Shown: positions 1-64,000 of the stretch, piece after piece
Layout of the letters: every line of letters starts with the position of its first letter
Numbering within the stretch: the first letter of the stretch is position 1
Source: Nitrosarchaeum koreense MY1
Lineage (GTDB): Archaea > Thermoproteota > Nitrososphaeria > Nitrososphaerales > Nitrosopumilaceae
Length of the DNA: 64,000 bases
Direction of reading: 5' to 3'
Assembly: GCF_000220175.1 (NCBI RefSeq)
Contig: NZ_AFPU01000001.1
Coordinates: 1,275,512 to 1,339,511, forward strand
Translations under genes and position numbers: made by a program
Notes under the pieces: generated by a model
What the model was told of the DNA's origin: nothing
Databases searched by the model: none
The model's input: only the letters and a program-made list of their open reading frames with translations

Positions 1-135
1 TCACTTGAATTAGATGCGGAATATGGAATCTCAGGTTGTGTGAGTAATGGAATTGCAATTAAAATTGCAAGAATAGCAGGAATTGCAGCTATTACTATGA
101 CAATTGGTTTTACCATGATCTACCTTAACAGATGA
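1..135 (+). CDS. Partial membrane protein (C-terminal end)
   Basis: Frame 1 is open from the window edge to a TGA at 133-135, giving the last 44 residues of a protein that starts outside. The tail contains one hydrophobic stretch (about residues 18-41, rich in Ile, Ala and Gly) ending in YLNR, so the protein probably ends with a membrane helix and a short polar tail. The family cannot be recognised from this piece. The stop lies 72 bp before the tRNA-Trp gene. Confidence 0.55.
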   Translation, partial: SLELDAEYGISGCVSNGIAIKIARIAGIAAITMTIGFTMIYLNR

Positions 136-236
136 AGCTCATGATTAATCGCAAATAAATCTTGGTTAAAATAACTTAAAATTCTAGTCTATTTCATTCT
201 TGTTCGTGGGGTCGTAGCCTAGCCTGGTAGGGCGAC

Positions 237-261
237 AGTGCATACGTTAGATCACCGCTAA
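237..261 (+). other. Predicted non-canonical tRNA-Trp intron 1 (position 28/29)
   Basis: This 25-nt insertion separates C28 (base 236) from G29 (base 262) of tRNA-Trp. Removing it restores the anticodon stem. Archaeal splicing endonuclease is known to remove introns at such positions through relaxed bulge-helix-bulge motifs. The boundaries could slide by one base. Confidence 0.7.
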
Positions 262-270
262 GGGCTCCAA

Positions 271-323
271 AGGTAAACTAAGCTAAACTGACTCACGGAT
301 GATGTAAGTTTGGAGCTGTAGTG
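271..323 (+). ncRNA. Predicted tRNA-Trp intron 2 with box C/D-like guide content
   Basis: The 53-nt insertion sits at the canonical 37/38 site. It contains CTGA at 288-291 (box D-like), ATGATGT at 299-305 (box C-like) and, directly after, GTTTGGAGC at 308-316. That 9-mer is the exact reverse complement of spliced tRNA-Trp positions 31-39, across the exon junction. In euryarchaea the tRNA-Trp intron is a known box C/D RNA guiding methylation of tRNA-Trp positions 34 and 39. The order of boxes here is unusual, with CTGA before the box C-like motif, so a circularised intron may be the active form. The function is inferred. Confidence 0.55.
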
Positions 324-369
324 ACCCGTAGGTCGCCGGTTCGATTCCGGTCGGCCCCACGTTAGAATA

Positions 370-2634
370 TTATTTATTTTTTAAAACATTTAGTGCTGAA
401 CCAGCTTTGAACCATTCAATTTGTGATTTATTATAAGAATGATTAAGAGAAATTTCATTGTTTGTTCCATCTTTATGCTTAATGATACATTTTACGGGTT
501 TTTGTGGTTCTAGATTATTTAATCCGATAAGACTAATCTTGTCATCTTCTTGAATTTTATTATAATCATCAGGATTACTAAAAGTCAAAGCTAGAATTCC
601 TTGTTTTTTCAAGTTTGTTTCATGTATTCTTGCAAGACTTTTTGTGATAACAGCTGCACATCCTAAATATCTAGGAGACATTGCTGCATGTTCTCTACTA
701 CTTCCTTCACCATAATTATTATCACCAATTATTATCCAACGCATTCCTTTTTCTTTATACTGCCTAGCAATTTTTGAAAAAGATTCTAGTTGATTATTTA
801 AGATGTTCTTTCCTTTACCAATTTCATCATTGAATGCATTGACGGCACCTAAAAGCATATTATCACTAAGATTATCAAGGTGGCCACGAAGTGATAGCCA
901 AGCACCTGCTGGAGAAATATGATCGGTAGTACATTTTCCTTTTGCTTTAACCATAATAGGCAAGTCAACAAAGTCTTTTCCATTCCATGGCAAAAACGGT
1001 TCTAAACGTTGGAGTCGTTTACTGTTAGAATCAATAATTACTTCGACATCGCTTGAATTTTCAGGAGGTAAAACAAAGATTCCCTCAGGTATCTTAAATC
1101 CATTTTTTGGAACCTCGGGGGCAGGTTTTGGTGGTTCAAGTTTAAATTTTGAACCATCTGCAGCAATTAATTCATCTTTTAGAGGATTAAATGAAAGTTT
1201 ACCACTTAGAGCTAATGCAATAATCATCTCTGGACTACCAATAAAATTTAGAGTATTTCTGCGACCGTCGTTACGACCTGGAAAATTTCTGTTAAAACTA
1301 GTAACAATTGTATTTTTTTCATCATTTTTTAATTCTGGTCTATCCCATTGACCAATACATGGACCACATGCATTTGCCAAAACTGTAGCTCCAATATCTT
1401 TTAGTGAATCCATTTGTCCGTCTCTTTCAATAGTACTTCTAATCTGTTCAGAGCCTGGGGTAATTAGAAGGGGAATTTTAGATTTAATACCTTTTAATTT
1501 TGCTTGTTCTGCTAAACTAGCTACCCTAGACATGTCTTCATAAGAAGAGTTCGTGCAACTTCCAATTAATGCAACGGATATTGAATCAATGTATTCATTA
1601 GATTTTACATCATTAGCTAAATTGGAAATTGATCTTGCTAGATCAGGAGTATGTGGTCCAACAATATGTGGTTCTAATGTTGAAAGATTAATTTCAATAA
1701 CTTTATCAAAGAATTTTTCAGGATTAGATTCTACTTCCTTATCTGCAACAAGTAATTCTATATTATGATTTGCAAGTTCTGCAATTTTTTCTCGATTTGT
1801 TGATCTTAGATAAGTTTCCATTCTTTTATCATATGGAAATATTGAACATGTTGCACCCACTTCTGCACCCATGTTTGTAATTGTAGCTTTTCCAGTACAG
1901 CTAATTGTATTTGTACCGGATCCAAAGTATTCAATAATAGAATTTGTTCCTCCCGAAACTGTTAGTTCTTCAGCAACTTTTAGAATGATATCTTTTGGTG
2001 CAGTCCACCCATTAAGTTCTCCAGTTAAGTGGACTCCAATTCTTTTAGGGTAAAGTAATTCCCATGGCAATCCAGCCATAGTTTCAGCTGCATCTAATCC
2101 TCCTACTCCTACAGCAATCATTCCTAATCCACCGGCATTTGGAGTGTGTGAGTCAGTTCCAATCATTAATCCTCCTGGAAATGCATAATTTTCAAGAACA
2201 ACTTGATGAATTATTCCTGCACCAGGTTTCCAAAAGCCACATCCATATTTGGCAGCAGCTGATTGTAGAAATTTGAAGACTTCACTGTTTTCATCTAGTG
2301 CAACTTTCATATCAGAATCACCTGATACTTTAGCACGAATCAAGTGATCACAGTGAACTGTAGTAGGTAAAGCAGTTTGTTTAAGTTCTGCTTGCATAAA
2401 TTGTAGCATTACCATTTGTCCAGTTACATCTTGTAATGCTACACGATCAGGAATAAGGAAAACGTAGTTTTTACCCTCATCGAGATTTTTTTCAGCCATT
2501 TGTTCAAAATGTCCTGAAAGTATTTTTTCAGTAAGTGTTAAAGGTCTGCCAATTATTTTTCGATATTTTTGAATATTTTCACGTGATTTATTGTAAATAC
2601 GAGTTACAAATTCTGGGGTAGTATCTATTTCCAC
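370..2634 (-). CDS. acn: Aconitate hydratase
   Basis: A 754-residue aconitase, interconverting citrate and isocitrate. It has the N-terminal catalytic region with the TDSHTPNAGG motif, cysteines for the 4Fe-4S cluster in GSCTNSS and ACGPCIGQ, and the C-terminal swivel domain with the GDNNYGEGSSREHA motif. The length matches the mitochondrial-type single-chain enzyme. In these archaea aconitase serves the (incomplete or oxidative) TCA cycle in the cytoplasm. The start is a GTG at 2634, with an AT-rich TATA-like element about 30 bp upstream. The gene is single and faces the tRNA-Trp gene. Confidence 0.96.
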   Translation of the reverse strand: MEIDTTPEFVTRIYNKSRENIQKYRKIIGRPLTLTEKILSGHFEQMAEKNLDEGKNYVFLIPDRVALQDVTGQMVMLQFMQAELKQTALPTTVHCDHLIRAKVSGDSDMKVALDENSEVFKFLQSAAAKYGCGFWKPGAGIIHQVVLENYAFPGGLMIGTDSHTPNAGGLGMIAVGVGGLDAAETMAGLPWELLYPKRIGVHLTGELNGWTAPKDIILKVAEELTVSGGTNSIIEYFGSGTNTISCTGKATITNMGAEVGATCSIFPYDKRMETYLRSTNREKIAELANHNIELLVADKEVESNPEKFFDKVIEINLSTLEPHIVGPHTPDLARSISNLANDVKSNEYIDSISVALIGSCTNSSYEDMSRVASLAEQAKLKGIKSKIPLLITPGSEQIRSTIERDGQMDSLKDIGATVLANACGPCIGQWDRPELKNDEKNTIVTSFNRNFPGRNDGRRNTLNFIGSPEMIIALALSGKLSFNPLKDELIAADGSKFKLEPPKPAPEVPKNGFKIPEGIFVLPPENSSDVEVIIDSNSKRLQRLEPFLPWNGKDFVDLPIMVKAKGKCTTDHISPAGAWLSLRGHLDNLSDNMLLGAVNAFNDEIGKGKNILNNQLESFSKIARQYKEKGMRWIIIGDNNYGEGSSREHAAMSPRYLGCAAVITKSLARIHETNLKKQGILALTFSNPDDYNKIQEDDKISLIGLNNLEPQKPVKCIIKHKDGTNNEISLNHSYNKSQIEWFKAGSALNVLKNK

Positions 2635-2788
2635 AAATGTATGTCAATTTAACCGGAATTTAATATTTGCAATCTAAATTACTGCAAATAATGTGATAGG
2701 CATGTAAATTTCTTAACAATTATAAACTAAAAGCAGCTTTATAATTGATTGTTGAGTAATATCAAATATTCTAAAGTGAGGAATTCAA

Positions 2789-3421
2789 ATGGTCAATAAA
2801 GGTTTTCCAAAATTTGGAATGTCCCAAGCAGGGGCATTTGTTGCAGCTTTAAAAAATTATAATTTACCAGACTTTATTTTAGTCCTGATTGCAAAAGAAT
2901 GCAAATCTGATCTCTTAGAAAGAGGACGAATTGATGATAGATTACAGAGCATGAATGATGATGCCTTAGAACTTTTACACAAGGTATTTGTGGGATGTGA
3001 AGAAGATGCTGCAGGAAAATATGCACAATACAGATTCTATGCTTATGTTTCTAGTATGTATCATAAATGTGAGGTTTTAGTAAATGAAACTATTCCAGGA
3101 GCGACTGGAACAAATCACAAAATACCTGTTGCAGTAAAAAATAATGGAATGTATATTGCAGTTGCAGTTAACAAAGCAACTGGAAATCCAGTAAATAAAA
3201 AAGAAACTACCCGATTTTATGAAATGGTTGACGATATCAAAAAAGGTGATCATGGAACCATGTTAAGTGATGCAATCTATGGCTCTTCAGTAGGGTTTAG
3301 AGGAGATGCATTAGTAGAGCTTGAGAATTTGAGTAAATCTAGAACACATGATATTGAAAACAAACTTGATTTCAAAACAGCAAATTTTGAAAACAATATT
3401 TATTCAGTAACAAAGTGTTGA
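2789..3421 (+). CDS. Conserved protein of unknown function, 210 aa
   Basis: A soluble 210-residue protein without signal peptide or membrane helix. The N-terminal half is helical. The middle holds alternating hydrophobic strands (about residues 115-135, containing IPVAVKNNGMYIAVAVNKATG), a pattern that can occur in restriction-nuclease-like folds, but no catalytic triad is convincing. An ATG start is preceded by a GAGG ribosome-binding site 8 bases upstream, and a TATA-like stretch lies near 2740. I do not recognise the family. Confidence 0.8.
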   Translation: MVNKGFPKFGMSQAGAFVAALKNYNLPDFILVLIAKECKSDLLERGRIDDRLQSMNDDALELLHKVFVGCEEDAAGKYAQYRFYAYVSSMYHKCEVLVNETIPGATGTNHKIPVAVKNNGMYIAVAVNKATGNPVNKKETTRFYEMVDDIKKGDHGTMLSDAIYGSSVGFRGDALVELENLSKSRTHDIENKLDFKTANFENNIYSVTKC

Positions 3422-3452
3422 TTCGAATTTATTGAAAATATAGTTTAGTTAA

Positions 3453-4028
3453 CTAGGTATATTTTGTTCTAAGAGTAGAGGTATCAATTGTAAGAAACAT
3501 TGGTTTGCCATCAGTTTTTTCAAAATCGGTCCCATATTGTTCAAAATCCAACTGATCATAGAAATGCTTTGTCCACACATCGTGAACTATCTCTCTGAAT
3601 TTTTTATGTCCTGATGTTCGTAAAAGTTCATGTGCTAATACATGAGAAACAGTTGTACAATTTTTTTCTGCAAGAAATAGCGTGTCAAAATTATCTTTAG
3701 GAGGTTGCCACCAAACCATTCCAAAGTTTTCTGCTTGATAACCTTCACATGTACAATCAGTCCATAGCGGTTTAAAATGACAAAGATAGAAATGAAAAAT
3801 TTCAGATCCTCTTTGTTGATGATCTTGAAGCAGCGTATGTGTATCTAATTTTTGAAATAAACGTCTTGGTTTTGTAATTAATTCATCACATTGAACTTCA
3901 AAATCTTTACCAAATTTTTCTTTGATCCAAACCTTGAAAAAACTTCCCATTTGTTTTACATATTCAAATTCAAGTTTACGTTTTTCAAGATCTTCTTCTT
4001 TTACAACAAAAATAAAATGTAAAATCAT
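3453..4028 (-). CDS. Conserved protein with HELLR-type motif, 191 aa
   Basis: Cytoplasmic 191-residue protein starting with ATG. Near residues 132-150 it carries VLAHELLRTSGHKKFREIVHD, which resembles the helix of a zinc metalloprotease (HExxH) but with Arg in place of the second His and further His residues downstream. A Cys-rich stretch (CTCEG) lies near the middle. It faces the preceding gene convergently. Whether it binds metal or is catalytic cannot be told; no function is assigned. Confidence 0.75.
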   Translation of the reverse strand: MILHFIFVVKEEDLEKRKLEFEYVKQMGSFFKVWIKEKFGKDFEVQCDELITKPRRLFQKLDTHTLLQDHQQRGSEIFHFYLCHFKPLWTDCTCEGYQAENFGMVWWQPPKDNFDTLFLAEKNCTTVSHVLAHELLRTSGHKKFREIVHDVWTKHFYDQLDFEQYGTDFEKTDGKPMFLTIDTSTLRTKYT

Positions 4029-4046
4029 GGTTAGAAAAAAGAATGT

Positions 4047-4286
4047 TTATGATTGACCTTCTATACCCATAAGGGTTAGAGTAGATCTAATCTTTTCAAT
4101 TTTTCGAATCTTCCAAGTAATTGTTTCTCTGAGTTTTTCTACAGTATCAGATTCAATCTTGGCTAAGATATCATATGCTCCGAAAGTGCCATGAACTTCC
4201 TTCACACCGTCTAGACCCTTAAGTTGCTGTATAATAGCCTCTTCAGAACCTAGTTCACAGTTTATTAAAACATAAGCTGTTGCCAT
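4047..4286 (-). CDS. Single-domain Lrp/AsnC ligand-binding (RAM) protein
   Basis: 79 residues comprising only the RAM effector domain of Lrp/AsnC regulators (TAYVLINCELGSEE... VHGTFGAYDILAKIE... IRSTLTLMGIE), with no DNA-binding helix-turn-helix. Such stand-alone RAM proteins form oligomers that bind amino acids and can modulate full-length Lrp partners. The ATG at 4286 is preferred over an in-frame TTG at 4301 because a TATA-like ATATAG element (about 4307-4316) lies 25 bp upstream, fitting a leaderless transcript. A two-domain relative is encoded at 36333-36860. Confidence 0.88.
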   Translation of the reverse strand: MATAYVLINCELGSEEAIIQQLKGLDGVKEVHGTFGAYDILAKIESDTVEKLRETITWKIRKIEKIRSTLTLMGIEGQS

Positions 4287-4334
4287 ATATCCATTAAACA
4301 AAACGACTATATCAATAAACCGATTATGCCGAAT

Positions 4335-4760
4335 TTAGTTTTGAGAAATATCAATAATAGTATCCCAAATTTGCTGAGGTACAGGCATTACAGATAATCT
4401 AGAAATACGAATAAGTTCCCAATTTTGAAATTTTTTCTGTTTTTTCATCTCATCTAATGTGATTGGACGTTTTAATGATTTTTTATATTTAACATCAAAC
4501 ACAATGAATCTTTTGTTATCTTCTTTTGGATTTGGATATGGATCTGAAATCACTTCCATAATTCCAACAATTTGTCGTTCATCACCAGTGTGATAAAATA
4601 AAACAAGATCCCCTTTTTTTATTTCACGCATATGTTTTAGAGCTAAATTATTATGAACACCATCCCATATTGTTGTTTTATCTTTTTTTAGAGTTTCAAA
4701 ATTATATCCTCTTGATCCGCTAGGTTCTTGTTTTGCTAACCAATAATTCACATTTTTCAA
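4335..4760 (-). CDS. EVE domain-containing protein
   Basis: A 141-residue EVE-domain protein with the typical start (YWLAKQEPS), the W-D-G-V motif near residue 33 and the GDLVLFYHTG signature near residues 50-60. EVE domains belong to the PUA-like superfamily and bind modified nucleotides in DNA or RNA; in prokaryotes they are linked to modified-base recognition and sometimes to restriction systems. No restriction partner lies next to it. It ends 34 bp from the RAM-domain gene on the same strand. Confidence 0.9.
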   Translation of the reverse strand: MKNVNYWLAKQEPSGSRGYNFETLKKDKTTIWDGVHNNLALKHMREIKKGDLVLFYHTGDERQIVGIMEVISDPYPNPKEDNKRFIVFDVKYKKSLKRPITLDEMKKQKKFQNWELIRISRLSVMPVPQQIWDTIIDISQN

Positions 4761-4796
4761 AATTTACATCGTTATGAATGCTTTACGTTTTAAAAT

Positions 4797-4980
4797 TGTT
4801 AAATGTTCCCCGGTTCTGACTCGCGCAAGATCATTGGTATTTTTAGCCTAAACCTCCTTGGGTTTTCTAACCGGGGTTTGCCCATATTGTAGCACACCTG
4901 GGTGAATTAGAAATCATTGGTATCAATACGATCGACATCATCCTAATCCGTCTGTGTGCCTGCTCTTGGGCGTTTAACTA
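4797..4980 (-). ncRNA. Unidentified structured non-coding RNA (two-domain fold)
   Basis: This 335-bp gap (4761-5095) has no ORF and is clearly richer in G and C than its surroundings. On the minus strand it folds as a closed unit. GTTAAA (4973-4978) pairs with TTTAAC (4798-4803). One arm has nested helices GCCC/GGGC (4968-4971 with 4880-4883), GCACAC/GTGTGC (4954-4959 with 4892-4897) and ATTAG/CTAAT. The second arm has CCCCGGTT/AACCGGGG (4869-4876 with 4808-4815). ACA trinucleotides follow both arm stems, as in H/ACA guides. The 10-mer TACCAATGAT occurs once in each arm. A strong TTTATAT box at about 5024-5032 supports minus-strand transcription. The class is unknown; RNase P, SRP RNA and a double H/ACA guide were considered. 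Confidence 0.55.
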
Positions 4981-5021
4981 TAGATTTAGCTATGCTAAAA
5001 ACCATTGATCAGAATTACTCA

Positions 5022-5033
5022 GCGATATAAAGT
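5022..5033 (-). promoter_or_regulatory. TATA box of the structured RNA
   Basis: The minus strand reads CTTTATATCGCT here, a good archaeal TATA element. It predicts a start near 5000, about 20 nt before the closing stem of the structured RNA. No CDS follows on this strand for over 260 bp. Confidence 0.5.
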
Positions 5034-5095
5034 AACTAAGCACAAATTTAGTCTCAATTAGAAAATATAATTGAAAAAAATCAAAACATAAAAAA

Positions 5096-6733
5096 TTACT
5101 CAAAAATTAATCCAGAAAGAGAAATCTCAAATCCAACTACTGGAACACGTATTTTGTAGTTTTCAATTGTTTTTGAATTGATTTCACCAATCATACCAAT
5201 TGTTTTTCCATTTATTGAAATTGAAGCTGTTCGTCCTTCTTCAAAAATTGGATGAGATAAAGTTTTTGTTTCAATTTCTAAATTAAATCCTATTTTTAAT
5301 GCAGACTGCAAGATGGACTTAATTTCAGTAAAAGTTGCATCTTGATGTGCACTAATTCCTGCAAGATTAGTTGTTTCATTTATGGGATTTCCATATGAAA
5401 AAACAGTACCAGTTTCAAATAATTTCTGTGGATAAGCAGTATGAATATTTTTAGAAAGATTTTCTAACAATCCAGGAAGAATTGAATCTCGCAAAATTGT
5501 ATGCTCTTGACTCTTTGAGTCTAATACAGAGATTATGTTTCTAGGTTCTCTGTTTGTTATTTCATATAGAACTCGTTTACTTGTCAAGCTTGAATTTAGA
5601 GCTTCAGTGTATCCCAATCCAACCATTATCAGACTTAGAGATTTGAGTTTTACAGATATTGAATTTGGTTGTCCCAAAGTTTGAGATGGTGATAAAATTG
5701 GAATTAAATTCTGGATACCGTAACCCAATGAAACTTCTTCAACTAAATCCATCGGACCAAATATATCAAATCGATATGCAGGTACAGAACAAATAATATT
5801 TTTACCTTTCAAAGTAGCATCGAGTCTTGATTTTTTAAGAGATGAGATAATCTGAGAATTACTAAGATCAAGTCCAAGTGTTTGATTGATTAGATTAGAA
5901 TTAATCAAGATTTTTCTTGACTCTAATTTTGGTGAAGTGTTTTTGGCCCCAAGAATTTTTGTAGAATAGAGAGTAAATCCGGCAGTTTGAAGTATTGTGG
6001 CAACTACAGAAAGCATGTCTTCTGCATCCTCTTTGTTAATACCTGTTACTTCAACAAAGAGATTTTTTGTTTTTGGAGTAACAGCTGTTACTGCTGCATT
6101 GATAATAGGTGGAAATGACACTGTTTGTTTTTTTGAATCTAGAATAAGAGGAATTTTTATTGAATTTCCAAGTATTGTTCCGTATTCTTTCCCTACATCA
6201 GTACTACTAAGAATTTCAGATATGGTAAGTTCACTTTTAGAATTTAATGGAATAAATCTGTGATCCCTATTAGTAGTAGTATAAGTTAAAGGAAAAATGA
6301 TTTTATCTAAATCATGAATTCCAATAGAAGATTTTTTTCTTTTTCTACCTAGTCCAAAATGAAGATCCTCTTGCATTGCCATTAGTTGTTTAATCAAATT
6401 ATCATCAACATTTCCATTTTTTGCAATAATTCCAGTTACAAATGGTCTGATTTTAGATACAGATGGATCTGCATGAATAACATAATTATTTGATTTTTTT
6501 ATGATTAATTTGAAAATTCCTGTTTTGATTCCAAGTAGCCCTTGTAAACCAAGTGCAATACCTAAATCAGTAGAATAATCAGGTCGATTAGGACTATACT
6601 CGATTCTTATCAGATCTTTATCTTCAGATTCAATATCAAGTCCTAAGAAAGGAAGCAAGTCAGAAATTTGTTTTTTTGAAACTTTTCCAATTAATTTTTG
6701 AAGTCTAGAGTAAGATAGTTCAACTACTGGCAT
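5096..6733 (-). CDS. pheT: Phenylalanyl-tRNA synthetase beta subunit
   Basis: 545 residues of the archaeal/eukaryotic-type PheRS beta chain, which pairs with PheS as a heterotetramer to charge tRNA-Phe. Visible features are the B3/B4 editing region, the B5 domain, and a C-terminal catalytic-like domain that holds the structural but not the catalytic motifs. The ATG at 6733 (MPVVELSYSRL) is chosen over an upstream in-frame start at 6754. It overlaps the end of pheS by 10 bp, so the two chains are translated from one transcript. Confidence 0.95.
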   Translation of the reverse strand: MPVVELSYSRLQKLIGKVSKKQISDLLPFLGLDIESEDKDLIRIEYSPNRPDYSTDLGIALGLQGLLGIKTGIFKLIIKKSNNYVIHADPSVSKIRPFVTGIIAKNGNVDDNLIKQLMAMQEDLHFGLGRKRKKSSIGIHDLDKIIFPLTYTTTNRDHRFIPLNSKSELTISEILSSTDVGKEYGTILGNSIKIPLILDSKKQTVSFPPIINAAVTAVTPKTKNLFVEVTGINKEDAEDMLSVVATILQTAGFTLYSTKILGAKNTSPKLESRKILINSNLINQTLGLDLSNSQIISSLKKSRLDATLKGKNIICSVPAYRFDIFGPMDLVEEVSLGYGIQNLIPILSPSQTLGQPNSISVKLKSLSLIMVGLGYTEALNSSLTSKRVLYEITNREPRNIISVLDSKSQEHTILRDSILPGLLENLSKNIHTAYPQKLFETGTVFSYGNPINETTNLAGISAHQDATFTEIKSILQSALKIGFNLEIETKTLSHPIFEEGRTASISINGKTIGMIGEINSKTIENYKIRVPVVGFEISLSGLIFE

Positions 6734-8115
6734 TTTGTTGTACTCCTCAACCAACTCAAATTATTGTTGTAAAATTCTCTAACGTCATCCAAACCATATT
6801 TTAGCATTGCAATTCGTTCAATACCTCCACCCCAAGCTAGTACAGGTTTTGTAATTCCAAGAGGTTTTGTTACTTCTGGTCTAAAAATACCCATACCAAA
6901 TAGCTCTACCCATTTTTCTAATCGATCATTGTAAACCATTGTTTGTAAAGATGGTTCGGTATAAGGAAAGAATGTTGGCCAGAATTTTATTTTTGTGATT
7001 CCTATTCGTCTGTAAAATTCTTGTTGTATTCCCATTAAATCACGCAAAGTAGCATTTTTTCCAACTACGATTCCTTCAATCTGATTAAATTCTACTAGAT
7101 GTTTGTAGCTTACTTTTTCATTTCTAAATACACGTCCAAGAGAGAATACTCTAGCTTCATCAGGTTTGTTTTCTGCGAGGTGTTTGATTGTTACACATGT
7201 TGTATGGGTTCGAAGAACCATTTTTCGTGCTTCATTAATATCCCAATTATATCGCCATCCTTTTTTATGAGATTCAGAAATTTTTTTGATTTGTTCTGAA
7301 GTCCCAATTTTTTTGGCAGATATACCATCAAGATAAAATGTATCTTGTAATTCTCGTGCAGGGTGATCTTGAGGAGTAAATAATGCATCAAAATTCCAAA
7401 AGCTTGGTTGAGTCATACTACCAATTATTTCCGTAAAGCCTAATGTAACAAAGATCTCACGAATTTCATCAATAGTATCCTTTAGAGGATGAGTACGTGC
7501 AACAAATACGTCAGGCACTTTAGATTCAACATTTATCTCACCTGACAAACCAGCAGTTATTTCAATAGATTTTGCAATATCTGTTAATGATATTTCTTTT
7601 GTCTTAATCACATTTTCTATTATAAAATCAGGTCTTTTCAAAATAAAGGATAAATCATCAGCATCAATTTCATTTTTAGATATTTTATTTTCTCCAATTT
7701 GTTTTAGAGTTTTTTCTCCTGGAAGCTCAGAAGGATAATTTTTTAGGAAGATTTTTTCTTCAGATGCATCCACCCAATTATTTTTTCTTGCCAATCCCAT
7801 AGCAGGACCAAAAACATTTCCAAGGTCTTTTTGAAGATCTTGTAATTTTTTTGATTCATTTTTTAATAAATCAAGTAATCTTCTTTCAGGCAATCCTTTA
7901 TGAAATGATTCTAATCCATTTTTTCCAAGTGATAGACTTATAGCTTGAGATTCAGTTACAATAGCCAAACCTTTTAGTTTAAGCCATTCTATTCCACGGC
8001 GGATTTGATCAGGGGATAGATTTGTAGATTTTTCAAGGTTTTCAGGAGTTTGTTTTTCATTGTTTTTCAAAGAGGTAATAATTTTTTTTTCAATCTCATG
8101 AAGTACCTGTGACAT
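6724..8115 (-). CDS. pheS: Phenylalanyl-tRNA synthetase alpha subunit
   Basis: 463 residues. An N-terminal winged-helix-type region (about 1-90) is followed by the class II catalytic core with motif 2 (FSLGRVFRNEKV) and motif 3 (LAWGGGIERIAMLKYG). It activates phenylalanine and transfers it to tRNA-Phe together with PheT. It is the first gene of the pheST operon and is divergent from trpS, with only 51 bp between start codons, so the two promoters share that gap. Confidence 0.96.
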   Translation of the reverse strand: MSQVLHEIEKKIITSLKNNEKQTPENLEKSTNLSPDQIRRGIEWLKLKGLAIVTESQAISLSLGKNGLESFHKGLPERRLLDLLKNESKKLQDLQKDLGNVFGPAMGLARKNNWVDASEEKIFLKNYPSELPGEKTLKQIGENKISKNEIDADDLSFILKRPDFIIENVIKTKEISLTDIAKSIEITAGLSGEINVESKVPDVFVARTHPLKDTIDEIREIFVTLGFTEIIGSMTQPSFWNFDALFTPQDHPARELQDTFYLDGISAKKIGTSEQIKKISESHKKGWRYNWDINEARKMVLRTHTTCVTIKHLAENKPDEARVFSLGRVFRNEKVSYKHLVEFNQIEGIVVGKNATLRDLMGIQQEFYRRIGITKIKFWPTFFPYTEPSLQTMVYNDRLEKWVELFGMGIFRPEVTKPLGITKPVLAWGGGIERIAMLKYGLDDVREFYNNNLSWLRSTTKCQ

Positions 8116-8166
8116 CAGCAGAAAGACTGAAAAAGACTTTTTAAACCTTAACCTAAGTCAAAATGA

Positions 8167-9276
8167 ATGTCAGCTGATGACTTTATAGTAACTCCTTGGC
8201 ATGTTGAAGGTGATATTGATTATGATAAGTTAATCAAAAAATTTGGAACTGAAAAAATTTCATCTGATATTCTTAATAGAATCAAAAAAACTACAGGCGA
8301 AGACCATTTTATGCTAAGAAGAGGTATTTTCTTTTCTCATCGAGAATTAAATAGAATTTTAGAGGATTATGATAAAGGTAAGAAATTTTTCTTATATACT
8401 GGCAGGGGACCATCAGGACATACTCATATTGGTCATTTGGTTCCTTGGGTATTTTCTAAATGGCTACAAGACAAATTTGGTGTAAATATGTATTTTCAAT
8501 TAACAGATGATGAAAAATTTTATGCAAAACCAAATCTCACTTTAGAAGAAACTAGTAAATTTGCATATGAAAATGCACTTGATTTTATTGCTTTAGGCTT
8601 TAAACCAAACAATACAAAAATAATTATCAATACAAAAAACATTCAAACATTATATCCTATTGCTGCACAAGTTGCTAAAAAAATTAATTTTTCAAATACA
8701 AAAGCAGTATTTGGATTTACAAATGAGACAAATATTGGAATGATTTTTTATACAGCATTACAATCTGCACCGTGTTTCATTGAAGATAAACCAGTTTTGA
8801 TTCCATTAGGAGTTGATCAAGATCCTCATTTTAGATTAACAAGAGACATAGCTCCAAAAATTGGAAAACAAAAACCAGCCTTAATTCATAATATCATGAT
8901 TCCAGGGCTATCAGGACCTGGAGGAAAAATGTCAGCTTCAGATGAAAATGGAACTATCTATACAACTGATTCTCCAAATACAGTAAAGAAAAAAATTAAC
9001 AAGCATGCATTTTCTGGAGGCCAGACAGATATTGAGCAACATAGAAAACTTGGAGGGAATCCAGATATTGATGTCTCTTATCAATATCTTAGAATTTTCT
9101 TTGAACCAGATGATAATAAACTAAAATCAATTTATGATGATTATAAATCTGGAAAAATGCTTACTGGGGAATTAAAAGCAATATTAATTGAAAAAATAAA
9201 CGAGTTTCTTGCAATTCATCAAGAAAAAAGAGAGAAAGCAAAAGATCAGATCGATCAATTCATTTTTGAGAATTAA
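8167..9276 (+). CDS. trpS: Tryptophanyl-tRNA synthetase
   Basis: 369 residues of the archaeal/eukaryotic TrpRS type. The class I signatures are GHTHIGH (HIGH motif, near residue 88) and KMSAS (near residue 258). It charges tRNA-Trp, whose intron-bearing gene is about 8 kb upstream. An AT-rich TATA-like element about 25 bp before the ATG points to a leaderless mRNA. The downstream 93-residue gene overlaps its stop codon by one base. Confidence 0.97.
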   Translation: MSADDFIVTPWHVEGDIDYDKLIKKFGTEKISSDILNRIKKTTGEDHFMLRRGIFFSHRELNRILEDYDKGKKFFLYTGRGPSGHTHIGHLVPWVFSKWLQDKFGVNMYFQLTDDEKFYAKPNLTLEETSKFAYENALDFIALGFKPNNTKIIINTKNIQTLYPIAAQVAKKINFSNTKAVFGFTNETNIGMIFYTALQSAPCFIEDKPVLIPLGVDQDPHFRLTRDIAPKIGKQKPALIHNIMIPGLSGPGGKMSASDENGTIYTTDSPNTVKKKINKHAFSGGQTDIEQHRKLGGNPDIDVSYQYLRIFFEPDDNKLKSIYDDYKSGKMLTGELKAILIEKINEFLAIHQEKREKAKDQIDQFIFEN

Positions 9277-9557
9277 TGAAAATCAAAATTAGATGCGATG
9301 ATAAGTATGAGGCTCAAAAGATATCCAGCCTTCTATTTATCAAAGACATGAATGAAACTTTCATTACAGCAATTTTAAACATATTTGATAATGAAATAGT
9401 TGTAGCATTAAAAGACAAATCAGCCCACAGTATTCTTTTAAAAGATAAAGTAGATGTGGATGTTTTTGTAGATTTTATTCAATCAGTTATCGAAAAAGAA
9501 CACAAGATAGTTTCTACTGTAATGTTGGATGAATATGTAGAAATTGTAAAAGAGTGA
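9276..9557 (+). CDS. Small conserved protein following TrpRS, 93 aa
   Basis: A 93-residue acidic protein with an alternating beta/alpha pattern. The ATG overlaps the trpS stop (TAATGA), so it is translationally coupled to trpS. No signal peptide or membrane segment is present. The ordering (short strand, helix, strands, helix) suggests a small alpha/beta fold, but I do not recognise a family. Confidence 0.75.
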   Translation: MKIKIRCDDKYEAQKISSLLFIKDMNETFITAILNIFDNEIVVALKDKSAHSILLKDKVDVDVFVDFIQSVIEKEHKIVSTVMLDEYVEIVKE

Positions 9558-9558
9558 A

Positions 9559-9642
9559 TTAACCTGAGAATATTGTGTAAATTGCTACAATTCCAACCAT
9601 TACAACAAGACTGATACCTAATGCTTTAAAGTCATTATCCAT
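9559..9642 (-). CDS. 27-residue single-pass membrane peptide
   Basis: A short ORF with ATG at 9642 and TAA at 9559 encodes MDNDFKALG followed by a hydrophobic stretch of about 16 residues and a short tail, ending in IFSG. This is a textbook mini-membrane-protein layout (charged N-terminus, one helix). It lies between convergent genes, with its stop 2 bp from the stop of the 93-aa gene. The minus strand upstream is AT-rich with TATA-like sequence. Its coding status rests on composition and position; conservation was not tested. Confidence 0.5.
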   Translation of the reverse strand: MDNDFKALGISLVVMVGIVAIYTIFSG

Positions 9643-9704
9643 ATTTGGAAAATAAATAATCATTATTAAAAATGTTAATAAATTCTTAAAAGGGATTCAA
9701 GTAA

Positions 9705-10565
9705 TTATCTTGGAAAATATCTACTTTTTTTATTCATAGATTTCGGTTTTTTATGTTCAGTTTTTGCTTGAGGTTGCCTAATTTCATTACAGTTCAAACA
9801 TAATACTCTCAAATCTTTTCTAGCCAACTCTGGTTCAGAAATATACTTTCCCCAGGATGAAGCAAATCCACCTCTACGAATACTGTCAAATGCATCTTCA
9901 TCATTAATATGATTAAATCCTAAAGCTCGCTCATCTTTAAATCCACAACTGGAACATATTTTACCACCTAAAATTTCAAATAATTTTTCTTTTAGAGAAG
10001 AATAGAATTTTTCAGAACCATTTGAATAGAAACTCTCAGATTTTTTTAGGAATTTTTCATTTTTAGATTTAGAATTTCTAAAATCATCTTGTCTAGATCT
10101 CGGTTCATCTCTGGAATATCTATCTCGAGATCTCGGTTCATCTCTGGAATATCTATCTCGAGATCTCGGTTCATCTCTGGAATATCTATCTCGAGATCTC
10201 GGTTCATCTCTGGAATATCTATCTCGAGATCTTGGTTCATCTCTGGAATATCTATCTCGAGATTCTTGTGGTTTATTTTTTTGAAAACATTCGCTACAAT
10301 ATACAGGTCTGTTAAATTTTGGTTCAAATGGAATTTGGCATTCATCTCCACAATCACCACATGTTACAGTATGCATTTCTGGTTTTCTTTCATTTCTGGA
10401 ATATCTATCTCGAGAAGGTCTTTCATATCTAGAATTTCTAAAAGAACGTGAAGGTATGTCATCTCTAGAATTTCTAGAAGTTTGATTAGGTTTAGAATGT
10501 CGATCAAATTTTTTATCAGAATATTTTGCTTTATAGAGATCCATTTTCTTATACATATTCATCAC
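9705..10565 (-). CDS. Zinc-ribbon / low-complexity / HNH-like three-part protein
   Basis: 286 residues. The N-terminal 60 residues are basic and Ser/Arg-rich. A zinc ribbon follows (CGDCGDECQIPFEP... YCSECF), of the type found in archaeal CxxC-(20)-CxxC proteins. Next are five tandem copies of RDRYSRDEPRS. The C-terminal domain has ICSSCGFKD...GFNHI...LCLNCNE, which resembles a four-Cys HNH endonuclease fold. RGG/RS-like linkers and zinc ribbons suggest RNA or nucleic-acid binding. The start could be either of two nearby ATGs. Confidence 0.8.
   Translation of the reverse strand: MMNMYKKMDLYKAKYSDKKFDRHSKPNQTSRNSRDDIPSRSFRNSRYERPSRDRYSRNERKPEMHTVTCGDCGDECQIPFEPKFNRPVYCSECFQKNKPQESRDRYSRDEPRSRDRYSRDEPRSRDRYSRDEPRSRDRYSRDEPRSRDRYSRDEPRSRQDDFRNSKSKNEKFLKKSESFYSNGSEKFYSSLKEKLFEILGGKICSSCGFKDERALGFNHINDEDAFDSIRRGGFASSWGKYISEPELARKDLRVLCLNCNEIRQPQAKTEHKKPKSMNKKSRYFPR
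10095..10259. repeat. Five tandem 33-bp repeats inside the zinc-ribbon gene
   Basis: Five consecutive 33-bp units beginning at 10095, 10128, 10161, 10194 and 10227, with only one or two base differences. Because 33 is a multiple of three they encode five copies of an 11-residue Arg/Asp/Ser/Tyr motif. Copy number is likely to vary by slippage without breaking the frame. Confidence 0.95.
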
Positions 10566-10620
10566 TATTGATTATAGATAGTTAGAGCTTGAATTTGTGC
10601 CTAGATAGAAAATTTGTAAA

Positions 10621-10950
10621 TTAAACTAGGGATTTATCCATTTCAGTGCCCATAATTTCTTGAACTTTTAGAAAATATAGTTTTGTAGAATATGGCATAT
10701 CATCTAAATTATTATCAACTACAATCATAAAATAACGAACTGCCCTTTTTGAGATATCAAGATTAAATTTCATAGGAAGAATTGGGTCTTGTTTTACCTT
10801 GATTTTATCTTGCAACCATGGAGGAGCCATATCAATAGTTTCTTTAATAATTTTATTATACCAAAATGAAAGATTTTCTGGATGTAGACCCTCCTTAAGA
10901 TTTGAAATGTCAGCATCGAATTTTTTCATCATGTTATTTATAATCGCCAT
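10621..10950 (-). CDS. Conserved hypothetical protein, 109 aa
   Basis: A mostly helical soluble protein of 109 residues (start ATG at 10950), with several Trp/Tyr residues in the middle (LSFWYNKI, PPWLQDKI) and no metal-binding or catalytic motif I can identify. It sits 55 bp upstream of the zinc-ribbon gene on the same strand and may be cotranscribed with it. Confidence 0.72.
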   Translation of the reverse strand: MAIINNMMKKFDADISNLKEGLHPENLSFWYNKIIKETIDMAPPWLQDKIKVKQDPILPMKFNLDISKRAVRYFMIVVDNNLDDMPYSTKLYFLKVQEIMGTEMDKSLV

Positions 10951-11006
10951 TGAGCCTTAATCCAAAAATATTGTTTTATTACAATTACTCAAACATAGAC
11001 AATCTT

Positions 11007-11480
11007 CTAGTCAATTGATGATACGTTACCATCTATGTCTATTTCTAAATTTTTTATTCTCGTTGTAGAAATTCTATTTCCATCATGAGCCAAGACCATA
11101 GGAACTATTACAATTTTTACAGGAGATAGATTTTTTTCTTTACGAAGTTGATTTAAGATTTCTCCTTGATTTCCGGTCTCATCGCTTACTACAAGAGCCT
11201 GTACATTTTCTTCTAAAACAGCAGGTCCAAAATCATTATCTAATTTACTTATTTGAAAGTGCTGATTTGGGAAATTTGTTTTAATTACATTTGTTAATGT
11301 ATCAAATCTTTTTTCATAATTGTTCAGTGTTTTTTTCCCTCTTTTTTCAGCTAATGCGTCGCTGGTCAAACCAATAATCACATCAGATGAAATTGAAAAT
11401 GCTTTTGCAAGTAAAGTAAGATGACCTTTGTGAATGATATCAAAAGTCCCTCCCATTGCAACAAGAGTAAACTGAGGCAT
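11007..11480 (-). CDS. coaD: Phosphopantetheine adenylyltransferase (archaeal type)
   Basis: 157 residues of the nucleotidyltransferase superfamily. GGTFDIIHKGHL carries the T/HxGH signature near residues 10-22, and a second motif (ISTTRI) near residues 137-142 matches the ISxTR motif. It converts 4'-phosphopantetheine plus ATP to dephospho-CoA in coenzyme A synthesis. The length matches the archaeal family. Confidence 0.93.
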   Translation of the reverse strand: MPQFTLVAMGGTFDIIHKGHLTLLAKAFSISSDVIIGLTSDALAEKRGKKTLNNYEKRFDTLTNVIKTNFPNQHFQISKLDNDFGPAVLEENVQALVVSDETGNQGEILNQLRKEKNLSPVKIVIVPMVLAHDGNRISTTRIKNLEIDIDGNVSSID

Positions 11481-11511
11481 ACTAACAAATAGAAAAGATG
11501 TAAAGATAAAT

Positions 11512-12573
11512 CTACTTTACAAGTATCAATACTATCGGTCCTGGATTTGCAATTGGAACATTGTTTCTATCCCAGACAAATGTCTCAATGAAAAATAAAC
11601 CACTACTTTCTGGAATCCAATCTACAGATTGGGATTGTTGACCAGTTTCAATATATCGCCCATCATATTTTCCTATAAATTCTACATATGGTGTTCCAGA
11701 TTGTTTTATTTGAACATAATATGTATACGGAGTTTCGTTAGTTTTTTGATCTGCTGAAAATTGAATCCAAGCATCACTTTGGATTATCACTGTTGAACCA
11801 ACTTTAATCTCTGAAAGGTTTTTCCCCTCCTTATCAAGTATTGATACTTTAGATATCGTAACAAGTTTTGTTGCTATTTCAGACTCTGGAATTGTCACAT
11901 TTTTAGGGTCAGAATAAAATACATTTGATTCAGCTGAAATAGTAAATCCTACTATTCTTGATTGAATTTTTTCATTGAAATTGAAATTTATTGTTTCATT
12001 TGATTCAGCATTGCCAATAGGAATGGTAATTACATCGATTATTCTAGGAGGTTGAAAATTATCATAGAAGGTAAGATAGACATTAGTATTATTTGATGGT
12101 GCAGCACCATTTTTTAGAACACCTGAAAAACGAAGAGTGTCATCTAAATCAATATTGTTTACTTCAACAGATAGTTGTTTTGATTTAGAAGTTGATGAAT
12201 TGAATAAACCAAGAGAAACAGAGGCATGTGTGATCTCAGAATTTGGAGTTTTCGATTTAATGATGTAAGGTGATGTTCCAAGGGGCGGGATTACTTGCAA
12301 AGAGGATTTTCCTTCAACAATTTCTAGAGGCTCAGGATTAGTATCGTCATAAAATATAACACGTATTCGTACATCAGTCACAGAAGTCAGAGTATTAGTA
12401 TTTTTAACTTCACCTACAACTACAGTATATCCTTGTTCATCTTGGTAAACATATGGAGTATTACTTGTAAGAATTACAGATAATGTAGGTAATGTATCAG
12501 TTTTTTGAGCAAAAATCGAGGTAATAGGAAATAACATTAAAATCAAAAATACGGTAAAAATAATTTTCTTCAT
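11512..12573 (-). CDS. Secreted beta-sandwich protein, 353 aa
   Basis: Starts with a clear signal peptide (about residues 1-22, ending SIFAQ). The exported part has repeated beta-rich segments. The first resembles FxLYD-type domains (VVVGEVKNTNTLTSVTDVRIRVIFYDD), and the last resembles Ig-like or CARDB-type modules (SVDWIPESSGLFFIETFVWDRNN). The same C-terminal signature occurs in the S-layer-like protein at the right end of the window, so it may be associated with the cell surface. No transmembrane anchor is obvious. Confidence 0.8.
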   Translation of the reverse strand: MKKIIFTVFLILMLFPITSIFAQKTDTLPTLSVILTSNTPYVYQDEQGYTVVVGEVKNTNTLTSVTDVRIRVIFYDDTNPEPLEIVEGKSSLQVIPPLGTSPYIIKSKTPNSEITHASVSLGLFNSSTSKSKQLSVEVNNIDLDDTLRFSGVLKNGAAPSNNTNVYLTFYDNFQPPRIIDVITIPIGNAESNETINFNFNEKIQSRIVGFTISAESNVFYSDPKNVTIPESEIATKLVTISKVSILDKEGKNLSEIKVGSTVIIQSDAWIQFSADQKTNETPYTYYVQIKQSGTPYVEFIGKYDGRYIETGQQSQSVDWIPESSGLFFIETFVWDRNNVPIANPGPIVLILVK

Positions 12574-12697
12574 GTGAATTTTATTGATTAGAGATTAATT
12601 TTGTGCAACATATGATATAGTCAACAAGAAAGGTAAGAACGTTTAACCCAGTTATCACTGAATAATTAATAAAAAGAAGTTAAAAGAAATAAAAATT

Positions 12698-12805
12698 TTA
12701 TCGTCTTTTCTTCATTGCTGTAATTGCTAACCAGTATACTAATCCTGGTGCCAATCCAACAATGAGTGGAATCCAAACTGGCCATGCATCTGCTGCGCTT
12801 GTCAT
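12698..12805 (-). CDS. 35-residue membrane peptide
   Basis: ATG at 12805 to TAA at 12698 encodes MTSAADAWPVWIP, one hydrophobic helix of about 20 residues, and a basic end (MKKRR). The positive C-terminus suggests the N-terminus is outside. It is the only coding signal in the 12574-12877 gap and its start is preceded by AT-rich sequence. It looks like one of the short membrane subunits that accompany respiratory complexes, but there is no direct link to one. Confidence 0.6.
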   Translation of the reverse strand: MTSAADAWPVWIPLIVGLAPGLVYWLAITAMKKRR

Positions 12806-12877
12806 AGATTAAAACGAAAAGTTATCCTATTTAAATCCATCCAGAAATCCGATATTCAGAATTGATCGAAGGGTAAG

Positions 12878-12951
12878 TGGACTGGACGGGATTTGAACCC
12901 ATGACCCCCCGCGTGCAAGGCGGGTATACTACCAGGCTATACTACCAGCCC
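12878..12951 (-). tRNA. tRNA-Ala(UGC)
   Basis: On the minus strand the acceptor GGGCUGG (12951-12945) pairs with CCAGUCC. The anticodon loop UUGCACG gives anticodon UGC, and the T arm holds GGGUUCAAAUCCC. No intron is visible. Discriminator A is at 12878. Confidence 0.95.
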
Positions 12952-13031
12952 ACATCAAGAAGGGATAAGGTGTGGATTTTAATTGTTGTCTTCTTGAGAA
13001 GAATTTTATTTGTATAACAAAATCTCATTTC

Positions 13032-13586
13032 ATGGTACTTTTAGAATCTCAGATTAAATTAAAATCAGGAGATAAAGCTCCAGAGTTTCAACTCTTGGGC
13101 ATTGATGATAAAAAACACACATTGAATGACTATAACAATTATCATGGAATTTTAGTTATTTTCATGTGTAATCACTGCCCATATGTCAAGGCAAAAGTAG
13201 ATGCGTTAAACGAGTTATATGAAAAATTTGGAGATAAAATAGCAATAGTTGGAATAAACAGTAATGATTCCAAAGACTATCCAGAAGACAGTTTTGAAAA
13301 TATGAAAGTAATTGCAAAAGAAAAGGGATTCAAATTTGATTATTTAGTGGATAACACTCAAGAAATTGCAAAGAAATATGGTGCAATATGTACACCAGAT
13401 CCTTTCTTATTCAATAGCAACAAACAGCTAGTATTTCATGGAAAGATAGACAATGCTATGAAACCTGATGCTATTGCTACTGAAAAAACAATGAGTAAGA
13501 ATATAGAAAAATTACTAGATGGAGAGAAAATTGAAAAAGATTTTGACCCATCAATTGGATGCTCCATCAAGTGGAAGGAAAATTAA
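13032..13586 (+). CDS. Thioredoxin-fold redoxin (peroxiredoxin-like)
   Basis: 184 residues from the ATG at 13032 (MVLLESQIKLKSGDKAPEF); an earlier in-frame start at 12972 would add a non-conserved extension overlapping the tRNA side. The AhpC/TSA-type core has MCNHCPYVKA, a CxxC active site near residue 47, and a cis-Pro region near CTPDPFLF. This family (thioredoxin-like, often annotated as thiol-disulfide isomerase or redoxin) reduces disulfides or peroxides in the cytoplasm. The substrate is unknown. Confidence 0.88.
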   Translation: MVLLESQIKLKSGDKAPEFQLLGIDDKKHTLNDYNNYHGILVIFMCNHCPYVKAKVDALNELYEKFGDKIAIVGINSNDSKDYPEDSFENMKVIAKEKGFKFDYLVDNTQEIAKKYGAICTPDPFLFNSNKQLVFHGKIDNAMKPDAIATEKTMSKNIEKLLDGEKIEKDFDPSIGCSIKWKEN

Positions 13587-13619
13587 ACTTAAATGAGTCC
13601 TGTCAAGAGGTTGGATTAA

Positions 13620-13694
13620 GGGCTCGTAGCTCAGCTTGGCTGGAGCGTTCGACTGATAATCGAAAGGTCATGTGTTCGAATCACATCGGGCCCA
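13620..13694 (+). tRNA. tRNA-Ile(GAU)
   Basis: Acceptor GGGCUCG (13620-13626) pairs with CGGGCCC (13687-13693), discriminator A13694. The anticodon loop is CUGAUAA (anticodon GAU). D and T arms are normal and no intron is present. Confidence 0.95.
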
Positions 13695-13698
13695 CTTT

Positions 13699-14592
13699 TT
13701 ATTTTGAACTTTCAGAGACAGTTTTTGACCATTGAAGAACATCTTCAAATTTTTCAGATATTAAATCAGATTGGATTTTTGTCTTTTTTCCAACTTTTCC
13801 GCACAATGCCAATCGTATTCGTTTTCCCAATTTTTCCTTAATCGAATTTACAGATTCTGCAAAAAAATGTAATCCTTCTTCTGTATTTGAAAAAACTAGA
13901 ATAATCATTATTCCTGATTTTTGTTTCCAAATTTTTCCCATGAGTTTTTGTAAATCAAGATCAAACAAGACATTGATTGCAGACGACATATCACCAAGAT
14001 GGAAAACCCTCCACCCATCTGAATGCAAAGATGCAGAAGCGGCTTCAGATAACAGATTACTATATGCATCTGCTGAAATTACGATTATGTTATTTTTTGG
14101 GTTTGAATCAATTGAAATTTGATTAAAAATATGAAGGGATTTAGATATAATATTTTGTAGTAATTTTTGCTCAGTATTTCCAATTTTTCCATCATCGTAT
14201 AATTTTTGAATTGATTCTACAGAAGGAATAATTACTTCAGTAACAAGTTTTGGAATAGTTGCCCCAGAATTAATACAGTTTTTAATTAGTGAATAAATTT
14301 GAGCCTCTTGTCCTTTGATTAATTTATCAAGATATTGTGGTGCAACTTTAAAGTAATCATCAGGAAAAGAATATGCCTCTTGTCCTGACTCTAAAAACCA
14401 CAATGTGATATTTCCAATATTGTTTTGTCGGAGAAATCCTTCTGCGGCAAATACTTTGAGATATTTTGTCATGGTGGTTCTATTCACTCCAAGTTTTTTT
14501 GAGATTTCAACTCCAGACATTCCACTTTTAGAATCTTCAAGAAGATCAATCAATTTCTGCCTAATTTCTGAAGATTCGTATCCTTTACCCAT
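13699..14592 (-). CDS. HTH regulator with cobalamin-sensor-like domains
   Basis: 297 residues. An N-terminal winged HTH (about 1-65, GVEISKKLGVNRTTMTKYLKVF) is followed by a helical region (about 85-155) resembling the B12-binding cap (YLDKLIKGQEAQ...EVIIPSVESIQKLYDDGKI...). The C-terminal Rossmann-like domain (about 165-290) has ADAYSNLLSEAASASLHSDGWRVFHLGDM. The layout matches B12-dependent photoreceptor/regulators such as CarH, but the DxHxxG signature that gives the His ligand is not present. It may sense another ligand or be a vestigial sensor. It starts 42 bp from a transposase remnant on the other strand. Confidence 0.75.
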   Translation of the reverse strand: MGKGYESSEIRQKLIDLLEDSKSGMSGVEISKKLGVNRTTMTKYLKVFAAEGFLRQNNIGNITLWFLESGQEAYSFPDDYFKVAPQYLDKLIKGQEAQIYSLIKNCINSGATIPKLVTEVIIPSVESIQKLYDDGKIGNTEQKLLQNIISKSLHIFNQISIDSNPKNNIIVISADAYSNLLSEAASASLHSDGWRVFHLGDMSSAINVLFDLDLQKLMGKIWKQKSGIMIILVFSNTEEGLHFFAESVNSIKEKLGKRIRLALCGKVGKKTKIQSDLISEKFEDVLQWSKTVSESSK

Positions 14593-14633
14593 ACTGCTCC
14601 AAAGTTAAGGTATTGTATAAAGACTAATTTTCA

Positions 14634-14948
14634 TCTGATGCCTTTCAAAAGGAGTATGGTGGAGTCAAGAAAGGATCACCTATCCATATTCAACATATCA
14701 CTTTGAAAGGTGATCATAACAATAACAAAATGGAACGCCTTAATGGGGAATTTCGAGACAGAGAGAAAGTAATGCGAGGAATAAAAAAAGAAAATTCCAG
14801 TATTTTTGACGGATATCAGATTTACCACAACTACGTAAGACCTCATTCTTCCTTAGACGGAAAAACACCTGCCGAAGTTTGCGGGATAGAAATACAGGGT
14901 GATAACAAATGGAAAACTTTGATTCAAAATGCAAAAATGAAAAATTAA
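14634..14948 (+). pseudogene. Transposase remnant (C-terminal end of a DDE transposase)
   Basis: The frame is open from about 14628 and encodes roughly 104 residues matching the C-terminal part of an integrase-like DDE transposase. It contains GDHNNNKMERLNGEFRDREK, which carries the final catalytic Glu, and IYHNYVRPHSSLDGKTPAEVCG. The N-terminal DNA-binding part and the first two Asp residues are missing. No intact partner or clear terminal inverted repeats are visible, so this is a decayed insertion sequence rather than an active one. Confidence 0.85.
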
Positions 14949-15239
14949 TTTCTAGTAATCTTTTCTTTTGTCCATAATCTCCCCCATTGTTTAACATATC
15001 TGGGGTTTACCTCTTATCCTGAAAATGACTTAATAAAATACGTTATTTTTCTGTTAAGCATTACTTAATTTCCGCTTTGTTTTTTTCATCATTTTTAAAA
15101 ATTAATATCGTAGTTGATTGATCTTTGATTGATATGTCCCGATACTTTACAGGGAGAATATGTCCCATAGAGGAAACAGAACCCATAAAATAAAATCTTA
15201 TATACTTCGGTACTTTAATGTACGGTAAGGAAAAGTAAA
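14949..15239. other. AT-rich gap after the transposase remnant
   Basis: About 290 bp with no ORF. The first part is probably leftover insertion-sequence DNA. The end holds a TATA-like CTTATATAC at about 15196-15204, roughly 30 bp upstream of the likely transcript start of the next gene. No convincing RNA fold was seen. Confidence 0.4.
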
Positions 15240-15626
15240 TTGCCGAAAGCTGGATTCAAATCAATAACTGTATCTGAAACTGTCTATGATAAATTCCAAG
15301 ACGTTTATCAGAAAAATAAAGACAACCTTGCAATGAAAGGTGTCAATAGTTTTTCAGGTTATGTCACTTACATGTTAGAGGAGATGATGCAAAAAGATAA
15401 AACATTTGCAAGATATGCTCCAAAGATTGAGAAAATTTCAATTGATGATGATCGTGTCATACTAAAAGACAATATCAAAAACAGAATAGCTGAAGTTGCA
15501 GTACAGAAAGGAGAGTTGTTTTGTCAGCTTTGCGAAGAGAAAGATTGTGTCCATATTGGATTTGTATTTTCACTTCCAGATGTTTACGAAGTTTTGAATT
15601 CTAGAGGAATCAGACATCCAAAATAA
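15240..15626 (+). CDS. Small DNA-binding-like protein with C-terminal Cys cluster
   Basis: 128 residues from a TTG start. The first 55 residues (KSITVSETVYDKFQDVYQKN...FSGYVTYMLEEMM) follow the strand-helix-helix pattern of ribbon-helix-helix proteins. The C-terminal part has CQLCEEKDCVHIGFVF, a possible Cys/His metal site. It has its own TATA box (CTTATATAC). A transcription regulator is a reasonable guess; the target is unknown. It sits between the transposase remnant and the tRNA-Leu gene. Confidence 0.72.
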   Translation: MPKAGFKSITVSETVYDKFQDVYQKNKDNLAMKGVNSFSGYVTYMLEEMMQKDKTFARYAPKIEKISIDDDRVILKDNIKNRIAEVAVQKGELFCQLCEEKDCVHIGFVFSLPDVYEVLNSRGIRHPK

Positions 15627-15679
15627 AGGAGCAGTGGAGGAGGTGGGATTTGAACCCACGAACTCCTGAGAGACAGGAT

Positions 15680-15695
15680 CACCCATTTTTATGAT
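15680..15695 (-). other. Predicted canonical intron of tRNA-Leu
   Basis: 16 nt inserted 3' of the anticodon, after G37. Its removal gives a seven-base anticodon loop and a 5-bp stem. This is the usual archaeal intron site. Confidence 0.7.
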
Positions 15696-15709
15696 CTTAA
15701 GTCCTGCAT

Positions 15710-15731
15710 GTCCAAAAGCACTATGTGCTTA
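15710..15731 (-). other. Predicted D-arm intron of tRNA-Leu
   Basis: 22 nt containing the internal hairpin AAGCAC/GUGCUU. Removing it creates the three D-stem pairs A10-U25, U11-A24 and C12-G23. Introns at such positions need a splicing endonuclease with broad specificity, as known in Crenarchaeota and Nitrososphaerota. Confidence 0.65.
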
Positions 15732-15848
15732 CTTTGGCCAGGCTTGATTACTCCTCCAAAAAGGTAGAATTTTGTGTGAAATTTAACAGTTTACAGTTTT
15801 TTGAGATATAATCAAGAATTATAAGGATTTTCAAACGCTGAAATTTGT

Positions 15849-15922
15849 GCTTCGATAGCTCAGCCTGGTAGAGCGTTACCTTGGTAAGGTAAAGGTCGCG
15901 GGTTCAGATCCCGTTCGGAGCT
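15849..15922 (+). tRNA. tRNA-Thr(GGU)
   Basis: Acceptor GCUUCGA (15849-15855) pairs with UCGGAGC (15915-15921), discriminator U15922. The anticodon loop UUGGUAA gives GGU. The gene is uninterrupted. Its 3' end is only 2 bp from the stop codon of the convergent methylase gene. Confidence 0.95.
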
Positions 15923-15923
15923 T

Positions 15924-16784
15924 TCAATAATTTTTTATTAAAAGTTCAAAATGACCAGTTCTTTTTTTAGAGTTTGAATTAATAGATCGATTTACTTCTA
16001 TCCTAGTGATTTTCCATGGTTTCTTTGCAAAGATATCAGATACTTCCTTAGAGTCAGAATTTGACAACAATACATGACATTCTTTAGAATCTAATTTCAA
16101 ACAAAGTTCAGCTAGTCTAGTAAGATCATCATATGTGAAATCTTTTGTAGTGTAACTCGTAAAATTTGCAGTAGAGCTTACTGGTTGATACGGAGGATCA
16201 AAATATACCAAATCTCCTTTTTTTGCATCCCTTAGAACCGACTCAAAATCCCTACATTTGATGGAGATTCTATTTGTCTGCAAGATACTGCTTACAGCAC
16301 GAATATTTTCTTCGTTTACAATATTGGGGTTTGTGTATTTTCCTAATGGAACATTAAATTTTCCTTTGCTATTTACTCGGTAAAGTCCATTAAAGCAAGT
16401 ACGATTCAAGAAAATTAGTCTGGATGTTTTTTCAACTTCATTTCTAGGATTGCTTTCTCTTACAGAGTAATAGTATGATTTGGAATCTTTTTGATAATTT
16501 TTTTCGTGACTTTTCAGAGATGAAATTAAGGCGTCAATTCTATCTCTAATTGTAGTATATGCCAATACAAGATCAGAATTTAGATCAGAGATACTGCATT
16601 TTTGACCATTTTTATCAGTAAGAATATGAAAAAGTAAAGCACCTCCACCAAGAAATGGTTCATAATACGTACCAAAAGCCCCTGGAAGGTTTTGATGTAA
16701 TATTGGAATTAACTGTCTTTTGCCTCCAGCCCATTTTACAAATGGCTTCGGAGTAACAAGAATTTGTTCATATTGTTGCTTCAC
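15924..16784 (-). CDS. DNA adenine methyltransferase, D12 class (Dam-like)
   Basis: 286 residues. FVKWAGGKRQLIP (N-terminal) and the EPFLGGGALLFH AdoMet-binding motif (about residues 43-54) are followed by the catalytic DPPY (about residue 196, VYFDPPYQPV). The protein methylates N6 of adenine, typically in a short palindrome such as GATC, though the target cannot be read from sequence. No restriction endonuclease is adjacent, so it is an orphan methylase. It lies against a tRNA gene and near a transposase remnant, consistent with gain by transfer. Confidence 0.93.
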   Translation of the reverse strand: MKQQYEQILVTPKPFVKWAGGKRQLIPILHQNLPGAFGTYYEPFLGGGALLFHILTDKNGQKCSISDLNSDLVLAYTTIRDRIDALISSLKSHEKNYQKDSKSYYYSVRESNPRNEVEKTSRLIFLNRTCFNGLYRVNSKGKFNVPLGKYTNPNIVNEENIRAVSSILQTNRISIKCRDFESVLRDAKKGDLVYFDPPYQPVSSTANFTSYTTKDFTYDDLTRLAELCLKLDSKECHVLLSNSDSKEVSDIFAKKPWKITRIEVNRSINSNSKKRTGHFELLIKNY

Positions 16785-16925
16785 ATGATATCATCACAAT
16801 AACGCATATTGTCAAAAGAGACAACAAAAGATCACAACATGTACAATATTTTTTAATCAAATTCTAAAATTGGTATAGAATACTCTAAACTAAAATAATA
16901 AAATGAAAAGGAAAGGGTTGAAGTT

Positions 16926-17576
16926 TTAGTCCCACTTTGACCAAGCGGCCATCCATCTGTATGTCCAAGTGTTTAGCTTACAACCTAATGCTGTAAACGT
17001 AACTGACAATACTGCACCAGCACCTGCACCCAGTGCTACTGGACTGTTATAGAATTTACCTACTTGAGGCTCTATTGGTGTCATGTATGGTGGCAATGTT
17101 GGTCTTGGATATTTGAATGCCGTTTCTAGTGGGTCTGCTACTGTTATCAGGTTTACCATGTTGAATAATGGTAAAGACATTCCTACAAGTACACCGCCAA
17201 ACAGTATCAATGAATGTTTGTTCTTCTTTGTAGCCCAATATGCCAAATCAAGCAACATTGCTGATGGCAACCAAACTGGTGTTACAATGAAGTCATATGG
17301 ATAACCTAGAGCAAACCATGCACCTTTTGCTATCCATGTGTATACTGTCATAATTAGGGCGTAATACGTCGCTGTTCCTGGAACGCCTGTAAACGTTAGG
17401 TAATATGTTGCACCTACGCAAAGCATCAAAGTTTGCGATATTGAAAATACCGTAAACGATGTCCAAGCCCAGTCAGTATAGAAAATGTAGTCTCCTGCAT
17501 TAATTGTTAACAGTGTAGAGTTAACTGCAACTACTACTATGAACAAGTAGTGAGTACATCGTCTTAGCCAGACCAT
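16926..17576 (-). CDS. amoA: Ammonia monooxygenase subunit A
   Basis: 216 residues, an integral membrane subunit of archaeal AMO with about six hydrophobic helices. AMO oxidises ammonia to hydroxylamine, the first step of archaeal nitrification. The sequence runs from MVWLRRCTHYLFIVVVAVNS to RWMAAWSKWD and is extremely close to marine group I.1a AmoA. An upstream ATG at 17582 is rejected because the TATA box (17599-17608) is about 27 bp from the ATG at 17576, fitting a leaderless transcript. Confidence 0.98.
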   Translation of the reverse strand: MVWLRRCTHYLFIVVVAVNSTLLTINAGDYIFYTDWAWTSFTVFSISQTLMLCVGATYYLTFTGVPGTATYYALIMTVYTWIAKGAWFALGYPYDFIVTPVWLPSAMLLDLAYWATKKNKHSLILFGGVLVGMSLPLFNMVNLITVADPLETAFKYPRPTLPPYMTPIEPQVGKFYNSPVALGAGAGAVLSVTFTALGCKLNTWTYRWMAAWSKWD

Positions 17577-17598
17577 TATCAAGTAGAATAAACGGTCA

Positions 17599-17608
17599 GT
17601 ATATAAAA
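17599..17608 (-). promoter_or_regulatory. amoA TATA box
   Basis: The minus strand reads TTTTATATACT here, centred about 27 bp before the amoA start. amoA therefore has its own promoter inside the amo cluster. Confidence 0.65.
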
Positions 17609-17678
17609 TTTTAGAGTGTGGTGGAGATCGTTAATTTTTTTAAAATAAAGTAAAAAGAAGAACTGAAGGATTTTCCTT

Positions 17679-18041
17679 CTAATGTCCAACAAATGATACT
17701 ATAAGTATAGTACCCACAGCGGTTGCGGCTAGAGTTGCAGCAATTATTCCATTGCTGTTCTTCTTAGAGCCTTCTTCCATAACTTTAACACAGAAGAGAT
17801 AACCGATTGCTTCAATAATTGTTAGAACGATGAACGCATAGTGACCACTGCTTGTTGGATATGCCCATGGATAATAGAAGTATCCTGCTGCAGTACCACC
17901 AAAAGTTGCTAACCAAGCTGCGATGTAAGATATAGTGATCATACCTGTCATATTTTCGACACGTCGACCAATCATTTTTTCTACATCGGAACTAGATGCG
18001 CCACCTGCGCCACTTGAACCAAATCCTTTCGGAAGAGTCAT
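17679..18041 (-). CDS. amoX: AMO-associated membrane protein AmoX
   Basis: 120 residues with a Gly/Ser-rich N-terminus and three hydrophobic segments (about 35-55, 68-88 and 100-118). It lies between amoA and amoC, exactly where the conserved archaeal amoX gene (once called orf38) is found. AmoX has been reported as a structural subunit of archaeal AMO. A TTTAAA-type box at about 18065-18076 lies 27 bp before its ATG, so it also seems separately transcribed. Confidence 0.93.
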   Translation of the reverse strand: MTLPKGFGSSGAGGASSSDVEKMIGRRVENMTGMITISYIAAWLATFGGTAAGYFYYPWAYPTSSGHYAFIVLTIIEAIGYLFCVKVMEEGSKKNSNGIIAATLAATAVGTILIVSFVGH

Positions 18042-18064
18042 TCTGGAGTTATACTAATCAGAAT

Positions 18065-18076
18065 CCTTTTAAATCT
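18065..18076 (-). promoter_or_regulatory. amoX TATA-like box
   Basis: AGATTTAAAAGG on the minus strand, about 27-29 bp from the amoX ATG at 18041. Confidence 0.5.
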
Positions 18077-18157
18077 TTCTTAAATGTGAGACCCAGTACG
18101 ATCTTCGTGATGTTTAAAATAAGAAAAAGAGAAAAAATGTGCTATTGCACTTTGTGT

Positions 18158-18721
18158 CTATGGAATTGCTCTGCTGTACAATTTGCCTTCTAAAGCCATC
18201 TTGTACATCTCTGCAACGTACGGATTCTCACCTGGAGTTTCTGCACCTAATTCTACGAGTCGAGCATATACTCTAACTACGTATGCTAGTGCACCCATGA
18301 ATGCTACTACGACACCCATGTTAAACATCCAGTGATTTGGTACTGCAAAGATTTCTTCTACAAACCAGAAGTGCCACATCTCATTGACTCCAATTGTAAA
18401 CATGGTTGCAAGGTAACCAAGAATGGTCATCTTCAATCCAGTGTTAATTGAGTTATTTGGACCTCTGAGTACTGGTACTTTTCTATCATAGATTGCTGCT
18501 GCTGCCCATCCAAGTGGTAATGTGATGAAGTGGGAGTATAACCACCAGTGTGCTGGTGTAAATGCACTATCTCTGATAGAGGTTTGATGTAAAGAACCAT
18601 CAACGAAGTTGTCTACTTCGACTGATGCTGCAGTGGATCCCATAGCAATGACGATGAGCCAGATTTTCTTTAGTCTCTGAATCTCAACTTCTTTTGGGAT
18701 TAATGCGGGCATCTGTGCCAT
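18158..18721 (-). CDS. amoC: Ammonia monooxygenase subunit C
   Basis: 187 residues with several membrane helices. NEMWHFWFVEEIF and VPNHWMF in the middle hold the acidic and His residues that correspond to the copper site of PmoC-type subunits. It is the first gene of the minus-strand amo group. A TATA box at 18743-18753 is 27 bp upstream of the ATG, implying a leaderless mRNA. AmoC is divergent from amoB. Confidence 0.98.
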   Translation of the reverse strand: MAQMPALIPKEVEIQRLKKIWLIVIAMGSTAASVEVDNFVDGSLHQTSIRDSAFTPAHWWLYSHFITLPLGWAAAAIYDRKVPVLRGPNNSINTGLKMTILGYLATMFTIGVNEMWHFWFVEEIFAVPNHWMFNMGVVVAFMGALAYVVRVYARLVELGAETPGENPYVAEMYKMALEGKLYSRAIP

Positions 18722-18742
18722 GTTGACTTTAGTGTTAATTCC

Positions 18743-18753
18743 GGATATAAAGC
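18743..18753 (-). promoter_or_regulatory. amoC TATA box
   Basis: The minus strand reads GCTTTATATCC, a near-ideal archaeal TATA element centred about 27 bp from the amoC start. Confidence 0.7.
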
Positions 18754-18931
18754 AAGGGTTTTGAAATTACAATATTTTATCGGAATTTTGATAAATGAAA
18801 CAATAGATTATTAGAATATTTCATATAAAATTCGATATATTTTGAAATAATTATACTTAATTTTTATTAATTTCAATGTTAATCATCGATGTTTATCATA
18901 CCCACGAAGTATCGATCCTCGTTATCAAGGT

Positions 18932-18943
18932 AAAATATATAAC
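18932..18943 (+). promoter_or_regulatory. amoB TATA box
   Basis: AAAATATATAAC, about 37 bp before the amoB ATG. It predicts a short leader of about 10 nt, unlike the leaderless amoC and amoA. Confidence 0.6.
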
Positions 18944-18974
18944 AATGTGTATTATCAATCTGAATATTAGGACT

Positions 18975-19544
18975 ATGGTCGAAAAAAAGATTTTCGTATT
19001 AGGACTCGCTGCTGTACTTGCATTAGGTACACTTGGTTTCAACTGGGTTGAATCCATAATTCCAACTGCAGATGCACACGGTGTCCAAGCACAACTTCAG
19101 AGTCGTTTCATCAGAATCGAAGATGAAACCTTCAATAGACAATCACTACAAACTGGAGAAACTTTGACTGTTCAAGGTACTTTAGTTAGTCTTGTAGAAA
19201 GAGACCTTAGAGGATGGATTTCCATTTTCTCAGAATCTACTAACGCAGGTAACAGATGGGAGATGTTAGCAAGAGACCCACCAGGAAACGTCTTTGACAT
19301 TCCAGGTAACGCTGTTGTTGAATATTCATTATCTGCAAAAGCACTTGAAGCTGGTGTATATCACGTACACACACAACTTAACGTAGCCAAAGTAGGTCCA
19401 GGTCTAGGTCCAGGTCAAACAGTAGTTGTTGAAGGAGAACCAATCATCAAACCAATTCCATATACCAACATCGCATATCAATCAATTATTATTGGTGTTG
19501 GCTATGTAATCACGTTTGCAACACGACCCTGGCAAGTTATCTAA
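18975..19544 (+). CDS. amoB: Ammonia monooxygenase subunit B
   Basis: 189 residues from ATG at 18975; an upstream in-frame extension to 18876 overlaps the promoter and is rejected. A signal peptide (about residues 1-34, ending in TADA) is cleaved so that His35 becomes the mature N-terminus. His35 together with His130 and His132 (YHVHTQL) matches the copper-ligand trio of PmoB/AmoB. A single C-terminal helix (about 165-182) anchors it. The bacterial second cupredoxin domain is absent, as is normal for archaeal AmoB. It is transcribed away from amoC-amoX-amoA. Confidence 0.97.
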   Translation: MVEKKIFVLGLAAVLALGTLGFNWVESIIPTADAHGVQAQLQSRFIRIEDETFNRQSLQTGETLTVQGTLVSLVERDLRGWISIFSESTNAGNRWEMLARDPPGNVFDIPGNAVVEYSLSAKALEAGVYHVHTQLNVAKVGPGLGPGQTVVVEGEPIIKPIPYTNIAYQSIIIGVGYVITFATRPWQVI

Positions 19545-19639
19545 GCCACCCACTTTTCCTTTTCATTTTATAGATACTCATTACGATTATAGTATTATAA
19601 TTAACCAAGTTTTATCTGTAAGAAAAAAATAGAAAAAAT

Positions 19640-19954
19640 ATGCTAAGTTTTAAAATAAAAAAATTAGATATATTTCAAAGTTATTTTTTTGGAGATGTTG
19701 AGTTTCGTAATGATAATTACAAAATAAACATACAAAATCAGAAAAGAGGAAAAGTACTCAAATTACCTTTTTGGATTAATTCAAAAAAAGAAAAGATGAT
19801 AGTGAGAATCACAGGATCAAAAGACCTATTTGTTGAAGATTATTTGCTATATTGCGGTCAATCAGAATGGCTTGAAATCGATTCAGATGAAATTACATAT
19901 TTTCTTGCAGACCATCAAGACCAATTCGACACTATTGAGATAATGGATACTTAA
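19640..19954 (+). CDS. Conserved hypothetical protein, 104 aa
   Basis: 104 residues, basic in the first half and acidic in the last third (ADHQDQFDTIEIMDT). It looks like a small beta-rich cytosolic protein (KINIQNQKRGKVLKLPFWI). No motif is recognised. It lies 95 bp after amoB on the same strand, so it may share readthrough from amoB, but a separate start cannot be excluded. Confidence 0.7.
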   Translation: MLSFKIKKLDIFQSYFFGDVEFRNDNYKINIQNQKRGKVLKLPFWINSKKEKMIVRITGSKDLFVEDYLLYCGQSEWLEIDSDEITYFLADHQDQFDTIEIMDT

Positions 19955-19992
19955 CAGAAGGACTTTAAATAATCCACAAAAAAATTACATAT

Positions 19993-20517
19993 ATGATTTG
20001 GCCAGGAACTGGGGATCCGTATAAGAGAAAAAAGACACTACAGTTTTTGGCTTTAAGTGCAGGAGTAGGAGCTGTTGCTGTTTTAATTACAATTCTAGTT
20101 GTAAATCCATTTATCGGAGAACAACCCCGTAGTGCATGTATAAACGATATCCAAACAAATTGGAAGATATCATTTACTGTAGAGATTTATGTCGATAATC
20201 AAAAAGCAGACATACCAGCTAATGTCGGTTTCATGGAAGGCGGATGCCAAAGAGCAATTTACACACTAAGTAATGATGGAACGGCATATGCAGAATGGAA
20301 AGAAGATCCTAATTTTGAGATTGGGCACTTTTTATGGATTTTCAAATTTCCACTAAGAGACATGGATGAATCAAAATCTGTGATTTATGTTAACGATAGA
20401 ATTTCAGAAAAATTCATCAAGACCCCATTACAAGATGGATATCATTACAAGGCGATGTTTACCTCAAAAGCATATGATGAGGCAAAAGACACAGACTTCC
20501 TACCTCCTCAGAACTAA
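19993..20517 (+). CDS. Membrane-anchored extracellular protein near amo, 174 aa
   Basis: One N-terminal helix (about residues 15-40, TLQFLALSAGVGAVAVLITI) anchors a beta-rich extracellular domain of about 130 residues. Two cysteines, C49 (SACIND) and C84 (GGCQRA), could form a disulfide. It lies in the amo neighbourhood with a TATA-like stretch just upstream. I infer a role at the outer face of the membrane; a specific function is not recognised. Confidence 0.78.
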   Translation: MIWPGTGDPYKRKKTLQFLALSAGVGAVAVLITILVVNPFIGEQPRSACINDIQTNWKISFTVEIYVDNQKADIPANVGFMEGGCQRAIYTLSNDGTAYAEWKEDPNFEIGHFLWIFKFPLRDMDESKSVIYVNDRISEKFIKTPLQDGYHYKAMFTSKAYDEAKDTDFLPPQN

Positions 20518-20609
20518 TAAAAAATTTTCAAATCGGACTTTAGAATAAAACTTGAACAGACAGGTTTATTCAGAATTATAAAAATAATGAAAAGAGGAAA
20601 GGAGTTATT

Positions 20610-20879
20610 TTACCAGTATTTACCGTTGTCTGGAATTAAACCGATACCTTCTCTTTCAAAGTGTCTGTCTAATTCATCGACCCATCTCTCACGGTTGTCT
20701 TTGTAAGCCCATCCGTGTACACGTAACCAGAATGAGATTACTCCAAGAAGGAATATGGAGAACATTATGGTTCCGAAGATGTAAATCATTACATCATAGA
20801 ATAATGGATCATAGTTTGGTCCTAACTGACCTGTAAGTGAAGACAGGATGCTTAGGAAAGTTCCTACGATAGGAGTCAT
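20610..20879 (-). CDS. Small membrane protein near amo, candidate AMO subunit (AmoY/AmoZ-like)
   Basis: 89 residues from the ATG at 20879. The longer reading (start 20951) is rejected because a TATA box (20904-20913) lies just 25-34 bp upstream of 20879. A long hydrophobic segment (about residues 28-50, VMIYIFGTIMFSIFLLGVISFW) is followed by a charged tail (WAYKDNRERWVDELDRHFEREG). Extra small subunits named AmoX, AmoY and AmoZ are established for archaeal AMO. The size and location make this a candidate, but I cannot assign which one. Confidence 0.7.
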   Translation of the reverse strand: MTPIVGTFLSILSSLTGQLGPNYDPLFYDVMIYIFGTIMFSIFLLGVISFWLRVHGWAYKDNRERWVDELDRHFEREGIGLIPDNGKYW

Positions 20880-20903
20880 TGTATATTTTGGCTCTATTTG
20901 TGC

Positions 20904-20913
20904 GATATATACA
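20904..20913 (-). promoter_or_regulatory. TATA box for the 89-aa membrane protein
   Basis: TGTATATATC on the minus strand, 25-34 bp before the ATG at 20879. It decides the start codon in favour of a leaderless form. Confidence 0.6.
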
Positions 20914-20991
20914 TTTCTTTTATTATCATAAAGTACGAGATCAGTATCCACTAAAGTATATCAAAGAAAATAAGAGAAAAGTAAGGTTTGT

Positions 20992-21324
20992 TTATCCTCG
21001 TCCCATTGCTGCGTACTTGCCAGATCTTCCTCTAATGAAGAGAGCTCCTGCAATACCACCAAAGACTGCAGCTGTAATAATAGTTGCACCAAGCACACCA
21101 CTTGCATCAAGATAAGGCGTACCTGATCCAGATGCGGGATTAGCTTCTGCAGCTTCAATTCTTCTTCGTTGAATCTCTAGTGCTTCTTCCAAGGTATATG
21201 ATCCAGTTTGTCCTTCTGAACCAACGTTACCCATGTATTGTGCAAAAGCGATTGCATTTTCTGCATAGTAACCGATGGTGAACACAGCAATCAGAGATGC
21301 TGCTAAAAGTATTTTTGTATTCAT
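20992..21324 (-). CDS. Exported small membrane protein near amo, candidate AMO subunit
   Basis: 110 residues from the ATG at 21324. A signal peptide (about 1-27, MNTKILLAASLIAVF) is followed by a polar region (about 28-75, EEALEIQRRRIEAAEANP helical) and a C-terminal helix (GVLGATIITAAVFGGIAGALFI) with a basic tail. The topology, small size and closeness to the amo cluster fit an accessory AMO subunit. A TATA-like TTAAATATG lies about 35 bp upstream. Function is inferred from context only. Confidence 0.7.
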   Translation of the reverse strand: MNTKILLAASLIAVFTIGYYAENAIAFAQYMGNVGSEGQTGSYTLEEALEIQRRRIEAAEANPASGSGTPYLDASGVLGATIITAAVFGGIAGALFIRGRSGKYAAMGRG

Positions 21325-21451
21325 ACAGTTTACCTGTTCGTTCTGATAAAATTGTACATATTTAACTTTTATTCTAAGCTTCAAAATGCAGACATTATGT
21401 ACGAGAATCGGAATAAGTAACGTTTAATTTTGTTTTATAATCAGCCCAATC

Positions 21452-21901
21452 ATGGGACGATTACACACACATAGACACGGGAAATCACACACGATTAGAC
21501 CAGCTACACTACGTGCACCTTCATGGAACACACTTAGTCCTAAAGAAATAGAAGAATTAGTTGTAAGATATTCAAAAGACGGATTATCTCCAAGTCAGAT
21601 CGGATTAAAACTCAGAGATCAACATTCAATTCCACTCATCAAATCGATTACAAAGAAAAGTCTTGGAAAAATACTAGAGGAAAATAATCTCCAAGCAGAA
21701 ATGCCAGAAGATCTAGACAATATTGTAAAAAAAGCAGTAGGTCTTCAAAAACATCTCAAGGCAAACAAGGGAGATAATAGAAACGTCAGATCACTTGAAT
21801 TGATTGAGGCAAAAGTGCACAGATTATCAGTGTACTATAAAAGAATAAATCGTATTCCTGAAAACTGGAAATATAAATCAGTAGTTGCTCAATTAGAGTA
21901 A
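21452..21901 (+). CDS. rps15: Ribosomal protein uS15
   Basis: 149 residues, the long archaeal/eukaryotic form of S15 with an N-terminal extension (MGRLHTHRHGKSHT) and the C-terminal core (RSLELIEAKVHRLSVYYKRINRIPENWKY) that binds 16S rRNA and the central domain of the small subunit. Its stop codon overlaps the start of the DHH gene (TAATGA). Confidence 0.97.
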   Translation: MGRLHTHRHGKSHTIRPATLRAPSWNTLSPKEIEELVVRYSKDGLSPSQIGLKLRDQHSIPLIKSITKKSLGKILEENNLQAEMPEDLDNIVKKAVGLQKHLKANKGDNRNVRSLELIEAKVHRLSVYYKRINRIPENWKYKSVVAQLE

Positions 21902-23322
21902 TGACAAAAACTCTTGATGAGTCGCTTTCGTTTTTCAAAGATACTATTTCAGATTGTATAAAATCAAGAAAATCGATTTCAGTTACAACTCATATTGATT
22001 GTGATGGATTAACATCTGGGAGTATCATCACAAAAGCGCTCATGAGAGCTGGGGCAAAATGCACAGTTAGAACTTCAAAAGAATTTAGTAAGAAAGTTAT
22101 TGATTCCCTAAAAAAAGATTCTAGAGATTTTCACATTATTACAGATCTTGCAGGTGGATTTGCAAACAACTTAGATGAATCGTTAGGTGAAAACTGGATT
22201 GTATTAGATCATCACCAGATATCTGAAAAAGAACAAGAAAATCAAAGAGTCATCAATGCATGGAAATACGGAATTGATGGAGGTATAGAAATTTGTGCAG
22301 GTGGAATGGCATATCTTGCAGCAATGGCATTAGACGACAAGAATATTGATTTGTCTGCAATAGCTGTTGTTTCAGCTCTTGGGGATAGACAAGATCAAGG
22401 AGAAAGAAAATCATTTGTTGGAAAAAATTTTGAAATTGCCAATACTGCAAAAGAAGAAGGGTTAGTAAATATTGATTTAGATTTATTGTTGGTTGGAAGA
22501 GAGACAAGACCAATTTCAGATTCTTTAGCATTTACATCTCAGCCATTTATTGAAGGCTTAACTTGGAATAGAGATTCCTGCCTATCACTTTTGAATTCTT
22601 CAGGAATTCAACTAAAAGAAGGAGGCAGATGGAGAGTTCCTGCAGAATTAAATGATGATGAAAAAAGAATAGTCATTGAAACCATTACCAAATTTACATC
22701 AGGAAAAAATGCAACAGAGATAATGTCAGAATTAATTGGATATACCTATACATTTCCAAGAGAAGACAAGAGGAGTTTTTTGCGAGATGGAAGAGAATTT
22801 TCAACTATGCTAAATTCCTGTGGAAGAATTAGTCGTTCCGGAGTTGGAATTGCTGTTTGCATGGGTGATAGAAATAAGATTCTAAGAGAAGCAGAAACGA
22901 TCCTTACAGATTATAGAAAAATGATTAGAGAATACATGAATATCTTAACAAACGAAAGATGGAGAATTTCAGAAAGCAAAACATGTGTCATGGTAAATGG
23001 GGAAGGAATTGTACCAGAGATGATGACAGGTACAATTTCATCGTTAATTGCAGGTTCTCCAAAGAATGCTGGAAAAATCATAATTTTAAGGACAGGCGGA
23101 GAAGAAAACACTATAAAATTTTCATCAAGAAAGTCATTTGGATGCAAATCAGAGATTAACTTAAGTGAGTTAATGAGAACAGGAGCTGAGAAATTTGACG
23201 GAGTTGGCGGAGGTCATAATGCAGCAGCTGGTGCAAAAATAACTAAAGACAAATTAGATGGATTTCTAGATTATTTAGAAGTAAATGTCGTTAACATGCC
23301 AAGTACAGGTAATTCTCAATAA
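21901..23322 (+). CDS. DHH-family phosphoesterase (archaeal RecJ-like)
   Basis: 473 residues. The N-terminal DHH domain has motifs THIDCDGLTSG, LDHHQI and a later Asp-rich region (SALGDRQDQG). The C-terminal DHHA1 domain ends in FDGVGGGHNAAAG. Archaeal members (RecJ1/GAN) are single-strand exonucleases that work with the replisome, and some degrade RNA. The gene is translationally coupled to uS15 and its end overlaps pcc1 by 38 bp. The S15-RecJ-like-Pcc1 order is a common archaeal arrangement. Confidence 0.9.
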   Translation: MTKTLDESLSFFKDTISDCIKSRKSISVTTHIDCDGLTSGSIITKALMRAGAKCTVRTSKEFSKKVIDSLKKDSRDFHIITDLAGGFANNLDESLGENWIVLDHHQISEKEQENQRVINAWKYGIDGGIEICAGGMAYLAAMALDDKNIDLSAIAVVSALGDRQDQGERKSFVGKNFEIANTAKEEGLVNIDLDLLLVGRETRPISDSLAFTSQPFIEGLTWNRDSCLSLLNSSGIQLKEGGRWRVPAELNDDEKRIVIETITKFTSGKNATEIMSELIGYTYTFPREDKRSFLRDGREFSTMLNSCGRISRSGVGIAVCMGDRNKILREAETILTDYRKMIREYMNILTNERWRISESKTCVMVNGEGIVPEMMTGTISSLIAGSPKNAGKIIILRTGGEENTIKFSSRKSFGCKSEINLSELMRTGAEKFDGVGGGHNAAAGAKITKDKLDGFLDYLEVNVVNMPSTGNSQ

Positions 23323-23527
23323 CCTATCAAAAGAAAAGATAGAAACTGTAAAAAAAGCGTTGGAACCAGATAATGTAAATTTTCCAGAAGGATTGAGTCT
23401 AAATGTTGAAAATATTGATAACAAACTAGTTTTTAATTTTGAGAGTAGAGAGAACATGAAAAAATTGATAGGTACTGTTGATGAAGTTTTAGAGCATGTT
23501 CAGCTTGCATTAAAGGTGATTGAATAA
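23285..23527 (+). CDS. pcc1: KEOPS complex subunit Pcc1
   Basis: 80 residues, matching the small dimerisation subunit of KEOPS (FNFESRENMKKLIGTVDEVLEHVQLALKVIE). KEOPS makes N6-threonylcarbamoyl-adenosine at tRNA position 37 together with Kae1 and Bud32, which are encoded at 46.5-48.6 kb. The start overlaps the DHH gene by 38 bp and the stop overlaps serS, so this set is tightly coupled. Confidence 0.85.
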   Translation: MSLTCQVQVILNNLSKEKIETVKKALEPDNVNFPEGLSLNVENIDNKLVFNFESRENMKKLIGTVDEVLEHVQLALKVIE

Positions 23528-24789
23528 TGTTAGATCCAAAAATAATCAAGGAGAATCCACAAAGAATTAGAGACATGCTAAAAGCAAGGGCAGTTGAATT
23601 TAATCTTGATGAATTAGTAGAGTTTGATCAAAAAAGAAGAGACCTTATTCTAAAAACAGATAAGATGCGAAAAAAGAAAAACCAAATAGCATTAGAAATT
23701 TCTCAGAAAAAGAAATCAGGAGAAGATATTTCACCAATCTTATCTGAAATGAAAAATATTTCAGGAGAACTTACAAAACTAGAATCATTACAGGAAGAAG
23801 TAGAAAAAAAATATTCTAATTTAGCATTAACTATTCCAAATTTGATTCACGAGTCTGTACCTATTGGCAAAGATGAAACTGCTAACATAGAAATTAAAAA
23901 ATGGGGAACAATTCCCAAATTTGATTTTAAAATTAATGACCATATAGATATTTCTGCGAATTTGGATTTAGTTGATCTTGAAAGAGCAGCTAAAGTTGCA
24001 GGTGCAAGATTTTATTATCTGAAAAACGATCTTGTTAGATTAAACCAGTCTCTTATTCATTATGGATTAGATTTTCTTGTAGAAAAAAATTATTCTCTAG
24101 TACAACCACCATATATGATCAATCGTCAATCTATGGAAGGAGCAATAATAGCCGACGATTTTGAAGAAGTGATTTACAAAATTGATAATGAAGATCTATA
24201 CATGATTGGAACTTCTGAACATGCTATGGCAGCAATGCGCTCAAACGAGATTATTGAAGGTAAAGATCTTCCTTTAAGATTTGCAGGAGTAAGTCCATGT
24301 TTTAGAAAAGAAGCTGGGGCACATGGAAGAGATCAAAAAGGAATTTTCAGAGTACATCAGTTTGACAAAATTGAGCAGTTTGTTTTTGCTCGTCCAGAAG
24401 AATCTTGGAAAGAACATGAAAGAATGTTATCTGTAGCTGAGGAGTTCTATCAAAAATTAGAGATCCCATACAAAGTAATGCTACTATCATCAGGCGATAT
24501 GGGAAAAGTGTCTGCAAAAACATATGATATCGAAGCATGGATGGCAGGTCAAAATGCATATAGAGAAATTGTTTCATGTTCGAATTGTTTAGATTATCAA
24601 GCAAGAAGACTAAAGATCAGGTTTAGAGATAAAACAAATGAAGAAACACAATATTTACACACGTTAAACAGTACATTAGTTGCCACATCACGTGTTTTAG
24701 TTTCAATAATGGAAAATTTTCAAACTAATGATGGGCATATTGTTATTCCAAAAGTTTTACAAAAATACATGGGCAAAAACATAATCTAG
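23527..24789 (+). CDS. serS: Seryl-tRNA synthetase
   Basis: 420 residues of the common (bacterial-type) SerRS. An N-terminal coiled coil (about 25-105, Lys/Glu rich) reaches the tRNA-Ser variable arm, then the class II core with motif 2 (PCFRKEAGAHGRDQKGIFRVHQFDKIE) and motif 3 (NSTLVATSRVLVSIMENFQ). The start overlaps pcc1. It charges tRNA-Ser and is the last gene of the rps15-recJ-pcc1-serS operon, though eS1 follows closely. Confidence 0.96.
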   Translation: MLDPKIIKENPQRIRDMLKARAVEFNLDELVEFDQKRRDLILKTDKMRKKKNQIALEISQKKKSGEDISPILSEMKNISGELTKLESLQEEVEKKYSNLALTIPNLIHESVPIGKDETANIEIKKWGTIPKFDFKINDHIDISANLDLVDLERAAKVAGARFYYLKNDLVRLNQSLIHYGLDFLVEKNYSLVQPPYMINRQSMEGAIIADDFEEVIYKIDNEDLYMIGTSEHAMAAMRSNEIIEGKDLPLRFAGVSPCFRKEAGAHGRDQKGIFRVHQFDKIEQFVFARPEESWKEHERMLSVAEEFYQKLEIPYKVMLLSSGDMGKVSAKTYDIEAWMAGQNAYREIVSCSNCLDYQARRLKIRFRDKTNEETQYLHTLNSTLVATSRVLVSIMENFQTNDGHIVIPKVLQKYMGKNII

Positions 24790-24829
24790 TCGCATACCCT
24801 TATATTTTGGATTCAAAGGTCGATAATAA

Positions 24830-25441
24830 TTGGCACGTAGAAAAGGACGAGTAAAGGACAAATGGCGAGAAAAGAAATGGGTAACTGTAAGCGCCCCAGA
24901 TTCATTTAACAATGTTCCAATTGCTTATGTTCCAATTACTGATGATGAAAATGCAGTAGGTAGAGTTTTAGAAGTCACATTGTATGACATTCTAAAAGGA
25001 GACCCATCACAACATCAATACAAGATTTACTTCCAAATAAACAAAGTAGAAGATGATAAAGCTACTACGATTTTTAAAAGATATGAATATTCTAAAGAAT
25101 TTTTGCGAAGTTTGGTAAGACGAGGTTCATCTAAAATCAATTTCATCATAGATATCAAAACAAAAGATGGTTATGTCTTTAGAATCAAAATACTTGCACT
25201 TACACATAGACAACTTAACACATCTAGAAAACATGCATTAAGATTGATTGCTAGAGATGTAATTAACAATACGGTACCTCAAATGACAATTGACCAGTTT
25301 GTTCAGGCTACATGTTATAGTAAGATTAATTCTGATATCATGGCTGCATTTAAGAAAGTCATTAGAGTAAGACATGTAGGTCTAGAGAAAGTCAAACTCA
25401 TCAGAACTGCAGAAAAAGAAATAGCATTGCTTGAAGCCTAA
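24830..25441 (+). CDS. rps3ae: Ribosomal protein eS1 (S3Ae)
   Basis: 203 residues with a basic N-terminus (ARRKGRVKDKWREKKWV) and the conserved YSKEFLRSLVRRGSSK segment. It is a small-subunit protein found in archaea and eukaryotes. The start is TTG. A short leader follows serS with a possible TATA at about 24800-24810, so it could be independently transcribed. Confidence 0.96.
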   Translation: MARRKGRVKDKWREKKWVTVSAPDSFNNVPIAYVPITDDENAVGRVLEVTLYDILKGDPSQHQYKIYFQINKVEDDKATTIFKRYEYSKEFLRSLVRRGSSKINFIIDIKTKDGYVFRIKILALTHRQLNTSRKHALRLIARDVINNTVPQMTIDQFVQATCYSKINSDIMAAFKKVIRVRHVGLEKVKLIRTAEKEIALLEA

Positions 25442-25465
25442 ACAACAATCGTATTCATACAGATA

Positions 25466-25891
25466 ATGGTTGACAAATTAGAAGTTACAATTGATGTTAT
25501 TATACATGCAACTGAAGATATTTTCAAATTCTTAAAATCATTTGAAGACATATTTGAGTTAGATGATGGTTTCACAGTGAATGAAACACTAGGTCATTTT
25601 GAGAATACAATAACAATACTAAGTAGGAAAATTGAAAAAAAAGAGGCACAAAAATTTGTCCTAAGATTAATTGAAGCTATATCAAAGGAACAAATTATCA
25701 AATTATTAGAAGAGATAGAAGAAAGAACAGTAGATTCCAGACTTCACATTAGATTAGACAAACAAGAATTCATCAGAGGAAATCTAGTATTAAGTGAAAG
25801 AGATGCAATAAAAGTGAAAATTCATACACCAATTTATAATAAAAAAGATACTGTCAAAATATTCAGGCAGGTATTCCAAATTGCCAACTAG
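25466..25891 (+). CDS. COG1325-type RNA-binding protein
   Basis: 141 residues. It matches the COG1325/DUF54 family of archaeal proteins predicted to take part in the exosome or RNA maturation (DVIIHATEDIFKFLKSFEDIF..., SRLHIRLDKQEFIRGNLVLSERDAIKVKI). The family is frequently encoded close to ribosomal proteins and exosome genes. It starts 24 bp after eS1, so the two are probably one transcript. Family assignment is from memory. Confidence 0.78.
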   Translation: MVDKLEVTIDVIIHATEDIFKFLKSFEDIFELDDGFTVNETLGHFENTITILSRKIEKKEAQKFVLRLIEAISKEQIIKLLEEIEERTVDSRLHIRLDKQEFIRGNLVLSERDAIKVKIHTPIYNKKDTVKIFRQVFQIAN

Positions 25892-25922
25892 ATTAAATAG
25901 TAATGAGAAGGCAATTTAATTT

Positions 25923-25991
25923 GGGAATGAGGAGATAATAGCCGCTCCAGTCTGAGCGAAAGCTTTGAAGACGCCGCGACGAACCGACCCC
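25923..25991 (+). ncRNA. Candidate box C/D-type small RNA
   Basis: A GC-rich island in the 25892-26076 gap. It reads as GGG stem, AATGAGGA (25926-25933, box C-like with one mismatch), a guide-length stretch, CTGA (25952-25955, box D'), a spacer, TTGAAGA (25965-25971, weak box C'), a second guide-length stretch, CCGA (25984-25987, weak box D) and CCC closing. The order and spacing are those of archaeal C/D guide RNAs. The imperfect boxes leave the call uncertain. A TTAAAT element about 30 bp upstream (25892-25898) could be its promoter. Confidence 0.42.
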
Positions 25992-26076
25992 ATTTTTGAA
26001 TTTATTATAAAGATCAAAAATTTTCTCACTGAAATCATGGTATTATTTTAAATACGGATAAACGGGGCGTTCTTTT

Positions 26077-27534
26077 GTGGTAGATTACGACATCATTATA
26101 GCTGGAGGCGGATTGGCAGGAACTATAGCTGCTCAATCAGTTTCATATTATTCAAATCAGGGATTAAAAGTTCTAGTTATTGACAGAAGCCCTTCAAATT
26201 TACCAGGATCTAAAAGTGTATCAGGTTGGATATGTGGAGATGCAGTTAGTAAAGAAGCTGTAGACTACATGACAAACAGAATTAAAGTTAATTGGAGTGA
26301 ACCAGAAATTGAACACAAAGTAAAAGGTGTAATGGCATTTTCTCCAGATAGAGAAACATCCATTCCATTTGATGGTGCTGGATATATGCTCAATAGACAA
26401 GTTTTGCCAGAACGTCAAAACGAAAGAACATTAGCAATGGGAGTAGATTTTGATTTTGAAATTAATCTTACTGGATTAGTATATGATGGAAATCAAGTAA
26501 TTGGAGTTCAAGGAATAAACAACAAAACAAAAACACCATACAAAAAAACAGCCAAAGTCGTAATCGATGCAACTGGAATGACATCTATGCTTCGAAATCA
26601 AATTTCCAACACAACAAAGATGGAAAAAAAAATAGATCGTACAGATGTAGAATCAACAGGAAGACATATCATGTATTTTGACCAAGGAGAAGAAGATCTA
26701 ACAGAATTTGATCCAAATTATTGCATAATTCATCTTGATCAGGATATTGCTCCAGGTGGATATGGATGGGTATTTCCTAAAGGAAAAAATAAAGTAAACA
26801 TAGGTCTTGGGGTTGAAAAAACACTTCTTGAAAAACGAAATCAGAGATTAGGAAAAAACGATAATGTATCAATGTTGATTAATCAATATGTTGAAAGAAA
26901 TCGAGCAATTAAAAATGCAAGACTATCAGAGGATCCTCAAGATAAGAATAATGCAACTGGAAATTTCCAAGTTTCAGTCAGAAGACAAAATGATTGTATG
27001 GTAGCAAATGGATTTGTAATAGTAGGGGATTCTGCATGGATGCCAAAACCACTTGATGCCGGAGGTATTGGACCAGCATTAGTTGCAGGAACTATTGTTG
27101 GAAAATGTGTAGTAGAAGCAATTCAATCAGGAGATGTTACGGAAAAAGGATTATGGAAATACAATAAAGAATTCATTAATGAATATGGTTACAAAACAGC
27201 AGGATTGGAAATTTTTAGAAAATTAATTCAAACTCTCACCAATGAACAAATTAGTTATGGAATGAAACACTTTTTGGGGAATTTAGATGTAGAAGCAATT
27301 TCAAAAGGAGAGCATCCTGACTTTTCAAACGTTACAAAATTAGGAATGATGATCAGAGGGGCACTAAACAAAAAACTAGCTGATGGTTTACGTTTTACTA
27401 CACAACAAAATAGACTTTTAACAAAACACTATTACGAATATCCTGAATCTCCAGAAGGATTTGATGAGTGGAGTAAGAAACTACATCATATTCTTGATGA
27501 ATCTAATGCTAAATTACCTCAATATCAAAACTAA
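26077..27534 (+). CDS. Geranylgeranyl reductase family flavoprotein
   Basis: 485 residues with an N-terminal FAD-binding Rossmann motif (IIIAGGGLAGTIAA) and the conserved GDSAWMPKPLDAGGIGPALVAG loop. Archaeal members saturate the geranylgeranyl chains of membrane lipids (digeranylgeranylglycerophospholipid reductase) or related isoprenoids. A TATA element (TTTTAAATA, about 26045-26056) lies near the start. It is a single gene, so the exact substrate is not fixed. Confidence 0.9.
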   Translation: MVDYDIIIAGGGLAGTIAAQSVSYYSNQGLKVLVIDRSPSNLPGSKSVSGWICGDAVSKEAVDYMTNRIKVNWSEPEIEHKVKGVMAFSPDRETSIPFDGAGYMLNRQVLPERQNERTLAMGVDFDFEINLTGLVYDGNQVIGVQGINNKTKTPYKKTAKVVIDATGMTSMLRNQISNTTKMEKKIDRTDVESTGRHIMYFDQGEEDLTEFDPNYCIIHLDQDIAPGGYGWVFPKGKNKVNIGLGVEKTLLEKRNQRLGKNDNVSMLINQYVERNRAIKNARLSEDPQDKNNATGNFQVSVRRQNDCMVANGFVIVGDSAWMPKPLDAGGIGPALVAGTIVGKCVVEAIQSGDVTEKGLWKYNKEFINEYGYKTAGLEIFRKLIQTLTNEQISYGMKHFLGNLDVEAISKGEHPDFSNVTKLGMMIRGALNKKLADGLRFTTQQNRLLTKHYYEYPESPEGFDEWSKKLHHILDESNAKLPQYQN

Positions 27535-27570
27535 GCTTTATTTGTAAACTTAATCATAAAAAAATATCAG

Positions 27571-28368
27571 ATGTTAAAAGAGATACAGTATTTAGATTGG
27601 AATAATTCAAATGAGATTTTAAAGAAAGCCTATAAGGCAAAATTATTTGTGTTGATAATTGGTCCTAAGGGTACAGGAAAAACATCGCTAGTTAGAGATT
27701 TTGCAGAAAATATGAATATGAATCTAGAATCTATTAATTTTAGCCTCCGAACACGAGAAAGTCACTTAATTGGAACTAAAACTTTGACCAATGGAACTGT
27801 TAGTTTTGAGGAAGGTCTTTTGATTAAATCAATGAAAGAAAGTAGCATGTTATATCTAGATGAAATTAATGCTGCTGAAGCTGATGTATTACTTAGATTA
27901 GATGAAGCACTTGATGACAGAAGACAGATCGTATTAAAAGAATCCACAGGTGAGATTGTAAAAGCTAAAGAAGGCTGGTTTGTAATTGCAACAATTAATC
28001 CGTTAACACATAGCGGAACCAAAGAATTGCCACCACAATTACTCAGCAGATTTCCAGTTAGAATTAGATTAGAATATCCACCAGAGAATATCGAATTAGA
28101 AATTGTTAAAAAACATGTTTCGGGAAATCATGATTCTGAGATCATTCAAGCAATTAAACTTGCAAATGTATTAAGACAGGCAGCTGCAGTTGAAGAATTA
28201 TTCTACTCTCCAAGTTTAAGGGAAACTATTGCGTTTGGAAAATTACTTGATGAAGGAATGACTCCTAAAAAAGCAGCAGATATTGTTTTTGGTAATGTGT
28301 ATACACAATGGGGAAATATAGAATATCAAAAAGTAAGTGACATCATTACCTCAATGTTTGGAAATTAG
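27571..28368 (+). CDS. MoxR-family AAA+ ATPase
   Basis: 265 residues. The Walker A motif is GPKGTGKTS (about residues 31-39) and Walker B is MLYLDEINAA (about 90-99). It belongs to the MoxR-type AAA+ group that remodels or inserts metal cofactors in target proteins, in partnership with VWA proteins. Its stop codon abuts the ATG of the VWA gene (TAGATG), so the two are cotranslated. Confidence 0.9.
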   Translation: MLKEIQYLDWNNSNEILKKAYKAKLFVLIIGPKGTGKTSLVRDFAENMNMNLESINFSLRTRESHLIGTKTLTNGTVSFEEGLLIKSMKESSMLYLDEINAAEADVLLRLDEALDDRRQIVLKESTGEIVKAKEGWFVIATINPLTHSGTKELPPQLLSRFPVRIRLEYPPENIELEIVKKHVSGNHDSEIIQAIKLANVLRQAAAVEELFYSPSLRETIAFGKLLDEGMTPKKAADIVFGNVYTQWGNIEYQKVSDIITSMFGN

Positions 28369-29931
28369 ATGCAATCATTACAATTACAAAATGAGTCACT
28401 AGTTGAGATAGCCACATTTTTGATTAGAAGGTGGTCAGAAAGAGAAAATATCACAGTAGAATTTTCAGATAGAGTTAATACAAAAACAAGATTACAAGAA
28501 AATAGAGTAATCTTAACTCCAATTGAAAAAAGAATTGGAGATGAATTTCAGAGATATAGACAATTTAGAACTTCATTATGGTATGAATCTATGAGAGTAA
28601 AATTTTGCAAAAAAATTCTTAGCAATGATCATGCATTTGGATTTATTCTAAACACAATGGAGACAGTAAGAGTAGAGCAGATAGGAAGAAAACTTTGGAA
28701 GGGAATGGATGAAGAAATTATCTTTAATTATGCATACATGCTCGTAGGCAGGCCTCAATTACATACAGTTTATGGAAAAGCACGAATTGTAGAAGCATTT
28801 TATCAATATTTTATGTTTGGAACAATAAAAGGCGAAGTGCAATCTAGTCATTTTGAAAGAGTAAAAAAAGCTTCAAACTTTGCTAAGAAAATTGTTGATG
28901 AATCTATAAGAAAAAAATACGGTACAGAATGGTTAGAAAAAAAAGTGGTAGAAATAATTAAGATCCTAGACATAGATTCATTACTTACAATTCCAGTATC
29001 GTTACCGTTTATGAAAGTAGGTATGGCATTATCAGAAGAAGAGTTATTAAAATTTCTAACAATAATTTCAAAAAATAAAGAAGGAGATTTTGGAAAGATT
29101 GATCCAAAATCGGCGTTGAGTGGAGAAAATATCTATGATGAATACAAAGTAATTCTTGAGGAAAAAAAGAAAAATGAAAAAAAAGGATTAGGACCAAAAT
29201 CAATAGGAGTTCAGGTTCCTATTGTAACTAACATTGATGAAACAATAATTTATGACATGAATTTAATAAATAATCTTAAAATAAAATTTAAAGAATTAAA
29301 ATCAGGGTGGAAAGAACAACATCATATTAGCGGAGATGAATTTGATGAAGAAAACTACATTGATGAGCATGAGCCATTTTTTACAGATATTAAAAAATTA
29401 ATTAAATCTAAGATAGTTATTTTATTAGATCATTCATCTAGTATTGCATCAGATGCATTAGAATACAAAAAAGCAACACTTGCACTTTGTGAAGTACTAG
29501 CATATCTTAAAGTAAAATTCGCTGTTTATGCATTTAACACACATAATAGAGATATTGTATGTTGGTTGATAAAACCAGATAATATGAAATGGAATAATAT
29601 TTCTGCAAAAAGATTAGCTCAAGTGGTTGCAAACGGTTCAACACCATTAGCAGAAGTGTACGGTAAAATGTTCTCAACATTACAGTCAAAAAGACCAGAT
29701 ATTTTTTTAACATTAACTGATGGAGAACCATCTGATCCTGATGCAGTTAGAAATATGACTAAATCTTTCAAGAGATTAGGCATAAACATGGTAGCTTTGG
29801 GTTTGGGTCCAAATACAATTAGAGCTACAACAATAGCAAATAATCTCAAACATCTAGGATATGAAAAAACAATGGCAGTCAGTAGATTAAAAGACATTCC
29901 AAGTAAAGTGATTAGCATTTTAGATGTATAA
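28369..29931 (+). CDS. VWA-domain protein (CoxE-like partner of MoxR)
   Basis: 520 residues. The C-terminal von Willebrand factor A domain begins around residue 340 with the metal-ion-dependent adhesion site LLDHSSSIASDA (DxSxS) and includes a TDGEPSD segment. The long N-terminal region is helical and basic. MoxR/VWA pairs act as chaperone systems that mature metalloenzymes. Thaumarchaeota have many Cu enzymes (AMO, nitrite reductase, multicopper oxidases), so a copper-enzyme client is possible; none is indicated here. Confidence 0.87.
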   Translation: MQSLQLQNESLVEIATFLIRRWSERENITVEFSDRVNTKTRLQENRVILTPIEKRIGDEFQRYRQFRTSLWYESMRVKFCKKILSNDHAFGFILNTMETVRVEQIGRKLWKGMDEEIIFNYAYMLVGRPQLHTVYGKARIVEAFYQYFMFGTIKGEVQSSHFERVKKASNFAKKIVDESIRKKYGTEWLEKKVVEIIKILDIDSLLTIPVSLPFMKVGMALSEEELLKFLTIISKNKEGDFGKIDPKSALSGENIYDEYKVILEEKKKNEKKGLGPKSIGVQVPIVTNIDETIIYDMNLINNLKIKFKELKSGWKEQHHISGDEFDEENYIDEHEPFFTDIKKLIKSKIVILLDHSSSIASDALEYKKATLALCEVLAYLKVKFAVYAFNTHNRDIVCWLIKPDNMKWNNISAKRLAQVVANGSTPLAEVYGKMFSTLQSKRPDIFLTLTDGEPSDPDAVRNMTKSFKRLGINMVALGLGPNTIRATTIANNLKHLGYEKTMAVSRLKDIPSKVISILDV

Positions 29932-30014
29932 TTTAGAATTCATATCAACCCAACATACTAAATCTATCAGATATTTTATATGAGCTTTATTAGATTAGAA
30001 CAGTTAGAGAAAAG

Positions 30015-31565
30015 TTGTCAGACGAAAAAGAAAATAATATAGATAAAGTCTTATTGGAACGTTTTGAACGAGAAATTTGGAGTAAAGTGCCCCATTTAGA
30101 AGGTACAAAGATTGTAAATTCAACACCATTAATTGATCTAACAGAAGATTTCAAAGAATGTGCTAAAAGTGTGTATAAATTCGAACTTGATGATAACAAT
30201 TTGAAAGTTTATGGAAAGTTTGATTCTACACTACTAAGCGGTTCAATCAAAGTAAGAGCTGCTACTCATATCATTCATGATGCAATTGCATCTGGAAAAC
30301 TAAAAGGAAGTCAAACGGTAATTGAAGCTACTTCTGGAAATTTTGGAATAGCTTTAGGGCTATTATCAAAAATTGGAGTAAGTGTAGTTGCACTAGTGTC
30401 AAGAAAATTACAAGAGGGAGTGTTTAAAGAATTAAGAAATGAGAATATTCGAATTATGGATTTGGATATGGATATTTGTCCAGCTCCAGGAATGGAAAAC
30501 CGAGCAGATGAGTTAGCTGCAAAAGCAACTGCTGGAAATATTCGTTCACAGTTATCAGAACTTGGTTTTAATCCTGAAATTTTTGACATTAATATTCAAG
30601 AAATAGAAGCATTATTAGCTAAACAAGACATCATAAATTTAGCAAGATTTCTTGCTAAAATTTACAATCTATTCTGTCCAAAACAGTATGATAACGAATT
30701 GAATGTTGATGTTCATAGAATTATAACAGCTCCAGAAATTGATCAACAACTTCGAGAAAATGGGGATTCGTTGGAAAATTATCAAATAATCTGTTCATTT
30801 GGTACTGGAGGAACTTCCGGAGGTTTAAGTCAATATATGGCTAAAAAATACGATAAGAAATCAATACATGTTGTTTTTCCTATTCCTGGTCAAGATGTTG
30901 CGGGAATTAGAACAAAAGCCAAAGCTTCAGGTTTGACACTTTACAAACCAGATACATTTGCTGCAGAACATGAGATAGATTATGAGAAAGCAAAATTCCT
31001 ATTGAAGTTTTTTGTAGATAAGGGACATGACATAGGTGAGAGTACTGCTCTAGAATTATTTGCTGCTATGCAGATGGCAAAATCAGGAAATTATAAAAAA
31101 TTCATCATAATAGTAGCGGATGGAATTGAAAAATACAGAAAGAATTTCGAGCAAATATCAAAAAAACAATTGCCAATTAATATTTCATTAGAAGAAGCTT
31201 CATCAATTGTAAATGATTATGACAGAATTATTTGGGTACATACACAATACACTCCTAAAGAAGCTGGAATTGAAATGCTTGCAAAATCATTAGGGGTCGA
31301 TAAATCTAAAATTTCCGTACCCAAAGCAAGAACGATTAATGAATTATTATCCACCCAGAAAATTCCTGAAGAGTTAAGTAAGGAACTAAACGGTTCAAAA
31401 GGAAAATCACTATTAGTTTGCATGGCTGGAAATACCTCCCTTATGACTGCACAAGTACTTGCCAGTAAAGGAATAATTACTCAAAGCTTGAACGGAGGAA
31501 TTACAAATTTGCCTGAAGGAAGAGGTAGAAATCCAGGTGAATACATAAAAGCAGCTACTGAATAA
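30015..31565 (+). CDS. PLP-dependent lyase-like protein fused to rhodanese
   Basis: 516 residues from TTG. The N-terminal part (about 30-380) is a fold-type II PLP enzyme like cysteine synthase. It has SGSIKVRAA with the PLP Lys near residue 79, EATSGNFGIALG, and the glycine-rich GTGGTSGG at about 262. The C-terminal 110 residues resemble rhodanese with active-site CMAGNTS (Cys469) and NGGI. Together they may pass sulfur from cysteine chemistry to a carrier. The substrate is not known. An ASCH gene follows after 5 bp. Confidence 0.8.
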   Translation: MSDEKENNIDKVLLERFEREIWSKVPHLEGTKIVNSTPLIDLTEDFKECAKSVYKFELDDNNLKVYGKFDSTLLSGSIKVRAATHIIHDAIASGKLKGSQTVIEATSGNFGIALGLLSKIGVSVVALVSRKLQEGVFKELRNENIRIMDLDMDICPAPGMENRADELAAKATAGNIRSQLSELGFNPEIFDINIQEIEALLAKQDIINLARFLAKIYNLFCPKQYDNELNVDVHRIITAPEIDQQLRENGDSLENYQIICSFGTGGTSGGLSQYMAKKYDKKSIHVVFPIPGQDVAGIRTKAKASGLTLYKPDTFAAEHEIDYEKAKFLLKFFVDKGHDIGESTALELFAAMQMAKSGNYKKFIIIVADGIEKYRKNFEQISKKQLPINISLEEASSIVNDYDRIIWVHTQYTPKEAGIEMLAKSLGVDKSKISVPKARTINELLSTQKIPEELSKELNGSKGKSLLVCMAGNTSLMTAQVLASKGIITQSLNGGITNLPEGRGRNPGEYIKAATE

Positions 31566-31570
31566 TAGTT

Positions 31571-32020
31571 TTGAAGTGCTTATCAATATCCCAACCATTT
31601 GCAGATTTAATAATTTTAGGTAAAAAAACAATAGAATTAAGAAATTGGAACACAAATTTTCGAGGAGAATTTTTGATTCATGCACCACTTAAAATAAAAA
31701 CTGAAGATTGTAAGAGATTAAAAATTAATAAAAAATTTGTCACAGGTGTCATAATTGGAAAAGCAGAACTATATGATGTAAAAAAATATAATTCACTTAA
31801 AGAAATAAGAGAGGATCAAAAATTTCATTTTGCGGCAAAAAAATTTCAAAACAAAATTTATGGATTTAAAATAAGAAATGTAAAAATCTTAAAAATTCCT
31901 ATTCCATGTAAAGGACAATTAGGTTTTTTCAATGTAGAATTAACAAAAATCAAAAACAAAGATATTTTGTCAGATATAATAGATGAGGAGTATAGATATC
32001 AATGGATCAATCATCATTGA
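31571..32020 (+). CDS. ASCH domain protein
   Basis: 149 residues. The start (CLSISQPFADLIILGKKTIELRNWNTNFRGEFLIHA) is characteristic of the ASCH domain, a PUA-like RNA-binding fold implicated in RNA processing, coactivation or nucleotide recognition. The TTG start is 5 bp after the PLP-rhodanese gene, so they are cotranscribed. This suggests, but does not prove, a link to RNA modification with sulfur. Confidence 0.85.
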   Translation: MKCLSISQPFADLIILGKKTIELRNWNTNFRGEFLIHAPLKIKTEDCKRLKINKKFVTGVIIGKAELYDVKKYNSLKEIREDQKFHFAAKKFQNKIYGFKIRNVKILKIPIPCKGQLGFFNVELTKIKNKDILSDIIDEEYRYQWINHH

Positions 32021-32053
32021 AAAAATAAGGTATCATCAAAAAAAGCATTACTA

Positions 32054-32064
32054 GTATATATAAA
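32054..32064 (+). promoter_or_regulatory. TBP gene TATA box
   Basis: GTATATATAAA is a strong archaeal TATA element. With a start about 25 bp downstream, the RNA would begin at or a few bases before the ATG at 32088. Confidence 0.7.
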
Positions 32065-32083
32065 GGGACTATTTAAAGTCCCT
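32064..32083 (+). promoter_or_regulatory. Inverted repeat over the TBP transcription start
   Basis: AGGGACT (32064-32070), a 6-bp spacer ATTTAA, and AGTCCCT (32077-32083) form a perfect 7-bp palindrome lying directly between the TATA box and the start codon. In archaea, operators placed here block preinitiation-complex assembly or RNA polymerase entry. An operator is a likely reading; no regulator is known to me. Confidence 0.5.
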
Positions 32084-32087
32084 CGAC

Positions 32088-32651
32088 ATGCCTCAAACAA
32101 AACCTATTGTTAGTGTTGAAAATGTAGTTGCTTCTGCATCAGTGGAGCAAAAAATTGATCTAAACGAAATAACTGAAAAATTTCCAGATACCGAATATCA
32201 TCCAGAACAATTTCCTGGATTAGTATTTAGATTACAAAATCCAAGAACGGCAACGCTCATTTTTAGAACAGGAAAAATGGTATGTACAGGTGCAAAATCC
32301 GAAGATATGGCAATTAAAGCTGTTAACACAGTAGTTCAAAAACTAAGAAAAGGTAAAATAAAAATAAAAAATGACGCAGTGATAACAGTTCAAAATATAG
32401 TAGCAGCAATAAATCTTGGTGGTAAAATCCACTTAGAAAAAGCGGCTAGAACATTACCTAGAAGTATGTATGAGCCTGAACAATTTCCAGGATTAATTCA
32501 CAGAATGCTAGATCCAAAAACAGTCATACTATTATTTGCTTCAGGAAAGCTAGTATGTACGGGTGCAAAAAAAGAATCAGACGTATATAGGTCCGTACAT
32601 AACCTACACTCGTTATTAGAGGAAAAAAACCTCATGATATATGATCAGTAA
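32088..32651 (+). CDS. tbp: TATA-box-binding protein
   Basis: 187 residues of two tandem TBP repeats. Each carries the EQFPGL(V/I)(F/H)R segment and a KMVCTGAK / KLVCTGAK stirrup motif (about residues 40-75 and 131-167). It nucleates archaeal transcription with TFB at promoters like those seen throughout the window. It is the only TBP gene in the window. Confidence 0.98.
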   Translation: MPQTKPIVSVENVVASASVEQKIDLNEITEKFPDTEYHPEQFPGLVFRLQNPRTATLIFRTGKMVCTGAKSEDMAIKAVNTVVQKLRKGKIKIKNDAVITVQNIVAAINLGGKIHLEKAARTLPRSMYEPEQFPGLIHRMLDPKTVILLFASGKLVCTGAKKESDVYRSVHNLHSLLEEKNLMIYDQ

Positions 32652-32696
32652 TAACAATCACAATATTCAAATTAATTATAAAAAATTTAAACTTAA

Positions 32697-32918
32697 TTGG
32701 ATAAAGACACATATGAAAAAGAAAAAAATATGCTTACTCCTGAAAACGGATTTAATTTGGTTGGAATAGATTATTTTGCAGATTCAGATAGTCAATTGTA
32801 TTTAGTGGAGCATTTTGAAATATATCAAGATGCATTAAACGCAAAAAAAGAACGCAAAAATTCAGAAGATTATTTTATTTTGTATAAAGGTGCAAGTGGA
32901 GAAAACCTCTGTAGATAG
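32697..32918 (+). CDS. Small conserved hypothetical protein, 73 aa
   Basis: 73 residues, acidic and Tyr/Phe-rich (FNLVGIDYFADSDSQLYLVEHFEIYQDAL). A TTG start follows tbp by 45 bp. It has no signal peptide, membrane segment or recognised motif. Coding is supported by length, codon composition and a lack of overlap. Its upstream region is AT-rich, so it could be transcribed separately. Confidence 0.6.
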   Translation: MDKDTYEKEKNMLTPENGFNLVGIDYFADSDSQLYLVEHFEIYQDALNAKKERKNSEDYFILYKGASGENLCR

Positions 32919-32989
32919 ATTACAAAAATATCAAAGATTCAATTAATTTTACAAAAGATCTTATCATCAACAACCAAAATCCATAATCA

Positions 32990-33574
32990 TTGACTGATAA
33001 AACCAGTGATTTAATTGATATATTTTATGATAAAGGAAAAATTATTCAAAATGAGTTAAATTCACAACAAATTAGAAAAAGTTCGAGAGCAAAATATCAG
33101 ATTTTTGATGAATCTGAATTTACACGTGGTAGAGAGATACTTGGAGATCTAATAGTTCATGGCATGATAGCCTCAGGTGGAACCGATATTGATTGGTTAA
33201 TTGAACATAATGGAGGTTTTATCATTATGGAATTTAAGGGGTTTCATAATGATAAGATAAACATTCCAAAAGGGCAAATTATTGCGTATGAAAAGTTACA
33301 TGAGAAACTAAATCAAACCACAAAATGTTATTTGTATATTATTGGTTGTGATGACATTGATTTTTTAAATCCGGATTCATCAATTTGGATCTTTGAAATG
33401 AAACAATGGAAAATTGGAGCAATTCCAAAAAATACTAGGGATATTTATGGTGAAGATTCAGGAAAACAGAATAAATTTATCGTTTATCGGGAATATATGG
33501 AAGAGATAAGCATAGAAAAATTAAGAGATATGATTGATTCACATTGGAAAGAATTTGAAAGAATTAAACCTTAA
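32990..33574 (+). CDS. Possible PD-(D/E)XK nuclease-like protein, 194 aa
   Basis: 194 residues from TTG. Around residues 60-85 the sequence GTDIDWLIEHNGGFIIMEFKGF shows Asp, then a strand with Glu-x-Lys (ExK), the arrangement of the PD-(D/E)XK nuclease core; GQIIAYEKL follows. This is a weak motif match, not proof. It ends 11 bp into the convergent neighbour. It is about 17 kb from the orphan methylase, so no linked pair is claimed. Confidence 0.6.
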   Translation: MTDKTSDLIDIFYDKGKIIQNELNSQQIRKSSRAKYQIFDESEFTRGREILGDLIVHGMIASGGTDIDWLIEHNGGFIIMEFKGFHNDKINIPKGQIIAYEKLHEKLNQTTKCYLYIIGCDDIDFLNPDSSIWIFEMKQWKIGAIPKNTRDIYGEDSGKQNKFIVYREYMEEISIEKLRDMIDSHWKEFERIKP

Positions 33575-34259
33575 ATGAAAATGTTTTTGATTTTGTTTCC
33601 ATGTTATTTTCTACTTTTATTGTATATGTACCAGATTTGTCCCAACCAGGTCCTCCGGCAATTGCTAAAGTAGAAAACCTACCATCTTTTTTTACAGATA
33701 ATTGCTCAGACCAAACTAACTGATCGTTTTGATTTTCTATTGAGATGTTAATTGTTTCAGAGGTATTAGATTTTCCACTAATTGAGATGATATCACCCTT
33801 TTGATATGATGATAAATCAGTTTGAATGGAAAGTGAGGCAGATGATGAATCAGAATCTATTATAGAATCTGACTCCATAATAGAAATTCCAGATTGAGAG
33901 ATACCAATGACAATTATGATTGCTAGCACTGCCATACCAGCACCTATCAACATTTTTGGATTTTTTGGTTTTTTCTGAATGATTTGTGGAGTCATTGAAG
34001 TTGGAATTTCAATTTTTTGCTGTAATGGTGTTGGGACGATTACATCAGAAATAGTTTGTTTTTCTTCGGTAGATTGGTCGTCTGTATTTTCAGGCAATCT
34101 ACCAAGATATTTTTCCGCTAAATTTTTAACATAATTTCTCTCATAATTACTAATTACTTCATTATTTTCACAAGCTCTAAGAATTTGTTTTAGTATACGT
34201 TCATCTCCCTTTTCTTTATCAAGTAAGGTTTGAACATCATCAAATAGGGGATCAGTCAT
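33564..34259 (-). CDS. Membrane protein with short cytoplasmic N-domain and external beta domain
   Basis: 231 residues: an N-terminal acidic helical region (1-60), a proline-rich linker, one membrane helix (about 101-122, MLIGAGMAVLAIIIVIG), and an exterior Ser-rich linker followed by a beta-sandwich domain (SLSIQTDLSSYQKGDIISISGKS...). The last domain resembles the macroglobulin-like modules of thaumarchaeal surface proteins. A type II membrane orientation is inferred. Convergent overlap of 11 bp with the nuclease-like gene. Confidence 0.78.
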   Translation of the reverse strand: MTDPLFDDVQTLLDKEKGDERILKQILRACENNEVISNYERNYVKNLAEKYLGRLPENTDDQSTEEKQTISDVIVPTPLQQKIEIPTSMTPQIIQKKPKNPKMLIGAGMAVLAIIIVIGISQSGISIMESDSIIDSDSSSASLSIQTDLSSYQKGDIISISGKSNTSETINISIENQNDQLVWSEQLSVKKDGRFSTLAIAGGPGWDKSGTYTIKVENNMETKSKTFSFKV

Positions 34260-34364
34260 ACTATTTTATTCTCCTAACAGATTATTTATGAAGTTACCTT
34301 GTTTAAGATTACTAAGAATTAATACAAATAGGCTCAGATCATGGGTTAAACCATATAGGAATAA

Positions 34365-34541
34365 TTATTTAGAATGTATTTTTTGAGCTTGAATTATGAC
34401 AGTTCGGATGTAGTCTTTTGCGGTAGAATCAGAAACACCCATTTGTTTAGCTCTTTGATATAGAGCATATTCTTGTGGATTACTCAAATAATATTTTAAA
34501 AGATAATTTAGTCGGTGAGATCTTTTCTCTTCACTTTTCAT
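34365..34541 (-). CDS. Small helix-turn-helix-like protein, 58 aa
   Basis: 58 residues from the ATG at 34541 (a start at 34574 would add 11 hydrophobic residues). Helical throughout, with YALYQRAKQMGVSDSTAKDYIRTV resembling a recognition-helix turn. A tiny DNA-binding protein is likely, but there is no identified partner. Confidence 0.6.
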   Translation of the reverse strand: MKSEEKRSHRLNYLLKYYLSNPQEYALYQRAKQMGVSDSTAKDYIRTVIIQAQKIHSK

Positions 34542-34636
34542 GTATCTACTGTATTTTAATATTAAAAAGGCCAAAGGATTATGTTATAACCACTTGATCC
34601 TATTGTATCATAGAATTTGAATTAAAACATGTGATC

Positions 34637-34648
34637 TTTTTTAAATAA
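34637..34648 (+). promoter_or_regulatory. PII gene TATA box
   Basis: TTTTTTAAATAA, about 25 bp before the ATG at 34668. It supports the shorter start and a leaderless mRNA. Confidence 0.55.
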
Positions 34649-34667
34649 TAGAAATTTAGTGAAGCAA

Positions 34668-35009
34668 ATGAAGCAAATCGAGGCAACAATTCAAAATGAC
34701 AAAATAGGTCCAGTTGCAGATGCCATAAAAGAGATGGTTGGAGGATTTACGGTATTAGAAGGAAATGGTAGAGGTTCTGGTCAAAGACAAACCATAAGAG
34801 GTGGAAGAGGCACTGGTACTTTTGTTGCAGAATTCAATAAAGTTGCAACTGTTAGCACAATTGTAGATGATTCAAAAGTAGAAGCAGTCATTAAAGCGAT
34901 TTCAGATGCAGCATTTTCAGGAAAAGCAGGTGATGGGATTATTGTTGTGTCAGCAGTTGATGATGTTATAAATATTGCATCAAAAAAGAGAGGCTCAGAA
35001 GCCCTCTAA
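34668..35009 (+). CDS. Divergent PII-family signal protein
   Basis: 113 residues from the ATG at 34668 (a GTG at 34659 is less likely by promoter spacing). The core pattern (MKQIEATI, GFTVLEGNGRGSG, SGKAGDGIIVV) fits PII proteins that sense 2-oxoglutarate and ATP/ADP. The T-loop has RGGRGTGTFVAEF, with no equivalent of the Tyr51 that is modified in bacterial GlnB and a different Gln39-like position. It may regulate by direct binding only. No ammonium transporter is beside it. Confidence 0.88.
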   Translation: MKQIEATIQNDKIGPVADAIKEMVGGFTVLEGNGRGSGQRQTIRGGRGTGTFVAEFNKVATVSTIVDDSKVEAVIKAISDAAFSGKAGDGIIVVSAVDDVINIASKKRGSEAL

Positions 35010-35135
35010 TTATTTTCTTTTAATCAAAATTATAAAATGATTGTAAAAGTGAATAGTTCTAAATTATTTAATAACATTTGAAAATATAAAAATGAGAGTT
35101 CATAAATTATAAAGTGGCCTTAAAGTAAAAAGTCA

Positions 35136-35390
35136 TTGAAGGGACTATATTGGTTGATTTTAGGATTGTCTGTTTGGTTCATTCCAACTATAATATTTCA
35201 AATAATAATTACATCTGAGGATTCGTTAAAAACAGCCGAAGAAGCAGTTTCAGATATTCCAAAAGAATTAGTAATCGTTTTGTTTGCAATCGCTTTACCA
35301 ATTATTGTTAAAGGAGTAATTACAACTCGTAAAGAACGTAAAGCATCAAAAAATAATGAAGATGTGAAGGATAAAAAATCTAGAAAATAG
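35136..35390 (+). CDS. Two-helix membrane protein, 84 aa
   Basis: 84 residues from TTG. Helix 1 (about 4-26, LYWLILGLSVWFIPTIIF) and helix 2 (about 45-63, LVIVLFAIALPIIVKG) are followed by a highly charged tail (TTRKERKASKNNEDVKDKKSRK). The function is unknown. It is 126 bp downstream of the PII gene, possibly under the same promoter or its own. Confidence 0.65.
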   Translation: MKGLYWLILGLSVWFIPTIIFQIIITSEDSLKTAEEAVSDIPKELVIVLFAIALPIIVKGVITTRKERKASKNNEDVKDKKSRK

Positions 35391-35394
35391 TCAA

Positions 35395-35462
35395 CTGAGA
35401 GGATAACAATGGTTTCCTCTCAGTGAGGTATCCCTTTGGGGGACATGTGTTTTGAAGGGATA
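35395..35462 (+). other. Two adjacent perfect hairpins
   Basis: Hairpin 1: CTGAGAGGA (35395-35403) with TCCTCTCAG (35415-35423), 9 bp. Hairpin 2: TATCCCTT (35429-35436) with AAGGGATA (35455-35462), 8 bp. They begin 5 bp after a stop codon and are separated by 5 bp. They may be a terminator/processing structure or a small RNA. There is no T-run immediately after. The 223-bp gap to the next gene (35391-35612) holds nothing else that I recognise. Confidence 0.55.
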
Positions 35463-35612
35463 ATCAACCATTACAATTTAAGTATAAAAGCAAATGATTT
35501 GGTGTTTCTAAAAAGATTTTAGATTAGGCATAATTTTTGATTAATTCATAGTTAGCAGAAATAATCATTTATTATACAATCATCAACCATAGAACAAATA
35601 TTAGATAATAAA

Positions 35613-35969
35613 ATGAATGATAATTTTTACCAACAGAGATTAGATGAGATTTTCCAAGAAAATGATATAAGATTTGCTGGATTTATAGATAGTAAAGGGA
35701 GTTTGATAAGAGGTAAATTTAGAGAAGATATTGTTCCTTTTGAAACAAATGACGAGCAACAGAAAATATTTAGAGAATTAGCATATAGAGTAGCAACCAG
35801 AAAAAATTTTGATTATTCAATGGGTCCTGTAAAATATTCAGCATCAAGACGTGAAAAATTGGTAATGATGAGCTTTCCTCTTAAGAAAAACATTCTTTTA
35901 ATCACTACCGAACCAAATGTAAACATCGACAGATTAGCATACAAAATTCTTCAGATTCTTGAAAAATAG
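35613..35969 (+). CDS. Roadblock/DUF6659-like small protein
   Basis: 118 residues. The layout, with IRFAGFIDSKGSLIRGKFRE near residue 20 and LVMMSFPLKKNILLITTEPNVNIDRLAYKILQIL at the end, is typical of a thaumarchaeal family with a roadblock-like alpha/beta fold. Such proteins often sense or scaffold in signalling. The identification is from memory and is tentative. Confidence 0.7.
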   Translation: MNDNFYQQRLDEIFQENDIRFAGFIDSKGSLIRGKFREDIVPFETNDEQQKIFRELAYRVATRKNFDYSMGPVKYSASRREKLVMMSFPLKKNILLITTEPNVNIDRLAYKILQILEK

Positions 35970-36114
35970 CATAAAATTTTCATCATGAAAACAACATATA
36001 TTAAAATAAATAATTAAGACAGATACATAAATTTATTCAAATTTAAATTTTAAATCAAACAAATTTTCAAAAAATAATAAAGTATCTAATTAATTAGCAC
36101 AGCCAATTAACAAT

Positions 36115-36336
36115 ATGCCATCAAAAATAAAATATATGTATGGATGCAAGCACGATAATCCAAATATTTTATCAACTGTTGTTTTTGAAAGGGGATTGGA
36201 ACTACCAGCTATCTTTTGTAATAACTGTATTACAATTTGCAGTATTTGTCTAAAAAAAGAAAAAACAAAAAAATATGATAAACTTGAATTATGTGAAAAA
36301 TGTTACTTAAATGTCATAAAAACTTTGAAACACTAA
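36115..36336 (+). CDS. Small zinc-ribbon protein, 73 aa
   Basis: 73 residues with Cys/His clusters C11-x-H13, CNNCITICSIC (about residues 35-45) and LCEKC (about 61-65). This suggests two zinc knuckles. Its stop codon overlaps the end of the convergent tandem-RAM gene by 4 bp. No function is assigned. Confidence 0.68.
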   Translation: MPSKIKYMYGCKHDNPNILSTVVFERGLELPAIFCNNCITICSICLKKEKTKKYDKLELCEKCYLNVIKTLKH

Positions 36337-36860
36337 GTCTCTTGCTCTATAATGACATTTAATGTCATAGTAGTTCTGACATGAGGTAATTTTCTAATAC
36401 CTTTTGTAATTATATTTTCCATTAATTTGTAATCAGATGTTTCAATTTTACAAATGACATCATAATAACCAAATACCACATCAGCTTCTTTTACTTCTTG
36501 AATATGACTCAAATTTTTTAAAATATTATATTCTTCCCCTTTATCACCATGAATGACAACATAAGCCTGTACATTGTTTTTACCAAGCATAGATCCAATA
36601 AGTTTTTCAGATGCTTGGAATAGTTCTTTGCCTTCTGATCTAGTAAGAGTTACTGTAGACTGAATTTTTGGGATTTTACGGATTACATTTGTAATGGTTT
36701 TTTGAATCTTTTCTTCGGAATCTGATTCTATTTTTGAAACAATATCATAAAGACCAAGAGTACCATGCACTTCGATAACATTTTCAGTTGATTTTAACGA
36801 TGAAATTACATTTTTTTCAGATCCCAGATCACAATTTATCAGCACATATGCTCGTGGCAT
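36333..36860 (-). CDS. Tandem RAM-domain (Lrp/AsnC-like) protein
   Basis: 175 residues made of two RAM domains, AYVLINCDLGSEKNV... at residues 4-80 and AYVVIHGDKGEEYNI... at about 98-172, with no DNA-binding domain. Each matches the effector-binding half of Lrp/AsnC. It is a duplication of the kind of protein at 4047-4286. It likely senses an amino acid or its relatives and may interact with full Lrp proteins. The second domain has diverged (GYYDVICKIE versus GLYDIVSKIE). Confidence 0.85.
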   Translation of the reverse strand: MPRAYVLINCDLGSEKNVISSLKSTENVIEVHGTLGLYDIVSKIESDSEEKIQKTITNVIRKIPKIQSTVTLTRSEGKELFQASEKLIGSMLGKNNVQAYVVIHGDKGEEYNILKNLSHIQEVKEADVVFGYYDVICKIETSDYKLMENIITKGIRKLPHVRTTMTLNVIIEQET

Positions 36861-37029
36861 TCAATTATCCGTCCTCATTTCTATATTTTTAATAGCATTA
36901 GAAATTATATAAGAATAATCTGAATTTATTTAAATATTGATAGATTAAAAATTAAAAAACGAATATGTGTATACATATTGTAAAAATTTCAAGAAAATTG
37001 TCAGTAATTGAATCTAGAATATAGTAAAG

Positions 37030-37986
37030 TTAAACATAAGCATCGTTCATAATTTTTTCAAGTTCAATTAGATTTTTTGATTGAGAAATTTTTGGTCGTA
37101 ATTTTGAACCACCATTCATTCCCTTAGTAAATCTCATAGCCTGACTTTTGATGTTTGAAAATTTTATTTTGTATTGAGTTGTAAGGTGAAGGTAATCAAA
37201 AAACGCATCTAGTTTATCTTTGAATGTATATTTGTTATAAGTTCCAGTTGTCAAGTAATCATTAATTTGTTCAAACAAAAAGGGATTACCCATTGCACCT
37301 CTACCAATCATAATGTAATCACAGCCAGTTTGATCTATCATTGTTTTAGCATCTTCAGGAGTTGTGATATCACCATTACCAACTATAGGAATATTGGATA
37401 TCTCTTTTAGTTCTTTAATCATTTGCCAATCAGCATTACCAGAATATCCCTGAGTTACAGTTCGAGGATGAAGTGTTATCATTTGTATTCCTTCATCTTC
37501 AGCAATTTCTGAAATATCTTTAAAGAGATATCTACTTGCTTCAGTAACTCCTAAACGTATTTTCAAAGTTACTGGTTTTTTAACAGCATTAACAAGAGTA
37601 CTAAAAATTTGTTGGGTAAGGTTGATTTCTTGTAATAGAGCTCCACCTGCCATTTGTTGTGTAATATGTGGTGCTGGACAACCCATATTATAATCAATTA
37701 TATCAAAAAAAGGTTCAACAATCTTTGCAGCTTTTTCTAATGCTAAAAGATCAGAACCAAATAATTGAACAGATAAAGGTCTTTCCTGTTCAGAGTATTC
37801 TAAAAATTCCTGAATATTTTTTTTATTTTCTTTTAGTTGTTTTTCTTTAGCAATTATACTGTGAATACTAGTAAATTCAGTTACTACCAACCCTGCTCCC
37901 ATTCTTTTACATTGTAATCTTAAGGCCGGATCACTCACTCCAGCCATAGGTGCTAAAAAGGCTCTACTTGAAAAAGTTGGAAGCAT
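37030..37986 (-). CDS. tRNA-dihydrouridine synthase
   Basis: 318 residues with FLAPMAGVSDPALR, the substrate Cys in YNMGCPAPHI (about residue 103), TLKIRLG, and the FMN-binding GNGDI and IMIGRGAMGNPFLFEQ motifs. It reduces uridines in the D loop of tRNAs. The length and motifs match the archaeal DUS family. A solitary gene with its own promoter region upstream (AT-rich, 37987-38050). Confidence 0.93.
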   Translation of the reverse strand: MLPTFSSRAFLAPMAGVSDPALRLQCKRMGAGLVVTEFTSIHSIIAKEKQLKENKKNIQEFLEYSEQERPLSVQLFGSDLLALEKAAKIVEPFFDIIDYNMGCPAPHITQQMAGGALLQEINLTQQIFSTLVNAVKKPVTLKIRLGVTEASRYLFKDISEIAEDEGIQMITLHPRTVTQGYSGNADWQMIKELKEISNIPIVGNGDITTPEDAKTMIDQTGCDYIMIGRGAMGNPFLFEQINDYLTTGTYNKYTFKDKLDAFFDYLHLTTQYKIKFSNIKSQAMRFTKGMNGGSKLRPKISQSKNLIELEKIMNDAYV

Positions 37987-38057
37987 TATGATAGTTTTGA
38001 ATTTTGGATATATTTATCATATTGATAGATTTTTTTCATATAAGAAAAATCAAAAAA

Positions 38058-40199
38058 TTATTGCTCAGGGCAACCGTCAATGATTCCAATATAGTCTTCA
38101 GATTTTAGTGGGCATTTATCAATATCATTGATAATTCCATCAAGATCATCATCATGAACAAATCTTTGTTGTTCTGGAGCAGTATCAGGACAGCCATCCC
38201 AATCTCTGTATTTATTCCAAGTTTCAGGTGCAGTTGGACATGAATCAATATCATCAGGATATCCATCAGAATCAGAATCAGGTCGTGTTGGTGCTGATGA
38301 ATCTGCTCCTCTCACATCAGGACATCCATCCCAATCAAGATATCCGTTAAAGTTTTCTTTTTCGTTAAGACATGAATCCCATCTGTCATCAATTCCATCC
38401 TCATCAGCATCTGGGAATTTGTAATCAGTTGTAGTACCGATTGCTACATCAGGGCAGCCGTCTTCATCTTGGAAATTATTGTAAGTTTCTGGGTTTGATG
38501 GACATGCATCTACAGCATCAAGAATTCCATCTTGATCAATATCAAGAGTTGATGTAAATTTATCAGGGCAGCCGTCTTCATCCTGGAATCCGTTAACTGT
38601 TTCAGGTTGAGTTGGACACAAATCTAGATTATCTAAAATGCCGTCACCGTCAGTGTCTGCAGCAAATTTATCAACGGAGATACTGTCAGGGCAGCCATCG
38701 TCATCCTGGAATCCGTTATAATTCTCTCTTGAGTATGGACATAAATCGTTATCACCAAAGATACCATCATAATCAGAATCTCCAACTGATTTTAAATCAA
38801 GACTATCAGGGCAGCCATCGTCATCTCTGAATTTGTTAAAGTTTTCACGTTCTTGAGGACATTGATCAATAGAATCTGGAATTGAATCATAATCAGAATC
38901 AATCAAACTTCCAGAACGTGCTGTTACTGTGTCAGGACAACCATCCCAATCCAAAAATCCATTAAATGTTTCTGGTTCACTTATACATGAATCCCATCTG
39001 TCATCAATTCCATCGCCATCAGCGTCTGGGAATTGGTAAGATGTAGTAGTATCAGAAGTTACATCAGGGCAGCCGTCAGTGTCTTGGAAATTATTGAAAG
39101 TTTCCCTAGTATATGGACATAAATCATTGTCACCAAAAATACCGTCATAATCAGAATCAAGTGATGATGTAAATTTATCAGGGCAGCCGTCAGTGTCTTG
39201 GAATCCGTTAACTGTTTCAGGTTGAGTTGGACATAAATCTAGATTATCGATAATACCGTCACCATCAGAATCAGCGATGAATTTTTCATTGAAAATACTA
39301 TCAGGGCAGCCGTCAGTATCTTTGAATTTATTATATGTTTCTGGATTATATGGACATAAATCATTGTCACCAAAAATGCCGTCACCGTCAGCATCACCTA
39401 CTATTTTATAATCAATCACATCAGGACAACCGTCATTATCTTGGAATTTGTTAAAGTTTTCACGTTCTTGAGGACATTGATCAATAGAATCAGGGATTGA
39501 ATCATAATCAGAATCAATCAAACTTCCAGAACGTGCTGTTACTGTGTCAGGGCAACCATCCCAATCCAAAAATCCATTAAATGTTTCTGGTTCACTTATA
39601 CATGAATCCCATCTGTCATCAATTCCATCGCCATCAGCGTCTGGGAATTTGTAATCAGTTGTAGTACCGATTGCTACATCAGGGCAACCGTCAGTGTCTT
39701 GATATTTATTATAAGTTTCAGGAGCAGTTGGACATGAATCTAAATGATCAGAAATGCCATCTCTATCAGTATCTGTTAATGAAATATTATCAGGACAACC
39801 GTCTTTGTCATCAACTCCATTGAATGTTTCAGGTTGAGTTGGACACAAATCTAAATTATCGATAATACCATCACCATCAGTATCTGCAACTGCCTTATCT
39901 GTAGAGGGTGTCAAGTCAGGGCAGCCGTCTTCATCTTGATATTTATTGTATGTCTCTCTAACAGTAGGACATGTATCAATATGATCTGGAATTCCATCAA
40001 AATCAACATCATACCATGGGACAAATGTAGATGGACAGCCATCAATTGTACCGGTATAATCTTCTTGAAGATTTGGGCATAAATCAAGATTATTTGTAAC
40101 ACCGTCATTGTCATTATCTTCAACACCAAAGGCACTACTTTGGAAAATACCAATAGAGGCAATCAAAAGTAAAAATCCAAGAATGTAATATTGTTTCAT
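38058..40199 (-). CDS. Secreted thrombospondin type-3-like calcium-repeat protein 1
   Basis: 713 residues from the ATG at 40199 (signal peptide MKQYYILGFLLLIASIGIF...). The mature protein is repeats of about 35 residues with the pattern DxDxDGxxDxxDxCP...NxFQDxDGCPD, as in TSP3 and OmpA-linked calcium repeats. The Asp residues bind Ca2+ and the Cys pairs form disulfides, giving a rigid rod. It ends in IIDGCPEQ with no membrane anchor or OmpA domain. An upstream in-frame start at 40241 is less likely as it would bury the signal peptide. It is the third of three tandem paralogues. Confidence 0.9.
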   Translation of the reverse strand: MKQYYILGFLLLIASIGIFQSSAFGVEDNDNDGVTNNLDLCPNLQEDYTGTIDGCPSTFVPWYDVDFDGIPDHIDTCPTVRETYNKYQDEDGCPDLTPSTDKAVADTDGDGIIDNLDLCPTQPETFNGVDDKDGCPDNISLTDTDRDGISDHLDSCPTAPETYNKYQDTDGCPDVAIGTTTDYKFPDADGDGIDDRWDSCISEPETFNGFLDWDGCPDTVTARSGSLIDSDYDSIPDSIDQCPQERENFNKFQDNDGCPDVIDYKIVGDADGDGIFGDNDLCPYNPETYNKFKDTDGCPDSIFNEKFIADSDGDGIIDNLDLCPTQPETVNGFQDTDGCPDKFTSSLDSDYDGIFGDNDLCPYTRETFNNFQDTDGCPDVTSDTTTSYQFPDADGDGIDDRWDSCISEPETFNGFLDWDGCPDTVTARSGSLIDSDYDSIPDSIDQCPQERENFNKFRDDDGCPDSLDLKSVGDSDYDGIFGDNDLCPYSRENYNGFQDDDGCPDSISVDKFAADTDGDGILDNLDLCPTQPETVNGFQDEDGCPDKFTSTLDIDQDGILDAVDACPSNPETYNNFQDEDGCPDVAIGTTTDYKFPDADEDGIDDRWDSCLNEKENFNGYLDWDGCPDVRGADSSAPTRPDSDSDGYPDDIDSCPTAPETWNKYRDWDGCPDTAPEQQRFVHDDDLDGIINDIDKCPLKSEDYIGIIDGCPEQ

Positions 40200-41916
40200 T
40201 ATCTTTGACTTCGATATTATTGAGTATTTATTAAATCTCACGTTAAAAAGATCCTTCTATAAAATATCTAACAACAAAAGAGACCTATTGCTCTGGGCAA
40301 CCATCAATTATTCCAATATAATCTTCTGATTTTAGAGGACATAGATCTTCATCGTTGATAATTCCATCTAGATCATCATCGTGAACAAATCTTTGTTGCT
40401 CTGGAGCAGTATCAGGACATCCATCAGAGTCATTGTATTTATTCCATGTTTCAGGTGCAGTTGGACATGAATCTACAGAGTCAGGATAACCATCACCATC
40501 AGAATCAGCTCGGTCAGATATAGTAGATTCAGCCCCTGGAACATCAGGACATCCATCCCAATCAAGATATCCGTTAAAGTTTTCTTTTTCGTTAAGACAT
40601 GAATCCCATCTGTCATCAATTCCATCCTCATCAGCGTCTGGGAATTTGTAATCAGTTGTAGTACCGATTGCTACATCAGGGCAGCCATCATCGTCTTGGA
40701 ATTTATTGTAAGTTTCTGGGTTTGATGGACATGCATCTATTGTATTTGAAATACCATCTCCGTCAGTGTCAAGAGTAGATGTAAATTTATCAGGACAGCC
40801 GTCTTTATCTTGATAATTATTGAAATTTTCAGGTTGGGTTGGACATAAGTCTAAACGATCTGTAATGCCGTCACCGTCAGTATCTATAGTTGATTTATCA
40901 TCAGCAATATAGTCAGGGCAACCGTCTAAATCCAAATATCTATTGTATGTTTCTTTAATGAGTGGACATTGATCAATATCATCGGCAATACCATCTTTGT
41001 CTGAATCACCTCCAGATTTTAGATCTATACCGTCAGGACAGCCGTCTTCATCTTGGAATCCGTTGTATCTTTCTGCAACTTTTGGGCAGTCATCTACAGA
41101 ATCTGGAATACCATCATAATCATAATCAGATAATTTACCAGCAGTTGTACCTGGAACATCAGGACATCCATCCCAATCAAGATATCCGTTAAAGTTTTCT
41201 TTTTCGTTAAGACATGAATCCCATCTGTCATCAATTCCATCCTCATCAGCGTCTGGGAATTTGTAATCAGTTGTAGTACCGATTGCTACATCAGGGCAGC
41301 CATCATCGTCTTGGAATTTATTGTAAGTTTCTTGAATAAGTGGACATTGATCAATATCATCTGCAATACCATCCCTATCAGTGTCATTATTCAAAAGAGA
41401 TTTATCAGGACAGCCGTCTTTATCTAAGAATCCATTGAATGTTTCTGGTTGAGTTGGACATAAGTCAAAATAATCATTTATACCGTCACCGTCAGTATCT
41501 GCAGTTGATTTATCATCAGCAATATTATCAGGACAGCCGTCTTCATCTTGGAATTTATTATAAGTTTCTGGATTAAATGGACATGAATCATTTTGATCAA
41601 AAATTCCATCACCATCAACATCGTTTATTATTTTATAATCAATTATATCTGGACATCCGTCAGCATCCTGGAATTTGTTAAAGTTTTCACGTTCTTGAGG
41701 ACATTGATCAACAGAATCTGGGATTGAATCATAATCAGAATCAGCTAAATTACCAGCAGTTGTACCTGGAACATCAGGACATCCATCCCAATCAAGATAT
41801 CCGTTAAAGTTTTCTTTTTCGTTAAGACATGAATCCCATCTGTCATCAATTCCATCCTCATCAGCGTCTGGGAATTTGTAATCAGTTGTAGTACCGATTG
41901 CTACATCAGGGCAGCC
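38314..41916. repeat. Long near-identical DNA blocks shared by calcium-repeat genes
   Basis: The same roughly 146-bp block occurs at 38314-38459, 40541-40686, 41156-41301 and 41771-41916. It matches along the stretches I compared, with one base difference seen in the first copy. The three copies in gene 2 are 615 bp apart. A related variant appears at 38931 and 39541, 610 bp apart. This makes a higher-order unit of about 205 codons built from smaller modules. Confidence 0.85.
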
Positions 41917-42426
41917 ATCATCGTCTTGGAATTTATTGTAAGTTTCTTGAATAAGTGGACATGAATCTAAATGATCAGAAATGCCATCTCTGTCAGTGTC
42001 TGTTGATGAAATATTATCAGGACAACCGTCTTTGTCATCAACTCCATTGAATGTTTCTGGTTGAGTTGGACACAAATCTAAATTATCGATAATACCGTCA
42101 CCATCAGTATCTGCAACTGCCTTATCTGTTGAAGGTGATAAATCAGGACAGCCGTCATCGTCCTGGAATTTATTGTAGATCTCTCTAACAGTAGGACATG
42201 TATCAATATGATCTGGAATTCCATCATAATCAGCATCATACCATGGAACAAATGTAGATGGACAGCCGTCAATTGTACCGGTATAATCTTCTTGAAGGTT
42301 AGGACATTGATCAACATTGTTTGTAACACCGTCATTGTCATTGTCTTCAACACCAAAGGCATTACTTTGGAAAATACCAATAGAGGCAATCAAAAGTAAA
42401 AATCCAAGAATTTGATATTTTTTCAT
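40285..42426 (-). CDS. Secreted thrombospondin type-3-like calcium-repeat protein 2
   Basis: 713 residues from ATG 42426 (signal peptide MKKYQILGFLLLIASIGIFQ), nearly identical at both ends to protein 1. Same calcium repeats. It contains three near-identical blocks of about 146 bp spaced 615 bp apart (40541, 41156, 41771). An alternative start at 42438 abuts the upstream gene's stop; the ATG 4 codons later gives a better signal peptide. Probably cotranscribed with the 809-residue gene. Confidence 0.9.
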   Translation of the reverse strand: MKKYQILGFLLLIASIGIFQSNAFGVEDNDNDGVTNNVDQCPNLQEDYTGTIDGCPSTFVPWYDADYDGIPDHIDTCPTVREIYNKFQDDDGCPDLSPSTDKAVADTDGDGIIDNLDLCPTQPETFNGVDDKDGCPDNISSTDTDRDGISDHLDSCPLIQETYNKFQDDDGCPDVAIGTTTDYKFPDADEDGIDDRWDSCLNEKENFNGYLDWDGCPDVPGTTAGNLADSDYDSIPDSVDQCPQERENFNKFQDADGCPDIIDYKIINDVDGDGIFDQNDSCPFNPETYNKFQDEDGCPDNIADDKSTADTDGDGINDYFDLCPTQPETFNGFLDKDGCPDKSLLNNDTDRDGIADDIDQCPLIQETYNKFQDDDGCPDVAIGTTTDYKFPDADEDGIDDRWDSCLNEKENFNGYLDWDGCPDVPGTTAGKLSDYDYDGIPDSVDDCPKVAERYNGFQDEDGCPDGIDLKSGGDSDKDGIADDIDQCPLIKETYNRYLDLDGCPDYIADDKSTIDTDGDGITDRLDLCPTQPENFNNYQDKDGCPDKFTSTLDTDGDGISNTIDACPSNPETYNKFQDDDGCPDVAIGTTTDYKFPDADEDGIDDRWDSCLNEKENFNGYLDWDGCPDVPGAESTISDRADSDGDGYPDSVDSCPTAPETWNKYNDSDGCPDTAPEQQRFVHDDDLDGIINDEDLCPLKSEDYIGIIDGCPEQ

Positions 42427-42438
42427 TTTATGATACAC

Positions 42439-44868
42439 CTATTGTTCTGGGCATCCATCAATTACACCTAGATAATCTTCTGGCACTGTAGGACATAAAT
42501 CGTAATTATTCACAATACCATCTAAATCATCATCATGTTTGTAACGTGATTGCTCAGGAGAAGTATCAGGACAACCGTCATCGTCTTGGAATTTATTGTA
42601 AGTTTCTTTGTCATTAGGACATTTATCAACATCGTCGTTTATTCTATCACCATCTGTATCTATAGTGGTTTTACCTATTGGAATAGTATCAGGACAACCG
42701 TCATAGTCAACATACTTATTCCAAGTTTCCTTTTGTGTTGGACACATATCCATTATGTCAGGAACACCGTCACCATCTGCATCAGGTTGAGATATGTTAG
42801 TATCAGGACATCCATCATCGTCTTCAAATCCATTAAAGGTTTCAGCAACCAAAGGACATTGATCAAGTACATCACTTATTCCATCATTATCAGAATCTAT
42901 TACAAATGATTCAATAATTTTGTCAGGACAACCGTCATCGTCTTGGAATTTATTGTAAGTTTCTTTAGCCATTGGACATGCATCTATTCCATCAGGTAAT
43001 CCATCTTGATCTGAATCAATATTAGAGATATAATTATCAGGGCAACCATCCAAGTCTAAAATTCCATTAAATGTTTCTGGTTGATTTGGACAGTTATCTA
43101 TACGATCATGAATTCCATCACCATCAGAATCTGGCATACCTTTATCATCTGCAACATAGTCAGGACAACCGTCAGTGTCTTGGAATCTATTGTAGGTTTC
43201 TGGAACAAGTGGACAATTATCTAGAGTATTTACTATACCATCAAAGTCTGAATCAACATCTGTCAAATAAGATGGGAAATCAGGGCAGCCATCAGTATCT
43301 TCAAATCCATTATATCTTTCAGGAACTAGCGGACAAACATCAGTAGAATCTAAAATTCCATCAAAGTCAGCATCTAAATCACCAGGATTATCAGGACAAC
43401 CGTCATTATCGATATATCTATTCCAAGTTTCTGGTTGAGTTGGACATTGATCTAAGGAATCTCTAATTCCATCATTATCAGAATCCAATATAGAAATGTC
43501 TGGACAGCCATCGGTGTCTTGATAACCATTAACAACTTCAGGTTCTAATGGGCATTTATCTAATAGATCAGCAATTCCATCACCGTCAAAATCTGAAGAA
43601 GAAGCACTGGATATTTTATCTGGACAACCGTCATCGTCTTGGAATTTATTGTAAGTTTCTTTTTCTGTTGGACATGCATCTTTAGTATCTATAATTCCAT
43701 CTCCATCTCTATCAATCAATGATGCATTATCAGGACAACCATCGTCATCTTGGAATCCATTAAATGTTTCAGCACGAGTTGGACACAAGTCTGCATAATC
43801 TCGAATTCCATCACCATCAGAATCTGGAGATGTTTTATCATCTGCAACATAGTCAGGGCATCCGTCATCATCTTGGAATTTATTGTAAGTTTCTTTCACT
43901 GTTGGACATTGATCTACATTGTTTGGAATTCCATCTTGGTCTGAATCAGCAGTAATCGAATAAACAGGAATATCTGGACAACCATCGGTGTCTTCAAATT
44001 TATTATATCGCTCAGGTTCTAATGGGCATGCATCATCTATATCCATAATACCATCACGATCGGAATCATTTAGTTTTCCTGTGAATGAAGGAACTGAATC
44101 AGGACAGCCATCGTAATCAGCAAATTGATTGAATGTTTCTTTTTGGTTAGGACATGTATCAGATTTGTCAGGAACACCATCACCATCTGCATCACTAAAT
44201 GTAGTATCTAAAACAACATCAGGACAGCCGTCAGTATCTCTATAACCATTAAAAGTTTCAGGTTCTGTTTGACAAAAATCAATTTTATCAATTATACCAT
44301 CATTGTCAGTATCAACAAATGATGAGTCAGTAATAGTATCAGGACAACCGTCAGTATCTTGGAATTTATTGTAAGTCTCAGCACTTAGTGGACATGAATC
44401 TAAATGATCTGGAACACCATCTCTATCTCTATCTGAACCAGAACCAAAAGTATCAGGACAACCGTCAGTGTCAAAGATACCATTAAACGTTTCAGGTTGA
44501 GTTGGACACAAATCTAGAACATCAATAAAACCATCACCATCAGAATCAGGAGGTCCTCCAGTAGTTCCAGGAGTAGTATCGGGACAACCGTCAGTATCTT
44601 GGAATTTATTATAATTTTCTCTCAAACTTGGACATTGATCAATATTATCCTGAATTCCATCAAAGTCCTCATCATACCATGGAACAAAATTAGATGGACA
44701 ACCATCTATTACACCATCATAATCCTCTTGAAGATTAGGACAGCTATCTGTCTCATCTGTAACTCCATCACGATCTAAATCATCAGTAGCAGCAAATACA
44801 GGACTTGTGGAAATGCCAATTATTATGGCTAAAAATAAAAATATGAATCCCATACGTATTTTTTTCAA
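42439..44868 (-). CDS. Secreted thrombospondin type-3-like calcium-repeat protein 3
   Basis: 809 residues, the longest and first-transcribed member. The signal peptide is MKKIRMGFIFLFLAIIIGISTSPVFA. It has the same TSP3-like repeats but less similar to the other two, suggesting the 1 and 2 pair is a recent duplication. Likely attached to or forming part of the cell-surface layer. It lies 134 bp from taw1, which is divergent. Confidence 0.9.
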   Translation of the reverse strand: MKKIRMGFIFLFLAIIIGISTSPVFAATDDLDRDGVTDETDSCPNLQEDYDGVIDGCPSNFVPWYDEDFDGIQDNIDQCPSLRENYNKFQDTDGCPDTTPGTTGGPPDSDGDGFIDVLDLCPTQPETFNGIFDTDGCPDTFGSGSDRDRDGVPDHLDSCPLSAETYNKFQDTDGCPDTITDSSFVDTDNDGIIDKIDFCQTEPETFNGYRDTDGCPDVVLDTTFSDADGDGVPDKSDTCPNQKETFNQFADYDGCPDSVPSFTGKLNDSDRDGIMDIDDACPLEPERYNKFEDTDGCPDIPVYSITADSDQDGIPNNVDQCPTVKETYNKFQDDDGCPDYVADDKTSPDSDGDGIRDYADLCPTRAETFNGFQDDDGCPDNASLIDRDGDGIIDTKDACPTEKETYNKFQDDDGCPDKISSASSSDFDGDGIADLLDKCPLEPEVVNGYQDTDGCPDISILDSDNDGIRDSLDQCPTQPETWNRYIDNDGCPDNPGDLDADFDGILDSTDVCPLVPERYNGFEDTDGCPDFPSYLTDVDSDFDGIVNTLDNCPLVPETYNRFQDTDGCPDYVADDKGMPDSDGDGIHDRIDNCPNQPETFNGILDLDGCPDNYISNIDSDQDGLPDGIDACPMAKETYNKFQDDDGCPDKIIESFVIDSDNDGISDVLDQCPLVAETFNGFEDDDGCPDTNISQPDADGDGVPDIMDMCPTQKETWNKYVDYDGCPDTIPIGKTTIDTDGDRINDDVDKCPNDKETYNKFQDDDGCPDTSPEQSRYKHDDDLDGIVNNYDLCPTVPEDYLGVIDGCPEQ

Positions 44869-45007
44869 AGCTTAAATTTACGTCAAAGATCCAGTTATTA
44901 AACTTCACTCTGAAATCGGCTAAAAATGGGAAAAGTTTTGAGAGTTATTTTTAAGAAAAAACAAGGATCACGATCAATTTAAGTAAAGCAAAACAGATTT
45001 TTTGCAT

Positions 45008-46033
45008 ATGAGTTGTTCTGGAGAAATAGTTGATGAAGAGAAACTAATACAGATCAAACCTGGAATTTTACAGCAATTAAAAAAAGCAAAATACGGTGTT
45101 GCAGATCATTCTACAGTAGAGCTTTGTCATTGGACAAAAAAATCATTCAAACATGAAGGAAGTTGTTACAAGCACAAATTTTATGGGATTTCAACTCATA
45201 GATGTATGGAATTTTCTCCTGCTGGAATGCATTGTGAAAATCGTTGTGTATATTGTTGGAGACCAATGGAATTTTATGATTCATTAAAGATGGAACCAGA
45301 AAAAGTCTCCGAGCCAAAAGAGATACTAACTAAATTAATGGAAGAACGAAAAAAATTGATAATGGGATATTATGGAGATTCAAGAAATGATAAACAAAGA
45401 TTAGATGAATCATTATTACCAAGTCATTATGCTATTTCACTTTCTGGTGAACCAACAATGTATCCAAAGCTTCCAGAATTAATAAAATATCTAAAGTCAT
45501 TAGAAGCAACAAAATCAATTTTTCTTGTAACAAATGGACAAGAACCAGACATGATTCAAAGATTGCAAGATAAGGATGCATTACCAACACAGCTGTATCT
45601 ATCTACTAATGCGGCAGATTATGATTCATTTTTAAAAATTAATAGACCAAAATATGATGATTCTTGGCAGAGATGGAATAGAACATTAGAAATGCTAAAG
45701 CACCTAGATACAAGAACTGTACTTCGAATTACGCTCATAAGAAATTACAATGACCAAAAAGAGATGATTCCGGCTTTTGCTGCAATGCTAAAACAAGCTA
45801 GTCCACACTTTATTGAAATAAAATCTTACATGCATATTGGTCGTTCAACTAATAGATTAGAACATTCAAACATGTTAGAAATGGAAGAAGTGCGGAGATT
45901 TAGTGAAGAAGTAGCAAAACATAGTGAAATATTTTCAATAATGGATGAAAGTCTCGTTTCAAGAATTGTAATATTGCAAAACAATCAAAGATCCATTAAT
46001 CGTTGGATTTCAGCTTATTCAAATACCAATTAG
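45008..46033 (+). CDS. taw1: tRNA 4-demethylwyosine synthase (Taw1/TYW1)
   Basis: 341 residues of a radical SAM enzyme with CENRCVYCW (CX3CX2C cluster, about residue 78), an additional N-terminal Cys pair, and LSGEPTMYPKLPELI. It makes the tricyclic base precursor on N1-methylguanosine-37 of tRNA-Phe. The ATG at 45008 (MSCSGEIV) is used; an upstream TTG at 45002 adds only two residues. It is archaeal-type without the flavodoxin domain. Confidence 0.94.
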   Translation: MSCSGEIVDEEKLIQIKPGILQQLKKAKYGVADHSTVELCHWTKKSFKHEGSCYKHKFYGISTHRCMEFSPAGMHCENRCVYCWRPMEFYDSLKMEPEKVSEPKEILTKLMEERKKLIMGYYGDSRNDKQRLDESLLPSHYAISLSGEPTMYPKLPELIKYLKSLEATKSIFLVTNGQEPDMIQRLQDKDALPTQLYLSTNAADYDSFLKINRPKYDDSWQRWNRTLEMLKHLDTRTVLRITLIRNYNDQKEMIPAFAAMLKQASPHFIEIKSYMHIGRSTNRLEHSNMLEMEEVRRFSEEVAKHSEIFSIMDESLVSRIVILQNNQRSINRWISAYSNTN

Positions 46034-46559
46034 AAAATTTTTTTAATGCTTTGTATCTATGAGATAAATCATTTTTAGTTGTTAACTGTGCAAATGTTTG
46101 ATTAAAATTTTTAGGAATAAAAATTGGATCGTAACCCCACCCCGTTCCATTTTGTGATTTAGAAATAGTTCCATCAATTTTTGCTTCAAATGATTTACAA
46201 TTTTTATTATCATGATAAGAAATAATTGAGATGAATTTGGCTTTTCTATTTTTTTTTAAAAGGTGTAAAATTCCTTTGTTACCAATTGTTTTGAAGACAT
46301 ATGAAGAATAGGGTCCAGGAAATCCACCTAGTGAATCTATGAAAAGTCCATCGTCTTCTATTATTATCGGTTTTTTACATTTTTGAAATGCATATATTGC
46401 TTTTTTAGATGCAATTTCTTTGAGAGAAGAAGATTGAATCTCTTCAAGATTGTATTTGAAAAATTTAAGATTAATATCAAATGACTCTAAAATTTTTTTT
46501 GCTTCTTGATATTTGTGAGGATTTGATGATACAAAGAAAAGATCAGATGACTGTTGCAT
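45996..46559 (-). CDS. Non-canonical purine NTP pyrophosphatase (RdgB/HAM1)
   Basis: 187 residues from ATG 46559 (another in-frame ATG at 46577). Signatures: FVSSNPHKYQEAKKIL, IEDDGLFIDSLGGFPGPYSS and the GWGYDPIFIP motif. It hydrolyses ITP/XTP/dITP to prevent their incorporation. Its start overlaps the end of bud32 by about 17 bp, and its end overlaps taw1's end (convergent). Confidence 0.93.
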   Translation of the reverse strand: MQQSSDLFFVSSNPHKYQEAKKILESFDINLKFFKYNLEEIQSSSLKEIASKKAIYAFQKCKKPIIIEDDGLFIDSLGGFPGPYSSYVFKTIGNKGILHLLKKNRKAKFISIISYHDNKNCKSFEAKIDGTISKSQNGTGWGYDPIFIPKNFNQTFAQLTTKNDLSHRYKALKKFSNWYLNKLKSND

Positions 46560-47163
46560 ATCTTCCTCTACTTTCAATATCAGATACTGAATGCATAATT
46601 TTTGAATAGGTTATAGTACCAACTACAGATTTGTAGCCAGAAATAAAATTTTTCCATGCAGATTCCATGATTTTTGCATGTGCGCTGTTAAGAATTTCTT
46701 TTATTAATCGTAAATCTACAGCATGATCTTCAGATTTGATTGTTTTCTGAGATAAACCAAAATCAATCACATATACTTTATTTTTGTATAAGATAAAATT
46801 TGAGGTTGTTAAATCACCATGCATAATACCGTTTTTGTGCATAATTCCAACTAGTCTACCAATTTCCTTGGATAATTTAATTATCTTCAAATCAGGTAAA
46901 TCGTGAACAGGTATGCCAGGAATTTCTTGCATTAGAATAGATGAATTTGTTAAATTTACAAAGTATACAAGTGGAGTTGGGATTCCAAAGGACTTTACTT
47001 CTGAAATTGTTTGAGATTCTTTAATTGTTCTTTGTTTCCGAATTTTTGTATCAAGAACAGAATTACGATATGGTTTTGTCTTTCTTATTTTCAATATTGA
47101 TGGTAAATTACTCCATTTTGTAAGATAGATATCTGCTTCTGCGCCTTTTTTTAGTAGATTCAT
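46543..47163 (-). CDS. bud32: KEOPS kinase Bud32
   Basis: 206 residues of a small atypical kinase. GAEADIYL is the glycine-poor nucleotide loop, followed by an LKIRKTKPYR region, and the catalytic motif HGDLTTSNF (about 117-125) and DFGLSQ. In KEOPS it activates Kae1 for tRNA t6A37 formation. It overlaps the RdgB-like gene, forming an operon of tRNA/nucleotide housekeeping. It is not fused to Kae1. Confidence 0.93.
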   Translation of the reverse strand: MNLLKKGAEADIYLTKWSNLPSILKIRKTKPYRNSVLDTKIRKQRTIKESQTISEVKSFGIPTPLVYFVNLTNSSILMQEIPGIPVHDLPDLKIIKLSKEIGRLVGIMHKNGIMHGDLTTSNFILYKNKVYVIDFGLSQKTIKSEDHAVDLRLIKEILNSAHAKIMESAWKNFISGYKSVVGTITYSKIMHSVSDIESRGRYATVI

Positions 47164-47252
47164 AAAATAGATAATTGAAATGTTATAATTTAGAGTTATT
47201 TAACATAATTTTCATTAAAATTATAACCTAGAGATACGGGTAAAAACGAATC

Positions 47253-47579
47253 ATGGAAGACGGAGAAAAGAGGTTAAAGCAGGAAGATTGTAACGAAGAT
47301 AAACTCGGTGCAGGAATCTTAACTTTAACTAATAAAAGACTGGCTTTTGATAAAACAAAATCACGAATGATGGACTTTTCAAAACGTTTTGGAGATACAG
47401 TAATGGATATTTCACTAAATGATGTAGACAAAGTTTGGAAAGAGGGACGACTGATAAAAAAAGTATGTTTTACTTCCAAAACAAAAGAAGGTGAACAGAC
47501 ATACAAGTTTGGAGTTTTTAATACTAAAGATTGGCTAAAAAATATTGAAAATGCCATAAAAGAGCATAAAAATCAATAA
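47253..47579 (+). CDS. PH/GRAM-like domain protein, 108 aa
   Basis: 108 residues, cytoplasmic, with GAGILTLTNKRLAFDKTKSR and ISLNDVDKVWKEGRLIKKVCFTSKTKEGEQTYKFGVFN, a strand pattern typical of PH-like (GRAM/bPH) folds, ending in a helix NTKDWLKNIENAI. The function is unknown. The ORF is read between bud32 and kae1 on the opposite strand and its end overlaps kae1's end. Confidence 0.72.
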   Translation: MEDGEKRLKQEDCNEDKLGAGILTLTNKRLAFDKTKSRMMDFSKRFGDTVMDISLNDVDKVWKEGRLIKKVCFTSKTKEGEQTYKFGVFNTKDWLKNIENAIKEHKNQ

Positions 47580-48556
47580 TCTATTTTAACTGAATCTAAT
47601 CGCCATGATTGTCGTACAAAGGTTTCTTCAATAGAAACACCACTTTTTACTTGAGATTCTAGCAATCCTGTCCAACATATTTGACTACCACAATCACCTG
47701 CATATTTTTGAGGTGCAATAAAAAATTTGCAAGCATGTCTTTTACAAACATCTTGTAGCATTTCAGATAATCTATTATTTGCAGCAACACCACCAACAAT
47801 TAGCAATTCTTTTTTTCCAGTAAAAGATAGTGCTCTTTCTACTACTTCACTGATCATTGCAAATGCAGTTTCTTGTAATGAAAAACATGCATCAGCTTTA
47901 CTTTTTTGTGCAATTGGTTTTGATGCAGATAATAATCCAGAAAACGATACATCGTTGCCTTTTACAGAATATGGAAGTAGAACATAATTAGAAGTTGAAG
48001 AAGCTAAATCCTCAATATTTTTTCCACATGGAGATGCAAATCCAATTGATCTTCCAAATTGATCTAGTAGTTGACCCAGTGTAATATCCAATGTTTCTCC
48101 AAATACTCTCCATTGTTTATTTAGAAATGCAAGAAGCATTGTATGACCACCAGAAACTAAAAGAACTAGTGGATTTTTTGCGCCAGTAAGTAATTTTCCC
48201 AATTCAATGTGTCCTAATGCATGATTAACAGGATAAATTGGAATTTTATAATAAGATGCAAGAGAACGTGCTACTACTGCACCTACCCTCAAACAAGGAC
48301 CTAGACCAGGACCTGCAGCATATGAAATAATATCAAGATCTTTGATTTTAACGCCAGCTTCTTTAAGACATTCAGATAATGCAATGGGGCTATTTTCAAC
48401 GTGATGCCTTGATGCTTCTCTAGGATGAATTCCTTCGCCCTCAGGTGGGCGATAAATTTTTCTAACATCAGATAAAATTTTTCCTTTATTTCCGTTTTTT
48501 TCTATTATAGCACATGAGAAAGTGTGAGCTGTGCTTTCAACTCCAAGACCAAGCAT
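47573..48556 (-). CDS. kae1: KEOPS subunit Kae1 (TsaD family)
   Basis: 327 residues. The conserved motifs are LGVESTAHTF, HPREASRHH (metal ligands near residue 105-110), SGGHTML and VGGVAAN(NRL). It transfers threonylcarbamoyl to A37 of tRNA within KEOPS (with Bud32 and Pcc1). It starts 2 bp after the YchF stop, in an operon with it. Confidence 0.96.
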   Translation of the reverse strand: MLGLGVESTAHTFSCAIIEKNGNKGKILSDVRKIYRPPEGEGIHPREASRHHVENSPIALSECLKEAGVKIKDLDIISYAAGPGLGPCLRVGAVVARSLASYYKIPIYPVNHALGHIELGKLLTGAKNPLVLLVSGGHTMLLAFLNKQWRVFGETLDITLGQLLDQFGRSIGFASPCGKNIEDLASSTSNYVLLPYSVKGNDVSFSGLLSASKPIAQKSKADACFSLQETAFAMISEVVERALSFTGKKELLIVGGVAANNRLSEMLQDVCKRHACKFFIAPQKYAGDCGSQICWTGLLESQVKSGVSIEETFVRQSWRLDSVKIDY

Positions 48557-48557
48557 A

Positions 48558-49757
48558 TTATCCCCTACTTAATGTTGAAACAATTTTGATCACATCTCCA
48601 TTTTTCAATTTATGATCACCGCCGATTCTTTGTTTTGTTTTACAATCAATTGCATGTAAAAATCCCTTTGCAATATCAGCATGAATTAAACCTGCCAAGT
48701 CTTTTGCAGTGGAATCATATGGCAATAATTTTGCATCAGGTAAAACATCACCATTTTTGTTAGTTAATTTTGTTTCATCCTCTACAGGAAAAACAACAAT
48801 GAGTTTCAACAAATCAAACACTGCTAGATTTAAAATTTTTTGAATTCCTGTTGAATGGATTTTTGTAAAAACATTGTTTACTAGATCTAGAGCCTTTTGT
48901 TGTTGTGGTAATATTTCCTTATTTTCAACTATAGAAAATTTTTCATCGCCTGATTCATAATGTATCATTCCTGATTTAGAAGCTTTTCGCAATAATAATT
49001 CAGTTTCAGCGCTACAGGGAACTACAATCGTATCAGGAATTTTTTTGATTATATCAAGATCTTTACAAAGGTCTGCTTTATTTGCTGCAATGATAAACGG
49101 TTTTGTGTTTTTTCTTAATTCCTTAACAAAAGTTTGAATGTCAGAATCGTTCCATTCTTTAGGATTTTTTGAGCTAAGTTCTAGTTTATGTAAAACATCT
49201 TGTATTTGGTAATCTTTAATTCCTAAACCAGTAAACCGTTTTGCAATTCCATCAGTGAGTTTTGCTCTTTTTTGTTCTATTTCCCTAGTAAGTTTATCCC
49301 ATTCCCTTCTAAGAATATCTGTAAACCACTGATCAAATTCATTTTCAACAAAATTAACGTCTTCTATAGGATCATGTGTACCGATAGGAACTGGTTGACC
49401 TTGAATGTCAGTTGTTCCAGCAATATCAACAACGTGTATCAAGACTTCAGCTTGCCTTGCATCATCAAGAAATTGGTTTCCTAAACCTTTTCCTTCATGT
49501 GCCCCAGGAACTAATCCGGCCACATCAATTAGTTTTATGGGGATAAAACGAGTTCCATTTACACATAGGGGGTTTTGATGTTTAATTTCAAAATGTTTAC
49601 AGGCGCAATCAGATTTTACATAGGCAACACCAACATTTGGTTGAATTGTTGTAAATGGAAAGTTACCTATAGGAACAGGAGTTTCAGTAGCAGCTGAAAA
49701 AAATGTAGATTTTCCAACATTTGCTTTACCTAATAAACCAATTTGCAATACACACAA
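48558..49757 (-). CDS. OBG/YchF-family GTPase (archaeal)
   Basis: 399 residues with P-loop GKANVGKSTFFSAAT, switch elements VAGLVPGAHEGKGLGNQFLD and the NKxD motif (AANKADL), plus a C-terminal TGS-like tail (NGDVIKIVSTLSRG). YchF proteins bind nucleotide and ribosome-associated factors. The start may be the GTG at 49757 or the nearby TTG giving MQIGLLG. It is cotranscribed with kae1. Confidence 0.9.
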   Translation of the reverse strand: MCVLQIGLLGKANVGKSTFFSAATETPVPIGNFPFTTIQPNVGVAYVKSDCACKHFEIKHQNPLCVNGTRFIPIKLIDVAGLVPGAHEGKGLGNQFLDDARQAEVLIHVVDIAGTTDIQGQPVPIGTHDPIEDVNFVENEFDQWFTDILRREWDKLTREIEQKRAKLTDGIAKRFTGLGIKDYQIQDVLHKLELSSKNPKEWNDSDIQTFVKELRKNTKPFIIAANKADLCKDLDIIKKIPDTIVVPCSAETELLLRKASKSGMIHYESGDEKFSIVENKEILPQQQKALDLVNNVFTKIHSTGIQKILNLAVFDLLKLIVVFPVEDETKLTNKNGDVLPDAKLLPYDSTAKDLAGLIHADIAKGFLHAIDCKTKQRIGGDHKLKNGDVIKIVSTLSRG

Positions 49758-49821
49758 AAATGCTATTGTACTTATTAGTATTGCAGAAATTGTTTAATTT
49801 GGTTCATGTTTGTTTTATAAT

Positions 49822-50370
49822 ATGTCAATAGTAATTACTGGAAATCCTGGAGTGGGGAAGCATACTATAGCCAATGAAATTGCCAAGCGGTTAGAATTAC
49901 AGATATTAGACATAAACAATATCGCTAAAGATTTTGGATTATTTGAAAGAGATGAAGATACAAATGACGTGGATACAGTAGAATTAAAAAAAATAATTAA
50001 CAAGAAAATTTCAAAACCATCTTTAATTGTTGGACATTTAGCACCATATGTTTTATCATCAGAGCAAATAAAGAAAATTATCGTATTGAGAAGAAATCCA
50101 TATGATTTGATTTCAGTTTATAAAAAAAGAGAGTACTCAGATAAAAAAACTAAAGAAAATACAGGTAGTGAAATTTTAGGAATAATAGCACATGATGCAA
50201 TAAATCAATTTGGAGTAAAGGTATTTCAGGTGGATGTTACAGCAAAGAGTGTTTTAGAGGTGACAGATAAGGTGATGAGTGTTATCAACGATGAAGATTC
50301 AAGTGAAGATGTTGATTGGCTTGATTTAGTAGCAAAACATGACGATTTGAAAAAATTTTTTGCTTATTGA
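49822..50370 (+). CDS. Fap7/hCINAP-like adenylate kinase
   Basis: 182 residues from the ATG at 49822 (MSIVITGNPGVGK). The P-loop is GNPGVGKHTIA; IIVLRRNPYDLISVYKKREYSDKK is the LID-like region. Archaeal Fap7 acts in small-subunit rRNA maturation as an ATPase. An earlier in-frame TTG at 49810 adds four residues. It is 16 bp upstream of tgtA, likely an operon. Confidence 0.88.
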   Translation: MSIVITGNPGVGKHTIANEIAKRLELQILDINNIAKDFGLFERDEDTNDVDTVELKKIINKKISKPSLIVGHLAPYVLSSEQIKKIIVLRRNPYDLISVYKKREYSDKKTKENTGSEILGIIAHDAINQFGVKVFQVDVTAKSVLEVTDKVMSVINDEDSSEDVDWLDLVAKHDDLKKFFAY

Positions 50371-50386
50371 TTAAATAACGCTATTA

Positions 50387-51928
50387 TTGAGAATCTGTAA
50401 CTTGTTTGAGATTTTAAAAAGCGATTTGGCTGGAAGAATTGGTGTTATTCATACAAATCATGGAAAAATTGAAACTCCTGCTTATGTCCCAGTAATTCAT
50501 CCTGTAAAACAGACTATTCCAGCTAAGAAAATTAAAGAGATTGGTTTTGATCTAGTAATTACAAATGCATACATCACCAGAAACAATTACGGTGACGAAG
50601 CCATAAAAAAAGGAATTCATAATATAATAAATTTTGACGGCGCAATAATGACAGACTCTGGAGGTTATCAGGTTTTAGAGTATGGCGATGTCAAAGTTTT
50701 ACCACCAGAGATGGCAGAATTTGAAAGAAAGATACTTACAGATTTTGCAATTCCGCTGGATAAACCAACAGGTTACGGACTACCATGGAAAAAAGCTGAA
50801 TCATATGTCAACCATACTCTCAAAGTCTCAAAGAAGACGCTTGAAGACAGTGAAAATAATGGCCAGATCTGGATTGGACCAATTCAGGGTGGAGAACATT
50901 TTGATCTGGTAGCCAAATCAACTAAAGGTTTAGTCGATATGGGTTTTCAAATGCTAGCTTTAGGTAGTCCAGTTGAATTTATGGAATCATATGAATACAA
51001 ATTGTTAGCACAGATGATTGTAACTGCAAAAAAACAGATTCCGCATTCCATTCCCTTACATCTGTTTGGTGCAGGACACCCATTAACTATACCATTTGCA
51101 GTTGCATTAGGTTGTGATACTTTTGATTCTGCATCTTACATGTTATATGCTAAACAAGAAAGGTACATCACAGATGATGGCACAAGAAATCTTTCAGATA
51201 TTTCGGTATTTCCATGTAACTGTGAAGTCTGCTCAAAGTATACCCCTGATGAGTTACGTCAATTAGAAATTCATGAAAAAATTAATGAAATTGCGCTACA
51301 CAACCTTTATTCAATAAAAAACGAAGTAGATAAAGTAAAACAGACAATCCATGAAGGAAGATTATGGGAATATGTCTTAAAAAAAGCAAGAGCACATCCA
51401 AAGTTATTTGAGATGATTGATATTTTTACTGAAAATTCAAATTACTTTGAAACATCAACGCCAAAATTCAAAGAAAAAGCCATTTTCCTTTATGGGAAAG
51501 AGGATCAGTATCGTCCAGAAGTTCAGTCATACCATAAAACGGTTAGAAAATTCAAGTCAAAGAAAAAAACTTTAATCATAACCAAAGAATCCAATACAAA
51601 ACCAGCATACTTATCGCATGAGTATTTCTCACTAAAACAAAAGTTCAAAGAGATGAAAAATATTCAAGTTTGCCAATACAGTCCACATTTAGGATTAATC
51701 CCACTAGAAATTTCAGATGTCTTTCCTGCATCACATCACGAAACTTCAAGATTAAAATTCAACCCCGCAGAGTTTCCAACTTTTGAAAACACCTGGAATG
51801 TATTTTTTAAAAATAATCAATTTTCAGAAATTTATTTTGATAAGACTGATGAATTTTTGAAGTACTATATCAAAATGCTTCCAAAAGATATCAAAAAGAT
51901 ATCAAAAAGAAATCTATTGTTTAAATAA
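50387..51928 (+). CDS. tgtA: Archaeosine tRNA-guanine transglycosylase
   Basis: 513 residues. The TGT core has TDSGGYQVLEYGDVKV (catalytic Asp) and a zinc site in CNCEVCSKYTPDEL. It inserts preQ0 at position 15 of archaeal tRNAs, the first step to archaeosine. The C-terminal part (about 360-513) is the archaeal extension. It starts with TTG 16 bp after the Fap7-like gene. Confidence 0.93.
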   Translation: MRICNLFEILKSDLAGRIGVIHTNHGKIETPAYVPVIHPVKQTIPAKKIKEIGFDLVITNAYITRNNYGDEAIKKGIHNIINFDGAIMTDSGGYQVLEYGDVKVLPPEMAEFERKILTDFAIPLDKPTGYGLPWKKAESYVNHTLKVSKKTLEDSENNGQIWIGPIQGGEHFDLVAKSTKGLVDMGFQMLALGSPVEFMESYEYKLLAQMIVTAKKQIPHSIPLHLFGAGHPLTIPFAVALGCDTFDSASYMLYAKQERYITDDGTRNLSDISVFPCNCEVCSKYTPDELRQLEIHEKINEIALHNLYSIKNEVDKVKQTIHEGRLWEYVLKKARAHPKLFEMIDIFTENSNYFETSTPKFKEKAIFLYGKEDQYRPEVQSYHKTVRKFKSKKKTLIITKESNTKPAYLSHEYFSLKQKFKEMKNIQVCQYSPHLGLIPLEISDVFPASHHETSRLKFNPAEFPTFENTWNVFFKNNQFSEIYFDKTDEFLKYYIKMLPKDIKKISKRNLLFK

Positions 51929-51962
51929 AAATAAGAAAAAAGTGTGTGCTAAAAGATTCTGC

Positions 51963-52265
51963 TTATAGTGCAGCGTCTTCTGCCCAACCTTTGATGAAGA
52001 TACCGTTTTTGTGAAGAGGTACTGGTTGTCCAGCTGTGTAATTCATTGGTCTCATCCAAAAGATTGATTTTGTTGGGCATACACCGATGCATGCACCATC
52101 AGAAATACATCTTTCTGGATAAAATACAAATGCTTTACCTCTCTTCCAGCCTTCAACAGGTTTTACTCTAAGGACATCAGGACCAAGAGTTGTACAGATT
52201 TCTACACATAGTGCGCATCCGATACATCTTTGTTCATCAATGTCTGGAAGTATTGCTATTGGCAT
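51963..52265 (-). CDS. Two-cluster ferredoxin
   Basis: 100 residues. The first 4Fe-4S site is CIGCALCVEIC (about residues 14-24), and a second group of Cys is in CISDGACIGVCP (about 53-64). A long insertion separates the clusters. Thaumarchaeotal energy metabolism needs ferredoxins for 2-oxoacid oxidoreductases and complex I-type electron input. The partner is not visible; the insertion is unusual for short ferredoxins. Confidence 0.88.
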   Translation of the reverse strand: MPIAILPDIDEQRCIGCALCVEICTTLGPDVLRVKPVEGWKRGKAFVFYPERCISDGACIGVCPTKSIFWMRPMNYTAGQPVPLHKNGIFIKGWAEDAAL

Positions 52266-52399
52266 TACAACATAATGTCTGCTTGGTTGCTATTTAAACC
52301 ATAATCAAAATTCATAACCCTGTTATGAAATGGATCGGAAATAAAAATGCCAAAAATGAAATAATATCAAGGAAGAAAAATTATCAGTATAATAAAAAA

Positions 52400-52426
52400 C
52401 AAAAAGATAACGTGTGTTACACGTTT
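52400..52426 (-). terminator. Hairpin and T-tract after the 70-aa gene
   Basis: On the minus strand AACGTGT (52425-52419) pairs with ACACGTT (52415-52409) with a 3-nt loop, followed downstream by a T-rich run (ATCTTTTTGTTTTTT). It sits at the stop codon of the 70-aa gene, so it may end that transcript. Confidence 0.5.
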
Positions 52427-52637
52427 ATTTTCTCATTGCATCAATTTGACCAGAGGTTACCCAGTCAAGTAATTCAGCTGAAGATGGATTTAGGTCTGCT
52501 CTCTGTTTCATCAGATTGTTAACCCAGATCCAGTTAAGTTGGTTAAGAAGTGGTTTGTTTGCTTCGTCGCCTGCACGTGTTTTAGCAACTACTGCTTGAT
52601 CTTGTTGTTTTAACCATTCTTGGAAGCTTCTTCCCAT
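52425..52637 (-). CDS. Small conserved protein, 70 aa
   Basis: 70 residues, all-helical and soluble (FQEWLKQQDQAVVAKTRAGDEANKPLLNQLNWIWVNN). The function is unknown. A good ATG start and hairpin terminator make it a real gene. It is in a minus-strand pair with the ferredoxin gene but a gap of 159 bp separates them. Confidence 0.7.
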   Translation of the reverse strand: MGRSFQEWLKQQDQAVVAKTRAGDEANKPLLNQLNWIWVNNLMKQRADLNPSSAELLDWVTSGQIDAMRK

Positions 52638-52750
52638 GAGGATCGAGTCTTAGCTTACACTAATTAAAGCTTTTGTAGATTCTATGATAAGCATAATGAT
52701 CGGTTCTATGCTAAGAAGGTTTTAAGGTAGAGCAAAATTCAATTTATTTC

Positions 52751-54016
52751 TTGGAGGTTAAAGTTTTAGGAGCAGCCAATGAAGTAGGGCGTTCAGGTTT
52801 TTTGGTAAGTTGTAATGGAACAAATCTATTATTAGATTATGGAGTATTGTTTGGAAAACGTGGATCGCCACCAGAATATCCACTTCATGTAAAACCAAAA
52901 GATCTTGATGCAATTATCATTACTCATGCTCACCTTGATCATTCAGGAAATGTTCCATCATTATTTGTCAGTGGCAATACAGACGTTTATGCAACACCAC
53001 CTACTTTTGATTTAACAAGATTACTCATAGAAGATATGCTGAAAATTACAAAAGATGCCCAGCCATTCGGACAGCCTGAATTAAACAATATGATGCGAAA
53101 TGCAAAAGAGATAGGATTTAGACAAAAAATTACTAAAGGCAATGCAACTTTTGAATTAAGAGAGACAGGACATGTAATTGGAGGAGGTTCTGTATTAGTA
53201 GAATCTCAGAAGAAACGGCTTTTCTATACGGGTGATATCAAAACACATGGTTCAAGAATGCTTCGTGAAGCAGATTTGGATGTAGGAGATATTGATCTTT
53301 TAATCATTGAAAGCACATATTCACAAACAGAACAAAAACCTAGAAAAGAATCTGAGAAAGAATTAATTGAATTTGCAAATGAGGTTATGGATAGAAAAGG
53401 AGTATTATTTATCCCATCATTTTCAGTTGAACGTTCTCAAGAAATGGCATGTATTTTAAGAAGTTCAAACTTTAAACACAAAATCATAATGGATGGAATG
53501 GCACTAAAAGTAAATGAAATAATGTTTAATCATCCAGAATATCTAAGAGATCCAAAAGTGTTTGCAGATGCAATCAATGAATCAGTTGCAATAAGAGATC
53601 ATGAAAAAAGAAAGCATGCTTTGGATGAACCATGTGTTGTTATTTCACCTGCTGGAATGCTAGTAGGAGGTAATGCAACATATTATTTGCAAGAGCTTTC
53701 ATTTAACAGCAACAACGGAATTGCACTTGTATCATACCAAGGTGAAGGAACTCCTGGGAAAAAATTACTAGATACAGGAAAAGTATCCACCCGAGGAAAA
53801 GATCTAAGAGTTGCTGCAGAGGTAAAACAATTTGAATTTTCAGGTCATGCAGATCGAAATGAACTTTTTGAAATAATTGAAAAAATCAAAGGTAATCCTA
53901 AAGTCTTAACAGTTCACGGAGACTCTGAATCATGTAAAAAATTTGCTCAGGAAATTCATGAGAAATTTGGTTTTGATACACATGCTCCAGATGTAAATGA
54001 GATAATTACTATCTGA
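52751..54016 (+). CDS. Beta-CASP metallo-beta-lactamase-fold ribonuclease
   Basis: 421 residues. The zinc motif HAHLDHSG (about residues 58-65), GHVIGGGSVL, and the beta-CASP parts (VISPAGMLVGG, FSGHADRNEL with a His near 370) identify it as a CPSF-like nuclease. Archaeal members process or degrade RNA 5'/3' ends. It starts with TTG. The DNA glycosylase gene follows 1 bp after its stop. Confidence 0.9.
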   Translation: MEVKVLGAANEVGRSGFLVSCNGTNLLLDYGVLFGKRGSPPEYPLHVKPKDLDAIIITHAHLDHSGNVPSLFVSGNTDVYATPPTFDLTRLLIEDMLKITKDAQPFGQPELNNMMRNAKEIGFRQKITKGNATFELRETGHVIGGGSVLVESQKKRLFYTGDIKTHGSRMLREADLDVGDIDLLIIESTYSQTEQKPRKESEKELIEFANEVMDRKGVLFIPSFSVERSQEMACILRSSNFKHKIIMDGMALKVNEIMFNHPEYLRDPKVFADAINESVAIRDHEKRKHALDEPCVVISPAGMLVGGNATYYLQELSFNSNNGIALVSYQGEGTPGKKLLDTGKVSTRGKDLRVAAEVKQFEFSGHADRNELFEIIEKIKGNPKVLTVHGDSESCKKFAQEIHEKFGFDTHAPDVNEIITI

Positions 54017-54017
54017 G

Positions 54018-54860
54018 ATGATAGATTATAGTACAATTAACATAGAAAATACAATAAATAGTGGACAGGTTTTTCTTTGGAAAAAACAAGATGATTTTTG
54101 GTATGGTGTTAATGGTCAAGATATTTTAAAAATAAATAATTCAGGAAATGTCATATCATATAGTAATAAAAAATATGATTTTTTTAGAAGTAATGACAAC
54201 ATTGAAAAAATAATTAAATCAATTTCAAAAGACAAAACAACAAAAATTGCTGTAAAAAAATATCTCGGATTAAGATTGATCAGACAAGATCCATTTCAGT
54301 GTTTTATATCATTTATTGTTTCTTCAAATTCCAATATTCAGAAAATTAAATCAAGTCTAGAAAAAATTTCTATAAAATTTGGTACAAAGATTAAATTTGA
54401 TAACCAAGAATTTTATGGTTTTCCAGAACCAATCAAAATAGCAAATGCATCTATTCAAGAAATTCAAAGTTGTGGTGTGGGATATAGAGCAAAATTCATT
54501 ATTGATGCAGCAAAAATGGTAGAATCAAACGAAATAGATTTTGAACATCTTAAAAAATTAAATTATCATGATGCAAAAGAGACAATTCTAACTGTATTTG
54601 GAATTGGAAATAAAGTTGCAGATTGTGTTTTGTTATTTTCACTTGAAAAGACAGAAGCATTCCCATTAGACACTTGGATGATTAGAATTTTAAAAAAATA
54701 TTATTTAGAAAAATTTGAAATTGAGACAAAATCAATTACAGAAAAACAATATAATATATTACATGAAAAAATTGTAAATTATTTTGGGCCATATGCTGGA
54801 TATGCACAACAGTTTTTGTTTAAAATGGAAAGAGAGAATTACCAGAAAAAATGGTTGTAA
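54018..54860 (+). CDS. 8-oxoguanine DNA glycosylase (Ogg1-like)
   Basis: 280 residues. The helix-hairpin-helix-GPD motif (FGIGNKVADCVLLFSLEKTEAFPLDTW) has the catalytic Lys (GNK) and Asp (PLD). It is close to the eukaryotic OGG1 type that removes 8-oxoguanine from DNA, with the N-terminal DNA-binding region. The start ATG follows the ribonuclease stop by 1 bp, so they are cotranscribed. Confidence 0.88.
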   Translation: MIDYSTINIENTINSGQVFLWKKQDDFWYGVNGQDILKINNSGNVISYSNKKYDFFRSNDNIEKIIKSISKDKTTKIAVKKYLGLRLIRQDPFQCFISFIVSSNSNIQKIKSSLEKISIKFGTKIKFDNQEFYGFPEPIKIANASIQEIQSCGVGYRAKFIIDAAKMVESNEIDFEHLKKLNYHDAKETILTVFGIGNKVADCVLLFSLEKTEAFPLDTWMIRILKKYYLEKFEIETKSITEKQYNILHEKIVNYFGPYAGYAQQFLFKMERENYQKKWL

Positions 54861-54893
54861 ACCCTTAAAATGACAATTAATTTTTAGATTCTT

Positions 54894-54968
54894 GGGCTGG
54901 TAGCTCAGCTTGGATAGAGTGCTGGACTTCTAATCCAGTGGTCAAGGGATCGAAGCCCTTCCGGCCCG
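54894..54968 (+). tRNA. tRNA-Arg(UCU)
   Basis: Acceptor GGGCUGG (54894-54900) pairs with CCGGCCC (54961-54967). Discriminator G54968. The anticodon loop CUUCUAA gives UCU. No intron. Confidence 0.95.
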
Positions 54969-55010
54969 TTTTAACAAAATTATTTATGCAGACCCGAATA
55001 GTTTGTTTAC

Positions 55011-55361
55011 GTGAAAGATATTGAATTTGAGTTGAATCCTAAAGAGATCCATCCAAAGTCCGAGATAAAGGGGGCAATTGTTGTATCATATCCAGGCAGA
55101 TATGACGGAGTAGTAATTAATACACAAATTTTAGATTCAAATGAACATATTATCTACAAGTCATATAATGGAAAAAAAATATCGCAAAATGTTGCACGAT
55201 TATTCATCAGCAAAGATGTTATGCCTGATAATAAAGCAGACTTTACTGCAATAATAGAATTTGAACCAAAAAAAGCACATGAGGTAAAATTCAGAGCGTC
55301 AATTATTGAACAACATAAAGAAATTGAAAGTAAAATAATATTTGCAAAATATTCTATCTAG
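55011..55361 (+). CDS. Small beta-sandwich-like protein, 116 aa
   Basis: 116 residues from GTG. DIEFELNPKEIHPKSEIKGAIVVSYPGRYDGVVINTQILD... resembles an arrestin/Vps26-like or CARDB-like beta sandwich. No signal peptide. It follows tRNA-Arg by 42 bp and its end overlaps the convergent cupredoxin gene by 4 bp. The function is unknown. Confidence 0.68.
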   Translation: MKDIEFELNPKEIHPKSEIKGAIVVSYPGRYDGVVINTQILDSNEHIIYKSYNGKKISQNVARLFISKDVMPDNKADFTAIIEFEPKKAHEVKFRASIIEQHKEIESKIIFAKYSI

Positions 55362-55819
55362 AATCTTTGTTTTGTAATTTCCAATTTACCTTTCATCCAT
55401 GGATGTGGTTCACAATGATATTCTATTATTGCATCTTCTGTGAAAAGAAACTCATAGTCATATCCAGGTTTTATAACACCTTGTGAACCAAAAACGCCAC
55501 TGTAAGAGTCTTCAGTTCTATGATCTGGAGTTACAGTATGTGCAGTTGTATCAACATTTTTCCAAATAACTTGATTGTCAATTCCCAATTGAATGTTAAC
55601 TAATTTTGGTACAAAATTATCTTGTTGAGCAGAGCTAGCAGAACCTTCAATGATTTCAATAATAGTTTCTTTTACAGGATGTAAGATATGCTCATCAACA
55701 GAAGGCTTCATTAAAGATTCTGGAAGATAAAATGATGTATAAAATACTACCCCTACAGATGCGCCAATGATTATTGCCATAACTCCAATGCCATATGCAT
55801 GACTTGATGTTGCACTCAA
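55358..55819 (-). CDS. Membrane-anchored cupredoxin (plastocyanin-like)
   Basis: 153 residues. An N-terminal helix (about 9-30) anchors a cupredoxin domain with the type 1 copper site H (HTVTPDH) and C-H-M (EYHCEPHPWMKG). Soluble-face blue-copper proteins carry electrons between AMO/hydroxylamine oxidation and complex III or terminal oxidase in thaumarchaea. It lies next to cytochrome b and Rieske, suggesting the same electron path. Confidence 0.92.
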   Translation of the reverse strand: MSATSSHAYGIGVMAIIIGASVGVVFYTSFYLPESLMKPSVDEHILHPVKETIIEIIEGSASSAQQDNFVPKLVNIQLGIDNQVIWKNVDTTAHTVTPDHRTEDSYSGVFGSQGVIKPGYDYEFLFTEDAIIEYHCEPHPWMKGKLEITKQRF

Positions 55820-55873
55820 CGATTTTTGTAGGTCTTTAGAGTTCTTATAAAGCTTTTTTAGAATTTTGAAAGA

Positions 55874-57457
55874 CTAGGGTTTTTTTAGATCTGAAGAACC
55901 AAAATCTGGAATTGTATTAGTACCAACTCCCAAATCAGCTTGAACTTTTGGCGGTGTAATTTGTGGAGCAAGTTCTTTTGTTTCTTTCTTACTATCATCT
56001 AATGATTTTTCTTCTGGAAGTTTTCCACTAGTTGGAACTGATTGTGGTAGTTCCTGTGGTTTTTCTTCATGTATAGGTACAGGTGGGGGTGGAGGTGCGT
56101 TCTTTGCTTGGTTTAATCCATATCTGTAAAGATGGAAGAACCCAGCAAAGACTATCAAGATAATTCCTATGAAGAATAACGAGATATTTTTCATTCCTGT
56201 CAAGGCTGCATTATATGCTGCAATGTTTAGAAATACTTGAAATGCCAACAGTGCAACAATTAGCCAATTAATCCATTTTTGTGAGAGATTAATTGTTGCC
56301 ACTTTCTTTGGACCCTTGTCTTTTGCAAGTTTGGCTTTTCTTTCAGATTCTTTTGCAAGCTTGATCATCATATATGAGAATCCAAATCCTAGTGGAACTA
56401 GCAATATCATTACTGTATATAGAAAGACTGGATCAATTACCAATCGTTGCACAAGTGGAATGGTAGTATCAGATGGAATATAGAATCCCCAATATGTTGT
56501 GACCATTATTTGAGCTATTCCAGTAATACCAAATGCAGTGATTATTGGACGATCTTTCCAAGAGAATTTTTTATATCTATCAATAAATGGGATCAGTAAA
56601 AATGATGCAATAAAAAGTCCAGGCCATAAGACACCTGTTACAAACTTGTCATATTGAGTTCTCAAAAATGCATAGAGTCCTGTCAGATACCATTCAGGTA
56701 CAGTGATCCCAGGTGGAACTGTCGGTTCAAACTTGAATCCCATATCAATTGGAAACACACCACCAGTTACCAGAATTGCACCACCTATTGCCATAACCAT
56801 TGGTACATCAAACACAAGAAACCTTGGAAAGTGTACAGCCATCAATCCAAGCATTACAAGAGGCAAGAGAAACACGTGTTGTGCATAGAATCGTAACACA
56901 AAGTCTGAAAATCCACTACCAAACATTGCATCACGAATTGTCGGTCCGGCTATCGGAATTGAAGTGGTAAGAGATGCCGCTATGCTAATTGCAAGTTCTG
57001 CTCTTTCACTAAATATTACATCGTAGCCAGTAAATGCTTCTAGAATTGTAACGGTTCCAAGAATTACACCAGTTGCCCATAAGATTTCATTTCTAATTTT
57101 GTATCTTCCACTAAAGTATTGGTAATACATGTGTAAAATTGCTAAAAGAACCATGGCATTGGAACCATGATAGTGAATATTTCTAATGTGAAAACCAAAT
57201 GGTACTTCATCATTGATAAACTGGACACTATCCCAAGCTCTATCCAACATTGGTTGGTAGTAAAACATTAGAAGTGCACCAGAAATTCCAAGAATTACAA
57301 ACACAACAAATGTAAGCATTCCCAAGAACCCAAATGGACTTACAAATCTAGCAGGAAATGAAAATTTAATTGCAGTAAAAATTGTTCTGTCTAGTCCATC
57401 CCAGAGCCAGTAAAAAAAGGCAACTGCCCCAGTACGTCTATGAAGCGAAACGGCCAT
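55874..57457 (-). CDS. Cytochrome b (complex III)
   Basis: 527 residues from ATG 57457. The N-terminal cytochrome b6-like part has heme His pairs (HYHGSNAMVLLAILHMYY and QHVFLLPLVMLGLMAVHFPRF) and the Qo motif PEWYL. The rest has more helices and a Pro-rich C-terminal tail of about 75 residues. It pairs with the Rieske protein for quinol oxidation. The start overlaps the Rieske end, so they are cotranslated. Confidence 0.94.
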   Translation of the reverse strand: MAVSLHRRTGAVAFFYWLWDGLDRTIFTAIKFSFPARFVSPFGFLGMLTFVVFVILGISGALLMFYYQPMLDRAWDSVQFINDEVPFGFHIRNIHYHGSNAMVLLAILHMYYQYFSGRYKIRNEILWATGVILGTVTILEAFTGYDVIFSERAELAISIAASLTTSIPIAGPTIRDAMFGSGFSDFVLRFYAQHVFLLPLVMLGLMAVHFPRFLVFDVPMVMAIGGAILVTGGVFPIDMGFKFEPTVPPGITVPEWYLTGLYAFLRTQYDKFVTGVLWPGLFIASFLLIPFIDRYKKFSWKDRPIITAFGITGIAQIMVTTYWGFYIPSDTTIPLVQRLVIDPVFLYTVMILLVPLGFGFSYMMIKLAKESERKAKLAKDKGPKKVATINLSQKWINWLIVALLAFQVFLNIAAYNAALTGMKNISLFFIGIILIVFAGFFHLYRYGLNQAKNAPPPPPVPIHEEKPQELPQSVPTSGKLPEEKSLDDSKKETKELAPQITPPKVQADLGVGTNTIPDFGSSDLKKP

Positions 57458-58046
57458 ATCCAATTACTCCATTATCATTCACACCCCATGTTGGTGGTAA
57501 AACCCATAAAAAGCCATCTGCATCAGATTCAAAATTTAATTGTGCTAATGTATTAGATGGTGCAGCTTGTAATGATGCAGGTCCAGCAAATGCTGTTCCT
57601 GTTGTAGGATCATACATACTTCCATGACAAGGACATTCTCCTCTCTTTCGTCCTTCTTCAGGCCAGTATTTCCATAAACACCAAAGATGAAGACACACCA
57701 TGCTGTATGCTCGAAAAGATGAAACGTTTTGTTTATCCCCGCCAAGTTCTTGCGGCAATCTAATGAATTGCCATTTTCTAAATGCTTCTGCATCAAGTGC
57801 TGGATCACCAGTACTAGGATATGTAATTACTTCAGAATGATTAATGGGAAATGTTTTGACGTTTGCTTGAGTGCCATCAGGTAAAATGACTTTAACTTTT
57901 TCGAGAGTTGCCTGTGAAGGATTTGGCATGAAATTTCCAAATGGAACAAAAGGAGCAAAAGCCAACCCAGTGCCTGCAGCCCCCATTAACTTTAGAAAAT
58001 CCCTTCGAGATAATCCGCCAGACTTTTTTGTCCCCTGCTCAGACAT
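57438..58046 (-). CDS. Rieske iron-sulfur protein (complex III)
   Basis: 202 residues. A twin-arginine signal (LSRRDFLKLMGAAGTG, about 13-28) and a C-terminal Rieske domain with CLHLWC and CPCHGS boxes (Fe ligands: first Cys and His of each, the other Cys pair forming the disulfide). The box I Thr and Gly of the common CTHLGC are replaced by Leu and Trp. First gene of the complex III operon. Confidence 0.94.
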   Translation of the reverse strand: MSEQGTKKSGGLSRRDFLKLMGAAGTGLAFAPFVPFGNFMPNPSQATLEKVKVILPDGTQANVKTFPINHSEVITYPSTGDPALDAEAFRKWQFIRLPQELGGDKQNVSSFRAYSMVCLHLWCLWKYWPEEGRKRGECPCHGSMYDPTTGTAFAGPASLQAAPSNTLAQLNFESDADGFLWVLPPTWGVNDNGVIGYGRFAS

Positions 58047-58085
58047 TCAAGCTGTCGTACTCGCCAAATTGCTTATAAACCTTAT

Positions 58086-61000
58086 TCAATAATTTGTTTG
58101 TTTTTGTCTAAGAATCAAAAATAGAACAATTCCGATCGCAATCCCAACTCCAATGCCAATAGATAATCCAATATTAAAAGACGAATTATCATTATTATCA
58201 TTTATTATTATTTGAGAATCATTTGTGATGGTTTGAGAATTATTTGTGATGGTTTGATCAATAATTTCAGAATTAGTTTCGTTTTTAAAAGTTGACATAA
58301 TTTCTGTGTTATTTAATTGAGTTTGTAATGGCTGATTTTTTGAAGAAATGTTTGAAAATTTAGCTGCGAGTGTAATTGATTCTGTAGTTTCATCTCCACC
58401 AAACAATGTAGTATGAGCTAAAAGAGAATATGTTCCTGTTTGATTTATTGGGACATAAAGTACAGTAGAATTATTATCTTTGTTTTTTACTGGATAGAAT
58501 CCACCACCTTGACTAAAAACAGAATTACCTAACCAATCAAGTGAAGGCCATCCAAGAAAATGGCCAAATACTCCTGATGGCATATTAGATTGAATTATTT
58601 TTCCTTTAGGATCAACAACAAATACTGACAAGTTTGTGTCATCAGATTTCCAAGATAATTCTATTGCTGCAGAATTTATCGAGTCATCAACTACATCAAA
58701 ATAATATTGTCTCCAATCACCTGCCATGTATCTATTTGCCATATCAAATGCGCCCTTGACATAACCATTACCATAAAGAATATCATTACTTTGCTTTCCA
58801 TCAATTAATACAAGTGAATCTTTTTGATTAATTGGTTCCTTAACAACAAATGATACTGGAGTATTTACAGTATGATTTTTTCCTTCAAATGATATGAATC
58901 CCTGATAGTTACCAGATTGAAAATCATTTTGTGCAATTAAAGAGACATTTAATTTTGCAACATCGTTTGCAGGTACAGTAATTGTCTCAAACTCTGGCCA
59001 GATTACAGACCATTTATCTTTTTGATAATAGCTTGCAGATAATGTGTATTCCATTGAAGTTGAATTTTGTTTTGTGTCACCGAGATAGTAAGAGTATCTA
59101 GTTGGAGTTGGATACACACCGACTAGTGGGATTCCTTTGAATTTTTCATTTGGTTCAGAGATTCTAAGTTCTTGAACTGTTCCCCATGATCCAGCTCTGC
59201 TAACCATTAACAATTCATTGCTAGATACATTAGTGTCATTGTTTTTATCAATCCAATCATAAAGATATAATGAAGAAATTTTCATGTCATTAGCATAAAG
59301 AACATCAGTTTTATTCATAAAATTATCAAATGGAAAATTAAGATTCAATATCATCAATGATGATTCAGCTGGAATTGAATTGTTATCAAAAAACTCGCCT
59401 AACTCTTTAGGGTTTTTGACATCAGATAGTTTGATGTAATTTGGAATAAATGCATCTGATTTGTTTAGCATAGGATCTTTTTGTTGTACTTTAGTTGTTC
59501 CATCATATAGAGTATTTTTGATCAAAGATATTGTAGTTGGTTTGATTGATATTTGAATTGGATTATCAGTTGGGTTTTCAATTGTAAAAGTTGTCTTAGT
59601 AGATTCACCAGGATGTAATTGGCCTGCAAACCAACTTGTCATAGGCATGGTCTTTGTTGGAAATTCAAATTTCTCAAATCCAAGGGATGTAGAGTTAATT
59701 GTTTCAAGTGGGGATTTTAAAATTTCTTTGATATTATTGTATGATACATCATTGTAAACAATAAATTTTCCATCTTCACCGTTTACAAAACTTAATGCAA
59801 CACTTGCATCTACTAGTCCAGATCCTTGAGTGAATGGATCATTTTGAAGATCTTTTGCAGTAGACATTAGAATATTTTTAATTGTAAATGAATCATAATC
59901 TTTTGATTGTTTGTTTAGTCCCTCCATTAAAAGTGCTGCACTTCCAGAAACCAGAGGTGCTGCCATACTAGTTCCCCCAAATAATGAAAAAGATTCATCC
60001 TTTGAATCTTTTTTTGTTTTAATAACATTAGACGGAGTAAAACCATGAGCACCAATACTCATCAAGTCAGGTTTTGGATCACCAATGATTCCAGGGCCCC
60101 TACTTGAAAAATCTACTACATCATTAAAGTGAAAAGTGCCATTACCAAATCTAGGTTGATCCTTAAACGGACCATATCCAACATAGACATTATTTGTAGT
60201 AGCCCCTACTGTAATTCCAAATGGAGATGAGTTTGGCATTCCAATTGTTCCATATCCATGTCCAGAATTTCCAGCACTAGATACAATTGTTATTCCTGGA
60301 TAATTATCATCAAGTGAATGAGGGGTAGCAAGTATGCTAAGTATTATAGAAAGAATATCCATTCCAGGTGCAGAATTAAATGATGGAAAATTTGAGATGC
60401 CCCAGCTGTTTGAAATTATATCCACTCTTGGTTTTCCAGTAAAATTCCAACTATGATCATTACTGTCAAAACCCGATAACCACAACCATGCATAAACAGT
60501 ATCACCTACCCACAATGATTTTACAGGTACAATTTTTGCACCTGGTGCAACACCTGTGATAGTAAATTTACTGGTATTGTTGTAAATGTCATATGTCTGA
60601 TTACCTTTTGATGTAATAGAAGAAGCACTTGATGTTCCATGTCCTGCAAAATCTGTCATCACTCCAAAAAACATTCCTTTAGAATCAAATGCAGGCAATA
60701 AAGTACCGTTAATTGCATTTAGTGTTTTATCAATATCTGACGTTTTGTTTTGAATTACACCATAAACATCTAGTACTTGAGCGCCAACTGTTCCTGCACT
60801 ATAATCTGCTTTACCATCACCATTTGAATCATAAACGAGAAATTCATTTCCACTTCCTAAAATTATAGGTTTTTCATCAGTAAAATCAAAATCATATTTT
60901 GGTCTCTCTCCTGATTTTAAATCAAATCTAGTATAATCTTCCCAAGACGTACTCATATCGGGAATTATAGTATCGTAAACTCCAGCTGTATTAGAATCAA

Positions 61001-61913
61001 CTACGAGTATAGGTACTACTTGTATTCTTGCTAATGGTCCTTCTAAACCTCCCTGATACATCACTCCAAAATGGTAAATTCCACTTTTTGATTTGATGTA
61101 ATTTCTATTATCATTACCAATTTTCATATCAGTATCTAATATTCCTTCAAAGATAGGAGCATTTCCAGATTGAGGAAAAAAAGAGTTGTAAATTGGAATT
61201 TTTGTTCCTTTACCATTTTGAGAGATGTTTAAAAAAATTCCATCTCTTGTTTGATAAACAGATGAAGTCATTTCTTCTGGAAGTGGTTTTGTGTTGTTTC
61301 GAATGATTCCATCTTTATCAATGAATGCAAAAAAAGTGGAATTTGTAAGAATTATTCCTTGACCATCTGCATCAAGCATTATGGGATGATTGTTTTTGTC
61401 TCTAGCTAAAGAACTTCGTATATCAAGATTTGAAAAATCAACACCTGTATCTACTATTCCTATTTTAATTCCCTGTCCATTTACGTTGTATTTTGTTTGT
61501 GCCAAAGTAGAACCAGTTATTTCTCCAATTCTTGATGCATCAAGAATGGATATATCTGAATGAAAGTCTAGTTTGAAATCTTCTATCACAGTATATCCTT
61601 TAGAAATGAAATTTGAAATGGAATTTTCTGGAAGTACTGCAACATAAAAAAATCCTCCACCAGATTCAATCCCATAAAGAGAGTTATTTTTTAAAAAATT
61701 AGAGTCAGAGTCTGTTCCAAAAATAATGTACCGCTTAAAATTATTTTGTTTAAAAAAATCTGAATTTATTTTTATGATATCAGAATCAAATAAAACAGAA
61801 TTGTTTGATGTTATCTTATTTTCAAGAGGTATGTCTCCACCTACATATGCATAAGAATTTACAAACATTCCTGAAACAAGAAGAATACAAAAAAGAATCG
61901 CCACTTTGGGCAT
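58086..61913 (-). CDS. Giant membrane-anchored subtilisin-like serine protease
   Basis: 1275 residues from the ATG at 61913 (a longer in-frame reading to 62009 overlaps the neighbour and lacks a start signal peptide). Signal peptide MPKVAILFCILLVSGMFV. Catalytic Asp (IVDTGVD, about 154), His (AGHGTS, about 424), Ser (GGTSMAAPLV, about 648). Large inserts sit between Asp and His and between His and Ser. Ig-like beta domains follow, and a C-terminal helix (about 1245-1267) anchors it. It likely acts on cell-surface proteins. Confidence 0.92.
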   Translation of the reverse strand: MPKVAILFCILLVSGMFVNSYAYVGGDIPLENKITSNNSVLFDSDIIKINSDFFKQNNFKRYIIFGTDSDSNFLKNNSLYGIESGGGFFYVAVLPENSISNFISKGYTVIEDFKLDFHSDISILDASRIGEITGSTLAQTKYNVNGQGIKIGIVDTGVDFSNLDIRSSLARDKNNHPIMLDADGQGIILTNSTFFAFIDKDGIIRNNTKPLPEEMTSSVYQTRDGIFLNISQNGKGTKIPIYNSFFPQSGNAPIFEGILDTDMKIGNDNRNYIKSKSGIYHFGVMYQGGLEGPLARIQVVPILVVDSNTAGVYDTIIPDMSTSWEDYTRFDLKSGERPKYDFDFTDEKPIILGSGNEFLVYDSNGDGKADYSAGTVGAQVLDVYGVIQNKTSDIDKTLNAINGTLLPAFDSKGMFFGVMTDFAGHGTSSASSITSKGNQTYDIYNNTSKFTITGVAPGAKIVPVKSLWVGDTVYAWLWLSGFDSNDHSWNFTGKPRVDIISNSWGISNFPSFNSAPGMDILSIILSILATPHSLDDNYPGITIVSSAGNSGHGYGTIGMPNSSPFGITVGATTNNVYVGYGPFKDQPRFGNGTFHFNDVVDFSSRGPGIIGDPKPDLMSIGAHGFTPSNVIKTKKDSKDESFSLFGGTSMAAPLVSGSAALLMEGLNKQSKDYDSFTIKNILMSTAKDLQNDPFTQGSGLVDASVALSFVNGEDGKFIVYNDVSYNNIKEILKSPLETINSTSLGFEKFEFPTKTMPMTSWFAGQLHPGESTKTTFTIENPTDNPIQISIKPTTISLIKNTLYDGTTKVQQKDPMLNKSDAFIPNYIKLSDVKNPKELGEFFDNNSIPAESSLMILNLNFPFDNFMNKTDVLYANDMKISSLYLYDWIDKNNDTNVSSNELLMVSRAGSWGTVQELRISEPNEKFKGIPLVGVYPTPTRYSYYLGDTKQNSTSMEYTLSASYYQKDKWSVIWPEFETITVPANDVAKLNVSLIAQNDFQSGNYQGFISFEGKNHTVNTPVSFVVKEPINQKDSLVLIDGKQSNDILYGNGYVKGAFDMANRYMAGDWRQYYFDVVDDSINSAAIELSWKSDDTNLSVFVVDPKGKIIQSNMPSGVFGHFLGWPSLDWLGNSVFSQGGGFYPVKNKDNNSTVLYVPINQTGTYSLLAHTTLFGGDETTESITLAAKFSNISSKNQPLQTQLNNTEIMSTFKNETNSEIIDQTITNNSQTITNDSQIIINDNNDNSSFNIGLSIGIGVGIAIGIVLFLILRQKQTNY

Positions 61914-61947
61914 TATGATAAATTTTTCCTTTCTTGCATTATTATAA

Positions 61948-62916
61948 CTATCTTCTTCTGGCAAGTATTGCAATTTGAAGCGCCACAATGATTCCAATTG
62001 ATGCCACAATTGGGAAAAATAAAGAGTTTAGTTGAGATGATGCTTCTTCAATGTTAAACACAGAATTTGATACCGAAGTTACGCTTGCATCAATATTTGT
62101 ACTAGCATCTTCCAAAGTAGAACCAAATCTTTCAATTTCTGATTTTAGTGTGTCTAATTCATCTGATGTTTCTTTTAAAACTGAATTTAGTTCTATTATT
62201 TGATTTGAGATTCCACCCAAATCCTGGCTTAGAACATTAGTTGCAACAGAAGCGTGAGATATTGTTCCTTGATTAAAAGATACCACGTGAAAAACATATG
62301 TTCCTTCTTCTTTTGGAGTATAATCTAGATAGTATAATCCCTGATGAAGTGTTGAAAACGCATTAGATATTGTTTCTACCTTTCCTGAAGGTAAGTGAAT
62401 GTGAGTTGTTTGAAGTAATTCTTTTGGATCATCACCAATTAACAAACCATCACTTGTAGTTTGTACAAATATTCTAAATGGATTGTTAATTGCTGCGGTC
62501 TCCGGAGCAAACACAGATGTGAGTACATGTCGTTCTATTGGTATTTCCATCAGATCTGTTGTAGACGTAAATTTTACATCTAGTTTTTGAGAGATTCCAT
62601 TTTGCTCAGTACTAATTACTTCTATAGTATATGTACCAAATGGAAAGCTAGAAGTTGGTTTTGGCCATATTAGTAATACATGATTAAAAGAACCATCATC
62701 AGTAGTAGTTAATTGATCAAATCCTACAATAGTATCATCTGGTGAAAATAATCTAATTATCAAGGTTTCATCGGGCTGACCTTTTCCATATACAAAAAGA
62801 GGTTGTCCTTCGGAATAAACTTGGCTGGTAGTAGATATTTCTAATTCTGAAAATGCTTCATTGACAGGAATAATTAATAATAAAATAAAAGACAATAACA
62901 AAATTTGTGATTTCAA
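61948..62916 (-). CDS. Membrane-anchored surface protein with coiled coil
   Basis: 322 residues from TTG. A signal peptide (1-23) is followed by two macroglobulin/Ig-like beta domains (about 25-230), a coiled coil (about 235-290, IIELNSVLKETSDELDTLKSEIERF), and a C-terminal helix (FPIVASIGIIVALQIAILARRR). Such proteins can tether the S-layer. It is directly upstream of the protease in the same strand, suggesting co-expression. Confidence 0.85.
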   Translation of the reverse strand: MKSQILLLSFILLLIIPVNEAFSELEISTTSQVYSEGQPLFVYGKGQPDETLIIRLFSPDDTIVGFDQLTTTDDGSFNHVLLIWPKPTSSFPFGTYTIEVISTEQNGISQKLDVKFTSTTDLMEIPIERHVLTSVFAPETAAINNPFRIFVQTTSDGLLIGDDPKELLQTTHIHLPSGKVETISNAFSTLHQGLYYLDYTPKEEGTYVFHVVSFNQGTISHASVATNVLSQDLGGISNQIIELNSVLKETSDELDTLKSEIERFGSTLEDASTNIDASVTSVSNSVFNIEEASSQLNSLFFPIVASIGIIVALQIAILARRR

Positions 62917-63028
62917 TTTAAAATAATTGAATAATATCTCCTAGATATTGCTTCTGGAAAAATGATCTATAACTTACGTTAAGTGTTGATTCAAAAAAAA
63001 GAAAAAAAGGAAAATGTGAACTAGTTTC

Positions 63029-64000
63029 TTACTGTACGATTATTGTCGTAGTTACTGGTGGTGATAATGCCGTTGGATTATCAACAGATTCCCAGACAAA
63101 TGCAGTGGCAGTATAAGTGCCAGCGTCAGTTGGGATCCATGATAAAGCAGGGCTGAATGATTGACCAGCGGATAATGAACCTGTAATCCATGCTAGTGAG
63201 ACTGTAACACCGTTACCATCCTGAATCTGTACCAAGTAGGCAAATGCTTGCTCTCTATCCTGACCATTTGCTAGGTCGGCAGTTATTTGCACCTGTTGAT
63301 CAACGTTAACAGTGCTTAAGCTGTTACCGAATGCGTCAACAACTCTCAAGTTAGCAGCTGGTGCTCTCTCAAGAGGTGGTACAACCGTACCGATTAGCGA
63401 AGTGGCAGTAATATCAAGTTCATCTGCTGTTGTGTATGGATTAGGCAATGTATTGTCTGAATATTCTGCAGTGACAGTGTCACCTTCTGCGACTCTGAGT
63501 CTGTGACCAGATGATTCGTCAGTAGTTGTGAAGAACACAGTACCTTCGAATATTCCGGTTGCCTCATTAGTCTCAGTTACAGTTAGATCAATACCTCCGG
63601 CATCGGAGTCAGACCACACGTCAGCGTTGAAATTATCAACTGCTTCTGGGTTTAAGTTCATATCTGGATCAATTACTCTTACAACACCTGTACCGCTTGC
63701 TGGGTAGCTTGCTTCAAGCCACTGAACCTCACCAATATTCCATCTGATTAATGCTGAGCCGACAATAGTCTCATCCTCTGAGAATTCAAAGGAGATAGTT
63801 ATGCCGTCATCATCATCAGCTGGCAACAGTCCATCTGTTGGACCAGTGCCAGAAGGAGAAGTGGTTGTTACATCATTACCATTTGTACCAGTTGTGGTAT
63901 CGCCATCAGCATTATGTGTAAAGCCGGTAAGAATTACCTCACCAGTGAAAATGCCTGTGTCAGTACCAGTTTCGACTAGTTTGTAGTTGTTGAGTTTGTT
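63029..64000 (-). CDS. Probable S-layer protein, C-terminal part
   Basis: The frame is open over 323 residues from the window edge to the stop at 63029, so the N-terminal part lies outside. It is acidic and Thr/Ser/Val-rich, has repeated beta domains (NEATGIFEGTVFFTT, DTGIFTGEVILTG) that match the thaumarchaeal S-layer family, and ends in an Ig-like domain (SWIPTDAGTYTATAFVWESVDN). It has no membrane anchor at its end. It is noticeably more GC-rich than its neighbours, as expected of a highly expressed protein. Confidence 0.85.
   Translation of the reverse strand, partial: NKLNNYKLVETGTDTGIFTGEVILTGFTHNADGDTTTGTNGNDVTTTSPSGTGPTDGLLPADDDDGITISFEFSEDETIVGSALIRWNIGEVQWLEASYPASGTGVVRVIDPDMNLNPEAVDNFNADVWSDSDAGGIDLTVTETNEATGIFEGTVFFTTTDESSGHRLRVAEGDTVTAEYSDNTLPNPYTTADELDITATSLIGTVVPPLERAPAANLRVVDAFGNSLSTVNVDQQVQITADLANGQDREQAFAYLVQIQDGNGVTVSLAWITGSLSAGQSFSPALSWIPTDAGTYTATAFVWESVDNPTALSPPVTTTIIVQ

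Follow-up and report, generated by a model that had tools for sequence, protein, structure and literature searches.

The window analyzed here, a 64,000-nucleotide stretch of the complete genome (1,607,695 bp) of Nitrosarchaeum koreense MY1, contains three tandem minus-strand genes for predicted calcium-repeat proteins, two of which share nearly identical stretches of DNA. Members of the Nitrosopumilaceae rank among Earth's most abundant archaea, and little is understood about the proteins of their cell envelope. The question raised by this locus is whether the copies are alike because the genes were duplicated recently, or because DNA is exchanged between old copies, and whether the encoded proteins vary in length. 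We consider it probable (about 80%) that the array is old, vertically inherited and operon-like, and that its repeat blocks undergo in-register conversion and exchange of whole super-repeats under selection.

Layout of the array and its module code

The genes are transcribed in the order gene 3, gene 2, gene 1 (Table 1), and the gene 2 ORF opens immediately past the gene 3 stop. The likely ATG starts of genes 1 and 2 fall slightly within the coordinates assigned by the sequence-only reading, and the TTG start of gene 3 at 44868 is backed by conserved surrounding sequence in the family comparison. All three proteins consist of a predicted signal peptide followed by modules and then end, without a membrane anchor. 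Their lack of an anchor is a real difference, because the other TSP3 gene in the window genome (C1, 252 kb) has a C-terminal transmembrane segment. Ahead of gene 3 lies a promoter block (AGAGTGARGTTTAATAACTGGATC) that is conserved family-wide. In the six genomes searched it is effectively private to the array, with only chance-level matches containing two to three mismatches elsewhere, and no regulon was found. A scan for sigma-70 promoters and terminators, a model that is not meaningful for archaea, gave shuffle-level hits only.

Table 1. Features of the array, numbered from the first letter of the window.
Feature	Position	Strand	Description
Gene 3	42439..44868	-	Predicted secreted TSP3 protein, 809 aa, 20 modules; first transcribed; TTG start, signal peptide, no C-terminal anchor
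Gene 2	40285..42438	-	Predicted secreted TSP3 protein, 17 modules; likely start ATG 42426
Gene 1	38058..40241	-	Predicted secreted TSP3 protein, 17 modules; likely start ATG 40199
Gene 2 super-repeat 1	41290..41904	-	Modules 5-9, A-B-C-D-E, 615 bp
Gene 2 super-repeat 2	40675..41289	-	Modules 10-14, 615 bp
Gene 1 super-repeat 1	39063..39677	-	Modules 5-9, 615 bp
Gene 1 super-repeat 2	38448..39062	-	Modules 10-14, 615 bp
Class-A (RW) module, gene 2 copy 1	41771..41916	-	In the near-identical 146-bp stretch
Class-A module, gene 2 copy 2	41156..41301	-	Identical 146-bp stretch
Class-A module, gene 2 copy 3	40541..40686	-	Identical 146-bp stretch
Class-A module, gene 1 copy 3	38314..38459	-	One difference in 146 bp; read as converted from the gene 2 type
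Conserved promoter block upstream of gene 3	44893..44917	-	AGAGTGAAGTTTAATAACTGGATC; archaeal TATA-like; kept across the family

The modules had been described as TSP3-like and of about 35 residues. The first part of this description agrees with our results, but the modules measure 36-44 aa and are thus nearer 40. Each combines a Ca2+ motif (DxDxDG..D..DxCP) with a cysteine pair (CP...DGCPD) and ends in DGCPD. In an alignment of 30 proteins of the gene 1/2 type, and likewise in 16 of the gene 3 type, nearly every module keeps the Asp, Gly and Cys residues of its Ca2+ motif unchanged; the gene 1/2-type proteins do so although they are 55-78% identical to gene 2 over their full length. TSP_3 (PF02412) is the sole Pfam family above cut-off in the three proteins, which score 102, 117 and 160 bits against a cut-off of 25. 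The TSP-C lectin domain and the oligomerisation coiled coil of animal thrombospondins were absent from the Pfam results; the protein stops after the last module. When compared with solved structures, a gene 3 profile matched the TSP3 regions of COMP, thrombospondin-1/2 and bacterial OmpA. These matches and the TSP_3 scores support the earlier prediction of secreted calcium-repeat proteins. A profile was required for this, as a phmmer search of gene 1 against solved structures gave no match at E 1e-6. Matches to flavodoxin and calmodulin structures were rejected as noise from acidic composition. An AlphaFold2 model of gene 2 with 30 relatives was poor (pLDDT 57, pTM 0.17) and was therefore not used for shape or fold searches. 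A scan of viral contigs for relatives found none.

The modules of genes 1 and 2 follow the length code 38-42-37-(44-42-40-41-38)x2-44-44-40, in which the five bracketed modules form a super-repeat of 205 aa, or 615 bp, present twice in each gene. Repeat families D4-D6 are spaced 615, 615, 997, 615 and 615 bp apart; the period proposed earlier from blocks of about 205 codons is therefore exact in both genes. Gene 3 has the code 38-42-38-40-40-42-(40-41-37-40-36-37)-40-41-38-40-38-41-40. Module lengths are near-invariant by position: among 70 gene 1/2-type genes with two super-repeats (n=2), 6 of 16 positions never vary in length, and most remaining positions deviate in at most three genes. The classification allowed +/-2 aa per module, so that this invariance is partly built in by construction, but most genes nonetheless have exactly the modal value.

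Length changes in whole super-repeats

The genome collections hold one genome per species, and the length comparisons are thus between species. The 81 classified complete gene 1/2-type genes contain 0, 1, 2, 3 or 4 super-repeats in 1, 1, 70, 7 and 2 cases, respectively, those with n=0 and n=1 being especially doubtful. The six-module unit of the 59 gene 3-type genes is present once in 54, absent in two and present twice in three. Length variants therefore number 11 of 81 and 5 of 59, and among the classified genes copy number always changes by whole super-repeats. A further 25 complete ORFs fell outside the classification; by inspection, most of them are split genes or genes with a frameshift, additional short genes, members of the single-gene lineage, or gene 3 with a small internal deletion. 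Neither among the classified genes nor among these 25 ORFs did we see a gain or loss of one to four super-repeat modules in a gene of the 1/2 type. An 834-bp exact run at offset 615 in L042 (G007) points to a very recent duplication of a 615-bp block, and L100 contains a doubled gene 3 with an internal 641-bp exact repeat.

The length variation expected by the sequence-only reading thus exists between species and involves whole super-repeats, but it is uncommon. As most species have 20-17-17 modules, the arrays are better called length-stabilised than length-variable. This bears on the idea that the products are hypervariable adhesins that change phase or length at the cell surface, as in the antigenic variation of pathogens. 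Conversion among tandem copies and the existence of length variants would be in line with this idea, which we nevertheless consider improbable. Most species keep their length. Of 14 single-contig genomes, 12 have three genes with two super-repeats each in genes 1 and 2; the other two are G086, with four genes including one with n=4, and G101, with n=3. Moreover, the Ca2+-motif residues do not vary, no silent cassettes were seen, and the observed effect of the exchange is homogenisation instead of diversification.

Another possibility is that the near-identical tracts and extra blocks were created during assembly. Indeed, 28 of the 63 array-bearing loci run off contig ends within the array, which makes lengths known only from MAGs less certain and is a warning that short-read assemblies often break here. 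It is very unlikely, however, that assembly accounts for the tracts, because single-contig genomes contain them too, among them the window genome (213 bp), L148 (816 bp) and L070 (1031 bp), as does a 473-kb contig (L063, 635 bp). In addition, an assembler would usually collapse repeats, and would not be expected to place exact tracts strictly in register.

Age of the array and exchange between its copies

Gene 3 is matched at E 1e-20 by 120 of 400 genomes drawn from the class; one of the 120 lies outside the family of the window genome. Wherever both flanks are visible, the array almost always lies between TYW1 and the tRNA-dihydrouridine synthase gene (Dus). Three genes are present in most genomes (G057, for instance, carries the same three-gene array), two in L075 and L084, and four in L070 and L098; the open-ocean group L113-L121 has one gene only, of a different pattern, in the same slot. 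Because the three-gene array holds the TYW1/Dus slot throughout Nitrosopumilaceae, the gene duplication is old, and the recent duplication proposed from the window alone is not supported. The homogenisation of the sequences is recent and continuing.

The 146-bp stretches noticed earlier are real: those at 40541, 41156 and 41771 are identical and the one at 38314 differs by one base. Around the class-A copies of gene 2, the identical tract reaches 184-214 bp. At the class-A slot of gene 1 copy 3, the orthologue in the sister species G015 has just 82% amino-acid identity. As had been noted, genes 1 and 2 have almost the same signal peptide; their module 1 is 94% identical in amino acids, with differences at 6 of 47 same-residue codons. 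When the window genome is compared with G015, about 18-21% of the same-residue degenerate codons differ in genes 1, 2 and 3. Within the window genome, genes 1 and 2 differ at only 1 of 42 silent codons in module 15, whereas in G015 the near-match is instead found in module 5 (1 of 41). In patches, therefore, paralogues of the same genome are closer at silent sites than orthologues are, as in concerted evolution, and the converted patches sit at different places in the two sister species.

Similar results were obtained across the family. In 29 of 47 genomes, gene 1/2 copies share an exact run of at least 100 bp, at differing places, against a median longest run of 35 bp for gene 3, which served as an internal control. 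All 124 exact matches of at least 60 bp within a gene are offset by +5 (90), +10 (32) or +15 (2) modules, and class A makes up about half of the codons covered by exact matches. Clusters of identical silent codons occur in 37 of 74 gene 1/2-type genes versus 4 of 53 gene 3 genes. The window shows such clustering within gene 2 (offset 615, run of 76, p=0.0006), and the identity thus exceeds what chance or amino-acid constraint would give. A pairwise silent-codon test of genes 1 and 2 of the window gave p=0.0012 (sum of squares); the classical four-sequence silent-site runs test, which is stricter, was not significant for the same pair (p=0.97) but was so for G015 and G003. Clustered silent identity, in-register exact matches and species-specific patches together uphold the earlier suggestion of gene conversion or unequal crossing-over.

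Copies that are alike simply because they are young, having arisen by duplication in the lineage of the window without any conversion, would also show the high identity seen between genes 1 and 2 in signal peptides, caps and class-A modules. Yet the same three genes occupy the same slot family-wide, and patches in the sister species are unlike. Furthermore, B and C modules keep their slot identity between species (0.748/0.721 for the same gene and slot versus 0.673/0.652 for other slots within a genome), whereas those of classes A, D and E and the caps have become homogenised within genomes. We therefore regard a young duplication as extremely unlikely. That protein-level selection alone keeps the modules alike, without DNA exchange, is scarcely credible: it would explain the Ca2+-binding residues invariant in nearly every module, but not the long clusters of identical silent codons, the exact DNA runs of up to 834-1031 bp, or the little clustering in the equally constrained gene 3 (4/53 genes; median run 35 bp).

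Proposed mechanism, function and known systems

In the reading that we prefer, an old array with continuing exchange, homologous recombination would act in register, between modules at +5, +10 or +15 or with the same slot in the neighbour gene. It would continually convert patches of about 60-800 bp, most often in the 44-aa RW module, with occasional unequal exchange giving gain or loss of a single whole super-repeat. Module lengths would be fixed by selection acting on the surface protein, as would, in most species, the number of two super-repeats.

TSP3 repeats bind Ca2+. Since each module contains a Ca2+ motif and a cysteine pair, the products of genes 1-3 are expected to bind Ca2+ and to form calcium-stiffened, disulfide-stapled extracellular rods, which may be associated with the S-layer or a matrix. 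They are probably abundant surface proteins. A possible, though doubtful, extension is that the array encodes an extracellular ruler built to length, in which the five modules of a super-repeat would make up a structural period, such as a single turn of a Ca2+ superhelix, and selection would hold the total of 17 modules to a fixed distance, for example from membrane to S-layer. If so, recombinants would survive only with length changes of whole turns. Exposure to H2O2 raises the abundance of two TSP3-like (TT3R) proteins of Nitrosopumilus 15-40x, alongside S-layer proteins, and the study proposed for the two a role in the extracellular matrix (PMC6593220). The products of genes 1-3 may be linked to these proteins.

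Neither the repeat family nor its occurrence in these archaea is new: PMC6593220 and PMC7265257 mention such proteins and were the only papers found to do so, and our searches found no literature on the array itself. As far as the literature was searched, the in-register turnover of a higher-order repeat together with a fixed module-length code appears to be new. The family-wide locus is a clean natural system in which gene conversion can be set against structural selection in archaea.

The array shares features with several known systems. With the thrombospondin type 3 regions (PF02412) of COMP and thrombospondin-1/2 it has in common tandem Asp-rich DxDxDG..D..D Ca2+ motifs and CP cysteines. 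Animal thrombospondins contain extra domains (coiled coil, TSP-C lectin), whereas the archaeal mature protein consists of 17-20 modules throughout, each with a CP...DGCPD pair. The TSP3 repeats of a bacterial OmpA-family protein (PDB 5wtl), whose Ca2+ binding depends on intra-repeat disulfides (Dai et al. 2017, as described in PMC6593220), are likewise prokaryotic modules with two cysteines each and match in sequence (E=2e-6 to 6e-6). These repeats are shorter and lie within an OmpA-family protein, whereas linkers are longer in the archaeal proteins, which lack an anchor. The Nitrosopumilus TT3R proteins come from the same archaeal family and resemble the products of genes 1-3 in repeat type; the main text of PMC6593220 describes no array, super-repeats or conversion.

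Myxococcal MtsC (NF047638) and TraB (NF033763), which act in cell-cell cohesion or outer-membrane exchange, are also secreted TSP3 arrays and give strong partial matches, although their best scores, 191 and 116 bits, fall short of the curated thresholds (350 and 700 bits). They belong to another lineage, and the archaeal proteins lack a MYXO-CTERM or OmpA domain. Concerted evolution is known in gene families, and turnover of higher-order repeats is known from alpha-satellite HORs. These systems resemble the array in their multi-module exchange register, within-genome homogenisation and whole-unit copy number; the archaeal exchange differs in taking place inside protein-coding genes under a strict module-length constraint.

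Promoter block of gene 3

Across the Nitrosopumilaceae, about 24 bp at the TATA-like element of gene 3, the first transcribed gene of the array, show almost no variation, and in the six genomes searched this block is effectively private to the TSP3 array. Its conservation exceeds the need of a TATA box. The element near the TYW1 start, which does not vary across the Nitrosopumilaceae, is probably the divergent TYW1 promoter.

Features discussed in this section (window coordinates unless a locus is named)
Feature	Position	Strand	Remarks
Gene 3 TATA-like block	44893-44917	minus	AGAGTGARGTTTAATAACTGGATC
Conserved element	44964-44980	minus	TTTACTTAAATTGATCG; close to TYW1 start
Second TSP3 gene	L039:4129-5439 (G000:C1:252 kb)		same genome as array
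33-bp tandem repeats	10095-10263		n=5
Subtilisin-like secreted protein	58086-62009		1307 aa; C-terminal transmembrane segment

TSP3 genes in N. koreense and its relatives

The second N. koreense TSP3 gene encodes a signal peptide, 10 modules of 37 aa and a C-terminal transmembrane segment, and a gene for a large envelope-like protein lies upstream of it. In Nitrosarchaeum sp. BD3 (L041:7472-9891), gene 3 is broken into two frames, which is a frameshift or a sequencing error. The TYW1/Dus slot, the chromosomal place of the array, is occupied by a single TSP3 gene with a different pattern in Nitrosopumilus-type genomes obtained from single cells and metagenomes (L113-L121).

Another repeat-containing ORF

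The almost perfect 33-bp repeats code for RDRYSRDEPRS-type units and are located within a 286-aa ORF with zinc-ribbon-like cysteines.
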